Shown here one piece after another: positions 1-64,000 of a DNA stretch of 64,000 nt (its first letter is position 1; every line of letters starts with the position of its first letter). The DNA is from Coriolopsis trogii (taxonomy: Eukaryota > Basidiomycota > Agaricomycetes > Polyporales > Polyporaceae). The stretch lies in assembly GCA_020543525.1 (NCBI GenBank), contig JAHYIO010000005.1, forward strand, positions 744,001 through 808,000, written 5' to 3'. A model generated the notes under the pieces. The model worked only from the letters and a program-made list of their open reading frames with translations. It did not search any database and was not told where the DNA came from. A program made the translations under genes and the position numbers.

Positions 1-919
1 AAGCTATCAACAGATCGTTGGGTTGTTGATAAGGCTCACGCGGCTAGTGGGTGTGTTTGTATGCTCAGCCAGTGGTCCCACTAGCATCGAAATGTTCGAC
101 ATCGACAATCTATGCATGCTAGAGTCTGTGAACTTCATACCTCGTAGGACCCGAGACCCAAATTGAGCATCAAACGGAAGCAGCCAAACAAGAAGAATAA
201 CACATTGTGGTATACTTTCTGGAGTGGGCTGTAGTTAGAGGACAACATGATAGAATAGACGATGCAGGTCGGCGCTAATAGGCTGGATGCTACTCTTGTC
301 CTACGATTTACACTTGTTTGTCCCTCAGCGCCGGCCTCCTTCGGCCCGACCTAGTAACTTGAACAGTTACGGTCTTCCTTCGAGTCGCATCTCATCCAAA
401 TCTCTTCCTACCTCTGTTGGCTGCCGTCTCAAATTCGAATTCGCGCGAGGGGTCCTCGATATTGAGGTTGTACTGAATGTCAGTATGACCATCTGCGACT
501 TGGAGAGCTCAGAGCGCTGATGATCCCTAAGCCTAGATGAACTGAGCGCAGGATGGCACAAAGTCCGATGCATTGCAATAGAACGATATTCAACAGGAAG
601 CTAAGGCCCTGTAGGGCGACTCACCTCTACCAGGTCACGACGAACTTCCGACATGGGCGCAACGACGAGGTCACATACCATCGCCGTTCGAAAAGTTCTG
701 ATCTCCGAGTCTCACTGGCAAGGCTCGACTGCATCCGAATGTCCAAACACACGCGCCCACATTTGATACACCAAAGTGATACTTGAGGGTGGCGAGAAAG
801 CTTCTGGCCGCTCAAAGGCTTCATGGGCGTCGTTTCGGTGCTTCTCTCGCACCCTTCGGCATACAAAAAGGGGCTCAAGTGCCCACACCCGAACTTCGTA
901 CTTGCCGTAAGACAATCTC
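1..919. other. Gene-free left flank
   Basis: I see no supported gene, RNA or repeat here. Open frames are short and overlap on both strands, with no recognisable protein motif and no splice-linked continuation. The right end should hold the promoter and 5' leader of the P450 gene starting at 920. Confidence 0.5.
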
Positions 920-2870
920 ATGCTCTCTATGGCTTTTTTTGCTCTACTCGCAGTTCCGGATGCAGGGCACGTTACTCGTGTTGTTGCAATCATAGTCACA
1001 TGCAGCATCGCCGGAGTCCTCTTACAACGTCTCGTCTTCCATCCACTTGCGCGGTTTCCAGGACCCAGGCTCGCTGCCGCAACGTGGTGGTATATGACGT
1101 ACTACGAGGTCTTCAAGGACGGCGCCTTCGTTGAACACCTTGGTCGCCTCCATGCGCGTTATGGTACCCCGTTGGCTCTTACCGAACCAGCGCTCTCGCT
1201 CACCGTCATTATTCCAGGTCCCGTCGTCCGAATCAGTCCGAACCAGGTATGCTGAGCATTTGGGATGACGTTCGTTCTCACCTCAATGTTCTCAGCTACA
1301 CTTCGACGACGTCAATGCGTTCAACGACATCTACGCCAATGGGAACCACTTCACCAAGGACCCTCGGACGTATCATGCCCTCAGACAGAACGAGTCGTCC
1401 TTGTGCATCATCGATCATCAGAAGATCAAGCAAAGACGGGATATCCTGAATCCTTTGTTCTCGCGCCGGGCGATACTGAAGCTCGAACATGACAAGGCAG
1501 GTCCTCCTTTCCCTCCAGCAACGACTCTTGCACTAACGCTTACCATCAGGTCAGCGCGCTCGTCACACAGCTCATCAAGTACGGTGAGGCGGGAAAGCCC
1601 GCCAACGTCCGTCGCGCGATCAGGTCGACGACGTTGGAGATCATCTACGCGTACTGCTTCGCGAGCCACGAAGACTACATCATCGCCCCGGACTTCTCGC
1701 ACAAGTTCGTGCGGGACTCGGAAGTCATCTTCCCGCTCTTCCACCTCCTCGTCCACTGTCCGTGGATGTACGACGTCATCGTCGTCGTCGGCACCGTCGC
1801 CGCGTGGTTCAACCCGAGAGAGGGCGGTGTGCTGGGGGAGTCGTACGGCCGGCTGAAGACGAAGATCGACGAGCTCGTTGCGCATCCCGAACTCGTCGAC
1901 GAGGAGGAGCACGAGACCGTTTTCCATCATCTGCTCGCGCCCCAGCGGACGGATAAGGGCGCGCGTGAGGTTCTGTCTAGGCAGGCGCTCTGGGAGGAGG
2001 CGATCAACCTCATCGCTGCGGGGAGCGAGACGGTGGCAGGGACGCTCAACCTGGGGACGTTCCATGTCCTGAACAACACCGAGATATGTGCGAGGCTCAC
2101 TACCGAGCTGAAGCAGACTTGGCCAGAGATGGACACGGAGGTGCACTTGGAGACGCTTGAGAAGCTCCCGTACTTGGTACGTCCCCCGGCTCGGCTTCGC
2201 ATCGTGATTTCCGCCTCGATCTGACTCTTCCGTTCGCAGACGGCGGTGATCAAAGAGTCGCTGAGGCTGGGGCACGGGGTCGTCAACCCAAGCCCTCGCG
2301 TCGTCGGCCCGGGTGATGCCTCCATTGCAGGTGTTACCGTCCCCGCAGGGGTGCGTCTTGTGTGAAGCACGCTGTGGTAGTAGGGTGTTGTTGGCTGATC
2401 GTATGTATGCACAGACTGTGGTTGCGATGGGTTCATCGTTCATGCACCTCAATCCTCACATCTTTCCGGATCCGCACGCGTTCAGACCCGAGCGATGGCT
2501 GTCGCCTGCGAGCGCGAACCTTGACCAATACCTCGTCTCGTTCTCCAAGGGCCCTCGCATCTGTCTAGGTATCAAGTGCGTTCATCATTCCACTTATTTC
2601 CTCTGCGTGTCGTGCTCTCACCTGCTGCTTCTAGCCTTGCCTGGTGCGAGATGTATCTCATCATGGGATCTCTCTTCCGAAAGCTCGAATTGGAACTTAA
2701 CAATACGACGTGAGTGAGTTCTAGATACGCTTCACGACTGGCAGGCTGATCCGAGACGGCCCCGCTTCTCGTGTTTGAGTAGTATCGATGATATGGCTTA
2801 CCGGTGTCATCTCACTGTCACCTTTACTGGCCGAATGCTCCATTGCATGGTCAGGGCTCGCGAGGAATGA
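920..2870 (+). CDS. Cytochrome P450 monooxygenase
   Basis: Membrane-anchored haem-thiolate monooxygenase of the fungal microsomal type; substrate unknown. Exons read as 920-1246, 1296-1496, 1550-2176, 2240-2350, 2415-2575, 2635-2709 and 2783-2870. The protein starts with a hydrophobic anchor, then a proline-rich hinge (FHPLARFPGPR). It carries the I-helix motif AAGSETVAGT, the K-helix ExxR (KESLR), the PERF-region motif FRPERW and the haem loop FSKGPRICLG with its cysteine ligand. The second intron appears to use a GC donor at 1497: only that site joins ...EHDK to VSAL... in frame. The short last exon ends in the usual VRARE-like tail. ATG 920 is the first start ahead of the anchor; a second ATG lies three codons on. 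All key motifs are intact, so it looks functional. The closest relatives I recall are benzoate-hydroxylase or trichothecene-oxygenase-like fungal P450s, but the subfamily is not assignable by eye. Confidence 0.93.
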
Positions 2871-4240
2871 AGTTACATATGGATGTACTACGTAGTAGGC
2901 GCCAGAGTTATTACGTAAGAAATGTCCGGGCCGGAAGGCGAGCGTCCGTTGTCCACCCTCGAAGGTTTGTGCTCCTCCACGATCGTCAGTTCGTCTATGT
3001 ACCTCGAACGAACCCACTCGCGATACGTAGTTCCATCTCAGAATATCTCCCTATATCATCGTGAGTTTCCCGCTGCTTGCATAACTGTCTCGGACACATG
3101 GGATGCGGCACACTGCGCAACGAACGTTGTCCGCCTCTCCGCCGCTTTGAACTCTCACACCTAGTTGAGGCGGCTCTCAGGAGGAGCTCTCCGCGGATGG
3201 AGGCTCCGGTGGTGTCGGGACCTCTGGACCAAGATCGGTCTGCCTGTCGTCGTGCATCTATCCAACAAGGTACGGAGAAGGAGCCCCGGTTGAGATTCCT
3301 TGGCTGATTCTCAAATTGCGTAGTGATGTTGGCCTTCTCCATCTCTGAGAACCCCAGGACATCGAGAGCGTGCATGTCCTCTCATCCTCTTGGTGCTCTC
3401 GATACGCCTCATAGTGCGATAGCGTCTGTGGGTGTATGGGAGGGGAAAGTATGGTGAGTGCAAGGCTCTCGTGATCTGAACGTCTGGGAACTCTCCGCGC
3501 GCGCAACGCCCTTTCCTCGGCATCGACGCACCACCTCTGGGCAACGGCCCTAACGCCCATGTCACCCTTGTGGCAGATTATCGATGCGAAGAAGAGTCAT
3601 GACTCCATATGCATCCCGACCGGTCGCTCAGCGCTGAGCCCGCGCCCCACGGCTTTCATTCTCTGGGGAAACACCTTACGATATATTGACGGACCCTTGA
3701 GATGGGTGGATGATCTACCCCTGGTATCGATGTGCGAAGCCTGCTCGTATATGAGTGGAAGCAATTGCGAGCACAGAACGAGCAAGAAGGGGTCCTTGGA
3801 GATGGGAATTTGACTATGGGAGGCACGAGCCCGACGTGGTCTCGGCTATTTGTCAGCCCTGTCCAACTCAAACCATAACGCGCGCTCCTCGCAGCTTCCA
3901 CGAGGTCCGTACTATGTACACGTCTACTTATGAACCCGACTAATGGACCTGAACATTACAGAGCCTGTTAATGCGAAGATACTGTAGCTCGTATTTCGTG
4001 AATGTCTAGCCAGTCAAAGGTAGGGAGGATGCCTAGGGAGCAATACGGTGCGTCAGAACGTCAGAACGTCATGCAGGCAAGCAGAATCGGTCCGGACGCC
4101 CACAAGGAGCTTCGGGCATCAGGAAGTCATAGTCTCGCAGTCCTGGGGGTCCATAAAGCCGCCGCACACATGCTCGGTCGAATGTAGGTGTCCGCCCCGT
4201 CCAACTCGCCCACCCACCCCCGTCCGCTCTCTTGCCCACC
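2871..4240. other. Intergenic stretch, no supported gene
   Basis: No complete gene is visible between the P450 and the seven-helix gene. A short plus-frame run around 3508-3600 (including GIDAPPLGNGPNAHVTLV) looks protein-like but has no start, no splice partners and no family I recognise. It may be a relic. Confidence 0.4.
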
Positions 4241-5535
4241 ATGTCCGGCCCACCCGACCTGTCCGTCTTCCAAAATGCATTCTACATCGGCAACAACTTC
4301 AACGCGATCCTCTACGGTGAGTGCGCGACACTGACGCACTCGAGCTCTGCGCGAGTCCGCTTGACTGACACAGTGCTTGGCTCACAGGCATGGAGCTCGT
4401 GTTGTACTTCATGACCATCCGCGTCGTGATGAGCCGGAAGCACGCGCACGTTCCCTCGGACAAGTACTTCCTGATCTTCAGCACGATCCTCCTCCTCCTC
4501 AACACCGTCTTCGTCGCGACCGAAGCCTTGTTCGGGGAGGAGATGTGGATCGTGAACAAGAACTACCCTGGTGGCCAGGACGCGTACCTCAACGACTTTG
4601 CGAACGTCTGGTACCAGACGTTCGGCACGGCCTCGTCGATCGTGCTCAACCTCCTCAGCGATGGACTGCTGGTGCGTCGCTCCATTCCTGCCCATGTGAC
4701 GAGACACTGATGCTGATGATATGGCCATTCTGCGCTGCGCAGATCTACCGCTGCTATATCGTGTGGGATGACATGCGCATCATCATCTTCCCCACCATCG
4801 TGTACCTGGGATCATTCTGTACGTCCCTCCCAGTCCGCGCCCCACCCCGCGTCGTACTATGTGAGTCCTGACTGCCATGCCATCGCAGCGCTCGGCATCG
4901 CGCAGCTCGTCGTGTCCGGTGCGCCCGCGGGGAACTACTTCAAGGGGCTCGCGAAGAACCTCGGGATCGGGTACACGTCGTCGATCATCGGGCTCGAGAC
5001 GCTCGTCACGATCCTCATCTGCGGCCGGATCGTGTACGTGGGGCGCAAGTACCGGCAGGCAATGGGCAAGGACGTCGGGCGCGCGTACACGAACGCGGCG
5101 GCGATCATCGTCGAGTCCATGATGCTCTCGACGCTGACCGGGATCGCGTACATCGTCCCGTTTGCGCGCGGGGACGAGATCAACATCTTCTTCCTCTCGA
5201 TATACGTCATGATGACGGTGAGTGTTCGCGTCACGCGCGCGGGAGACGGGATGCTGACGATACGCTTTCGGCGACAGTGCATCTCCCCGCAGCTCGTCGT
5301 GCTGCGCGTGATGAGCGGCCGTGCGTGGACGAGGGACAGGTCGTCGATGCTGGGCAGCCGACTCGAGTTCACGGATCGGTCGACGACGCGCGTGGAGCGG
5401 ACGGAACACAGCCCGACGAGCGAGAAGGGCTCGGCGGGGATGTTCGGGTCCGACTCTGCCTCGTCGTTCAAGCAGATCAGGGTCGACGTCGAGGAGGGGC
5501 CGTCGTATCCTGCCTCGCCCATTACTCCCGTTTGA
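4241..5535 (+). CDS. Seven-helix membrane protein, paralog A
   Basis: Uncharacterised integral membrane protein of a family common in Agaricomycetes; function unknown. Exons 4241-4316, 4388-4671, 4743-4818, 4889-5217 and 5278-5535 all have clean GT-AG junctions. The short first exon begins MSGPPDLSVFQNAFYIGNN. About seven hydrophobic helices follow, with conserved landmarks FVATEALFGEEMWIVN, YPGGQDAYL, VWYQTFGTASSIVLNLLSD and CISPQLVVLRVM. The cytosolic tail is Ser/Thr- and charge-rich. Two full paralogs on the same strand (17664 and 31540) share the same five-exon layout, so the family expanded locally by gene duplication. The fold count suggests a receptor- or transporter-like protein, but no catalytic or ligand motif supports a function. 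It converges on the acetyltransferase at 5883. Confidence 0.9.
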
Positions 5536-5882
5536 TCCTTTAAACACTAACATCTTCTCGACATTGCTTTATTGTTGCTTTATCGTTATCGTTCTTTGTG
5601 GCTTATACCGTACTGTCGTTTGGCTTACCTGGTTTGTCGTGCATAATGTACGTTTCCGGGACCTAGTATGTGGAGAGGAACCGGGTCGGTGTAAGACTAG
5701 TTTTGAAGCATATACCATACGTTTTCCCGTGTCCTCTACCCGCGCAATCTCAACTCGGAGGATCGAAGCATCTCGAGACTTGTCAAGCATATCCCGCGAA
5801 CAGAGTTATGCGAGCCACCCATCCTCAACGACCACTTGGTCATACCGCGTAGGCAACGCTCGCACTCACAAAGCGCGTCGAC
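5536..5882. other. Convergent 3' intergenic
   Basis: The stretch between two convergent genes holds only their presumed 3' untranslated regions. I see no other feature. Confidence 0.5.
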
Positions 5883-6701
5883 TCACTTCGGCGCGAGCAT
5901 GACGCACCCGGGCACGCACACCTTCGCCTTCACGCCCTCCTCCCACTCGTCCCAGCAGACAGCCAAGATCACCGCATCCCTCCCCTTCGTACCCGGGCAC
6001 GGATCGCCCTCCCTGCCCGCCCCCCGCGCGTTCCCCGGCTTATGTGCCCCGAGCACGCGCTGCCAGCGCTGCACGCCCTCCATCCGGAAGCCCATCTTCC
6101 GCGCGAGCGCGAGCGAGGGCGCGTTCCCCGCGTCCGCCTGGTACTGCAGCCGCCGGAGGCCGAGCCCCCCGTCCGCGCGCAGGGAGAGGGCGTGTTGGAG
6201 GAGGAGCGCGACGGCGGACGCCGTGGTGCCTTTCCGCTGGGAGGCGGGGAGGCAGACGAGCATGCCGACTTCGGCGCTCAGGTTCTGCGGGCTCGCGTCG
6301 AGGTAGCCGGCGAGGCCTGCGAGAGGGAGGGGCGTGGGTGAGTCGGAGGTCGGGGCGCGGGCGGGCTTGGCGAGGATGGCGAAGATGAGGTGTTTGGGAT
6401 CGTTGAGAAAGCGGTGGTTGAGGTAGGCGAGGAAGGCTTCGAGCGAGGGGAACGGGCCGAAGGGGAGGTAGGTGAAAACGTCCTGGTGGTCCTTGACTCC
6501 GTTCCAGAATGCTTCTGCGTGGATAGATGGCTGTGCGGTATGGGCAATGGGTGGGATAGCGTTATGCACTGGCGGAAAGAGAGATTTCGGGAGCAAACTC
6601 ACGACAAAAGGGGTCAGCTTGACGCGGTCGTTCTCGAGGTCACGGATTGGAAAACACCAGCTGGCGCCGGAAGTCTGGTCTATGTGCATGTTTGGGGCCA
6701 T
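5883..6701 (-). CDS. GNAT-family N-acetyltransferase
   Basis: Predicted acetyl-CoA-dependent acyltransferase of the RimJ/RimL-like GNAT group; substrate unknown. The minus-strand frame is open for 272 codons. It contains the core strand-turn segments LIFAILAKPAR, LAGLAGYLDASPQNLSAEVG, a QRKGTTASAVALLLQHAL acetyl-CoA loop and helix, and NAPSLALARKMGFRMEGVQR. Positions 6531-6602 form an in-frame 72-nt segment with GTGAGT donor and CACAG acceptor. Removing it joins LTPFV directly to PSIHAEAFWNG, which fits the family better, so two exons (6530-5883 and 6701-6603) are likely. Because the intron is a multiple of three without stops, retention would only insert 24 residues. It converges with the seven-helix gene on its left. 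Confidence 0.85.
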   Translation of the reverse strand: MAPNMHIDQTSGASWCFPIRDLENDRVKLTPFVVSLLPKSLFPPVHNAIPPIAHTAQPSIHAEAFWNGVKDHQDVFTYLPFGPFPSLEAFLAYLNHRFLNDPKHLIFAILAKPARAPTSDSPTPLPLAGLAGYLDASPQNLSAEVGMLVCLPASQRKGTTASAVALLLQHALSLRADGGLGLRRLQYQADAGNAPSLALARKMGFRMEGVQRWQRVLGAHKPGNARGAGREGDPCPGTKGRDAVILAVCWDEWEEGVKAKVCVPGCVMLAPK

Positions 6702-7151
6702 GGCCTATACAGCGTGCTCTTTCGATCCAGCGTATGCAGAGGAAGGCGCAGATGCTGAAAATCCGAGAGGATGCAAAATGGGTTGCAAGACTCGGAGTCA
6801 TTGTGCTAGTAGGATTGAGTCATCCCAGGTCATCCCACATAGTGAGGTAATGCGACCCTCACAAGGCGTTGCAATCGCCAGCCGACAGATTACCTTCAGA
6901 GAGAGGCGACTACGATCTCCCCGTCTAGTCACGGTTCTGATTTTTATGTACACCACTTCGAGTTCGTGAGCGGTAGCAGATGAAGCTGTAACGAGAGACG
7001 TATTATGGGACATGTTGGTGACGAAGTGAGTAAGTATACCAATGGATACAAGTTGGGTCAACCGCCTCATTGTGGCGGACCTACCGGTCCGTGGTCCGTT
7101 ACGGACAGGATTTACAGCGCCTATCATTTTGTCTCCGGCCCTCGACTCTTG

Positions 7152-7190
7152 GTTGTTGCCGATGTAGAACGCATTCTGGAAGACAGACAT
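7152..7190 (-). pseudogene. Solo first-exon fragment of the seven-helix family
   Basis: On the minus strand an ATG followed by 12 codons reads MSVFQNAFYIGNN, matching the start of the three full paralogs, especially SVFQNAFYIGNN of the copy at 4241. After it the sequence diverges. No donor and none of the downstream exon landmarks (GEEMWIVN, YPGGQDAYL) can be found on either strand up to 6700. It is therefore a relic of a fourth, inverted copy rather than a gene. Confidence 0.75.
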
Positions 7191-7587
7191 GCACGGTGCA
7201 ACCACGGTCAACTCATAGGGCCATGGTGCGGCCCAGCGAGCGATCCTGCACTGCTATGATAACCAGGCAGCGGATGATAACACAATAGCATACTCTGTTC
7301 ATAGGACCATGGCCCAGCAAACACTTCTGCTCTGCACTTGCCTCGATATGTGAAGATATGTGGACATGATATGGACTACAACCGACCACTCTCCATGCAT
7401 GTCATGACGCGCGCCAAGCGTCCCACTCCCCATGGAGAGGAAGCACTCGGCATGCACCCCAGCGGCGCACGCATCTGACTATAACAGGGCGTTGCCAGCC
7501 TCAGAGGCTTATCGACTTCAACAGTCATTCCAGGATGAACCCGTCTGCACGTCGAGATATCTCGGAGAATAGGAATGGGGATGGAAA

Positions 7588-7592
7588 GTGTA
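7588..7592. repeat. Left target-site duplication of the retrotransposon
   Basis: GTGTA, repeated at 13155-13159 immediately outside the other LTR. A 5-bp duplication is the length expected of a Ty3-type integrase. Confidence 0.9.
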
Positions 7593-7723
7593 TGTGACGG
7601 GCGAGGTCTCGAGAGGTCAAAATCAAGAACTGCGTTGCTCGCTAACGTCCCGTATGTACAGAATCAGAACATATACTCCTACAAGACAAGACTGAGACAG
7701 CGTCACGGGCCTTGCCCGTGACA
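7593..7723 (-). repeat. 3' LTR of the chromovirus
   Basis: A 131-bp LTR, short for the class, identical to 13024-13154. In element orientation it begins TGTCACGGGC and ends GCCCGTCACA, giving near-perfect terminal inverted repeats with TG...CA ends. Its first 23 bases also form a hairpin: GTCACGGGC and GCCCGTGAC flank a 3-base loop. Confidence 0.96.
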
Positions 7724-7738
7724 CCATCCCCTCTTCGA
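7724..7738 (-). other. 3' polypurine tract
   Basis: In element orientation the sequence just before the 3' LTR is TCGAAGAGGGGATGG, followed directly by the LTR start TGTCAC. This is the expected place and composition for the plus-strand primer of reverse transcription. Confidence 0.8.
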
Positions 7739-7752
7739 TGGCGCAAGTATGG

Positions 7753-10700
7753 TCAGAGGTTGAGGCGAGTAGGGGGCTTGGAAATGCGACCAGAGCGTAG
7801 GGTTGTCTGGGGAGGAGGAGAGTAAATGCGAATGGGATCAAAAGGAGGGGCGGGAGGTGGCGAAGGAGAAGGAGAGTGGGAATGGAAGGTGGGAACATTA
7901 GCAGCAGGAATGTCCGAGTAAGTAGTGGTTTTTTCGAATACAATGGGATGTGGACGCGGAGCACGAGGGTTGCGTCGATGGAAACGAGTGATGAGTTCGT
8001 GAACGTGATCAGAAAAAGGAATATCGTAGAGGGGAACCCAAACGTTTTCGTCGGGAGAGGAGTGGTTGTACTCGATGAGGTAATCGTAGCGCTGACCGAC
8101 GCGGCGAGAGTCGCGTACGTCAGTAATGCGAAGAGCAGGGTCATCAGGGAGATCAAAAGGAATGGGCTGGGCATGGGGATGAAAGAGAGAGGGATCGGCA
8201 TAAGGCTCGAGGAGAGAGACGTGGAACACGGGATAGAGACGGGAGAGGTAGGAGGGAAGTTGAAGAAGGTACGCGTTAGGCGCAACCTTTCGTTCGACAG
8301 GATAGGGACCAAGCCGCCGATGGTCGAGCTTGTCCGACGGTCGCGTCGTGGTGATGTTGCGACGCAGTAGCCAGACAAGACGACCCGGGGCAAAGTCGGG
8401 ATCAGGGAGTGCATGGCGGTCATAGTAGCGCGCTTGACGCTCCTGCGAGTGCGCAAGTTCAGCGCGAAGCTCAGCATGGATGACGTCGAGACGTGCGACC
8501 AGATCCGCAGCTGCAGGGACAGTGGAGGGTTCGGCAAGTCGAGGCTCGAAGGTCGGGTGGTAGCCAAAGTTCGCGAAGAACGGTGTCTGGTGCGTGGACG
8601 TGTTCTCGAGGTTATTGAAGGCGAATTCGGCAAGGGGCAAATAGTCCACCCAATCATCTTGCTGGTAGGAGCAGTATGCGCGCAGGTAGGTCTCGAGCGT
8701 CTGGTTGGTGCGCTCTGTGAGACCGTCGGTCTGAGGATGGAAGGCGGTTGAGGCCTTGACATTGATGTGAAGTAGTGCGCATAGAGCCGTCCAGAAGTTC
8801 GAGACAAAGACAGAGCCGCGGTCGGACACGATGGAGTCGGGAAGGCCGTGATAGCGAAAGATTCGATCTAAAAAGAGCTGCGCAAGATGAGGGGCGTCCA
8901 TAGACTCGTTGCATGGGATGAAGTGAGCAGCGCGCGTAAGACGATCGCACACCACAAGGATGGAGTCGTACCCATGCGAGAGTGGTAGTTTGACGATTAG
9001 ATCGAAGGTGATGGCTCGCCACGGCCGATCCGGAATCTCCAGCGGGTGTAGGAGGCCGTACGGTTTGTGACGTGGCACCTTGATGCGCGCGCACGTATCG
9101 CAGGCCTCGCAGTAGCGACGGACGTATGTGTTCACGCCAGGCCAAGAGTAGTCGCGCGTGACAAGTGCGGTGGTACGCGTGCGACCTGGATGACCTGCGG
9201 AAGGGACGTCGTGCCGTGAATGGAGGATGTCCTGCCGCAATGACGGAGGGACATAGAGTCTCCCTTTATGGAAGACAAGGTCCCGCTGCACAGAAAAGTC
9301 CGAACTCCCGTTCGCAACCGCTTCGCGCCAAGTGTCATCAGTTGCGAAAGCAGTCTTGAACTTGTCAAGGAGGTCCGAACTGTCTAGGGACAGCATTGTC
9401 AAAGCAGCTATAACAAAAGCAGGGGGTGTATCAGCCGACGGTTCAACCGGAGGGTAGAGAGGAGAGATATGGCGCGCTGTGAGAATTATCTGGCGCTGTC
9501 CGGTGAGGACATCATCCCCTCTTCGAGGCAGAAAGTCCGGTCGACGTGATGGAGCGTCGGCGACATTGTCGGAGCCTGGAGCCCACGTAAGCTGGAAATC
9601 GTAGTCGGACAGAAACATTGCCCATCGTGCTTGACGTCGATTGAGCAACTGAGAGGACATGAAGTACTCAAGGTTGCGGTGATCGCATACAACCGAAATC
9701 GGGTGCGGCGAGCCCAGAACCCAAGCACGCATCTCCCGGAATGTGTCGACGATGGCAAGAAGTTCCTTGTCGTGAATATCGTAGTTGATTTCCGCTGGTG
9801 TGAACTTGCGCGAGTGGAAAGCGACCGGATGAAGGTCACCAGACTCGTCGGGCTGATGTAGTACACCAGAGAGGGCATAGTCCGAGGCATCCGTGAACAC
9901 CGTGCAAGGAGCGAGAGGATCGTAGTGCCGCAACACTGGAGCGCTGAGGAAAGCCTCCTTGAGCTTTGAGAAGGCGTCGCGCTGCTCCTGCCCGAAGACG
10001 AACTGCACTGTCTTCTGGGTCAAAGCGGTGAGCGGTAGAACAATGCGGGAGAAGTGGGGGATAAACCGCCTGTAGAAATTAGCGAAGCCGAGGAAGGACT
10101 GAACGTCCTTGATGTTCTCTGGCTCCGGCCAGTCCATGATCGTGGTGAGCTTCTTCGGGTTCATGCTGACGCCATCCGCACCGATGATGTAGCCAAGAAA
10201 CTCCACCGACGACTTGTGCCATTCACATTTTCTGGGGTTAGCGTACAACTTTGCATCGCGCAACTTCTCGAGCACGAGACGGACGTGTTTCTTGTGCTCT
10301 TCTGGAGTGCGAGAGAATATTAGTATGTCGTCGAGGTACGCTACACAGAAGACATCGAGGTGCTCGCGAAGGACATCTTGGATGAAGGACTGGAAGGCGG
10401 CGGGGGCGTTGGTAAGACCATAAGGCATGACAAGGTGCTCGAATAGACCGAGAGGTGTTCGAAAGGCTGTCTTCCACTCGTCGCCATCCTTGATTCGTAC
10501 ATGTGAGTAGGCAGACTTGAGGTCGATGACGGTGAAGATCTTGGAGCCTTGGATACGGTCGAGCAAGTCGTTCACGAGAGGAAGAGGATACCGGTTCTTG
10601 CGCGTGATAGCATTGAGCTTGCGGAAGTCGACACAGAGTCGAAGTTCGCCCGTCTTCTTGCGTGTGAATAGAACCGGAGCGGCGCACTGTGAGGAGGATC

Positions 10701-11758
10701 GTCGGATGTGTCCGCGTTTGAGGTTTTCGGCTAGATGCTTGGCAAGAGCGTCGCGTTCATCGGCAGAAAGTCGATAGAGTGGGCCAAACGGAGGAGTCTT
10801 GCCAGGTTCAAGGTCAATGTCGACGTCGTAGGGTCGATGAGGAGGTAGGTGGTCGAATTCCTTTGGATTGAAGACAGTGTCTTGGAAGTCGTGGTAGGGC
10901 GGAGGGATGCTTTCTCGAATGTTATCCCATTCAGAAGGGTCGGGCTCAGCGTCGTAGTAGTCGTGAAGCGCGTCGTCGAGCGAGGATGAGACCGTGCTGG
11001 ACTTGGGATCGAAGGTGAAAGCCGAGATAGCCGCGTTATCGGTGCGTATAGTCTTAAGAAACTTCTTAGCCGTTAGCGTCCGAATGCGGGGACCAGGAGA
11101 GCAGGAAACCGGGGATGTGGGGCGACCGAAGCCATCCGAACCCGGCCGAAGCGACGAAGGGCGACCGTGGCCATCCAACGTGTTCGAAGACGACGTGGCG
11201 AGAGAGGGCCTGTCCCGAGACGTGGAAACGTCGTCGGCAGGCAGAGCGAGTGTGCGCGTGGGCGTAGAACCTATAGTGCGACAGCAATGAAGTGTGAGTT
11301 GCAATCGTGCCCAATCAATATCAGGATTATGACGACGTAGCCAGTCGAAGCCAAGAATAACGGGATATGAGACAGATACTACAGAAAGAGAGAGGGTTTC
11401 GGAATGGTTTTGTATTTGTAATTGCGTAGTGATATCCTGAGTGACCAAGCCCGAAGCTATGGGTCGGTCGTCAACGGCAAGAATAGGAACAGGTGTGGTT
11501 TTATTTCGACGAGGAAGAGAATGGCGGACCGCGAACTCATGCGAGATGACAGAGTTCGAGGCGCCGGAATCAATCATAGCGTACGTACGTATGGGTTTTA
11601 TATTGGGAAAGGAGAGAATGATAGAGATGAAGAAATGCTGCGGTGAAAAGGTATGGGTGCCAAGAGCGAAGATAAAGTGAGGAGGAGGAAGAGGAGAACG
11701 TGGAGCGTATGAGCCATCCGAGAACCGGACGTACTCTGAGACTGGTGGACGAGACTGT
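7753..11758 (-). CDS. pol: Retrotransposon pol (PR-RT-RH-IN-chromodomain)
   Basis: Polyprotein that copies and integrates the element. The first internal ATG is at 11577 (1,274 codons from there). The frame is already open from 11787, and splicing from gag would enter at 11758, adding the strand that leads into the protease site MIDSGASNSVI. Then follow reverse transcriptase (active site YLDDILIFS), RNase H (FTDASDYALSGVL, DKELLAIV, VVCDHRNLEYF), integrase zinc finger (HPGRTR...CEACDTCARIK) and the catalytic D, D and E (ITFDLI, VSDRGSVF, GLTERTNQ). The C-terminal chromodomain (VRDSRRVGQRYDYLIEY, ENVWVPLYD) may direct integration to particular chromatin, as in other chromoviruses. A proline-rich tail ends the protein. 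No internal stop or frameshift is visible. Confidence 0.96.
9508..9526 (-). other. Internal copy of the polypurine tract
   Basis: The 19 bases here match 7720-7738 (the 3' polypurine tract plus the first LTR bases) at 18 positions. The purine core GAAGAGGGGATG is identical. It lies inside pol, between RNase H and integrase, and encodes LPRRGDD-type residues. It could act as a central plus-strand primer. Confidence 0.55.
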
Positions 11759-11820
11759 CTGTAAGATGCGCCCGGATCATCAACCAGTCATCTGCTCTGC
11801 GGGCGAGGCGAGTCACTCAC
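11759..11820 (-). other. Predicted gag-pol intron (62 nt)
   Basis: On the minus strand the last sense codon of gag runs into GTGAGTGACT, a consensus donor that overlaps the gag stop TGA. A CATCTTACAG acceptor ends at 11759. Excision joins 11821 to 11758, restores the split serine codon and continues exactly in the pol frame. The size fits this genome's introns. The unspliced frames do not overlap: the pol frame is closed by a stop at 11788-11790, 26 bases past the gag stop. Confidence 0.75.
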
Positions 11821-12923
11821 GATTTGGCCGCGGAGGGCTTCGCTGCGTTACTACGCGCAGCGTTGCGCTTCTTCGCGGCCTCAGAGAGGTTCGGGCAGGA
11901 CGCGGCAATATGGCCAGACCCTCCACAATAGCGGCAGAGGTTGAGGTCTCGACGGCGTTGGCGTTCCTTGTCGTCGAGACGTCCACGTCCTATGCTTGTC
12001 GCATCAATCTCCATCGGAACCACGCCAGAATGAGCAGTCACAGCGGTGGTCGAGGAAGATTGTTGGACAGCGGAAGACTGGGACGTCTTCAGACGGTTGC
12101 CATTGCCATTGCCGTTGTGCGCGCGTTCGAGCATACGATTAGCGTGCTGCTCGTTGTCAATGTCGACAGCATCCTCCATGAGCTCCAGGAAGGAAGAGGG
12201 TTGGTGACGGCGACCGCGCGCGGCGAGCGCGTTACGAACCTCCGGCTTGAGGCCAGTCTTGAACATGTCGATCTTAGACTGTTCGGAAAGGGTGACATGC
12301 GCGAGGAGCGCGATGAACCGCGCCTTGTACTGAGAGCACGGACCTTTCTGCCGGAGGGTCTGCAGTTTGCGCAGACTCGTCGCTGAGAGATTGGGATCGC
12401 CGAAATGGACGCGGAATTCAGCGAAGAGCGCGGTGATGTCATTGAGAAGATCGGTCCTGGTCAGCTCAATGGACTTGAACCAGTCGCTGGGGTCGCCCGG
12501 ACCTAGGTAGGTGCTAAAGTACGTAGCGCGGGCAAAGTCCGTGGATAGCGCCGTGCCTTGGAGTGCGAGAGCAGCTGACATGGAGTGAAGGAATGTGTCG
12601 ACGTCGGAGGAGGACCCCGTGAACACCACGGGTTCTCGGAAGCGTGGAATAGGGGGTGGTTTAGGGGCAGCCGCGATGTTGCTGAGTGCGTTGATGCGGT
12701 CGGTGAGCGCGAGAGAACCGTTACCCAGACTGGCCATGATGGAGGAGAAGTTGGCCAGATTGTGAGCAAGGGCGGCCTGAGAGTCTTGAAGAGCACGGAG
12801 GAAACGGAGTTGAGCGAGTGCGGGGTCGACATTGAGGTCGTCGGGATGAGAGAACGGGTCCGATGATTGGTCAGGAGGAAGAGAAGGAAGGGGAGGAGTC
12901 GTGTTGAACGGGTTGTTTGCCAT
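11817..12923 (-). CDS. gag: Retrotransposon gag
   Basis: Structural protein of 368 codons that should form the virus-like particle and bind the RNA. It has a Pro/Ser-rich start, the Ty3-type capsid region (PRFREPVVFTGSSSDVDTFL, then WFKSIELTRTDLLNDITALF) and one CCHC zinc knuckle, CRYCGGSGHIAASC. The tail is Ala/Lys-rich. The stop codon TGA at 11817-11819 lies inside a consensus splice donor, so unspliced RNA gives Gag alone and spliced RNA would give a Gag-Pol fusion. ATG 12923 is the only sensible start and sits about 100 bases inside the 5' LTR. Confidence 0.93.
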   Translation of the reverse strand: MANNPFNTTPPLPSLPPDQSSDPFSHPDDLNVDPALAQLRFLRALQDSQAALAHNLANFSSIMASLGNGSLALTDRINALSNIAAAPKPPPIPRFREPVVFTGSSSDVDTFLHSMSAALALQGTALSTDFARATYFSTYLGPGDPSDWFKSIELTRTDLLNDITALFAEFRVHFGDPNLSATSLRKLQTLRQKGPCSQYKARFIALLAHVTLSEQSKIDMFKTGLKPEVRNALAARGRRHQPSSFLELMEDAVDIDNEQHANRMLERAHNGNGNGNRLKTSQSSAVQQSSSTTAVTAHSGVVPMEIDATSIGRGRLDDKERQRRRDLNLCRYCGGSGHIAASCPNLSEAAKKRNAARSNAAKPSAAKS

Positions 12924-13004
12924 TGTGAGGGGAGTGCCTGAGAGATTACGTAACGGCGAAGCGAAGGCTGAGAAGACTGATGAGCGCGCTGAGGAGATTG
13001 GAAA

Positions 13005-13023
13005 GGACGGTGAGCGAGCAAAC
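13005..13023 (-). other. Primer-binding region, probably self-priming
   Basis: In element orientation the first bases after the 5' LTR are GTTTGCTCGCTCACCGTCC. They lack the TGG start of a tRNA-complementary site. They are complementary to the LTR sequence at 13065-13081: TTGCTCGCT pairs perfectly with AGCGAGCAA, and pairing extends over about 19 bases with small gaps. This resembles the self-priming described for Tf1 and related fungal chromoviruses. Confidence 0.6.
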
Positions 13024-13154
13024 TGTGACGGGCGAGGTCTCGAGAGGTCAAAATCAAGAACTGCGTTGCTCGCTAACGTCCCGTATGTACAGAATCAGAA
13101 CATATACTCCTACAAGACAAGACTGAGACAGCGTCACGGGCCTTGCCCGTGACA
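13024..13154 (-). repeat. 5' LTR of the chromovirus
   Basis: A 131-bp copy identical to 7593-7723; it should contain the promoter and R region. The AGCGAGCAA stretch complementary to the primer-binding region lies in it and would need to be near the transcript start for self-priming. Confidence 0.96.
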
Positions 13155-13159
13155 GTGTA
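13155..13159. repeat. Right target-site duplication of the retrotransposon
   Basis: GTGTA directly after the LTR, matching 7588-7592. Confidence 0.9.
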
Positions 13160-15453
13160 CCACTGATACGTGGGGGAACGTACCTCGTAATATCACGTCG
13201 CGCCCAATCTTGACAGACGGTGGTAGAGCAATCAAGTACGAAGAGCCTGACGAGGCGAGAGGTTGAGCGAGACGATGCCAGCAATGCGTTCGTTGCCGAA
13301 GTGCACGGGAACAAAGCGACCTGATTAGGATGGGCCGAACACCAGCGCTGGACGCGCACATCCCCGCGCGCGACTGTCGCTCTCTCCTTCATAGTTGGCC
13401 TCAGGTTGGCCTCAAGCTGCGACAAAGCTTCAGCTTCAGGCCCGACTGCTTTGCATGCACTCCTCCAGACAACATCAGGGAAAACCCAAACCTCGAATAA
13501 GGGATAATAATGTATAATTATGACTAATACGGACGATTAGTTCGTTAGCATAGACATAAAATGGTAGGTCCCGAAATAACAAGCGTGATTAGAGGTCCAT
13601 AAGTCGGTTAAGTACGGCGATATTAGATCGCTTATATCCAGTTTATCACCCTCTATTGCATTCCGGTCTATGGAACAACATAATATTGGGCAGTAATCAA
13701 TTACAGAGTTGATCTACTGATTACATACCGAGCACTCCGACGGTAAGTACATGCACACACCCTACTACAGGTCCGTAGCGACCAAGTGGGATCAATACCA
13801 TGAGACGATACCATGGGGGTCAATAGGACAGCCCGCATAGGTCAGAAGAGGAGGTGTGGAGAGATGAACTGTTGCAACGGAAGGTACACACTCATCTGGA
13901 TCACCGGAAGGATACTCCACATTGATGCCAGTAACACGAAGCAAGGCAAGTGCCCTAGAACTGCTAACAGGTAGCAGGCGCTCTGCTAGTTAACGTCAGC
14001 ATGTAGCGGGCAACAGAGAGCATAGCAGCACGTACAGGGCAATCTGACACAGTCGGTGGATGCGCGCGCATGAATGGGCCTGAAAAACTCAATTATGTGA
14101 CAGATTCGGCTCACTATATCACAGCTACTCACCCAGTGGATGTCACCTACTGTCTGCTTGTATGCCACCGTCGCACAGGCCCACCGAAGGTTGACGTAAG
14201 AAAAGTCGCACTCACGCATCTATTAGGCCCTCTCTTCCCCGTCCCTGCACTCCCTAGACATCTTGCGAATAGTCAAAACCTTTGCTTCGGCAGGTGTCCA
14301 GGGTTGTTCGACCGTCGGGCACCAGTAGACATGCCATCCCTAGTCGTGAGTCATAGGCGCAGCAGTCTATGGTATTCCAACTGTGGAAAGCGGCCGACAG
14401 TACCCAATAGCCGACGAACAAGCCCAGACCCAAGAACTGAGCCCAGATAGCCCTCGAGACAAGACCCCGGCAGGAGGAATGCGAGCAGGAGCGAGCACCA
14501 GCAGGGTGGTGAGCAGAGAGAGCAAAAGTTCGAAGTTCAACATGGAGACGCTCCTCGGAGGATGCCGGTACAGTTTAGGGCAGGGTTCGATGCACTTCAC
14601 GATCCTCCAGTCATGAGCGCTTGACTCGTTCGCCGCTCGATCCCGTCAATCTATAGCGAGTTTCTGCTCTGTGACATCAATTCTCGTATCAGTTATAAGT
14701 ATGCAACCTTTACGATGACGAATGGTAACTTTTGAACTCTGTCATCCATCCCGGAAGAAAATAGTAGATGTTATTTGATATTATCTGGATTATTGGGCGG
14801 ACCTCTCTAATTTATCTCTCAATAGGGTTTCAGGTTTTTCCTGATGAAGAGGTCCTTCCCAATATGTCTTCCTTCGTTCTCTCGTACCCGTCGACTCTGC
14901 TCGCTCAACATGAATCCCCGCACACCGCATTTTCCCTGGACGTGCGCGGTGCGACTTCCAAAGATTGAAGAGCATCAATGCGTCAACTCCCGAACCTTCG
15001 CACTGACAAAGCTCTACGCGAGCAAGTGGTCTCTTGCCTTAGGGTACTCGACGGAGAGATCTGCCAGGACAACGTCAGTCTTAGAGTTCGAATACTCAGA
15101 CGATATAATCCAAACTCGCCCTTCTTGTGTTACCGGCAGTTGCCTCTACTATGGCGCCCTGTGCTGCGTTGGGCTGGGATCGGATGGACGGTATGTCGGC
15201 CTTCATTTCTCACCTGCTCGTGCCGATTGAGCGCAGAATTGTTGTCAAATATGTGTAAGACTTGAGGGCTGCTGATCTACTCCTCCTGAACCACATACCG
15301 CGACTCTTCTGAACCACCGCGCGGCGACTGTATGCGCCTGCCTCGCACCTTGACCGCGACCGACTGCCTTCAACATCGACGCTCGCTATTTGTCTCAGGA
15401 GTCTCCCCTGCCGATGCTCGTGCGCAGTGAGCCTGATCGTCATACCGTTACGT
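13155..15453. other. Gene-poor stretch with an AT-rich island
   Basis: No supported gene. About 13480-13760 is visibly AT-rich compared with its surroundings and has no long frames. A short minus-strand frame near 14600-14370 contains a hydrophobic run but no continuation. Earlier aldehyde dehydrogenase exons could not be found ahead of the remnant at 15454. Confidence 0.4.
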
Positions 15454-15810
15454 GACTCAGTGCAGCCAGCAAGATCCGGACAACACAAAAGGCAAGGTCA
15501 TTGTTGCGGTCGGTGGTAATGTCGAAGACAAGTACATCGCCCCAACACTTTTGCGCGAGTGCATGCGCGTACTCCCTGTTCTTCATCCCCCTGAATGCTC
15601 ATACTGGTGCTTTCTTTGCACAGGGAGATCTTCGGGCCCGTCCTCCCCATCGTGCCTGTTAAGGCCGTCGATGAGGCTATTGGTTTCGTCCGCGTGAGGT
15701 CCGAGGAGAGGTTTCGAGCATCATCTCCGCGAAAGCTGACCGTTATTAGATCCCGAAGGGAAAATTCCTTTGCAATGTACGTCTTCTCGCACGACCCCAA
15801 GCTTGAGAAG
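15454..15810 (+). pseudogene. Aldehyde dehydrogenase fragment
   Basis: Remnant of an ALDH3-type (fatty aldehyde) dehydrogenase. Three pieces in order, joined across two plausible introns, read DNTKGKVIVAVGGNVEDKYI (as one run), then [20 protein letters not shown], then [18 protein letters not shown]. These are the cofactor- and substrate-side motifs from the C-terminal half of such enzymes. The N-terminal Rossmann half and the catalytic-cysteine region are not found upstream. After ...LEKK the family sequence stops and unrelated sequence follows. It is truncated at both ends. Confidence 0.7.
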
Positions 15811-15839
15811 AAAGGTTCGAGTACCCGCGCGATGAGGAG

Positions 15840-16260
15840 GGAGCTGTGCCGACTCGTAAGTTCACTCCCCATCTTCCTCTGCAAGTCCACTGGAGAGCAC
15901 CTCGCACTCAACGTTGGGGTCGCTTACGAAGACGGTTTGTTCCTGGTTGACGAGAAATTACTCAAGGCAATCGACCCCACTGTCGATTCCGAGGCTTTGT
16001 CCACTCCACCGCCCAAGAGTTACAGATTCGACAAGGTCGTTGACGTAGTTTGATACCTCAGACGACGCTCTCGATGCTCTCTCTTCCGCGATGGGAAATC
16101 AATAGGATGTATCATCAGAAGTAGCGTCTCTTTCAGAAGCTCACGAATGCCTCGTGCAGGAAAGCGCAAGACGTGAAGAGACCGTCCGCGCCCTATTGGA
16201 TGACATCCAGACGGTGCAGTCCTCCATCACGCCTACATCCAACGGCACCAAAGATTCAGA
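15840..16260 (+). pseudogene. Broken coiled-coil protein remnant
   Basis: Directly after the ALDH fragment the frame becomes a different protein-like sequence ([20 protein letters not shown], ending [12 protein letters not shown] at 16053). At about 16047 the plausible frame shifts by one to [18 protein letters not shown], then meets TAG at 16103. It resumes in the same frame as a charged helix (SLSEAHECLVQESARREE). One frameshift and one in-frame stop suggest a decayed gene of unknown family. Confidence 0.4.
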
Positions 16261-17663
16261 CCTAAGTCTCGGCTGCTGTTATGGTTGGACTCCTGGGGAG
16301 GCGACAGTCAGACGCGCCAACCATACAGCACCTCCGACTGGCACTCAATTGGATCACAGGGCAGCCAGCGCGCTGCGGCTCGAAATGTGGGGTATGGGAG
16401 CTTGCGCCTTGTAAGTTGTACTCTCATGCAGCAGTCCGTTGCCCTTATTGCAGAGCAACTCTTCACCTCTTGCCGATCAATGGCATATCCCGATTGCCGT
16501 ACAGCGAGTGCCTGCCAATGCGGCTAGAGGGGAGGTGACTCAGGTGAGCGATGAAAGTACCCCGTGTGCTCACACTGCGCTCACAGAGATACAGCATGCC
16601 GAGTGATCAAAATAGAAGTCGCCGCGGAGCTGGCTCCCATATGGAGCGATCAGATAGGGACCTACAAACAAGGACGGTGTTGATGCTAGTAAATACTGCC
16701 GCGATGAAGCTCAAGGCTGGCCTTTATGGTCCATGATCAATACAAGCGAAGCGGATTCAGGTAAGGCGGTACACAAGAACTGCCATCCTTTTTTGAACTT
16801 AACATTTGGTGTCCTATCAGAGCAAATGCGTCTCCGTGCTGCCCACTGCGATGAGAACAGGCTTCTGGTCTTTCGACGGTGAACACGGGATTGTACAGCT
16901 TGCATATGCATAACACGTGCTTCGGAGACAGGGCCCGTCTCTTCCATGGATGATATTAGTGTCTGGTAGCTATTCTGACATTTGGCAGACCTCCCTGATA
17001 TTCTCTGACAACGAGTCAACCTCAGAATGTCACTGCATAGACTTGACCAGGCATGAATACACCAAGTGGTGTCACTCCCTCACAGCCAAGGAGAGCACTG
17101 ATATTGTCTATCTCCAATGTAGTTATTGCCTTCCATTGGCGGTCCTTGCTGACATGAGCCGAGGCAGTCGTTGTATTCATTCCATTCTATGATAGGAGGC
17201 ACGGGAGTTAGCGCTTTGGCCCTATAGCGTCCGGGTTCTGTATCCGTCACGGTGCGAGTCTCTAAAGATAGCACGGCGAACACTGCTAACAGGAATCCGA
17301 CATCCAGGTTGTCGCAAACAATCTGGGATGTCGAGTCTTTTACATCGCCGATGGGAGAATATTCTCTGTTCATCTTCTCTGTGTCCGAACAGGGGCAATG
17401 CTTCCCGTCACCGATCACGAAGATTACTCGCTGCTAAGAAGTTCTGGGTGTGCTTATCTAGTGCGGTGCGCAGTATCTTAGAACATGTCTCTTCTGGGTG
17501 CGGGCCCCTTTCGTCCGCTTCCGAGCACCCCTGTTCTCTATGGTAAGTTACCGTTGAATTTTCGTGCGCATACTGCGGTGCTTCCTGTTTCCGCATCTTG
17601 TTGGCGCCACTCTGATACCCCCAGTTATAGCTTCCTACCTCTCAATATCGCAGAGACGACTTA
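16261..17663. other. Intergenic stretch, nothing supported
   Basis: Short unrelated frames on both strands, with no recognisable motif, RNA or repeat. The right end should hold the promoter of the second seven-helix gene. Confidence 0.45.
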
Positions 17664-18940
17664 ATGGCCGACCAGAACGCCATCTTCCAAAACTCGTTTT
17701 ACATAGGAAACAACTTCAATGCCATCCTATATGGTGAGTATTCCTGTTTACAGCCTTTGTAGGCTCAATCCCAACTACTACATTGCTACTATGTATCACA
17801 GGCATCGAGCTAGTTCTATACTTCGCGAGCGCATGGCTCATCCTGTGCGGTAGCAAACGCACTGACAGGAGGAGCGACAAGCGATTCCTGTATCTCAGCA
17901 CTGGCATCCTCTGTATGATCACTATCTATGTCGCCGTTGAAGCCGTGTTCGGGCAGAAAATGTGGATTGTGCATGAGGGGTACCCGGGAGGGTCAGCTCA
18001 GTGGTTTGTCGACAATGCTGCTGTCTGGTATGTGACTCTTGGCAGCACCGCTTCAATCGTTCTCAATCTCATGTGCGACGGGCTGCTGGTGAGTCTCGAG
18101 AGCTCCAAACCGTGGTCGAACAATAGAGCTGACCATCTGAGTAGTTGTATCGCACCTACATTGTATGGAGCGACTGGCGTGTCGTGGTATTACCGTCAAT
18201 TTTGTATATCGGTTCTGCAAGTGAGTTTGCAATGCGTTTCATCTCGAGTTCACCCTTTGTTATTACTGACACTTAATTCAGCCCTGGGTATTTTGACATG
18301 CTACTTCTCCGGGTCACTGCACGCAAATGTCTTTGCCAGTACGGCGCAGAACATTGCAGTATCCTACTCTGCCGTGGTCATTGGGCTTAATGTCACTTGC
18401 ACAACGCTCATCTGCTCCCGCATCCTCTGGGTCGCCAAACGTATGGAACAGACACTCGGCCGCGAGGTTTCGAAGACGTACACGGGTGCTGTTGCGCTCG
18501 TAGTCGAGTCTATGCTGCCCTACACTTTGTTCGGCATTGCGTACCTGGTCACGCTGGGCATAAACCACCCGACTTCAATCTTCTTCCTTTCTGTCTACGT
18601 TATGTTCACTGTGAGTCTGTTGCCTATTGTTGCTTCACCTCTGCGTTCTAGCGTTTGTCTGATGCGCTGTATTGTTGCTTCGCCTCTGCGGGTGCATGGT
18701 ATCAATATACAGTGCATCTCTCCTCAAATGATTATTCTGCGTGTTCTGATTAGACGGGGATGGACAAAGGAGGCTACGAGAACCATCACAGCTCACTTCA
18801 TCAGCACTAACCCGAGATTTTGCACGGACGAATCACGAGTCGCATACGACAGCGACCGTACTACTATTGAACTTTGCAACATATCTGTTTTAGACAACTC
18901 TGCTCAAGACGTCCATCTTTCCTCAGACAGCAAGGTGTAG
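17664..18940 (+). CDS. Seven-helix membrane protein, paralog B
   Basis: Second member of the family at 4241. Exons 17664-17733, 17802-18088, 18145-18220, 18282-18610 and 18713-18940 have the same intron positions and phases as copy A. Landmarks are AIFQNSFYIGNNFNAILYG, YVAVEAVFGQKMWIVHEGYP, AVWYVTLGSTASIVLNLMCD and CISPQMIILRVL. It is the most diverged of the three: YPGGQDAYL becomes YPGGSAQWF, and the tail differs. The last intron (18611-18712, 102 nt) is longer than its neighbours and carries an internal near-repeat of TTGTTGCTTC(A/G)CCTCTGCG. All five exons are open, so it looks functional. Function unknown. Confidence 0.88.
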
Positions 18941-20683
18941 ACTCGGATCACACACTGCAGGCTGGTATAATGAAGATCTTTGTCCTCATGTAACTTGTTG
19001 TATGTACTCGAGGGATTGTAAGCAAATTCCATACATGTGGACTTGAGCATACACACACACAGTACACACGCACGGAGAACACAATCAGCCTTCATGAATC
19101 ATGAGTCCCCTCTTTGTATTCCTGCCATTCAGTCCACTGCTGCCAAAAAGGCCTCTACGTCCATACCTCCCTACCGACTGGTATAACTGGTCGCAACTTT
19201 GGCAGAACGTCCCGATTAGGGGCCCCGTGTGACAACGTACTTAGAGAAATCGCGCAGACCGCTGGAGAACTGTAGGCAAGACAAGGACTGAGGGTAGGTT
19301 CGCATGTATGAGATCAACCTAATACTCACGCTCTGGATGAACTGCTCTCACAGGAAACAGCTGTCGACGAATGCGCTCGGTTCAGTACAGTCTAACAGTT
19401 GCAGGTCGGTGAGATGCGCTCTAAGATAATATTTGATCTGTTACCTCTAGTCTTCACTTGCCCCGCACATTTTTGGGGATGAGCTTGCGCACATAAGGTC
19501 ATTGTCATGAGGGCAGTCACGAAGATGGCGATGAATGGACCAGAAAGCAACTGCATCATGAGCGAGGGACTGATGGTTCGATAGGGGAGAGGATGGTCGA
19601 CACCCAAACATTTGCGTGCACGATTCTTTTATACTCCTGGTAGTATTGGAGTCAAAAGAAGCGCTTGAACCCCTTAGGTTTATGACAATATGACAAAGAG
19701 CTCGGCACGAATGTCTATGGTCAACTCATATTAACCCAAAGCAAGAGGGTTCATGCGATGCAACGGGCATTGCGAACGCCGCTCACACGGGCACAAATGC
19801 AGCACTGTGGTATGTGTGGGTAAGATGGATCTGTCGACGTCCAAGCCTGATGTCCCACTGGCGGCAGATGTCGCTGTCTTCGCGCTAGGGGGACCCGGAG
19901 ACACGGTCACTCGCCCCTCAACGTCTGATGTTCTCTCCTCGCCTTCCCGGGCGTGTGCGCACAAGAAGTGGATGAACGCCGAGGGTTGAAGTTTCAGCCC
20001 CTCCTAATTGTGGAGGAGAGCGGTGAGATCTTTCTGGTCGAGCTTCAAATTGTCATACTGCCACATCTGATTGAGATCAGTAGAACGGTTCTCCGGCGAC
20101 TGTAACGCGACCCATAGGCTGGACTCACTAGATCCGGAATCTCTCTGACCTGACTGTTACATGACCGACCGGTTGGGCGACAGCGGCGTCGACGAGAGTG
20201 CCGGCACATGCACCACTCGGATTCAAGCCCGGTGCGGTGTATGAGCCTACAGTGATGCAGCCGGCTTCTGCCGTCCAACACCACGGTGCTCTGCCTACGG
20301 CGTCGGTTACTCACCCTCCCACTGGCACGTTGTATCTTTGAATCTGGAAAAAGATGGGAGAAGTCGGAAGGCGGATGCTGATAGCAGTAAGTGCCGAGCA
20401 CGGGGGTCCACACCAATTCCTACGCGCCGGCGATGGGAAAAGGGCAGGTTGAAAAAACTCATGTGTGGTAATTTGGCAAACGAGACCTCGTTGCAAACAT
20501 CATACACTGGCGAATGCGGCGAGTGGACAAGACGCCCTCCCGCGCATCTACTGAGTCATGGATAGACAAGTGCAATAAATAACAAGCCTACCAACATACG
20601 CACAGAACTACGCCGTACTACCACGACGTTCGGGATGGGATAGCAACGTCTTCGACCTGACTTCAAGACATACGCCCCAAAGC
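18941..20683. other. Intergenic stretch, nothing supported
   Basis: A CA-rich run near 19051-19075 and scattered short frames. A minus-strand frame at 19607-19392 has a signal-peptide-like start but no homology or splice support. No gene is called. Confidence 0.4.
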
Positions 20684-22683
20684 TCACAGCTCCTTTTTCT
20701 CGGATACAGTCTTCGCGGCAGCCGCATCGGCCTTGTACCCTTCGAGCGCACGGAGTCGCTCCGTCAGCGTCGGGTGCGAGTGGTGATACGCCGAGTACCT
20801 AACCAAGCCGACCATAATCAGCCATCACAATCGGCAATGTCGTCCCCCAGGTCCCCCTGCGGACATCAGGCGAACCGCGCAAACGCAAGAACACTCACAG
20901 CCAATCCACCCAAACGGTCGACAAGTTCTCCACATGGAGCGCCACGAGCGCGCGCCCGAGCCGGTCGCCCATGTCCTTCATCGCGGGGTCCCCGAGCATG
21001 TTCTCGAGCTCGCACGCGAACCGGTCCGCCTCGTACTCGAACTTGCGGCTCACCATGTTGATTAGGATGCCCACGACGGCCTCGAGCGGCGTCAGCAGCA
21101 TCTATATTTCCGACGCACGACGTGTATCAGTGACGGGCTTTGCACCGCGCGGTAGGGAGGATGACGTACCTGGTAGATGAGGAAGGCGATGATGATCGGG
21201 GGTTTCGCCGCGACGCTAGGCGGGAAGTCGAACGCGCGGAGGAGCGGGGGCGCGTGCAGGAAGGCGGGGAAGAGCGCGAGGATGGTGAAGATGTGCAGCT
21301 GCGAGACCGAGAGCAGTTTCGTGGGGTGCATGTAGTACCAGTGACCAAGCTCGTGCGCTGTGTCAACACGCGTCAGAACGGACGTCAAGAAAAGCACACG
21401 AATGCACACATACCGAGGACCGCCTCTACCTCCTCAGACTTGCTTTGTTTGATCAGCGTGTCAAAGATGACGATGTGTTTGCTCTGTAGAGTGGACACGT
21501 TAATCCAGATCCTGGATAACTATCAACGGGGCACGTACCCAAGGCAGACCGAAGAAGTAGGCATTCGAGTGCGAGCTACGTTTCGAACCGTCGATCTCAT
21601 ACAGGTGCTTCAGCGGGAACTTGAGCTTCGATGCCAGCGCCTCGATACGGTTTCGGAGGTCGCCCTCCGCAAGCGGGGACAGCTTGTTGAACAACGGCTG
21701 AATGACGGTCGGGTAGAGCACGACCATAGACATCTGGAAGATCAACCTGTCGCGCATGCATTCATCTCGCCGTCGCAGTCACTGGCATGAAGGGTTGCCG
21801 AACGCACATGAAAGCCATCAACCAGGGAACGAAGCGGTCCCCAGCCCAACGGAAGATCCACAGGAAGCCAGCGAGGAAAGGTGCACCAATAACGAAGCCG
21901 ACGAGCCATCCCTTGAGAAGGTCGGTGACGAAGAGGGCAGGTGTAGTCTTGTTGAAGCCATGCTTCTCCTCCAGCACGAAGGTCTGGTATACGGAGAGCG
22001 GCATTGATGGCAGACTGGAGATGAAGAAGAGCGTGAACGCAAATGCGATGGATTGTACAATCTGGGAGGCCAAACTTAGTCCTTCTAGCCAATGGGTAGC
22101 GAACGAATGGACAAGGACTGTGTGGAGACGTACTGGATACGCTTTGCAGCGCATACAGCCGCCATGCATCACGTCCGACTGTCTTCTATCCCAGGACAAT
22201 CAGAATCACGCACCTCATATTCCGGTCCATATCCCAGTTTCGAGATCATCCACCCGGCAACCTTCCATGACCAGGCGACCAAACCGATCTGGACGAAGAC
22301 GGAGTCGACAATTTGCTTGAAGAAACCTGCGAGAAGCGAGAACTTGGCCTTGTCCTTGCCGTACGCTTGAGACTTGGCAAAGACCCCGGGCTTGAAATGT
22401 TCTGCAAGTGCTGGTGGTGGTGCCTCCTTTGAGTAGAGAGGGAACTGACGCAGCCTGAGGGACGACGTCAGAGTTCGTCAACGCTATTGTCGAGTCCAGC
22501 CTCGTAGTGCAGCCCACGGGCTTGGTCAATAAAAGGCGGTAAAGAAGCGTACAAGAGGTAAGATTCGAAGAGACACACGGCCCAGGACGAGGCTTGAAGG
22601 TAGAGCTTCCAGTCAAATGGGTCGGTTGAGACCCATGCGAGTCGGTTCTGGACGGCGTCAAGGCCGGCGTTGAGATAGTCCAT
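20684..22683 (-). CDS. STE24: CAAX prenyl protease 1 (STE24 zinc metalloprotease)
   Basis: Integral ER/inner nuclear membrane zinc protease that trims the C-terminal three residues of farnesylated CAAX proteins and, in yeast, also the N-terminus of a-factor. Exons: 22683-22554, 22454-22214, 22061-21808, 21746-21539, 21483-21414, 21357-21170, 21101-20899 and 20798-20684. The zinc motif is HELGH (AHELGHWYYMHP). The second zinc glutamate is expected in SRKFEYEADRFACEL. Family motifs include SNAYFFGLP, VLEEKHGFNKTT and several transmembrane helices. The protein ends in a charged tail of the EKKEL type, possibly an ER-retention-like signal. The frame before ATG 22683 opens only with a GTG, so this ATG is preferred. 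All junctions are GT-AG and all catalytic residues are present. Confidence 0.95.
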
Positions 22684-23016
22684 GGGCACAGTCACCAGTC
22701 GCTCAAGTCAGCATGCAGAGGGCAACGTGCGTAGTGGAGAGAGAGATGATGAGCGTCGAAGACAGATATGCGGACGGTCTGCTCAGAGTGTTGGACGACG
22801 TGTACGCGCCTACCCCGCCACCGACGCGCCAGCAAGTCTCTCCGGTCCGTCGGCCTGCGTCCCCGGGCCGCTAGTCCGGAGGCTCAGTCCAAGCTTAGTC
22901 CACTCAAAGTCCACTTGAACAAACCAACGAATCTCTGTCAAAACGATGCAACGTGAGGTCTCGTATCGTCCTATGTTCTACGTGTTAGGCTTACTGTCTA
23001 CACCGTCTAGTCAAGG
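22684..23016. promoter_or_regulatory. Divergent promoter region STE24 / F-box-like gene
   Basis: A 333-bp gap between two divergent start codons; it must hold both promoters. No specific motif is recognisable. Confidence 0.4.
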
Positions 23017-24302
23017 ATGGGCCCCGATATACCAACAGAAATCGTTGATATGATCATAGGCCACTTCAAGCTCCCTGACGACTTGCCCGCTCTGTGTGCA
23101 TGTTCGTTGCTGTGTCGCTTCTGGTCGCCGTCTGCACGCCATCTCATCTTCCGCACTCTGCACATACGGCGCCCTCTGGACCAAGCAAACCTCCTTCTCT
23201 CTGCCACCCCGGGCATCGAGACATATGTCCGATGCCTCCACATCGAGAGGATCCCACACACGGCTACCTGCTGGATCAATGTCGAGGGTCCCGAACTCGT
23301 ACTATTCCTGACATCGTTCCCCAATCTCTGCGAAGTGGTGGTTACCCGCCCCATGAAGGGTACTTTCCCTGCTTCGGAAGTGTCGCCGCCATCTGTCTCG
23401 CTCCCCCAGCAGCGTGTCCACCCCCTCGAGCGACTATCCCTTGCTTGCTATGTCGATCGATGGAGCACGGTACTCGCCTTTCTCCAGCTATTCACCGTCG
23501 TCCTAAAGTTGAACATCGAGAGAGAGTTGACGTATACCCGTTCAGGGGAGCGACGCCCCGCAGACAATGAACAGTTCCCCAGGCATCTGGAGGTGACCAC
23601 ATTCAGGAGCCAAATGTCGATCGATAGGACCGGGTGGCTCATCACCGAGAGTCGTTCCCGCGAGACGTTGCGGTGCCTCGATCTGGATGGCACTGGTCTA
23701 TTGCGTCATGACATCGATATCTTGAACATAATCCTACTCGCAGTGCGCCCTCAGCTCGAGGAGCTCATACTCAGGATCCCGGCTTTGTCCTCCTGTACGT
23801 CCACGTCATCGTTGCCTCCTCGTCATCAATCCTCACTCACTTTCCACAATGGTTCTCAGACGATAATGATAGCAGAGACCGCGGCGTCAACTGCCTACGT
23901 ACACATATTCCACACATGCGCCGACTCAGAGTCGCAACATACGCTACGACAAGGCTCACGCAGACCGACATCGACGTTCTCGCTCAACTCTCCAGAACCG
24001 TTCGCAAGCTGATCATCTACCTCATCAGAGACAACACTCGGCACTACGCATTCTATCCCGTGGATCCAGTGATATGGACGCGCATGGATACTATCCTGAC
24101 GAACCGCTTGCGGGGCATACATCTCAACATTGATTACAGCGACCTGTGCCCGCACGCTGGCCCATTTGGGAGGAGATATGACGAGAGCCTCGAGAATCGC
24201 GAATCCGTCGCGCTGCGCAGGGAGAGTCTAGAAGCTGTCCGGCGTTGCTTGTCTGCCACTGAGGCCCGTGGTATGCTTACTTTCGTTCCATCCGTTGTAT
24301 AA
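23017..24302 (+). CDS. F-box-like protein
   Basis: Probable substrate adaptor of an SCF ubiquitin ligase, judged from the N-terminus: IPTEIVDMIIGHFKLPDDLP followed by CSLLCRFWSPSARHLIFRTL, the F-box pattern of many Agaricomycete proteins. The rest is leucine-rich (LEELILRIP, RRLRVATY, RGIHLNIDYSDL) without exact repeats. Two exons, 23017-23794 and 23860-24302. Excision of the 65-nt intron joins ...ALSS to YDNDSRDRGV in frame. Reading through the intron instead gives a longer, unrelated tail, so the spliced form is preferred. The target is unknown. It converges on Argonaute, with 177 bases between the stop codons. Confidence 0.75.
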
Positions 24303-24479
24303 CACCCCCGTTTTCCGGATGTTGTATAATGCATGACGATACCGCCCACGACTTGTCGAGCGTACCACCGGCACCTCGCGTCCCCGAGTCAGATCAGCAC
24401 CTCGTGCCTACAAGAACGAGTTCGAGCGCGACAAGCAAACCATCGCCCGCGCTCCCACCCCCACCAAGCCTAGCGACGC

Positions 24480-27400
24480 TCAGATATAAAACATACTCTC
24501 CCGCAAATCAGCATGCACCCCGCTCCCCCACGTCGTCCTCGCACTCTCAAACACCCGCTCCTTCTCCGCCTCCCTATCCGCCGTGCTCGTCGTCGACCGC
24601 GCCCCGCCCCCGCCCCCGCCCCCCGCCACGGACGACTTGTCGTCCCCGACAGCGGTGTTGAGGAGCACGTTCAGGTAGCTCCGCCCGCGCTCGCACGCGA
24701 TGTCGGCGTAGTACGCGGCGGGCACGAGGCTGACCGCTTTCGTCGCGCGCGCGTAGAGATAGCTCGCGGTGTGCGTGCCCTGCTGCACCGTGTCCGCGTC
24801 GAACCTGTTCTCGTCGTACACGACCGTGTAGTGCGTCGCCTTGACGTGCCCTTGCAGCCCGTCGTGTGCCTGTGGTGCGGAGGGAAGCGCGGGTGGTCAG
24901 CGTCTCGAGGGGACCATCAGCGAGCGGCGTGCTAAGCGCGGTGGCGCACCTGGAGGTAGAAGTCAAAGTTGTAGATGTCGGTGATACCCTTGTCGATGAT
25001 GGTGCCCGGTTGCGTGTTCCCGTTGCGCGACGCGTTGGGAGAGTCGGGAGGCCAGAACCGCGCGTGGTGGCGCTTGCCGCACACGATGATCGTCAGCGTC
25101 GGTTTGTACGGGGTCTGGGGTGAGATCTGTTTGAACGCGGCCTGCAGCCGAGGTAGCTCCTCCGTCAACACTTGCGAGTATTGACCCTGCGATCGACAGT
25201 GTCAGTAAGAGTGCACCAACATGAGTCGTATGAGCGCACCTCTGAGACACCATCGCGATAGATGATGATACGTTCCGGGAGGCGGTTGTTCTTCTTCCTG
25301 TACAGCTGAAGACGTTCGACGGTCATCTGTGTCAGGCCCTCGACCATCTTTGCGCAAAGTCAGCAACAGGTCAAGAGGAGGCAACGACGCAGAGGGACGC
25401 ACCTCCTTGCTCTCCTTGTTCCAGTCCGCCTTCTGCAGCATCAGACTCGCCGGGAACTGCGCAAAGTGGTCGTCGACGCTCGCCACGACAGCGGCAATGC
25501 TCGGGGTACCAGGGATGCTCCCCGGTCCGGGGTGCGTCACGTCAATCCCCATCACCATCGTCTTCTTCGCGCGGAGCCAGCGCATGGAGTTTTCGTCGAG
25601 GGCGTGGTTCGTTCCCCCAAGCTTCATGTTGACCTTCAGCACGACGTTCGAAAAGTACTGATCCTGTTTGTTCGGCAGGTTGTCCCGCGCTTTGTTGAGG
25701 AGCATGTGGACGGTGTGCATGCCCATGTCGACGTCGGCGAGCTTCTTGATCGAGTGGTATATATACTTGTCGATTCCCGACAGGAGGACGAGGACGAAGC
25801 TCGGCTTCGCGTTCCGGTTCAACTGCGTCCGGAACGTCTGCCTGATCACTTCCACCGCGCGGTCCCGGTTCTGAGTGTCGTCCCGTGTCCTCGGTAGATC
25901 GACGGACATGATCTTCGGGGGCCTGTCCGCCACAACAACGCCCGCCGCCTGGCATTTGGCGAGGAACGTCTTGAGGAACGTCTGGAGCTCGGGATCTTGA
26001 GGGCCTCGGAACTCCCCACGCCTCCCTTCGTTCACGAGGAGGACGGCCCAGCTGGACATGTTCCCGCCCGTCTGCAGCTTCACCTCGAGGATGTTCCAGC
26101 CCGCGTTCCGTACCTGTGGGGGCCGTCCAGAACGGTACGACACGCTAGGGGCGGGCAAGAGACGGTCGGGCACGACCGCCATCTCCGGGCTGACTGTGAT
26201 GCCGAAGGCACCGAGCGTTGCGCCGGGCGCATTCGGGCGGAGCCCGAGGTCGTCGAAGCCCTGGCTTACTATGGCATCGCCGTTGACGGAGGGCGGGTTA
26301 CAGGCGACGCGGATCATCGCGGCGGTCTGCTCGGGGTCGAGCTTTCCGCGGTACGCCTGTCCGGGGACAATTTCGCAGATCTCGGCGGGGAGGTAGATGG
26401 GCTTGTTACGGTTGAAGCTGACGTTGATGAGGGGAAGGTCGTCCGCGTGGCTGAGAGTGATGCGGTGTTCTGGTGTATGTCAGTAAGGAGTATGGAGAAC
26501 AGATGTGAGGGACGTACTGCGCTTGAAAAAGTCCTCCACGGTGACCTTCCCGCCCAGTTCGGGACAGTCGAAGCGTTCTTTGCGCGCGGTCTTGCCAGTC
26601 ATGATGCGGAATATCGTGCTCTTCTTCGTGTAGCCGAGATGCTTCGTAGAGACCTTGAGCCTATTAGCGAACGACTGAGGCATGGCGCCATTCGTCTGTT
26701 GGAGAAAAGCCAGCATCGCCTGTGCAAGATTACCGGGCACATAGAAGGCGGTCATGCAGACGTTGATGTTGACCATCAGTTGCTTGTACATTGGACGCAC
26801 AGACATGAAAAATCCCCGGAAGGCTTCAACGCCGAGGGAAAGGGTGTGATGTTCCGAAGATGAAGGGAAGAAGTACTTGTTCTTGCCGACGCGCACGCCG
26901 CGCCTCGAAGCGTACTGTTGCAAAATGAGGTTCAGACATGACACGATCGGCTGCGTGTCTATGCCGCGATGACGGGGGTCGCCGCTCATGAATCTATCAC
27001 GTACCATGTGAGCCAGGCACGGAGGGATCATACAAGGACTTACTGGTTCAAAGTGGACGTCTTCTGCTCACCAAGGAACTTGATCTCCACAGTGAACTCG
27101 AGAGCGTTCGGAGTGTCCGCTTGGTCCTCCTCGCGGTACCGAATCGGGATCTCGAGAGGTTGAGGTAGTTGACGCGCAGAGACCAGATGCTGGCTACGAT
27201 CGTGGGCGACATGCTGGACGTACGGCGCGAATTGCTGACTCTGCTCGACAAGCTCCATGATCCGAGCTCGTCTGTCGCCCCTAAGGGCCTGTCCCTTCGG
27301 GGAGATAGCTATCTCGTACTCGTAGTATGATGTATTTGGAGGAAGGGAAACGGAGAAGAAGTTCGTTCGGACAACGCCAGCTTTGCCAAGCGTACCCCAT

Positions 27401-27804
27401 CCAGGGCGGAGGGGCATCTCAGGCTGTACCTTGAGACGCTTGAAGCTCTGGACGAGCTGGTCCAGCTCGTTGAGTCGAGGGTCCTGGCGTAGCGGCTGCC
27501 CCGCAGCGAAGACTTCGGGAGGACCGCCTCCGCGGCCGCCCCGAGAGCTTCCGCGACCTCCTGGCCCTCCTGCGCGAGAACCCTGAGTGTACGACGAGGC
27601 TTGACTGGGAGCGGCGGGGCCTCCTCCACGAGACCCTCTTCCGCGGGGTCCGCCGCCTCCAGTCGCGCCTCCTCTGCTGAATCCGGAGTCGGAGCCACCC
27701 GTAGAAGCCGGCGCTGGGCTGCCTCGGCCACGCGTGGAAGGGGAGCCTGAGCCCCTAGGGCCACCGCGGCTACGTCCTCGGGAAGGACCGCGATTTTGAC
27801 TCAT
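24480..27804 (-). CDS. Argonaute
   Basis: Small-RNA-guided effector of RNA silencing. Exons 27804-27044, 26993-26518, 26469-25403, 25347-25240, 25186-24950 and 24869-24480. The N-terminus is an RG/RGG-rich low-complexity region of about 90 residues. Then come the N and L1 regions, PAZ (from about NKYFFPSSS to VEDFFKR), L2, MID (PKIMSVDLPRTRDD) and PIWI. The catalytic tetrad is complete: D in MGIDVTHPGPGS, E in SKEM (32 residues before the next Asp, the spacing of the glutamate finger), D in YRDGVSEGQY and H in KATHYTVVYDEN. The protein ends MFYI, the usual Argonaute C-terminus. A Gly/Ala-rich insertion sits just before the last helix. ATG 27804 precedes the RG region; an in-frame ATG at 27870 is an alternative. 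It is predicted to be slicer-competent. Whether it serves quelling or transposon control cannot be seen from sequence. Confidence 0.96.
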
Positions 27805-28607
27805 GTCGTATGTAGCAGTAGAGTGTTGGTAGCGTGAGTGTGGAAGGCTGGTAGGCAATTGCGCGATCACGACTAGGAGTAGAAAGGGGTTGGAGCGATG
27901 AGGATGCCGTCGCGAATTGTGTATGTCACTTAAGAGCTTTACCGAGCTCTGTTGCTGCGGTAGTTGAGTACGTGTATCCGACTGATTGCTCTCAGCTCTC
28001 GGAAATTAGAGCAACACGAACTTCCAGCGAGGCTTAGACCGACACGAGTCGCGCGACACGCGAATCTCAGGAAGGGTGCCGTGTCGACTAGAATGGCAGC
28101 TGTGAGCACTCACCGAGTCCAATAGAGGCTTCGCGACTTCTGCGTCTTCCTTCTCTCTCAGAAGACTGCTATGATTCAGTAACCGCAGATGATGATGGTA
28201 TAGAATATACAGTAGGTACGCGGCTGCAGTGAGGGACTGCAGCTGCGGTAATGACTTACGTAATCCACTGTGCCGAGCTCTCTGTTCCTGCCAGTGACAG
28301 TGCTACTAGTACTACTGCCACCTCCTCCTCGTCAGGACCTCAACGCGGAAAGCAGCGACATTCATTCTCAATTGCCATGCTGAGGTGTAGAGGTGACTTG
28401 CCAAGTATGCTTTGATATGAGAAGCCTGCTACGTCACCTAGTACAGACTTACAGTTCACGCACAGAACAGCCTCAACCACCGCCCCCGTCAATTCGCGGT
28501 GACCGTCCGAAACAGCGATGCACAACTTGAGAGGTCGACCAAGTTTCCAACCAAGATCCCAGCTCACCCCAGCACTTGCATACCCACCACAGACTTATGG
28601 TGAAAAC
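27805..28607. promoter_or_regulatory. Divergent intergenic Argonaute / UstYa-like
   Basis: The gap between two divergent genes holds both promoters. A short trinucleotide-rich run (ACT/CCT repeats) lies near 28303-28332. No other feature is seen. Confidence 0.35.
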
Positions 28608-29290
28608 ATGCTGCAACTTCCCGCCTTCAATCTCCGAGTCGGGGTATCGATACTCCTTGTACTGAGCATCGCAAACGTCACCATGGATGTGCTTCTCATC
28701 CGGGCGACCCGGAGGAGCGCAGCCCTACGTGATCCTCCCCTGTCTCGGTATAGTACGTGTCTCCTCTCAGCTATATAGAATCTTCTCTCATCTCTGGATG
28801 GACAGCGTTCGTCGAGGACGACTACCCGCCCTACTTGCCTCTCTCCTCGGCCGCAAAGTCAGTGGCGCTCCTCCTGGAGGAGAGCGTGCGCTATGGCCTG
28901 ACCGCGCCCGAGACCGAACTCGAGTGGGCCTACACCGGGGCTGTCGTCGGAGACAGCAACATTCGGCTGGGCCCCAACCACCGATTCTTCAACACCGGGT
29001 TCGCCTACCAGCTACACTGCGCGCGCTTCCTTGTCTCCGCCTTCCAGCAGGATCAGCCCCCCACGAGCCGCGGCGACTACGCGCACGTCTCGCGTTGTCT
29101 CAACGTCATTCGCCAGTTCGTGCTGTGCTCGGCCGACACGACCCTCGAGCCGCCGGGTGTCATGGACAGAAACGTCAGTGTGGTGCGGATGGGCGGGGAA
29201 CGCAGGTGCAGAAACTGGCCTGCGCTGTACGAGACGATGGAGGGGAACTGGGTCGGATGGCGCTCGTTCGGGGCGGTGTCCGTCGTGTGA
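28608..29290 (+). CDS. UstYa-like (DUF3328) protein
   Basis: Type II membrane protein resembling UstYa-family oxidases, which act in fungal peptide and other secondary metabolism. Exon 1 (28608-28752) encodes a signal anchor (VGVSILLVLSIANVTMDVLL). Intron 28753-28805 leads to exon 2 (28806-29290), which starts with the family entry motif VEDDYPPYLPL. Core motifs are LGPNHRFFNTGFAYQLHC and HVSRCLNVIRQFVLCSADTT. In typical members these positions form two HxxHC motifs; here the first histidine of motif 1 is Tyr and the second of motif 2 is Arg. Either the metal/active site is altered or it belongs to a divergent branch. An in-frame ATG at 28518 would add 30 residues. No precursor-peptide gene is recognisable nearby. 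Confidence 0.8.
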
Positions 29291-31539
29291 CTGATGCGTA
29301 TCGGGACCTTCGGTCTGCCAGAAGTCTGGCAGCGTGTACTGAACTGTCGCTGCGGCAGGAATCTAATCTCGCTCCCCATTCGCTCACGAAGATTGAAGTT
29401 ATCGAAAGCTTCTCTTTTCGGCGTTTCCACGACACCACGATGCGTCCGTTCCAGGACCGTTCTATGGCCTGACGGCGACGTTCTACGTCCTCCAAGTCGT
29501 TTGTTGCAGTGGAGAACCATCTCTGATATATCGTCGGCGACTCCAGGGCCATCAATCCCCTGTGAGTACTCGAGAGTTTACTCTGGCCCGCACTGATGAC
29601 CTGGCACACGTAGGTTTCGGGGCCTCCGGTAGTTCGCGAAGACGTCTGAGAACATCGTGCGCATCCACAGAAGTCAGTAGGGACCCTAAGTCTGATATCC
29701 GAGATGGGTGATCGCCTGAGGGACGGCGCCATTGGCCATTGGCCAAAATGCTCTTGCGCGATGATCTCACTACCGCAGCGACGTCTAATCCGATAGTGCT
29801 TCGACCCCTGCGATTGAATTTTGATCCAAGCAGGTGGAACAGTCGGCCGAGGATCCATCTGGAACGGACACGTACGGCGCTCTCTGTGAGCTATACGAAT
29901 CATGTGTATACAGGTACGAGACTGTCAGTAGATAACAGAACATGCACGGTAGCCTTCCCAGCAGGCAGATCCGACCAAGTCGTGACACCATGCCCTCGCG
30001 CACTCCTACCCTTGGCAAGCCTCAAGGCTCACGTCGGCTTTCGTGGCGACAGGGCGCAGAGTTTTCCTCGCGCCTCGTCCCCGGGGGATGCGCTTCTCGT
30101 GAACCACGAGGGAACCCCGTCCATGCTATCTCCTGCCTTGGTTCTGCCGATCTTCGTATGCTACCGCAGTGACAGTTGCGCCGGGCCTGGAAGTATCCGC
30201 ACTGTCACTCGTCCGCTCGACGTGAGGAAGATGTGCGACCGGTGCAGAGGATGCGCAATCATCCAGATCAGGAAGCGTGGCTCGCAGGCTTCACATTGCC
30301 GCATCTTGACGTCAGATAGTCAGACGTGTGTGGCAAGACGGTCAGATTCTGAGCTGACTCTTCTCGCATTTTGACAGATTTCTCAGAGACGGCAGAGTAG
30401 GACTCGTGCAGAGAAAGAAGGCGCACGTCTCAAAGCGAACTGCACCAGACATTTCGCAAGGGGCAGAGCTCACCAGCCAGATACTATTCTCGCCATATTC
30501 CAGCCTGGACACCATTCTCGTGCACACGCACGTTGCGACTCTCCGCTCGCTCCCTCGTGTGGTGACGAGAGCGTTCGTGAGTCCGCTCCTCGTGCTTTAG
30601 GCGCACGCAATGCCCAATGATATATGCTCCTCAGGAAAAACACGAATGGATTGTACGTGTAGCGTGCACGTCGATGCGTACGTTTTGGCTCTGAACAGAC
30701 CACTGTCCGGCTTCTATGGTGGGTATCACGGATAGTACGATGCAAGGAGCTATTGACTCATAGCCTAGGTCATGTATTCGGTCTCAGGACTTTGCGATTG
30801 CCACCGATACGCTTATGATGCAATGACCTGTTATGCGGGGTACGAACACTATTATCTGACCTGAGCGATGATACTGTAGTATGTCGGTCACGGCAAGTGG
30901 AAACAGAAGACAAGAGGAAGACCGAAACACGTAAGACAGTTACCTGGATAAGCCTGCACTGCCAGGTTGGCTACTCCGGCGTTTACTAAATCTTGAACTG
31001 TTTCGCAGCAACCACGACTCAGGTCTCCTGCTTTCCCCTCCCAGCACTGCAGTCATCACTCGCTTCGGCGCGCGCCGCACCACATAGCAGGAAGAATCAA
31101 TTTGCTTTAGCCTTGCTGCTACTGTATGGATTCTCCTTGGCTCCAAAAACATGAATGCAGAGGCTCTCATGAGTCCTTTCCCACGACTTGTCTCTTCCAA
31201 TCATCAGCCATACATCAAAGACACGGAAGATGGGCCCGCCGTCCGCAGCCTGCGTATATGGGAAACGGTAAACCCGAGCCTTGTACTACAGTGTTCGGGC
31301 TTAGCATGATATTTGGTGGCGTCACTGCGGACTCCATGCATATATACACACCGATCATCTTTCGTTCACCGGACTGCGATTGTTCCTGTCTATTCCTGCA
31401 TCCTGCTCACCGCCGCGAACCTTAACAGGATGTACTGATTTAAGGAAGCAGTGTTCGTCCCACCGCTGGCAACTGCGTGCTTCTTCGACTTCCTCTACTA
31501 CTATACTCGTACGCTCTCAGAGCTGGGGAAACAGACTAT
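29291..31539. other. Intergenic stretch, nothing supported
   Basis: About 2.2 kb with overlapping short frames on both strands. The longest (minus strand, 29903-29175) has biased composition and no family features and partly lies antisense to the UstYa-like exon. No repeat or RNA is recognised. Confidence 0.4.
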
Positions 31540-32760
31540 ATGACAGCTGTCTTCCAACATGCGTTTTACATCGGGAACTATCTAAATGCTATCCTGTATG
31601 GTGAGCAATTCCAGTGTGGCCATCTCCTCGTTACTATGCGGTGCCCAAGCTGATCCGGTTGCTGTCTTGTAGGAATTGAGCTCATGCTGTTCTTCGCGAC
31701 CATACGGACAATGCTCCAACAACCTCGGCACCGACGGTGTCGCTTGGATGTGTTCTTCATTGTCTTCAGCTCGACCCTACTATGTCTGAATACGGTATTT
31801 GTCGCGACGGAGGCCTTTTTCGGAGAGGAAATGTGGATTGTCAACAAAGACTACCCAGGGGGCCAAGATGCATACTTGCAGGACTATGCCTCGGTCTGGT
31901 ATCAGACGTGGGGGACGGCCGCTTCGATTGTGCTGAATCTGTTGAGCGATGCACTTCTGGTGAGTTGTTCGCTCATGTACCGGGAACCGACCATGCTTGA
32001 TGCTGAACTTGAAGAGCAAAGATCCACCGCTGCTACACCATCTGGGGCGACGTACGAATCGTATTTCTCCCGTGCATAATCTACGCAGGCACATTCTGTG
32101 AGCACATTCTGCACATCCCCACACTCCGGATTGTAGCTCACTACGCCCCTCGTAGCCGCAGGCATCGCGCAACTTGTCGTGTCGAGTCGCCCACACGCAA
32201 ACTACTTTGCAGGGCTAGCCAAGAAACTCGGGATCTGCTACACCACCCTCGTCATCAGCCTCGAGACCATCGTGACCGCGCTCATCTGCGCCCGCATCGT
32301 CTACATCGCATACCGGTACGAGTCTGCCGTGGGCCGTCTCGCCCGGCCGTACACCGGCGCGGTCGCGATCGCGGTCGAGTCTGCGCTTCCTTGCACGCTG
32401 CTCGGGCTCGTCTACCTCGTGACGTTCGCGCTAGAGGAGGACGTGTCGGTGCTGTTTCTGTCGGTGTATGTGATGTTCACCGTGAGTATCTCCTCTCGCA
32501 CTCCTCTGGTCTCACGTAGGGACGGTGGCAGGGCGCTGACATGGTATATCCCCGGTGTTCAGTGCATCTCGCCGCAGATGATCATCCGGCGTGTCATGAG
32601 CGGGAGAGGGTGGACGTCGGACACGACGCATTCGATCATGACAGGCGCTCCGCTAGAGGTCGGGAGTTACGGAGTGCGACTGTCGACCGGCTTCAGCATC
32701 GACGTGGAGTCTGTCATTTCTCAGATGAAGGTTCAAGAGAGGACGCAAGGAGTACAATAA
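31540..32760 (+). CDS. Seven-helix membrane protein, paralog C
   Basis: Third member of the family. Exons 31540-31600, 31673-31959, 32022-32097, 32156-32481 and 32563-32760 match copies A and B in position and phase. Landmarks: MTAVFQHAFYIGNYLNAILYG, FVATEAFFGEEMWIVNKDYP, SVWYQTWGTAASIVLNLLSD, GIAQLVVSS and CISPQMIIRRVMSGRGWT. It is closer to copy A than to copy B: the NKDYPGGQDAYL loop and GIAQLVVS are shared with A. Acceptor 32155 (TAG) is preferred over the nearby CAG because only it keeps the SAGIAQ frame. The tail is shorter than in A. Function unknown. Confidence 0.88.
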
Positions 32761-32873
32761 TAGCCGAAGACAGCAAGAAGGCGGTGTACGATTTGAGAAT
32801 GTATAGAAATAGACGCTACATGGATGCATACGGTGTTTGGGCGTGCCGTGATGTGGTCAAACTACGCAGTCAT

Positions 32874-33926
32874 CTACTTCGTCGTTGGGGTAGTCTTCCG
32901 AGAGAAGTACCACATGGTCCAATCTATCCAAGGTGACGGCATCGTCTTCTCCCCACAAAAGTCGAACCCGATCTTTTCGTAGATAGGGACCTGCCGATGG
33001 ATTGCAGCTCCGTTAGCCTCTGTCACCTCCGACAGGTGTCTACTCACGTTTCGGATGTTTGTAGTGGTAAGAGCCACCGTTGCCCCCGTCTTGCTGGCCT
33101 AAGTGATACGGGTCAGTCACGAACGGCAGCGAGAAGACAACGATATATGGCAGCCCACCTCCTCAAACGCGAGCTTGAACATGGCCTTGGCGATACCCTT
33201 GCCTTGAAGATCCGCACGCACCATAGCAAGATTACACCAGTAGGTGTTCCGCTCTGCCGCCTCGATGCCGAACATCTCGTCGTTGGCCTTCGGGACCTCC
33301 TTGCCCATCTAGAAAAGCACATCATGTAAGTTTGAGTATCCGGCCGGAGAACGCTAGCGCGGAATCGTTGCCACTTGCAGACTGACCGTCTCGGAATAAT
33401 AGGTCTGTCCTTCAGGCGAGAGCGACTGCATGTACTCCTGCAATTTTCCAACACTCTGCTGCTCTTCCCTAAATCAACAGAACGTCAGTAGGCACATTCC
33501 GGCCAAGGGAGTGCCCAGGGTAAAATCACGTACGTCGAGCACATGAGCTGGCCGGGGAGCGAGAAGAGAGTGAAACCGACGAGCGCGCCGGTATCGTCCC
33601 TAGCAATGTACAGATCGCCCGTCCCTGGGGTAAGCGCAACGGAGCGTATCATGACACGGCCAAAGGCGGGGAGAAGCGACAGGTCACCGCCGGTGAGAGC
33701 GATGGCGCAAGGATCTGGATGAAAAGGTAGTATTTGTGGGACGGAAGGTTAGGCATTAGGGAGTTACCTGCGCCCATCAAGGAGGAGAACAGGTCGACTG
33801 CCTCTTCGGTGAGAGCCTCTACAAAATATGGGTGAGTTGTAGCTCTCATCTGGGCGGACTCGGAGGCGGACTAGACTAGCCTGTTGGGCTCTCAACGAGG
33901 GTGATGACGATGTTAGGTGGGGTCAT
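32874..33926 (-). CDS. GNAT-family N-acetyltransferase
   Basis: Second acetyltransferase in the window, of a different GNAT subgroup. Exons 33926-33881, 33818-33768, 33714-33534, 33468-33387, 33308-33159, 33098-33048 and 32990-32874. Core segments are DLYIARDDTGALVGFTLFSL (strands 2-3), NLAMVRADLQGKGIAKAMFK (with the Q-x-x-G-x-A/G acetyl-CoA loop as QGKGIA) and the late strand NVPIYEKIGFDF. Intron 1 (33819-33880) appears to use a GC donor (AG then GCTAGT): it joins LVESPT to EALTEEAV in frame, while reading on meets a stop within two codons. The remaining introns are GT-AG. Substrate unknown. Confidence 0.85.
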
Positions 33927-34492
33927 AGTAGTGGATACGACAGCGGGGATGGGGAGCGCCAGTTGTCGCGGCCTTTATCCCCAATCCCCAAAGTACCTGT
34001 CATTCTTAGAAGAAGAGGACGAGCGATAACGTAGTGGGTGATAGTAGGTGTTAGGCAGACATAGGGAAGCACCGGGCGGTAGCGCTCAAAACGATTGTGG
34101 CAACATAGAACTGACTACCAGTCTTCCAGCGCGGTCCTATGGTGGCACATTCAGGGGACACAAGAAAGAATTTTACCTAGCTATCAGTGGGGTTTGCTAG
34201 CCTTGGGAATGGCGTCGTACTGAGCGATATCACTACCTATCCAACCAGCGTCGTGGATCAAGGTGACCGAGTGCGGTCTTTCGCCCTGCCAATGCTGATA
34301 CTACATATAGAGAGAACATGATATGGTGGAATAATCTTGTACGCTTGATACGAGTTGTAGCAATTCACTTTAGGCTGCCTATGGCTCGTCATAATCCCGA
34401 GGTTGTTCCGCCTCGCTCGAGCTTGATTGCGTGCCTCTGCGACAGAGTGTCAACGACTTCTGCATACAGTATGAAACAAGTTGTGGAGATAC
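33927..34492. other. Intergenic stretch
   Basis: No supported gene. It contains the promoter of the acetyltransferase and the 3' end of the F-box gene. Confidence 0.4.
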
Positions 34493-36276
34493 TTACTGGA
34501 ATTCGTCAAAATGTTCATAGCCGCCACAGCAAGGACAGGAAGTGGCATACCTATTGGATAAACAACCGTCAGTCGGTGTTACATGCACACTGAAGTGCTT
34601 TTACTCACTGTACGGTGATCTTAGGTACGACTTGCTGTAGCCGAGTCTTCAGCACGGCTATGTCGACTTCAGGGGAACAGTAGCAGCCTCTGAAAGCGAG
34701 TTCCTGCAGCGGTGCTCCTCTTGATAATCGGAGCCCCGCAAGAGCGATGAGGGCGTCAATCATTGGATTGTCAAGGGAAATTGTCGTCAATTCCAGGCTC
34801 GAGAGTTTCGTGCTGCCCGCACCGCTTCCGATGGCCTCGGAATCATTTCTGAGGGCGGTGAGCAGGTTGCCGATAGCAACCATGGCAGACGCGCTCAGCC
34901 TCCAGTACGGACCCAAACTGATCTTCTCGAGCGTTGGAATCCTCGAGAGCAGGAGCTGCCACATTTCGGGCGTGATGGTGTGCAGGGCGTCATACCGAAC
35001 TGTGAAGTGAGTGAGGGGAGACCGGGAAAGGCATTCAAGCAACTCCTTCCAGGTTGTATGGCTCAGGACGGGGTCCTCTTCGCACGTTTCCGACGTGCCA
35101 CATAGGATGGAAGTATCCGTCCCGGTTCCAAGCGACATATCAACGATGCCTTCGTCTTCTGTGATCGAGAACGACGTGCACACTGGGAGGAGAGCGCCGA
35201 ACATGGAACTCCTGGGAACAAGGGCAAGAAAGGGATCCTCGCGACCGGGAGCAAGACCGTCCGAAGTCGTAAACTTATACTGAATACGTATGTCGCAGCG
35301 AGGGGTCACAATGACATGGTTGGTGAACATCAGAATTTCCTCCGGGGTGCCAAAGAGCTCTATGCATCGCAGACTCGCTAGTGTGGCTACGACAGCCGGA
35401 CCAGCTTCATCTTTCGGGAAGCAGTCTTGGAGTACCAGCTTCACCAGATCGGGACACGCCTGCAAGAGAGCGAAAAGTTCCGTGGACGTGGGCCGGTCCT
35501 TGGCGTAACGGATACTGAGTGTGTGGAGCGAGGTGAAGATGGAGGAATTCCACGAGATGCGGACGCTATTGAGCTCGAGCTTGCGCAAGCGAGGGAAATG
35601 ATCGTGGATGGGATTGAGAGAGAAGTCATCCTCCGAAGAGCTAAAGTCGAGGAGCGACAGCTCTTCCAAGGCGGTCATGCGTGTGAGAAAAGGCGCAAGC
35701 ACGACTCCGAGAGAGTCTGGGCCCTCGCTCCACCAGAAATAGAGGCGGCGGAAGGTGGAAGCGTGTGGAAGGAGGAGCTTCAATGTTTCAGCGCACTCAG
35801 CGTTGTCTCCCTTCAGCGAGAGGTTGAGGTCTAGCAATGCACCGGCTGCCCGTTCCAGGAATGTGGGAACCCAGACGAGGCTATCGAGGCGGCCTGGTTC
35901 CTGTATGGAGGTCCACAACACAGGCGCCGCAACGGCGACGGACCGCCAGTGGCGACACACCCATGTGAATGGAATCCACGCTGGCGTGGTACCACACCCG
36001 TACGATTTCCAGCCCAGCATCCACTGTACGAGTTGGAAGATGTCCACAAGAATTTCGGGAGGCAAGCGGTTCACAGCAAGTTGAGCGTTCTGACGGCGGG
36101 AATCGTGTTAGTTGACACTTCACCAGGCGATCCATATGTGCTTCGCAGCTCACAATCTTCTCGCATTCTCTGCGCACGCTTTCCCCAGATGGTCCACACG
36201 AGGTCGTCCCATTGTCTCCGCCCTGTGACTGCGTTTGCTGGGCTGAGATGTCGGACGATCCCTCGCTCCGCTCCAT
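34493..36276 (-). CDS. F-box / leucine-rich repeat protein
   Basis: Probable SCF ubiquitin-ligase adaptor. Exon 1 (36276-36154) encodes a short helix ending ECEKI. Exon 2 (36089-34609) carries the F-box (VNRLPPEILVDIFQLVQ then FTWVCRHWRSVAVAAPVLWT) and degenerate leucine-rich segments such as LRKLELNSVRI, LVKLVLQDC and LSSLELTTISL. Without exon 1 the frame begins with GTG, so the upstream exon is needed. The stop TGA after ...KITVQ overlaps a GTGAGT donor. Splicing 34608-34551 instead gives a terminal exon (34550-34493) with the Cys-rich tail YATSCPCCGGYEHFDEF. I prefer the spliced form; if unspliced the protein ends at 34605. The substrate is unknown. Confidence 0.8.
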
Positions 36277-37095
36277 GACGTTGGGTCTCGAGGGCTCCTT
36301 TCGCTTGATCAGTCCAATCGTGCCTACAGTGGCAGAAGTTCTCCAGCTCTCACCTGTCTCTGCGATGCTCAAGCTGAAGATCACAAGTCGAGGGGGATGA
36401 TGAACGACGATCAAGAAGGAGGGTGATCCCGGGGCCGCTTTGATGCTTATCACAGGCAAATCACCATTTGTACAAAAATGGTAGTGGTAGCGCCCGTAGT
36501 ACAAGACGACTCATCTGAAGCATCGCTTCTCTCTCGTCCGTTCACAACGTTAGGGAACACAGTGCGATTGCATTGAAATAAATGACACACAAAGACAGAA
36601 CAGAGGGAACATGTCTCGAGGGTCAAAATCGTCATAATGATAAGACACGAGTAGGTGTCGCTGACTCAACAGGACGAATGTGGACATATCCTAAGCGTGA
36701 GCGATGACAGGCGTGCAAGTAAAGTTTTGGATCAAACAAGCGAGTAGTCTGTAGAATGTATCATGTACTTGAAAGACAGAAGGAATGCCAAGGGTATCGC
36801 GGCTGAAAGGGGGGCCGGGCGGGTTATACTCTCAAGAGCAACGCAGGAGAGGGTACACGATGTCCTCAGAAGCAGAAGGTATTGATGTAAGAAAGCGTCA
36901 TGAACATCACCGCCTTGTCAGAAGTCATTTGGAGGCCATTATGCAATACAAACAGTGTACAGACAGCGTGTGTTGAGGCATTGCAAGATGTAAGTCCGTG
37001 AAGAAATGCGGGAGAGAATAGAGGCATTAAGGTCGGGCGGCGCCAGCCTAAGACTTCGGGAGCTTAGTGCATAATCTATAACAAATACGGATGAT
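36277..37095. other. Intergenic stretch
   Basis: No supported gene. It lies between two genes on the same strand: the 3' end of the giant gene on the right and the promoter of the F-box gene on the left. Confidence 0.4.
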
Positions 37096-40000
37096 TCAAC
37101 ACACCTCGGTTGGCTGCGACGCTGACGTTGAAGACGGAGCAGCCGCGGAGTTTACAGTAGCAGAGGGCTTCCTCGAGTCGTCGCCCGAGGAAGCGCTAAG
37201 CGCACTGGCACTCGAGTCTGGTTCTGCCGTGATCTCAGCTGCCGTCGCAGAGGTCTTGTCGCTCTCAAGAGGGTCAATGGGACTCGTAACGCTCGCGCTG
37301 GTCGCAAGAGAAGTGCTCGCACTCCCAGACGGCGTGAGCGAAATGCCGGCCTTGCTAGCACTTATCGACTTCGCGGCCTCCTTCATAGCAGAGATAGACA
37401 GCGAGAGCGAGTACGTTGTTGGGACGTTCAACGTGGTCAGGTGCAACCATGGGATGGTGTAGTCGCCGATCCTGGGCAAAAGCGTCAGATCCGCATCTTA
37501 CGAATTTGCCAGGTCTACTTACTTCACTGTCGCGGTAGAGAACACATCGAGCCTACCCAAAGGTATGATACCAAGGGAAGCAAGCGCACCCTTCGTCAAT
37601 AGCACGTTCTTGACAGTACCGCTGTTCGCTGTGCTGTGTGCAGGGATGACGAAGGAGTCGAATGCCTGATCGAAGTGCGCATATGTCTCTCCGTCTACAC
37701 CCGAGTCGACTTGAGTGAACGTAATTTCCATATCGGTGTCCAACGGGTTGGAAATCTAAACACGGTCCGCTTAGGCCTATGCCTTACGAACGAAAGATCT
37801 CGGAAATGGCTTACGTCAAAGTTGATCGTGATGAAGTTGTCGATGAGCGTGTCGAGTGTGATGAAGGCGTTAATATGCGATACGATTGGTGGCACATTCA
37901 AGCCTGCATAGTCAAAACACGTCAGTCCGAGAGGCAAGCGCCAAGGACGTAGTACCCACCCTTCAGGCTTGTACTGATCTGTGCATTCTCGAGCGCAGGC
38001 ACCAACGACGCAAACGGAGAGCTATCATCATCACCCTTGATTATGAGCGCGATGTCATCGCCTGTCTGCAAGAACTCCGTCAAGAACGCCTGCGCGGTGG
38101 TGTCGTTGGCGTCGCTCGGGGAGTAGTGGAACTCGGTAGCGATCGTGTTCTCGCCAGGCACCAAGTTGAGAGGGTCAAGGACGGCACGACCGAGCATGAC
38201 ACCCTTATAGTACACCGGGAGTTCGATGTCGATCGTCTCGAGGGAGATGTTGGAGGGGTTCTGGAGCGTCGTCGTGAGCGGAGACCTGATGAATGCGCCG
38301 TGCGAGTCTGTTCCACCGCCCGTGATGGAAACGTTGCTCAGGCCTGCAACGTGATTGAAGGCATTGATGCCCTTCAAGCTTGTGTCGACGTCGAATGCGA
38401 TGTCCGAGATGGGGACATCACCGATCGTCGTACGCGCAACGACGTCAGCAGAGCCCTTGAGCTCGAACTCCACGCCAGCGGTGTCTGTAACAGCAGCGAA
38501 GAATTGTATGAATGCCCCGTTATTGACCGACTGGAGCGTCTGGTCCTCGAACGAAAGAACGAGGTCCGCGACGTTCCCAGTCGAGACCCCGCCGACTGCG
38601 TCGACAAGCGGAAGCTTGAGCTCTGCGATGCTCGTCCCCGAAGCCGCGAGGGTGATGTCTTGGCCGCTCTTGACAACCTGGAGCGAAAATCCGAAGGGAT
38701 TCTTGTACTTCGCCAGGATAAACTCGGAGCTTGCGGTCGGCGCAAATGATTGACTCTGCTCCTTCATGACAAGCTCGAGGTCGGTCATCTGGATGGATTG
38801 GATGATCTACGGATCACATGGTTAGCAAACAGAGGCTTCAGCAAGCGCACACGACATACATCGAACTTCTCGCCGGGCAGAGTGACAGTAAGAGTGAGGG
38901 TCTTGAATGCGGTACTCAGCCACTGTACAGGACTGTCGGCGCCAGTAGGAACCACCGACTCTCCTTGGACGGTGAGTGTCTGGTTCTCGGCGTGTAGATA
39001 ATTCGTGAAGAGCTCTCCCATTACGTCGAGATCGTCGCCGGTCTTTGGAGTGATCCTGCCAGAGAGATGCAGATTCGTCGTAGTCTGAGGGGAGAGGAAT
39101 AGGTTCTGGCCAGTGAGCGCTACAGGGACCTAGTCAGGAGAGCGTAACAAGAGTGCAAATTGAGAACATACGTCCGACCGTCGTGCCCTTGAATGCCGAC
39201 TCGAAGGTGACCGTCCCAAGGTCGATACCAAGCTCTGAAAGCATGTGAGAACATGTCCAACAGCGGCCGAGCTCGTATGTCACTCACGGGCAGGTGAAGG
39301 AATGAGGGAGTCGGTCTCGATATGGATACCACCGGCAGGGTCATCTGAGGGAAGCTTGAAGTTGCTGATGGTGACTCCGGGCAGACCATTGAACGCCTTG
39401 AAGGAGACGTCCTTGCTCAGCTTGACGTTGTCGAACTGCACGCCCAGAGCCGTTACACGCAGCGCCTTCGTCGAGATCGTCCACTCGAAGCTTGGATTGT
39501 GGAGGAGGAACGTCGCAAACTGGGTGAACTGGCCTTGATCCGTAATCGTCAATCTCGCATTTGTCTCGTAATTGGGGACACCATCGTTAGCAGCGGCGCA
39601 GACTAAGGTAATGCACGCGAATGAGTCGCAAGCTCAGCAAGTAATGTAAAGACACGTACCCGAAGGAAGAGCAATCTTCGCGATGTCATGGCCTTGCCAC
39701 GTAACCCTATGGAGCGGCGAAAGTAAGAACCATCTTCATAATCACGCATTTGATGAGCACACGTACGTGACCGGTTCCGTAAAGCTGATTTCGGCGTCGA
39801 AAGGACCGGTGCCAGTGAGAGAGCCTTTTAGCGACAGGTCGAAGCCATCATCCGAGATGTTCCTGGCTTTGGCTTCAACAAGCATGACCTCGCAGACCAC
39901 CGCAATACACTCACGTAATGTTGGCAGCAGTGAAGACAAGCTCGGACTGGTCAACAAGCTGCTGAACGATAGGGGGCGCAACAACACTGATGAGGTACAG

Positions 40001-43000
40001 GGCGGTCTCATCGGTCTACAATGCGAAGCATAAGCTGCAAGACACGAACACAACCAGCAATTTCACTCACGATCGCCTTCACGTTGTCTTGTTTGAACGC
40101 AAGGTCCGTTGCAACTGGGGGAGTGCGCGGTTAGCTTGATAGTTCACAGTACATACAAGCAGGACTCACAGTCGTCAATCTTCACCGAACTATCGATGTC
40201 AAGGGTGACCTCGAGGTTCTTGAGCGAGTCCAATATCGCCCCGTTGACGTCAAACTGCTTGCCGCTGTCACAAGCGTGTCAATAACAATATTTCACCATG
40301 GCATGCAGAGCCCGCAAAGTCATACCTGACGCAGGGAGGCTTGCCCGTGTCGACAGTCGCTTTGACCTATATCACAGATCAGCCACGACGTTCCACGCAA
40401 ATTTTTTCCACAGACACATACATCGGTCTTCGCACCAGGGTCTGCGAGCACAATCTGGAACACGCTCGGTAGCGGACCCAGGTCAACCCCATTATTCTTC
40501 GCGCCGGTGAAAAGCAACTCGATAATCGTGACCGGGTCCGTGTTGAATTCGAATGGCAGTGTCGGAGAAGTGATGTTCCCATGCCCGTCCGCGTGAATCG
40601 GGCTGCTAGAACGGTCGACGTGGTTGATCGTCCCGAGGGTCAAGTTGCCAAACGTCGCGACCGCGTTCACCTCGAGCAGATTGATGCTCGCCGTGAACGG
40701 ATTCGCGAGCGTAAACGTCGTCGTCGCGATGCCCGTTTGCGCAATGTCCGTAGGGAAAACGAGTGCCGCGGTAGTGATCAGGTTCTGGTGCAGCGCGGGA
40801 ATGTTGACAGGGGAGAGGCGAATGTGCGACATCGCGAGTTGGAGGGACTCGATCTCCGTCGAGTCAGTAGAGCCCTGGATTGTCGTCGCGGATACAACAC
40901 CCTGAAGGTAGTTCTCGAGAAGCTTCTGACCGGACGCGACAGCACCACCCTGGGGCTGATAGTGGACGTCAATGGGGTAGGAGACATTGCCAGGCACGAT
41001 GACGAGGTTGCTCAAGTCCGCAGAGCCAATGACGTCGCCGTTAAAGCTGAGCCCGAACGAGATGTCGCCCTCTCCGAGCGTGATATTGCTCGGGTTGAAT
41101 AGCGACGTGTGCACCTTGATGAGCAGGTAGTCCGAGAAACCGTGGTTCACGTCAAGGTCCGTAACGAGTGCCGGCTTTGCGTTCAAACCCTGCAGACCCG
41201 CGATGGAAGTCTGCACATCAAACTCGATATCCGTCAGGGAGAGCAAGCCGACAGCCGTATTCGCATCCGTGTTAGCCGCACCCTTGAGCGACATCGTCTC
41301 CGTCTTCGAGGTCGCGGTGTCTGACAGGAATTGCTCAAAAGCACCGTGCTGTGCATCAAAGACGGCGAATGGAATCTTGGAGAACTCAAGGTGAATGATG
41401 CGAGTATCGACGTCGGTCTTTGCCGGTCCCTTCGGAATGACCAGTTCTGCAAAGTCCGTACCACCAGCGCCAACGGTAATGTTCTGCTCGAGTGCCACAA
41501 TGTCGACAGGGAAGTCGAACGGAAGAGTGAAGGCAGCCGTGGTGTCGTTGCTGCCCATCGCAGGCCTAAACGCGGTGCTCTCACCAAAGCGAAGATCGAG
41601 CTCGTTGAGGCTGATAGACTGGATGATCTGCAGAGCACCGCGGTTGGGGAGGACAGTCTGAACTTTGAGGTTCTTGATTCCCCGGTTGAGCCAGGACACA
41701 TCAGTAGGACCGGCACTGTCGCCTTGAACGATGATCTCGCTGTCCTTGCCATGGATGAAGCTGTTGAACATTGCCGACACTGCAGCGAGACCACTGTCCG
41801 ACTTCTGGGGAATCAGGCGGCCCGCAAGGGGAAGAGAAACAGTCTTCTGCGCAGCGAGGGTGAACCGCTTGTCCGTGGAGGCAGGACCAATGCCGACGTT
41901 CTGGAAGAAGTTCTGGAATGCGATTGAGGTCAGCTCGACACCGACTTGCGAAGGCTGTATTGAGTATGTCAGTGAATGCCAGCGGAGTGGTGCGACCTCA
42001 AGATGACACACATTTGTGACGCTCGTTTCGAGTGTCAGGTGAATACCGCCAGCGGGGTCGTTGCTCGGCAGATCAAAGGTCTCGATCGTGACCCCATTCT
42101 TCAGGCTATTCATGCCCTTGAGCGTCACCTTCTTATCATTCAGCCCGATTCCAGGGACAGTGATACCTATAGCGAAATCAGTCTCAAGCGCCCCCCACCT
42201 AGGCAAACATACACATACCGATAGCAGCCACTGCAATGTACACAAATTAGCACAATATACATTTGCACAAGCACAGGTGAGCGTACCAGAGAGGTTGCTA
42301 CCCGAAATGACCCAATCGAACGACTCCGTCGTCAACATCGCCGTCGTGAACTCCGCGAGCGAGTCCACGTCCGCGACTCTGAACGTCGCATCAACCTCAA
42401 AACTCGCGCCGACATCTCCGACAACGTCCACGTCGGGCATGTCGATGCTTCCCAGGTTCTTGCCGTTCCACGCGATGGTCAATCCCGCAGGGAACGAGAT
42501 CTTTGCGTCGACTGTGCGTTGTCGTCAGTATCATTCGCACTCTGATGAAGCTCGAACGGCCGTGGAGACTTACAAGGACCCGCGTTGGTGATAGACCCCT
42601 TGAGCGACGTTCCGAACGAGTCCTCCTTGATGTCCTTGATAAGCACCGTCTCGATGCCCAGCACGGACCCAGACACGATACTCTGCACGATCGGCTGTGC
42701 GAGGATGGGCAGGATCAAGTTCAAGCTCTCGTCTGTCTTGATCGGAACGTTTGGCTGCGTGTACGTGAGCGACGTCTGGTAGTCACCTGCGTTGGAAATC
42801 AGCCGCGTCAGTCACCGATCGAAAGCTATCGTCAGCAAAGGACCTACCAATGTTAACGCTAGTGACGAGGTCTACATTCGCGGCAAGCTTCTTGAATGCG
42901 GCGTCCACGTATGTCGGCAGGTCAAAGCCGCTGCACCCATTCAACCACATCAGCACATCACTCCTATCAGAAAGGAGCTCGCGAGTCGCGACTTACGTGA

Positions 43001-45798
43001 ACAAGTTATCCCGCTTCTCCACCGACCCCCTCTTCGACCCGACCCCATTCAGATAATGGTACCCGCCAAGGTCCACGATCGCATCCAGCTGCGCCGTCTT
43101 TAGACCCGCCTGCTCCGCCAGCACACGCGTGACCGTAAACAACGACTGCGGGTCCATGTTCATCTCCAAATCAAGCGCAGGCGACGCCGTCGTCGACTTG
43201 CCCTTCGAAGCAAACGTGACCGGCATGTCGATCGACCCGAGCGAGATCTCGTGGAACGTCACGTTCGACTGCACTTTCGTGATCATCAGGTCCGCGGTGA
43301 ACGGGTTCGCCAGCGAGACGACCGTGTGCGCCGTGTTGTTCCCGTGGCCCGTGGTGGGGAGCACTGTGAGCGACGCAGAGTTGAGCAGGCGCGTGGTAAG
43401 TGCGGGGAGCGTGGCCCCGATCTTGAGGCTCTGGAACGCCTCGAGAAGGGAGGTAACCGCGGTACTCTTGCTATATCCGGCGATGACGAGATCGACATCG
43501 GTACCTTGCACGAAACTGTTGAGGGTGTCCCGACCTTCAGGAGATCCATTAGGCTACACCCAACGCTTGTAAGTACAGAGAAACAAGCACAAAATAAATG
43601 ACGCGTACCGTGAAGTTGCCCTGCGCCGTAACAGAATTGTTGCCCATAGCAAGCGTCAAGTTCGGCAAAAGCGTGGTTCCCAAGTTCGCATCACCTCGGA
43701 AGAGCTGAAGAGCTACAAGAAGTCATCGTTAGTACGAGACCATGGATGGCTAGTGCCTCGAAGCGTGACATACACATATCGCCCGTATCGAGCTGGAGAT
43801 TCGAAGGGTTGAAGATGTTCACTAGACATCACATCAGTCCTGTGCACTCCATTAGTATCACGAACACGAGAAACTCACCGTCGATCCCGAGGTGGATCGC
43901 CTCAGAGGAACCGCCCAAGACATCAACACTCTCGATCTGCACGTACTTCTTCAGACCTTGGAGGCCGTCCAAACCAGAAGGAACGTTAAACTTGATCGGA
44001 TCGAGCGTAATCTGTCCGATGCTCATGTTCGCGATCGCGCGCGCGTGCCCCTCGAGCCGGAAAGGCATCTTCTCACTGTCCGTCAGGTTACGGTCTAGTG
44101 GACGGCGCCTCTCGTTTAGCCTCTACGTCGCACTTGTGCGCAAGACAAGGCGGCCAGGGTACGTACTAAATGATGAAAACACGGGGTGACTCGGGTCGGG
44201 GATGCTGAAGGCGGTGTCCTCGATGGTGATGTTGATCACACCCTGCGTGAACGTCTCATTGACGACACGAATCTCGCTCGTCGATGCGCTCGAGGGCTAC
44301 AAACAAAGTAAACAACCCGCGACCGGAGGGTAACACCAACACAAAGTACCCACCGTGGTCAAACCCGCAGCGACACCCATCGGAGTCGTGATATTGAACG
44401 CGTTCTGGATCTGCCCAATCGAGACGCTGAATCCAAACGGCAGCTCCATTCCCGCCTGGATCGTCTTCGAATTCGCAAGGGGCGCCCACGGACTCTCCGG
44501 ACTGAACGCGAGCGCCATGTCCCCGATCGAGATGGACTTGATGGGGCTGATCGCGCTCGGGGCCTTGAACGGTACGTGCAGCTGCAGCGCCGTCAAGCCC
44601 GCGCTGAGCCACCCGATGACCGACCCGTCGCTCTGCACGGACGACTTGCCCGTCGCGATCACGTCCGCCTGCTCCCCGTTCAGGTACGCCGTGAACAGCT
44701 CCGACGCCTTGGCGAGCGCGTCGGTCCCGTTTTGCGGCACCAAGGTTCCCCGAAGTGTAACGTTGTTTGCCCCCGGCTTGATGACAGTGTTCGGCCCAGA
44801 GCCGGTGCCTATGTAGAGACCCTTGTACGAAAGATCAAAGACGACGGTCCCGAGATCGACGTTGAACGCGCTCGGGTTGTCCATCCCCGTCGTCGCGACG
44901 AACTTGATGCCGCCCGCGGGGTCGTCCGCGGGGAGCTGGAAGTCGACGAGGCTGACGTGGTTGTCGAAGTTGTTCATCCCGTTCAGCGTCACGTACTTGT
45001 TGAAGTGCAGATCGTGCGCGGTCGGGAACGCGAGCGCGCGCACGTCGATCTTGTCGCTCATCAAGTGCCAGGTGAAGTTTTGCTGCGTGATCATCGCGGC
45101 CGTGAATTGGGCGAACGCGTCTTCGTCTTCAATGTTGAAGAGTACTGTTTGGTTGATGTACGCCCGCTTGGACTTGACGCGCAGTTGTTCGAGGCTAAAG
45201 GATCCGATGGGAACGTCCTGGCCCGACGAGTTCACCCATGCAACCTGGAGCGGCCGGTTGAAGGTGATCTTGGCAGAAAAGATACCGGCATGCGAGACCC
45301 ATGAGTCCAGTTTCAGGTGGAAGCTGCCACCATGCCCATGTCAGCATAAGGCGCAACAAGAACAATACATGTCACTCACGATGTGTTCGAGGGGTTTATG
45401 ATCTGCGCCTGATCAACGTTGAGCACCGATACGTTCAGGATGTGCTGCGCAATAGCATGCACGACCGGATAGAGCAAGATGAACAAAATAGCGATACCAA
45501 GAAGAGCGAGAACTATGTTCGTGATGATGAACCACCTCCGCTTGTACAGCGGCGGTTTGGGGGCCGGCTGTTCGCGAGGAACATCCTCTGGTCTGATCTC
45601 TTCTCCAGCAGCAACACCGGCAGTCGCCGTCGGTCCATGGCCAGTTTCGGTGGTTGGACGAGAGGGAGGAAGAGGTTGGTTGATCGCAGCACTCGATGAG
45701 GCGTAGGGATGGACGGGTACGCCAGCCGCTGTACGTGCGACGGGTTGTTCGTACTGCGCGGCTTCATCTTCTACATCATAGAAATGTTCATTGAACAT
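37096..45798 (-). CDS. Giant DUF3712/LEA_2-repeat membrane protein, Tag1-like
   Basis: A single multi-exon gene of 8.7 kb coding for roughly 2,400 residues. ATG 45798 begins a 100-residue Pro/Ala-rich cytosolic head, then one transmembrane helix (WFIITNIVLALLGIAILFIL). The remainder should be luminal and has many N-x-S/T sites. A module recurs three times. Its anchor LPxxDPAGGI lies near 44,910-44,945, 42,050-42,085 and 39,320-39,355. Each is preceded by FTxxMxTxxxFxW-type text and followed by a VPQ/IPQ/TPK segment. NPSN motifs also recur (about 45,390, 43,800, 41,090 and 38,245). The C-terminus is a Ser/Ala-rich tail ending EVC. This matches fungal DUF3712 proteins. Yeast Tag1, a vacuolar protein that ends starvation autophagy, is the member I recall; its LEA_2-type domains have been proposed to carry lipid. 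Vacuolar location and role are inferred. Introns (about 20) are short and phase-consistent where checked. Confidence 0.85.
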
Positions 45799-48700
45799 GG
45801 TCAGCACAGTACCGAGAGATAGAGATAATAGATAGGAAACGAGAAATGTAGAACGAGTGTGAGGTCGGTCGAGGAAGTGCTTGTAATGCCACCGATGCTG
45901 CCAAAGTAGCGAGGGACTATGGAGAGGAGGGAGTAATCTTCTGCTGCACTGCTTCAGAAGCGCAAGTCTTATTCACCCTCGAGAGAGAAGGGCGTGGGCC
46001 GAGAACCTCGAGATGATTGGAGACGCGAGTCTCGATGACCCGCCATGTCCGAGTATCCGTCTAGCGGGGACTGGAATCCTCGCACGCGAATAATCTCCAA
46101 GCATGGGTAGGACCGGTACTGCGCCATGCATTGCTCAAGATAGCGCTGTCAGTTGGCTCGCTTTTCGAAGCTGACGGTATGACGGATGCACTATCTGCGG
46201 CTCAGAGTGGCACCCCTCGGCACGGCCAAGCGCACCGGGAAGAGTTCAAGCAGAATAGCGCCATCCCAGCTACCCACGCGTTGCTAATGACGCCGGCTCG
46301 AAGGTTCGACACCGTCCGTGCATGCGTCACCGCCCAAAAATAAGCATGGGAAGGCAAGAACGGACACGTCGTGAGGTATCGTAACGCGCGCACGGCTATG
46401 GACAAGGGAGGTGATGAACTTGACGGTGTGGGTGCGGGCGGGGGCATGCGTCGAAGCAAAGCGGCGAAACAGGTACTCACCGGGACTGGCAAACGGGTTC
46501 TGACCCCCGTGAGCAGGGTAGATGCCTTCTCTCCTGGATTCCTCCATCGCGAGGCGAAGTGCCGAACGTGCGTTGGCGGACGACTACGGACTTGAACCTT
46601 GACCAGCGGGGAGTCTCCGTGGGGGGTGGACGCAGACGAACAGAGGAAGGAAGAGGAGGGAGGGCTCGCGTAACGACACGGCACGCATGTTGAATAAAAT
46701 GAGGGCTGCGTTCTCATGACAGTTTGGGATCATCTTCACCTTCGCACAAGAATGCACGCGGGCCCAATTCGCCCAAGCGCCGGGTGTGAGCCCGTCGCGT
46801 GACAATCTGGGAAACCGTTCTTGCCGCTTCCGGTATGGTTGCGCGGGGACCATCAATGAGGATGATGCCGTCTCGCGATCGATGCGGGGTAAAGCTGGCA
46901 ACCCAACACTCGCCATTGGTTGCCCCAGGCTGCCCCGCACTCCTCCAGGGCGTCGTCTGTAGGTCTGGAAGAGCACGTCTGCGTACAAAGAATTGTCAGG
47001 GAACGGTCAGATGGTAAACCACACGCTGGTCCCACAACAGAATGAATGAGGCCAGAAGCAGAAGAAGAGCAGTCTCCAACGCGCTTCCGGTGCGAGAGAC
47101 GTCATGCGAACCTCGTGCTATGCCCTGCGCCACTCCTCCACATACTCATTCAGTCTACGCACAGTTACGCGGCGACACCGTCTTAATTTAGTCCGGCTAG
47201 GCCGTCTGTGAAACACCTGCGTCCCCCGATCGTCACCTCAGGTCCATCGCACTGACAGAGGCACGAGTGTGTGGACGACTGCATGCAACTGTCAGTGAAG
47301 GGAGGAATCACTCGGACGATTGGGAGAATCTCGTTGAGAACATCACCATGTCTCATACTATCAGGGACAGCGAGTGGAATGTGCAGATTCTCGAGGGAGA
47401 GGACATTTCCGTTCGACTCACCCCGACAGAAGATCCGTGTGTGAAATCGCACCGGAGCACAGATGTCCGGACAGCGGAAATCCTTCTCTCCGAACACTCG
47501 GGCGGTTCGCGCTCCAACGACGCGCCCAATCGAACGATGGCTCAATGGGTGTGCTCTCTTTGACAGGCTCATATGACCTCTGCACGCAGACGTCGATGGT
47601 ATAAATGGATCTGCAGTGTCGCATGTGAAAAAATGCTTCAGGTCAGTGGCTCGTCGCGGGATCCCGACTGAAATATACCTCACATATAGCTCGACAGCAT
47701 CCTAACGAGGTCAGGCCTCGCAAAAAGACTCTTCACCCCGCCGTTTCACCGCGGTCGTACGGAGATAGTGAAGAATAGCCTGAATAATCAACGCCGCCAT
47801 CGTACGACCTTGAGGCTGCCTGAAGAACGTGAGGGCGATACGTCACCATAGTTAGCATCTTCGAACGGCGCGAGTACAGCAGAACACGAACCTGCAACCC
47901 AAAGCGTCTTCCACAGCCCAATCGCCGCGTGGTTTCATTGCATAGTCGCGGCATCCCTCAAGCTCCATCATTCATCCTTCAGAAGACCTCTGCATCATGT
48001 CACGTCCGAGCCTGACCGTCGCAATCTCTTCGGAAGAGGTAGCTCAAAGTTCACAACACCAGCGGCCGGGATACCGTCTGTTGTTACCCCGAACTCTCAC
48101 AACGCTGAGCAATTGTCTACGCTCAATGCTCGACGTCCGTTGTCAACGTTCGAGGTCCAGACGCGGCAGCTATAGTCCACTCCTAGCCACGCAAATCCCG
48201 GTCCGCACAACGGGCGCCGATCATCGACCGCCTGGAACCCGGCGATGCACTGAAGACCGGGACATCCATCCCCTGCCGTAAATCGCCAACATATGGCGTC
48301 CCCTATCAGAGCCCAACTCCTTCGAGCCTTCGACTTCAAGGATTCTCTGGAGACAAGATCGGCGGTAGGAGGCAGCATGTACCCACGCTACGTTCACTAC
48401 ACCCAGCACTCGTGCTTCTCCCCTTCTCGTCCGGCGTAATACGCTGTACGGCAGAGGGCCGGCGGGCCCGAGGAACGGGAAAGCACCAGACGGAGAAAAT
48501 GAAGATGAGCACAAAGGACAGCACGCGCCCTGAAGGGTATAATCCCATCGTGCGCGTTCAGCCTTGTCAGGACCAGAAGGAAAATGGAAAGAAGACAGTG
48601 GCTGCGCACCGCCGGGTGCAGTGCTATTTTCTGACAGATGGCCTGCAGGATATCCAACGCCTCCCCGCGCGCGTAACAATGTGCAAGCAAGTGCTCTCTT

Positions 48701-50111
48701 GAGCCTTCGGAAGCGAACACGGTCCTTCGCGAGTCTTCTCGCCTTGCGTAACCGATGGAACGCACTGTCACTATGGAGAGGACAGCGACGGACGGAGGCG
48801 ACCAGAACGTGCGTAGTCGTGGAAAGAACCATACGATGATGGCCCAAAACCGAACCACTGCGGAGGCACAGTCCCGGCCCAGTGAGCGTCGAAGGTTCGC
48901 AAGAACGGCTCGTGATAGAATGGTGGGAACCGCGGCGATACGAGGTGAGGGCATGCACCCGTCCAGCGGAACCGTTCGGTTTGCACCCGCGTAAGAAAGC
49001 GCATAATCCAGACCATTTGAGAAAAGACCACTCACATAGTCACCATATACCGTACACCCGCACCACTGCCACCGTCACCGCTCGGATGCAGACCATGCAG
49101 TCCCACAACGCGAACACTCATGGGTCCCCACGTCGACGTGAGGGGACGGCCGAGTCCGAAGGACGCGCAGCCAATCTCGCGGGAGCAGTCCTTTTGCACC
49201 CTTCTACCTTCTGCCTACTGCCCTCTGTCTTTGTCTCTTCTCCCTTCTTCGATCGACGAGCCACATTCTGCCGCCGTCTGCACACGACGGGAGCACATGC
49301 TTAGAGTGCCTGAGCTCTCAGCTCTCGCACCCTCTTGACGTCAATGGCTACGCGACATTCAGGGCTACGAACAATGGAAGTCGCTATTCTGGTAGACGCG
49401 TGAGTATAATGTTACTCACCAGGAAGAGGTTAAGCTGCTCAGCGGGCTTGCAATGATGGCAAGGACGTCCGCAGTCATGGGAACTACCACTGCACGAGCG
49501 TCGTGCCACTGGTGTTGCCTGACGTTGGGGTCACGAGAAGAGGGGAAAGGCAGCAGGTGACGCGGGTAGCCCGGAGGATTGAACCGCCAAGAAGGCACGA
49601 CATGGGAAGGGAGACGAGAACTTCAACTTGAGCGCGAGTGCAGATCCTCGACCCCTGGCGTTGCGGCGACGGCGTAGACGCAAATAGCTGGAAGGGGGCA
49701 GAGCAACCTGCACCGAGGAGGAGGTGCATCAAGGATATATACTTGCGATAGGTCGTCGAGACCCGTTCCAGTCTTCATATGTACATCTTGTTTGTTTTGC
49801 GATACAGCATGGGTCTGTCCGGAAATTGTCGGAATGGGAAATCACGAGGATATCGTGCTTGCGGCTCGGCGATAACGCCTACGGCTCCCTAATCATACAT
49901 CCAGTGGTGGGAAGCTTCCCAGCCAACAACTTACACGGGTACGGTTTGATAAATGCTACTCTTACTTACTGCAAGGGCTATAGCGTGCTGGCTGATTCAT
50001 ATTGAGAGAAGTATCAGTGCGTCGGCCCAAGATGATAGCGAAACCTACTCACCGGCTGCAGGAATCATATGCAAACCCGCCTCTCGGCTAAAGCCCGTTT
50101 CGACGTCGATA
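45799..50111. other. 4.3-kb stretch without a supported gene
   Basis: Several long-looking frames occur (for example minus 48958-48221 and 49035-48397), but they overlap each other in different frames, are Arg/Ser/Cys-rich from GC bias, and show no motif or splice-linked exons. I found no RNA gene, LTR or TIR pair. The right end contains the 3' flank of TSR3. Confidence 0.4.
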
Positions 50112-52050
50112 TCAACGTGCCTCGTCGCTCTCCTCTTCCTCTTCCTCGTCGCTGGAACTCTCTGGGACGTAGTGGCGATTTGGGTTCGGGACGAGCAAGT
50201 CCCCAGTTTCGTCACCTGCCGAGGCTGTGGTCAGTCACAGATTCTGTTGCATATCTTTCGCAGCAAAGGTCCTGCCGTCCTCAGCAGCCAGTTGTCTCTG
50301 CCACTGCTTCATCATGCTCGAAGCACGGCTGCGGTCGCTACAGACGCCGAGTTGATTCACATGCATCATTGCGTCCACACCTCGACCTCGAATCATTCAC
50401 ATACACATCAGACATTAGTGCTGCCGCAATGTGAGGTCACCTTGAAGGCAAGGTCACCTTGACCTTGACGGCATCTCGGCATCTCACCTCACGATCACCT
50501 TGGAGTTGATCAAGGTCACCGTGAGGTGGGTCAAGGTGGCTGGAGTCCTGCCTTATTAATGGGCCCCACCCCCCATTTCGGGCAAGCCTGAAAGTCGCGC
50601 TCGGTGTGGGCGCTCAGCAGGCTTTGGCTCGCGCTGAGCGCCCACTAGCGCTTAGAGCCCATATACGGGAAAGGGAGTCAACCATCGGGACCCGGGTCAC
50701 CTTGAAGGTACCTTGGAGTGATCAAGGTCTGATAGCCGACACCGTGAGGTGACCTCCACCTCACCTCGCGGCAGCACTATCAGACATTTTGGCATTCACC
50801 AATATGTAGCGCGGCGCCTCCTCTGATATATCTGCGCATGTACGATGTCGCTGTATGTCTTCGCGCAAATGCAGGAGCCCACGACCGACCCCACAGTCTC
50901 AGACTCACCGTCAGTACGTCTCGACTCGTCGTAGCTCTTCTCCAAATCGGCGAGGATCTTCTCTTGCATCGCGCTCATTGCTTCAGCGCTCTCGCATGTT
51001 TTGTACTGTTCTAGCAAGTGTCTGTCGGGATTGTCTTCAATAACTCATGCGTGAGGTGGAGAAAGAGCCTTATTGAGAGAAAAGGTGGACTGGGGAAGGA
51101 CGCGGAATGGAGACAGGGTATAGAGTGGGAGGGAATTTGGCTGTGTTAGACGTACCTGTTGACTTCCCAGAAGGAATGACCCCATCCGAAGCCACTCAAA
51201 AGACGTTCGGCATATGAGTCGAAGCCGGTGATATAGAAAGCAGCTGCGAGTGCTTCCACGCAGTTCAACCTCCAGGGCTTCCCATAGTTGACTGGATTTG
51301 TCGCCACCAGATAGGGCACTACATTTTGGACGCGCATATATGAGGCGGAAAACTAGGCTGATGATGGTCACGTCACTCACAAAGCCGTTCGTGCGGGCTG
51401 GCAATCCTTCCGAAGGGTACCTCGTCCAACCGAGCCCATGAACATTCCACGACTGCGACGCCATTCTGCGCGACGATGTCTCTGTCTGCCGGGCTGACGG
51501 GCTGCGTGCCTTTCGGTCTGTTTGAAGGATACCTGAGCACATTGTGTGTAAATGAGCTAAACGTACTCACGAAACGACAACGCCCCTGAACTTCTGCCCG
51601 ACCCTCATATTCTGGATGAGTCCCTGCCGTGCAAGCTTCTTCCCAGAGCACCGCCGCGGATCGCAGTGATCAAAGTCCTAAAAACCATCTTCATACCGTT
51701 CGTCGATGTGATACAACAATACCCATACGACTCACCCACATCGCCACCGGCACCTCGATATTGACCTTATCCTCCGCCTCTACACACGCGCATGCACACC
51801 ACCAAGCACGACAAGGTCGCATCAAGAAGAATACTTGTCAGACGCATGGTAACTGACCGGATTCGCCCTCGCTGCCATCGTCGCTGCCTCCTTGATCGTC
51901 GACTGCGCTCTCCGGACGAACTTCTCCCCCGAGCGAAGAGGACGGGCGGGCGTCGTCGTACCTCTTCTGTCCTCGCCCCCGTTGGGCATGGCCTCCTCTG
52001 CCCAGCGAGGCCTTGCCTCCGCGTTTCCCTCGTCCAGACGGTTTCGGCAT
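50112..52050 (-). CDS. TSR3: 18S rRNA aminocarboxypropyltransferase (TSR3)
   Basis: Transfers the 3-amino-3-carboxypropyl group of SAM to the hypermodified pseudouridine of 18S rRNA during late cytoplasmic 40S maturation. Exons 52050-51858, 51779-51736, 51677-51571, 51532-51381, 51318-51156, 51021-50909 and 50215-50112. Conserved segments: [79 protein letters not shown] and [13 protein letters not shown]. Both ends are family-typical: a basic Gly/Arg-rich start and a final [13 protein letters not shown] plus acidic Glu/Ser tail. The last intron (50216-50908, 693 nt) is far longer than the others because it holds a MITE; the phase across it is kept. It is divergent from mL41. Confidence 0.95.
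50408..50415. repeat. Left target duplication of the MITE
   Basis: TCAGACAT, repeated at 50780-50787. Eight bases is the hallmark length of hAT-superfamily insertion. Confidence 0.85.
50416..50779. mobile_element. Non-autonomous hAT-type MITE
   Basis: A 364-bp element bounded by inverted repeats beginning TAGTGCTGCCGC at the left and ending GCGGCAGCACTA at the right. Similarity extends to about 22 bases with two mismatches. It is flanked by the 8-bp duplication TCAGACAT. The TIR start fits the hAT pattern YARNG. Subterminal regions are full of short direct and inverted GGTCACCTTGA / TCAAGGTGACC-like repeats, typical of transposase-binding sites. There is no coding frame. It lies inside the last intron of TSR3. 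Confidence 0.85.
50780..50787. repeat. Right target duplication of the MITE
   Basis: TCAGACAT, the partner of 50408-50415. Confidence 0.85.
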
Positions 52051-52241
52051 TGGGGTTCAACAGATGGGTGTATTCGCTGAAGAAATCAAGGAAGGCGTTC
52101 AGCTGCGTTCAAAGGCGTTCAAGTGGGAAAGCGGAAAGCCTACCAGATGCACGGCAGATTCCGAGCAGTGCGCGTTTCACTCAGACTCAGAGTCGCAAGA
52201 GCGCCAGACAGCTATATCCTTCTGGCCACCACCTCCCTGCG
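52051..52241. promoter_or_regulatory. Bidirectional promoter TSR3 / mL41
   Basis: Only 191 bp separate the two divergent start codons, so regulatory sequence and 5' leaders are shared. No specific box was recognised. Confidence 0.55.
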
Positions 52242-52737
52242 ATGTTCCCGACAAATCCCTGTCTTTCCAAAGCCATGCGGCGAGCACTTACGCCCAAACG
52301 TGGGAACAAGGACTTCTACAAGGGTGCGTGTACTTCGTTGCTGTCTTGGACTGTCGCATCTGACCGAAGTGTATAGGCACACGGCAAGCCTTCCTGCCTG
52401 GTGGGCACCGCACGGGCGCACCTGGAAAGCATGTGGTGCGTGGAAAGGCAAAGTACCGGCTGGTGGATGAGCAGGTGCGAGTGTTTGTGGCTCCACCCAT
52501 AGAGGAGATTCGGAACTCTGCGGTGCGTGTTTTTCCCCCTTGTATCGCTTGCACGTATTGAATGTCAACATCTCTTGTGTCTGACAGCTCAAAGCATATG
52601 TGTCGACAAGAGTTACACCTTCAAAGGACTTCAATAAGGAACTATACGGGGAGCTGCCGCGCGGTGGGCTGACACCCAAGCATTACTTCAAGGTTGCTCC
52701 CCGTGAAGGTCCAGCCGAAGCAGTGGATTCATCGTAG
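52242..52737 (+). CDS. MRPL27: Mitochondrial large-subunit ribosomal protein mL41
   Basis: Structural protein of the mitochondrial 54S ribosomal subunit (yeast MRPL27 family). Exons 52242-52323, 52377-52522 and 52588-52737. The family core is clear: TPKRGNKDFYKGTRQAFLPG, GAPGKHVVRGKAKYRLVDEQ, VRVFVAPPIEEIRNS, then LKAYVSTRV and a C-terminal GGLTPKHYFK. The basic start (KAMRRALTPKRG) fits a short mitochondrial targeting region. The length of about 125 residues is normal for fungal homologs. All junctions are GT-AG and in frame. Confidence 0.93.
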
Positions 52738-52874
52738 TTATCCAACCATGTCTTCCATCAATCCATGTTTTGTTAATGCGCGCATGCATTGCGCATATCT
52801 GCGTGTTCTGCGAAAGGCCATCATATGGTCAACTTCGGAAGTGAAGGTCACAAAAAGGCATTGCGATTATTGAG

Positions 52875-52946
52875 CTCCGATACGGGGAATCGAACCCCGA
52901 GCTACCGCGTGAAAGGCGGTAATGTTAGCCGTTACACCATATCGGA
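52875..52946 (-). tRNA. tRNA-Glu (UUC)
   Basis: A 72-nt cloverleaf on the minus strand. The acceptor arms TCCGATA and TATCGGA pair fully, with discriminator G. The anticodon arm ACCGC-CTTTCAC-GCGGT gives anticodon TTC. The T arm is CGGGG-TTCGATT-CCCCG. There is no intron. The B box GGTTCGATTCC is canonical. Confidence 0.95.
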
Positions 52947-53451
52947 CCCATGGATGTTGTCTATGCTGAAACCATCATAGTCAGTCCACCGCGTTGAGTG
53001 CTGAAGCTCGAAGGCAACCCCGACTACGGCACTACGCCGACTTCCGACGACGCACGCTCTACTCTTGCCCCAAAGTACTTGTTGAGCTTCGGAGGAGATA
53101 TTGACAAGTAACAGACAGTGGTCGGAGGAAATTGTGAGAATGCAAGTTGGCGACGACCTGGCCTGAAAGGACCATCGACTCGTGTTCAAGTTGGCTAGCA
53201 AACGTCGCTGCCACTGAACCGTCGATCCCGCCCGTGAAGCAGATCCATGTCATCATCTACGAGAGACTGCATATATAAAAACTGACCGGACCGGTGGGGA
53301 ACAATGATGCCATTTGCACCGCCACTTGCGAGTAAGGACTTACTACTATCACTAATCAGAATAGTTTTCTTATCGGCCTTACTGGCCGTGAGTGCTTACC
53401 TGTCGGCGTCACTCTTCCTGGTCTACTACCCATCTTTCACTACGACACTCC
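52947..53451. other. Intergenic, MFS promoter side
   Basis: No gene is called. A short upstream frame at 53304-53510 with a hydrophobic run overlaps the MFS start in another frame and could be an upstream ORF, but nothing else supports it. Confidence 0.35.
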
Positions 53452-55635
53452 ATGGTGGCCGTACAGAAGCCAGGGGCAGACGAAAATACTCCTCTTCTCG
53501 CCGACGCTAACGCTCCGAACCCTCGCCGTATTCCCAGTGTCTCGAGAGAGAGCACTCTGGTCGAAGATAGCGATGTCCCACCGGTCGAAACAAATGCTGG
53601 TGGGGAAGAGGGGCTCGTCAAGCCTCCGGGTCCTCCTGTCTCACTGGTCGCAGTGGTGAGCCTTTTCCTTCGAATCGCTGTCGTAGTATCGCCGCGGCAT
53701 GTCCTGACACTCACTTTGCTTGACAGATGGCCCCCATGATACTCGGCATCTTCATGGCTGCCCTAGATACCACCGTCATTACGTCTACTTATGCGAGCAT
53801 AGGCAGTCAATTTGAACAACTCCAGAATACGAGTTGGATTGCCACCGGATACATGTTGTCTCTCACAAGTTTCCAGTGAAGTCGTTCTGGATCAACACTG
53901 ACATGCACTTCTTGTGACTTACGATGCTTTTCCAGGCCACTGTACGGCAAGGTATGCAATCATGACTTGAAGCTGGCGTGTCTCTGACTGACATGTATAC
54001 AGCTGAGTGACATCTTTGGGCGCAAATCCTGCCTCCTCTTCGCCTACACAGTCTTCGCTCTAGGATGCCTCTTCTGCGGCTTGGCACGAAACATGACAGA
54101 ACTCATTGCTGCCCGGGCACTTGCAGGAGTTGGCGGTGGTGGCATGTCCACGATGGCGTCTATCATTATGTCCGACGTCGCACCCCTCCGCCAGCGAGGA
54201 ACTCTACAGGGTAGCTCTATAAGTCTGAGAATATATCCTTCCCATTCTCACTCGAGCATGCTCAGGAATCGCGAACATCGCTTGGGCCGCAGGGCAAGCC
54301 ACTGGCGCTCCTCTGGGTGGCTTCCTCGCGGATGATATAGGATGGCGGTGGTTCGTGTAGCATGCACGTTCAGCCACCATGCCCGTCACTCACACCACTG
54401 AACCTTGCAGGGCCTTCCTGCTCCAAGTCCCTCTCGCCCTCCTCGCGATTGTCTCGGTCGGATTCGGTCTCAACCTCCCCCGCTCTTCGAGCGGCGAGTT
54501 CCGCGCGAAGCTCGCGCGCGTCGACTTTGCCGGCGCAGGCACCCTCGTGCTCGCCATCTTCCTTCTCCTCCTCGGGCTCGACCGCGGCGGGAACATCTCC
54601 TGGCAGGACCACATCACCATCGCCTCCCTCTCCGTCTCCGGCGCGCTCTTCCTCCTCTTCGTGCTCGTCGAGCTCCGGTGGGCACGCGAGCCGTTCGCGC
54701 CCAGCCGCGTCGTCGCGAACAAGGCGCTCCTTGCGAGCTACCTGTGCAACCTCTTCTCGAACGCGGCCGCCATCACGCTCGTCTTCCACGTCTCGCTCTA
54801 CCTCCAGGCCGTCCAGGGTGTGAGCGCCGTGCAGGTCGGCTTGACGCTCCTCCCCACGATCTTTGGAGGGGTCGCGGGCAGTTTGGGGGCGGGGCTCGTC
54901 ATGCAGAGCACGGGCAAATACTACACGCTCACCATAGCCTCTTTTGCGCTCATGCTTGTCGGGGCTATTGCCATCTCGCTCATCACCGGGCCCATCGCGT
55001 ACTCGTTTGCTGGCTTGACTGTCGGTAAGATCCTTGCGTGTCTCTCTTCATCGGACACTCACTAACGAGACCCCCAGGCCTCCTCGCAAACAACCTCGGA
55101 GTCGGTACGTCTCACCCTTGCCTTTGTCTCGCCATTGACGGTCTGCTTTCCCATCATGGCTCTTCCTGACGTGCTCTGCCCCCACTCCACAGGCTCCGGG
55201 ATCACGAGCACGCTCATCGCACTCATCGCCAACGCCGGGCCCGAAGACCAAGCGATCGCGACCGCGGTCTCCTACCTCTTCCGCTCGCTCGGCTCCGTCG
55301 TCGGCCTCTCCGTGGGCACGACGATCACCCAGGACGTCCTCCGGCAGAGCCTCCGCAAGCGTCTGTCGGGGGACGACGTCGACGAGGTGCGTCGCCGACT
55401 GTCGGACATCGATTCTTCCCGGATATGAGACTGACGGCCGCTGCGCATGGTACAGATCATCAAGCGCGTGCGCGAGTCGCTGGAATACCTCGGGCAGCTC
55501 GAGCCTGCGGTCCGGGCGAAGGTCGTCCGCGCGTACCAGGACGGACTCCAGGCGTCGTTCTGGTTCACTGTCGTGCTCACTGCGCTCGCCGTCCTCTCCG
55601 CGTTTTACGTCAAGGAGAAGCCGTTGAACCGATAG
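53452..55635 (+). CDS. MFS transporter, DHA2 / vacuolar amino-acid type
   Basis: Proton-coupled major facilitator with about 14 helices. Early exons: 53452-53655, 53727-53875, 53936-53951 (16 nt), 54003-54210, 54266-54350 and 54411-55024; then a small exon (LLANNLGV) and two more up to 55635. A hydrophilic acidic N-terminus (ENTPLLAD, a dileucine-like vacuolar sorting signal) precedes helix 1, which carries the DHA2-type LDTTVITSTYASI. The loop 2-3 signature is GKLSDIFGRKSCLLFAY, and antiporter motif C appears as AAGQATGAPLGG. A second-half motif is GSGITSTLIALIANAGPEDQ. These fit fungal Fnx1/Vba vacuolar basic-amino-acid or drug exporters. No breaks are seen; the substrate is not decidable from sequence. 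Confidence 0.92.
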
Positions 55636-55861
55636 AAGGGGGAGGCGGATGAGGGTATGTGAAGTTAGCATAAGGGTATGTAGGGGGAATTCGAGGGAAG
55701 TTATAGAGGTACGTGCGCTGTGTTCGTGCGCATGCAGGGATCCATAGCGAAATTATTGTGACAAGGCTTACTGCTTGCTGTCTGCCAGTGTGAGGTTCGA
55801 TGAAGGGATGTTTACACATATCGTCCCTCGTTCAAACAGCCACGCTCCTGAACGTGAACCT

Positions 55862-57802
55862 TTACACGACGACATCGAACGGGACATCCTTCAACCATCT
55901 GGTGATCATATCCTGTATGTCATCCTTGTCAGCGCACACGAGAGACATGAGCCCCGCAATAGCATGCACTCACCAATGTCGCCTCCGGCTGATCATGCGG
56001 GGCCATGTGTCTGTCAAAAAGCCGAAGCGTTTTCCGTCAGAGACTACGTTGTGCTGTAATGCGACGCGAGGACCGAGAAGCTCACCCGCCCTCGAAGATG
56101 CGCACAAAAGTGACGTTCCCAGCACCTGCGCCGCCTGCGCTGCGGACCATGCCACCCACGTCACCCGTGGTCCCTGTGATGAAGGGGAGGAGGGGCGCGT
56201 CTGCAAACTCATCATGGTACTTGTGTTTCAGGGCGAGCATATAGCGGTCCACCCCCTGGCCCGAGACAGAGGGTACGCTCAGCAAAAGTCCGAACCGTCT
56301 CCTCGCACGCTCGCCCTACTCACGATAAAGTTGCACAGAGCGTCCGCGTCCCCAGAAAACGCGAGCAGGCGCATGCCCTTGTCGATAAGCGGCGGCAGGA
56401 GCCCCGCGCTGTTCCGCGTCAGCTGCCCCTGTGCGTAGAAGCCCGCGTTCGTTGTCTCGTTGCAGTTCAGGAAGGGGACAGGACTCGCGTCGACCCCGAG
56501 TTCGCGCTTCACGCGCGGGTTGTTCATCCACCGCTCTACCCAGCCGAGCTCCGGATAACACCCCACACCGTCGTCGTCGTTGCAAGTCATGCGCACGTCG
56601 AACGGGTTCCGGTCGGACGCTGCCCATATCGCACGGCGCAGTCAGTGCCCGCATCTACATGTACGTAGGGCGAGGAGGGACGCAGGCGAAGACGCACATT
56701 TCAAGGGCGCGAGGACGCTGTTCTCGCAGAACTCCGTCGGGGGGTTGCACGTCACTCTCGACGGGAACCGGTAGCACGCCTCGATCATGGCCACGCACGC
56801 GGGGATCTTGAGCCGCATCTCCACACACTCCCGGCCGCCTTCCTCGAACGGCGGGTGCGGCGCGCCCCCGCACATGTAGTCCGCCATTGCGCCGAACTGT
56901 ATCCGCGGATCCGTGAGGCCGTTTGCGAGAATGAGAGAAGCAAAGTGGATGTGCTTCTGCCCGGGTAGAGGCGCGCGATGATGTCGCTCGTTCATGTCGA
57001 AGACGTAGCTCGCGATGTGGGGGCCGTAGTGTCCGCCCCAGCTCTCGGCGGCGAGATGGAAGGGCAGCTGGGCGTATTCGGGGAACCGGGAGAGGAAGAG
57101 CTGAAGGAAGGCGTAGACGTCTACCGGGAGGTCCGTGAGCGTATCCACTTTCGAGCCATCGGACGCATAGGAGAAGCCGGTGCCGATGGGCTGGTCGAGG
57201 AAAATCATGTTGGCGACGTTGTTCCACGAGTGCGGGTTCGGAACGGTCGTGTTCGGGTCTATGATCTTACATGGTCCGTTCTCGAAGAGTAGTCCGGTTG
57301 TAGAGCTGCAGCCTGGGCCACCGTTGAGCCACATCGTGAGCGGAGCTGACTGCGGTTCAATTCGAGCTTCAAAGAACCTGATTTGCCTGTCTTAGTATCA
57401 ATGGCTCGACACTGCTACTTCAGGGTCGCACCAAAAGAATAGATGTCTGGTGTCGGATATATCGAGGTAGCCAGAGTATTGCTTCACTGTCGAGTCACAT
57501 AGCTGAGGGCTCCGAACCCGCAAGCGATACTCGGAGAACGTAGGGTGAGTAAACTCCTGGTCTAGCCGTTATCTCAGTACTCCCTCCAGTCGCAGACGTG
57601 ATCAAGACTGACACACTGGCGGTGGCACCCCTTCTGGGGTTTCACCCTCATTCGGGGACAAATGGCCATGGGTTATCCTAGACCCAATAGCAAAACTGGA
57701 GGATAGCACGGTCTGGTTCGTGTTGACATTCACCAAGATTTGACTAGCAGCCAACGTTCGACTGATGAGACCGAAGACGACGAGTAGTTGGACGGAGCGC
57801 AT
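55862..57802 (-). CDS. Serine carboxypeptidase (S10, CPY-like)
   Basis: Secreted or vacuolar exopeptidase that removes C-terminal residues. ATG 57802 opens a signal peptide (MRSVQLLVVFGLISRTLA). Then come an exon with QYSGYLDISDTRHLFFW, the oxyanion segment TMWLNGGPGCSS, the nucleophile motif AAESWGGHYGPHIASYV, DQPIGTGFSYA, the acid in AFSGDADALCNF and the histidine in GGHMAPHDQPEATL. The last exon ends DMITRWLKDVPFDVVV. Cysteines and several N-x-T sites fit a glycosylated hydrolase. Catalytic Ser, Asp and His are all present. The exact donor of exon 1 (near 57,690-57,600) is uncertain; later junctions are clear. It converges on the MFS gene with a 226-bp gap. Confidence 0.92.
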
Positions 57803-59630
57803 AGCATACAGTCACCTTCGATTTGGTTGAAGGATACAGGGTTGCCCGTCGGTCCGGTCCCCGAATCTGCCATAAAGCACCCGGAAACAGCCGGGCCAGC
57901 AAGCGCCCGTCCTCCATCTTCAGGCGCGACGTACTGATTTGCGGGGAATCAATTCAAGTGCACCTCACACAAGGAGCATTTCCCAATGTTTGCAGGATAA
58001 ACATTGTGGGAACATACCTGGAAATGAAATTATATTGACGGCGTGTTCTGATCGCAAACATACTAAGAATGTGTATGGAGGCTCTACATTCGGACAAAAA
58101 AGTCCCAGGTTTAATAAACCTTGGGACTTTTTTGTTTGCCTCCCCTGTCTGTTGTAGCACGTTGCTGCCCCCCCGCCCATTTTCCTACCATCTCATTGTG
58201 CTGATTGGATTAAATAGGGACTATCTTGGGGGCCCTGAAGACCGTTAGGATGGCATAGGCGACGGACAACGACGAGGCGGGATGATTCCTGATTTGGAAG
58301 CATGGGATGATACAGGCGCTCATGACTTCCCGCCCGTCGCGATTGCCTTTGAGAGCTCCGCGCCGCCTGGCGTCTCTCTATCTCCCGTCATTGTTCCCGC
58401 TCTCGTAGTCGTCCCTCACGCCTTCGGACGCGCGCGCGCATGCGTCCGAACCTATTATACACTGCGCCTAGCGATTTTCTGAGCCTCCAAAATGAGGTGA
58501 ATGGTGCGAGTACACTTGGGGGTGGGCGGTAGGTAGACAAAAAAGTCCCGAGGTTTAATAAACCTGGGACTTTTTTGTCCGATTGTATATGGCTCTGTGT
58601 ATATATAGCGCAAACTACTTGCACAATGTTCATACGATGTTCATCTAGGGTATATACCAGGAATATGTAGGATAATTGCACAATATCAACGTGGAAGACA
58701 TAGATTACAACCATGGTGTTAATTTGTTGAAATTCCTCGGTATGTTTGCAGTCCAAACAGGGTGTAAACATGGTTTGAGTATTGGCGGTAAATTGTGCAG
58801 AAATGTGCCTAGTATGGTACCGTGTTCTGACCATATTCCCACATGGACTAATTGGTAGACATATTACATATTCGCGCCATACTCCTGCCCTTATTATTGT
58901 AAGTAAGCATGCAGCGAACAGGCCCTATAATCAAAGAATACTTGCAATGTGAGCATTCAAAGAATATCGGCATAATATCCCTCATTTTTGCCGTTCTTTT
59001 CTCAGCATACTCAGGAGTAGAGAATGCAGGTGAAACGGTAGAATCATTGGTTGAATATGCTTCATGTTCACAGCGTTAACATCTTGCATATAATTCCCGA
59101 CTGTGACACGGCATTCACGGTACGTTTCGGCATGCATGTCGTGTGCCGATTCGTGGCAAGAGTCTCGATGCGAAAGTCGTACCGAAAGCAATGTCGTGCA
59201 TCGTCCATACTGCGTCACAAATATCGCCAAATTTGTATATACTGAACACAACACGAAGTCTCATATCCGCCGCGATGAGTAGTCGATGTACGCGAGGTAA
59301 ATGCATGAGGTGCGGGCTCTTAGTCCAACAATGGCAGGCCGATTCCATTCCTTGATGTCAGCCAAGAAAGATGGAGAAACCGAACGCGGTCGTAAGCATG
59401 CCAGTAATAAGGGGGAACAAATCCGGACCTGAGACGAATGTCACGCTCAGTCAACGCAGACGACACAATCGAGGCCCGGGCGAGTAGATAATGCGCATTG
59501 AGGTACAGGACGATTGGCGACCGCTGGCGCGTTCGTCCAGGCCCTCTAAGAGCGCATCGATGCGACATTCCTAGATGCGGAGGCCATCTGAGACAGATGC
59601 TATGAGATACTGATAGCATGTATGGCAGTC
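57803..59630. other. Intergenic stretch with palindromic repeats
   Basis: No gene is supported. It contains the paired palindromes at 58091-58581. The segment 58580-59300 is AT-richer than the flanking genes and has no long frames with features. Confidence 0.4.
58091..58581. repeat. Pair of inverted near-palindromes, possible TIR element
   Basis: At 58094-58134 and 58537-58578 stand two copies of a roughly 42-base palindrome: ACAAAAAAGTCCC, a short AGGTTTAATAAACC centre, and GGGACTTTTTTGT. Each copy has one extra base in one arm, and the extra base is on opposite sides, so the copies are inverted relative to each other. Outward, CGG before the left copy and CCG after the right extend the inverted repeat, with ATT on both outer sides. 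This fits the ends of a 491-bp non-autonomous element, or two small foldback elements. Confidence 0.5.
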
Positions 59631-61590
59631 CTACGCGCCTTGTCCCATGCAGAGGCCGACGATGGCGTAGACGCTCGCCGCCACGATCACCAGCCAGATC
59701 GCCCACCCGACAACAGCGATCACTTGCGCTCCCGCGTTGCCCGCACTCGTCATAGACGACGGCGACGAGCGCGGCTCTATAGCTTTTTTCACACTCATGA
59801 CTTTTTTGGAGGACACGAGGAGGAGCAGGGGGAAGACGATGAATGGGAGCACGATTGAGAGGATGACCTGGGAAGCGACAAGGAGCGTATCGATCTCCGC
59901 ACGGCCCACGGCCGCAGCGACCACGAGAGCGGGGACCAATCTAAGGCAGCGCGTGAATAGGCGACGCATGACAGGCTACACGGGAGCAGATTGCAGAGTG
60001 AGAACGTGCCGGACGGGGATAGGGAAGGGGTGGGACTTAAGGAGAGCACACAGTGGAGGAAGCCTTCCGCGACTATCTGGCCCGCCAGCGTGGCAATGAT
60101 GGAAGAGCTTTGGCCGGCGAGCTTTGACCGGCCGCTAGCAATGCCAACGCGAACAGGATAGCAGCGGCTGGACAAGGGGCGTATTAGTCGACTTTATGTG
60201 GCAGGGTGCCCGAAGGGCAAAGGGTGGACGTACGTTTGCCAATGGTGTTCTTCAGCAGGTCATACGCATCAAACAAGCTGGCTGGGGTCTCCGACCCGGA
60301 GGCGCCGTGGAAGAATACCACACCAGACAATATCATGATTCTGCGAAAGGGGTGTTCAGCCAATGAGATTAGAGGTCTTTCTGGTGTGCCAAGCACTCAC
60401 AATGAATTGATCACGACAGCGAGCCCGAGCAGGCTGACGACCATGTCGACGATGCCATGGTACAGATGCGCGCGCACAAACTCCAGCGGCCTGTCTTCCC
60501 GCTCGGCATGCGACTTCCGCTCGTTCAGCTCAGGAGTGACTGGGAGGATGCGGAAGTGTCTCCGGAAGGAGGCGGCGACGGATGCCAGGAAGGTACGTGT
60601 ACCACGCTTTGCCGGCGTCGTCTATTGTCAGGTTAAAGTCTGTGGACACCGTCAAGTCTACCATTGACGACGTCTCAGAGATTGACTTCGTCGCCGGCCC
60701 GGCTCTGTATTGATTGGCCAGCGCGGAGCAGAGGAACAAGCTGTGAGGCATCACGGTGGCCCCAATGATACCGATCGCTGATGGCCTGGCGTAAGAGACG
60801 GCAGTCACAGCATGAAGATAAATTTCGACCCACATGTGTAGAGTGCATTGCAAAGGACGCGTCTCCCCATTGTACTTCTGCTTTGGAAATGATAATCGCC
60901 ATGTAGATGAGCACTATAAATACCTGTATGCGCAAGGCTTCGTCAGTGACCCCGTACGTCCAGCTCAAAGAATCAGGCATCGGTGGTCGGGTAGACAAAA
61001 ACAGACACGTACAAGAATAGCGATGAACACTTCGAACACTCTGACCGGTTGGCCCTGAACCGGGTCCCGCAATGCGAGCAGCACGAGGACATCGGATGCG
61101 GTCAGAAGCACCTCCGCCCAGAGGGGCAGACTGGGGAACAACATGTACAGAGCAATGGCGGACCCCAGGAGCTCGGCGAGGTCGGTGCTGATGATGGCGA
61201 TCTCGGCGAGCACATAGTGGGGGTAGAGAACAAGCCAGCGCCAGACGGTAGTGCCACATACATGAACTAGTGACGCAACCGAGCCGGGATGCCTGTGTCT
61301 GTATGACTTGCATGATGTGGGAGACGATCCTGGCGGACACACTCCGGACAACGACGCACCTGTACGACGATCGCAAACAGGCCAGCGAGGAGAACGACGA
61401 AGAGCAGCTTGTAGCCAAAGGCCTGCAGGTCGACACCCCAGTTGCCCCTGCGATACGCCTCCACTTAGCGCCCCGAAGGGTCTGAGCCTGCTGCGGGGAA
61501 TTCGGTGGGGAGACTTGCGGGAGGCGGGCGGTGAGGTGCTTGGGTTCGAACCCAACCTGCATGTTTGCGGATGCCGGGGTGGGACGTGGC
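59631..61590 (-). pseudogene. Nramp/SMF divalent metal transporter, degraded
   Basis: Homologous to Nramp proton-coupled Mn/Fe transporters. Clear pieces in order: GNWGVDLQAFGYKLLFVVLL, RWLVLYPHYVLAEIAIISTD with LAELLGSAIALYM, IGIIGATVMPHSLFLCSALA (the helix-6 MPH motif), FVRAHLYHGIVDMVVSLLG, SLFDAYDLLKNTIGK, SIIATLAGQIVAEGF, DTLLVASQVILSIVLPFIVF and a final helix ending LCMGQGA (stop 59631-59633). Lesions: the metal-binding DPGN of helix 1 is not in frame before GNWG, where RR and an upstream TAA occur. Between LGCVT and RWLV about 20 family residues are missing and the frame changes. A near-perfect 14-bp tandem duplication near 60,110-60,140 shifts the frame at AGQSS. Three separate defects make a working transporter unlikely, though unusual introns could explain one. 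Confidence 0.75.
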
Positions 61591-62532
61591 CGGGGGAGGT
61601 GGGGAGAGGCTGAAGATGCATAAGCTGTCTGGAGAGAGATAGGCCCCATGGAGGGCGAAATTAACGGAGCGGATGGACCTGTCTCTAGCACTGGCAGGGA
61701 ACGGCCAAGTGGTACTCCGTGTTTTGGCCATGGTAACTTCATGTTCCACGCGCGCGTGACCGATCCATTCCGAAAGGCAGCCCTCGCCATTTACGAGCCC
61801 TTGTCCGCCCGCAGAGTCCCCAGTGCAGGTCGTCGCGAGCGTGCGTATCGGGAGCAGAGGAGTAGGAAAGATGATGGAGGGAAGAAGGACGAGTATACAC
61901 TCGCCGCTCGCTGGTTTGGGCACGATGCGCGACGCCCGGTCTTACCGGCACTCTGGAAGCGCCCATTCTACTCGAAACTTCTCGTCCTACAGCCCACCGC
62001 TGATCCTACCAAAGTCATGTACACTCTATACTCCTGTACTGCCCGCACACGTACTAGATGAAAATAACTGCTACGTTCATCTCTTTAGAGCACACATCTA
62101 GCGTAAACGCGGCACATCCAGACATAGTTGAAAATCGCATGAGGAGCACTTACCTGAGTTGGCCCCTTCAAATCAGCGGGATGCCAGTCCATCGGTCCTC
62201 TACGCCTGGGCTTAGATGATGACCCTCGATGGCGAGTCGCCGCGTTCCGTGATGCGCAGCTCAACGCCCTAACCAGATATTCGACGAACCGAGAGCTAGA
62301 AGAGACACATGCCAGGCGGGAAACAGTCGATCCGTGCGATGGGGCATCTTGGGTGACATGCGGCGAAGTGTGCGGAACGATACGAGCCGTGCACGATTTC
62401 GCCGAAGAGTCATGGAACGTCGACAACAATATTGGATCCATATCACCGGGAGGTACACCGAGAGCAGCTCCAGCGACGCAGAAAGCTGATCTTCCTGACG
62501 ACGTATAGAGATGTTCTGCGGATATGTCGCCA
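61591..62532. other. Intergenic stretch, nothing supported
   Basis: A plus-strand frame (61648-62061) partly overlaps the likely 5' region of the Nramp remnant and shows no family features. No RNA or repeat is seen. Confidence 0.35.
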
Positions 62533-63460
62533 CTATTTCGCGCCAAAGTCGTCCTTTGCTCGTGAGGGGTGAACATGCGCGATGGCTGGGATGACTTTCA
62601 ACGGGAGCTCCTTTCTCGACTTCTTCGTAGACGGCTCCTGAAGACCCAGACCGACGGTGCCCGTACTGCCCGGGACGCCTACCCCGCCCATGACTGCCCG
62701 AAGATTGGCATTGCTTTCTGCGGGTCTGATGAACGGCTCAGTCAGCCAGCGCCGTCGGCCGCCGTCGTTCCCCCGGTACCACATCTGGCACGCAAGCCAC
62801 TGTCGTTCACATGCATGGCAGATATACCCTTCTTCCAGTTGGGTCAGACAGCAGCGGTTGCAAGACGACACAGAAGGAACCGGAGAGAGGGAGCCGACAC
62901 TAGAAGATGTTAGTATCGTGCCCTGTCCGGTGGTCGTCGCCTGAACATACTTCGCGAGCGTGATAAGTGAACGAGGCTGATATATCGGCGACTACCAAAT
63001 GCAAGTGGGCAAGGTGAGGACGATTGACGGTGTTGCTGCTGAGCGACGACGAGTGTGGTGTGGTTCAGAACCACCGCTTGACGTGATATGAACCAGTGGT
63101 GCAGGATCCAGGGTCTTGCGAAGCACGCGATCCTGTGGCGTCGAGCAAACCTTCATATTTCTAAGGACAGTTCTGTATCATGTGAAAGGTGCAGACAAGG
63201 TACAGACGACTCACCTGACAGGAACTCCTCAACTCGACGCCCGAATCCTCGCCAATGGTCAGAAGGGATGAGCCGGGACTCGGTTCATTGACACCAGAGG
63301 ACAGGGAGGCAACGGAGTGGTATTGAGGAATTGAGGAAACGTCAATTTTGACCGAGCATAGCTGCCGCGCACTCCAACTCTCAGCGCAAGTCAGATATGC
63401 CGCACGGCATCTTACCTGCCCAAAGTCTTCGGGCTCGCCCTCTGTATCCTCTCCCTGTGG
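62533..63460 (-). CDS. Uncharacterised Cys/Trp-rich protein, 3' exons
   Basis: I do not recognise the family. The last exon (62899-62533, stop TAG 62533-62535) encodes a compact Cys/Trp/Arg segment with CNRCC, YICHACERQWLACQMWYRG, GRRRWLTEPFI and a Gly-rich stretch. Intron 62900-62950 is textbook: GTATGT donor, TACTAAC branch, TTCTAG acceptor. Further upstream lie coding-like pieces: a Ser-rich exon at about 63,346-63,217 (SLSSGVNEPSPGSSLLTIGE, ending at a GTGAGT donor) joined to an acidic piece (EDTEGEPEDFGQ) at about 63,415-63,455. A plausible piece at about 63,160-62,995 shares the final frame but meets TAG, so the structure here is unresolved. The gene probably continues beyond 63,460 and off the window. 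Confidence 0.45.
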
Positions 63461-63940
63461 GATCTACTCGACACTTCAGCAATGTTGAAGGGGTGGGATA
63501 ACCTGGTACACGCCAAGAGAAATGGGAGTCAGTGTCGCATTGCCAAAGTAACGCAAGACCCCTCTCATCGATGTTTGGGTGAGTAAAGTTGGGCTATTGA
63601 ATAGAGCGATGTGTGTATACCGCGTTCGGCATGACAAGGACGCACTGGCATATGCGCCTTCCATCCCGAGTCCTCTGTAACACAGCGTTCACAAGCTGCT
63701 TATCAAGCCGCCTTCCCACTATGACTGAGCTGCAAGCCGCAGTGCATACGAAATATCTTCCATATAGCCTGATAGGAGGTGATGTCCCATTAGTTTAGGA
63801 GATAAATCTTAACTCGGCCCTCGTTTTCACGACGTGGGGAGATACCCTGCCTGTTTCGAGACCCTTGCACGGCCTTGCGAGGCGTGTTCGTCCACAAGTA
63901 ACCCGATACTAGTATGGAAAGGAGCAGAGCGCCGACGTAC

Positions 63941-64000
63941 CTTGCTCCTACGCAATAACTTCGGAGGTCTGGGAAGAAGTGCAAGCTGCGCTTGTGTCAC
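63941..64000 (-). CDS. Edge exon of a gene running off the window
   Basis: The last 60 bases on the minus strand are open without a start (TQAQLALLPRPPKLLRRSK) and end at AAG followed by the donor GTACGT at 63940. It may be a 5' exon of the uncharacterised gene whose 3' exons lie at 62533-63460; the link is inferred from strand and position only. Confidence 0.35.

Follow-up and report, generated by a model that had tools for sequence, protein, structure and literature searches.

How does a Ty3-type retrotransposon produce its Gag-Pol protein when its gag and pol frames do not overlap? The ratio of Gag to Gag-Pol is important to retroelements, and the ribosome commonly sets it. The question is raised by an element in the window analysed here, a stretch of 64,000 nucleotides from the fungus Coriolopsis trogii, whose genome assembly (G000, 38.8 Mb) supplied the window, the other copies of the element, the other retrotransposon families and the host introns used below. 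The minus strand from 13154 to 7593 holds a complete and intact Ty3-type LTR retrotransposon of 5562 nt, bounded by a 5' LTR of 131 nt at 13024-13154 (TGTCACGG...GTCACA in the sense of the element) and a 3' LTR of 131 nt at 7593-7723, also on the minus strand, which form a direct repeat of 100% identity. The target duplication GTGTA flanks the element at 7588-7592 and 13155-13159, so that it has the paired LTRs and the short target duplication of Ty3/gypsy elements. The element is young, as the identical LTRs point to a recent insertion. On the minus strand, gag runs from the ATG at 12923 to the TGA at 11819-11817 (feature 11817-12923) and encodes capsid and CCHC domains, while the pol open reading frame (7753-11787, minus strand, 1344 codons) encodes protease, reverse transcriptase (RT), RNase H and integrase, the Pfam domain order of Ty3/gypsy elements. 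A chromodomain match at the C-terminus of pol is weak (E 0.043, under the curated cut-off). Elsewhere in the window, a MITE-like repeat of about 520 bp occupies 58077-58595, with 60-nt inverted ends (58085-58144 and 58528-58587) that are 90% complementary; it has 104 match rows in the genome, 15 of which, including that of the window, cover its full span with at least 92% identity.

Relative to gag, pol sits in the -1 frame, and a single TGA (11788-11790, minus strand) interrupts this frame, which otherwise stays open back into gag. The initial annotation had placed the gag stop at 11817-11819 and the closure of pol at 11788-11790 with no overlap between the frames, and these coordinates were confirmed on the minus strand. 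The overlap that characterises -1 frameshifting Ty3-type elements is thus absent at this junction, where 29 nt lead from the gag stop to the TGA closing pol. That annotation had also held that -1 or +1 frameshifting could not join the frames, and we indeed found that a ribosome shifting to -1 at the end of gag meets the TGA 29 nt past the gag stop; reading through the gag stop, by itself, keeps the ribosome outside the pol frame. Because of the TGA at 11790-11788, neither a single frameshift nor readthrough can join gag to pol. Moreover, no in-frame slippery heptamer of the form XXXYYYZ occurs in the element of the window.

A candidate solution is a putative spliceosomal intron of 62 nt (11759-11820, minus strand; GTGAGT...CTTACAG), the first bases of which overlap the gag stop codon. 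Both splice sites had been proposed in the initial annotation and both hold: the donor begins at 11820, a single base ahead of the gag TGA, and the acceptor gives an in-phase excision that leads toward the DSGAS motif of the protease. Removal of the 62 nt, with the predicted second exon of pol starting at 11758, fuses AAKS to QSRPPVSEYVRF in the pol frame, and the joined frame continues to the protease site MIDSGAS (11557-11577, minus strand), whose M is the first ATG of the pol frame. Related pol proteins have in common with the element a stretch (VR, DG or a similar pair, and the strand before DSGA) that starts at most about 10 codons past the acceptor.

To judge the splice sites we required introns from the same host. 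Mining the 64-kb window by joining open frames yielded 33 GT-AG candidates as against 16 to 36 for five decoy dinucleotide pairs, and because of this lack of excess the host introns were drawn instead from chaperonin and HSP70 genes of the genome assembly, sugar transporter matches being left aside. The nine chaperonin and HSP70 loci gave 34 junctions with candidates and 8 without, from which the 19 introns with clear boundaries were kept (46-77 nt, median 58), and the splice-site model was built on these 19. The length of the putative intron falls within this host range and its GT-AG ends are host-like. The 5' splice site GTGAGT (11815-11820, minus strand; context AAATC/GTGAGT, the slash marking the boundary) is the commonest host donor, being used in 5 of the 19, and scores 8.3 bits, at least as high as 13 of the 19 host introns; the 3' splice site CTTACAG (11759-11765, minus strand; CATCTTACAG/ACAG) scores 7.2 bits, at least as high as 17 of them. 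The best branch-site candidate, TTGAT (11779-11783, minus strand), lies 21 nt from the 3' end of the intron and is weaker than CTGAC, the branch site present in 9 of the 19 host introns. The T and pyrimidine content of the segment is below that of 18 of the 19. A weak branch site and few pyrimidines would be expected of a poorly spliced intron, and also of a false one.

Several comparisons addressed how readily such a pair of sites arises by chance. The candidate, with 15.5 bits in total, is alone among the junction's GT-AG pairs of 45-85 nt in fusing the frames, and among the 429 GT-AG pairs of that length on the sense strand of the element it ranks first, the runner-up reaching 13.4 bits. 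Dinucleotide shuffles of the 257-nt junction yielded a pair in this length class with as good a score in 6 of 3000 cases. Pairs of at least 15.4 bits numbered 14 in 46.5 kb of other sequence (both strands, six other element loci and their flanks), and some of these are perhaps real host introns. The second-best pair of the sense strand (53 nt, 13.4 bits) is located at 11536-11588, over the active site of the protease, and its use would shift the frame.

If the junction is spliced, its sites should be kept among copies of the element. A 401-nt junction probe detected four copies in the genome assembly, namely that of the window, two on contig C8 and one on contig C28. The two C8 copies are the facing arms of a single rearranged locus, with 99.88% identity over 3338 nt and three LTR matches, so that the four copies represent three independent loci. 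This inverted duplication (L035, G000:C8:563000-571500) looks like an element integrated into itself, an assembly fault being also possible. The same assembly has a sugar transporter match with identical coordinates (21965-22882) and score on G000:C32 and G000:C33, a sign that this assembly may contain duplicated sequence. All four junction copies have an intact donor and acceptor and keep the two stops, including the TGA that closes pol within the intron, and the intron body differs among them by two single substitutions, neither of them in the splice sites. No copy lacking the splice sites and having overlapping gag and pol frames, which the initial annotation had named as an observation against its reading, was present among the four.

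The changes accumulated in pol were also compared, and per site the silent ones outnumber those that alter the protein. Between the window and the minus-strand C8 copy there are 19 silent and 17 altering changes (raw per-site ratio of about 0.29), and between the window and the plus-strand C8 copy 14 silent and 11 altering ones over the 2852 nt covered, so that pol looks to have changed under selection between the window and C8 copies. The C28 copy is decayed: it differs from the window by 17 silent and 30 altering changes (raw per-site ratio of about 0.58), has one premature stop and carries in gag an inserted repeat of about 311-323 nt. Of the genome match rows of this repeat (L036:933-1243, 311 nt), 33 out of 97 span all 311 nt, and 12 of these 33 are regularly spaced at about 7.24 kb on contigs C25, C26 and C27, where the repeat is perhaps part of a tandem array such as rDNA.

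Taking the frame geometry, the splice sites of host grade, the retention of the arrangement in all four copies and the want of another plausible route, the reading of an intron offered by the initial annotation is sustained in its core, and splicing is the likely route to Gag-Pol in this element. We consider it probable that unspliced RNA yields Gag and that RNA from which the host has removed the 62 nt between 11820 and 11759 yields Gag-Pol. Unspliced RNA would be translated up to the TGA that overlaps the 5' splice site, whereas in part of the transcripts the host spliceosome would excise the intron and allow Gag-Pol to be made. Splicing would then be partial, as the weak branch site, the few pyrimidines and the retention of the intron in every copy indirectly hint, and we infer that this would set the Gag to Gag-Pol ratio. 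Unspliced RNA would also be the template for new copies, spliced RNA presumably being excluded from replication.

Other Ty3-type families provide the background against which this arrangement is to be seen. Eighteen loci from other families of this genome were read (L037-L054): a -1 overlap between gag and pol is present in 13, the pol frame of L044 is closed and four are unclassifiable. A scan of genome contigs gave a further 18 Ty3-type loci (L055-L072) inside bacterial assemblies, for example on several contigs of a Trichormus assembly, which are presumably eukaryotic contamination. Nine of these have a -1 overlap, three an in-frame stop and two the gag and pol domains in one open reading frame, with three unclassifiable; the remaining one, L068, combines a +1 frame with a gap and was set aside because the start of its pol contains a run of N. 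In the tree none of these 18 was a close relative of the element of the window, and three scans of viral contigs, with 7, 15 and 147 pattern matches, turned up no relative. An intron scan took 19 loci, from which L046, L058 and L068 (each lacking a motif) and two belonging to the family of the window element dropped out. Of the 14 left, for some of which the host model may not fit since they come from other organisms, and including L043 with its gag motif misplaced, 10 had no frame-joining intron and four had one at 5.8 bits or less, compared with 15.5 bits in the window.

These families also bring into play the alternative that has most in its favour, namely that the lineage used -1 frameshifting until recently and is now broken. 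According to this explanation, the source copy acquired a stop in the pol frame, later copies used borrowed proteins for their propagation, and the splice sites are coincidental. It draws on the position of pol, whose frame remains -1 relative to gag and runs open from within gag as far as the one TGA, and on the -1 overlap that related families use. It would however make the frame-fusing intron a product of chance, which the shuffles reproduced 6 times in 3000, and it is at odds with the pol changes between window and C8, which look selected, and with P0003 and P0038, two related proteins described below, which point to a lineage persisting beyond this genome. No XXXYYYZ heptamer is left in the element either, while 11 of 19 other loci have in-frame heptamers (GGGAAAA, AAAAAAT, GGGTTTC, GGGAAAC, CCCAAAA); as the other 8 of these 19 are equally without one, the missing heptamer alone is indecisive, and the lack of overlap between gag and pol is the stronger point. 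We regard a broken frameshifting lineage as improbable.

Pol could instead be made separately, through reinitiation or a non-ATG start after the gag stop, or from some other spliced or internal transcript. The pol frame does open with a CTG (11787) and also contains an ACG, but its first ATG is the M of MIDSGAS and is preceded by three out-of-frame ATGs, so that a product initiated there would lose the N-terminal part of the protease, and we give this route very little weight. Least credible of all is a compound recoding, by -1 frameshifting combined with readthrough of the TGA or by bypassing of the gap. The stem possible in the junction RNA (-16.9 kcal/mol for 79 nt, as a raw value) is the feature in its favour. 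Against it, several rare events would have to follow one another where no slippery heptamer exists, and a ribosome that only reads through the gag stop misses the pol frame.

Relatives outside this genome bear on the splicing reading as well. In the RT tree the element of the window groups with P0003 and next with P0004, P0008, P0009 and P0019. P0003 shares 81% identity across 79% of the first 330 residues of pol, and P0038, a relative of Gag (58% identical over 90%), ends at the homologous residue; judged by these similarities, the two show the lineage to persist outside this genome. P0019, from Tetrapyrgos nigripes, is annotated as a single Gag-Pol protein of 1770 residues. Its linker between zinc knuckle and protease has 85 residues, the same as in the predicted spliced product, and that of family B has about 100, reached by frameshift; the linkers of other annotated fusions vary between 36 and 98 residues, and hence the match at 85 may be due to chance. 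Of the fusion proteins in the match list, which include P0019 and others farther off such as P0035, none exceeds 38% identity to the element of the window.

As for its origin, the unspliced spacer between zinc knuckle and protease measures 317 nt here compared with 302 nt in family B, and this similarity, together with a pol frame open into gag but for one TGA, suggests that the intron was born within a former frameshift spacer. In a likely history, splice sites would have appeared in the gag-pol spacer of an ancestor that used -1 frameshifting, and the slippery site and the open overlap would have been lost. More tentatively, and at somewhat under an even chance, a Ty3 clade of mushroom-type fungi that includes the Tetrapyrgos element of P0019 and those behind P0003 and P0038 may have replaced -1 frameshifting by deliberately poor host splicing, with the donor doubling as the gag stop so that one short site sets the ratio, and with the intron derived from the old frameshift spacer and not from an insertion.

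If the splicing model is true, control of the ratio would pass to the host spliceosome through a 62-nt intron whose first bases overlap the gag stop, providing a natural example of one expression switch being replaced by another. The element would further be linked to incompletely spliced RNA. In Cryptococcus, nuclear RNAi acts on incompletely spliced RNA and DNA transposase transcripts are among its strongest targets (PMC7175516), so that the element would display a feature targeted by that pathway.

How does this compare with known systems? In the literature searched, which included few subscription journals and in part consisted of excerpts, we found no fungal element making Gag-Pol by splicing. 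Fungal -1 frameshifters, comprising families B, C, E, F and G of this study and the Verticillium elements VdLTRE 2-4 (PMC3441728), have the same domain order and likewise hold pol in the -1 frame; in families B, C, E, F and G gag and pol overlap, whereas in the element of the window they do not and the putative intron bridges them. Tf1-like elements are, like ours, fungal and Ty3-type, and the figure legend that sets out their Gag-Pol strategies gives -1 frameshift, in-frame stop and single open reading frame, with no splicing (PMC10085805). The same comparison ascribes one earlier frame assignment to a probable sequence error (PMC10085805); the frames of the element of the window agree across three loci.

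What would be new, and appears well supported in its core, is a use of splicing resembling that of the plant element Ogre in a fungal lineage that has frameshifting relatives, and with a donor that overlaps the gag stop. The RT of Ogre belongs to the plant Tat lineage. In Ogre, also of the Ty3/gypsy group, some of the transcripts lose an intron that lies within gag-pol and the whole polyprotein becomes translatable, a precedent that the initial annotation had missed (PMC6317226). Splicing has been demonstrated experimentally for Ogre and is inferred here; the Ogre intron is placed between the protease and RT open reading frames of a plant element, whereas ours, of 62 nt and in a fungal host, spans the gag stop before the protease and thus lies between gag and protease. 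A 2025 review treats Ogre and EVADE as exceptions among plant elements in that they bear an intron (PMC12786077). The comparison with copia that the initial annotation did draw was right as to sense: in Drosophila copia and in barley BARE1 the spliced RNA makes Gag alone (PMC3735527). These elements share with ours the separation of Gag from Gag-Pol products by host splicing (PMC3735527), in the opposite sense, since in the element of the window it is the spliced RNA that would make Gag-Pol and retention of the intron that would stop translation at Gag.
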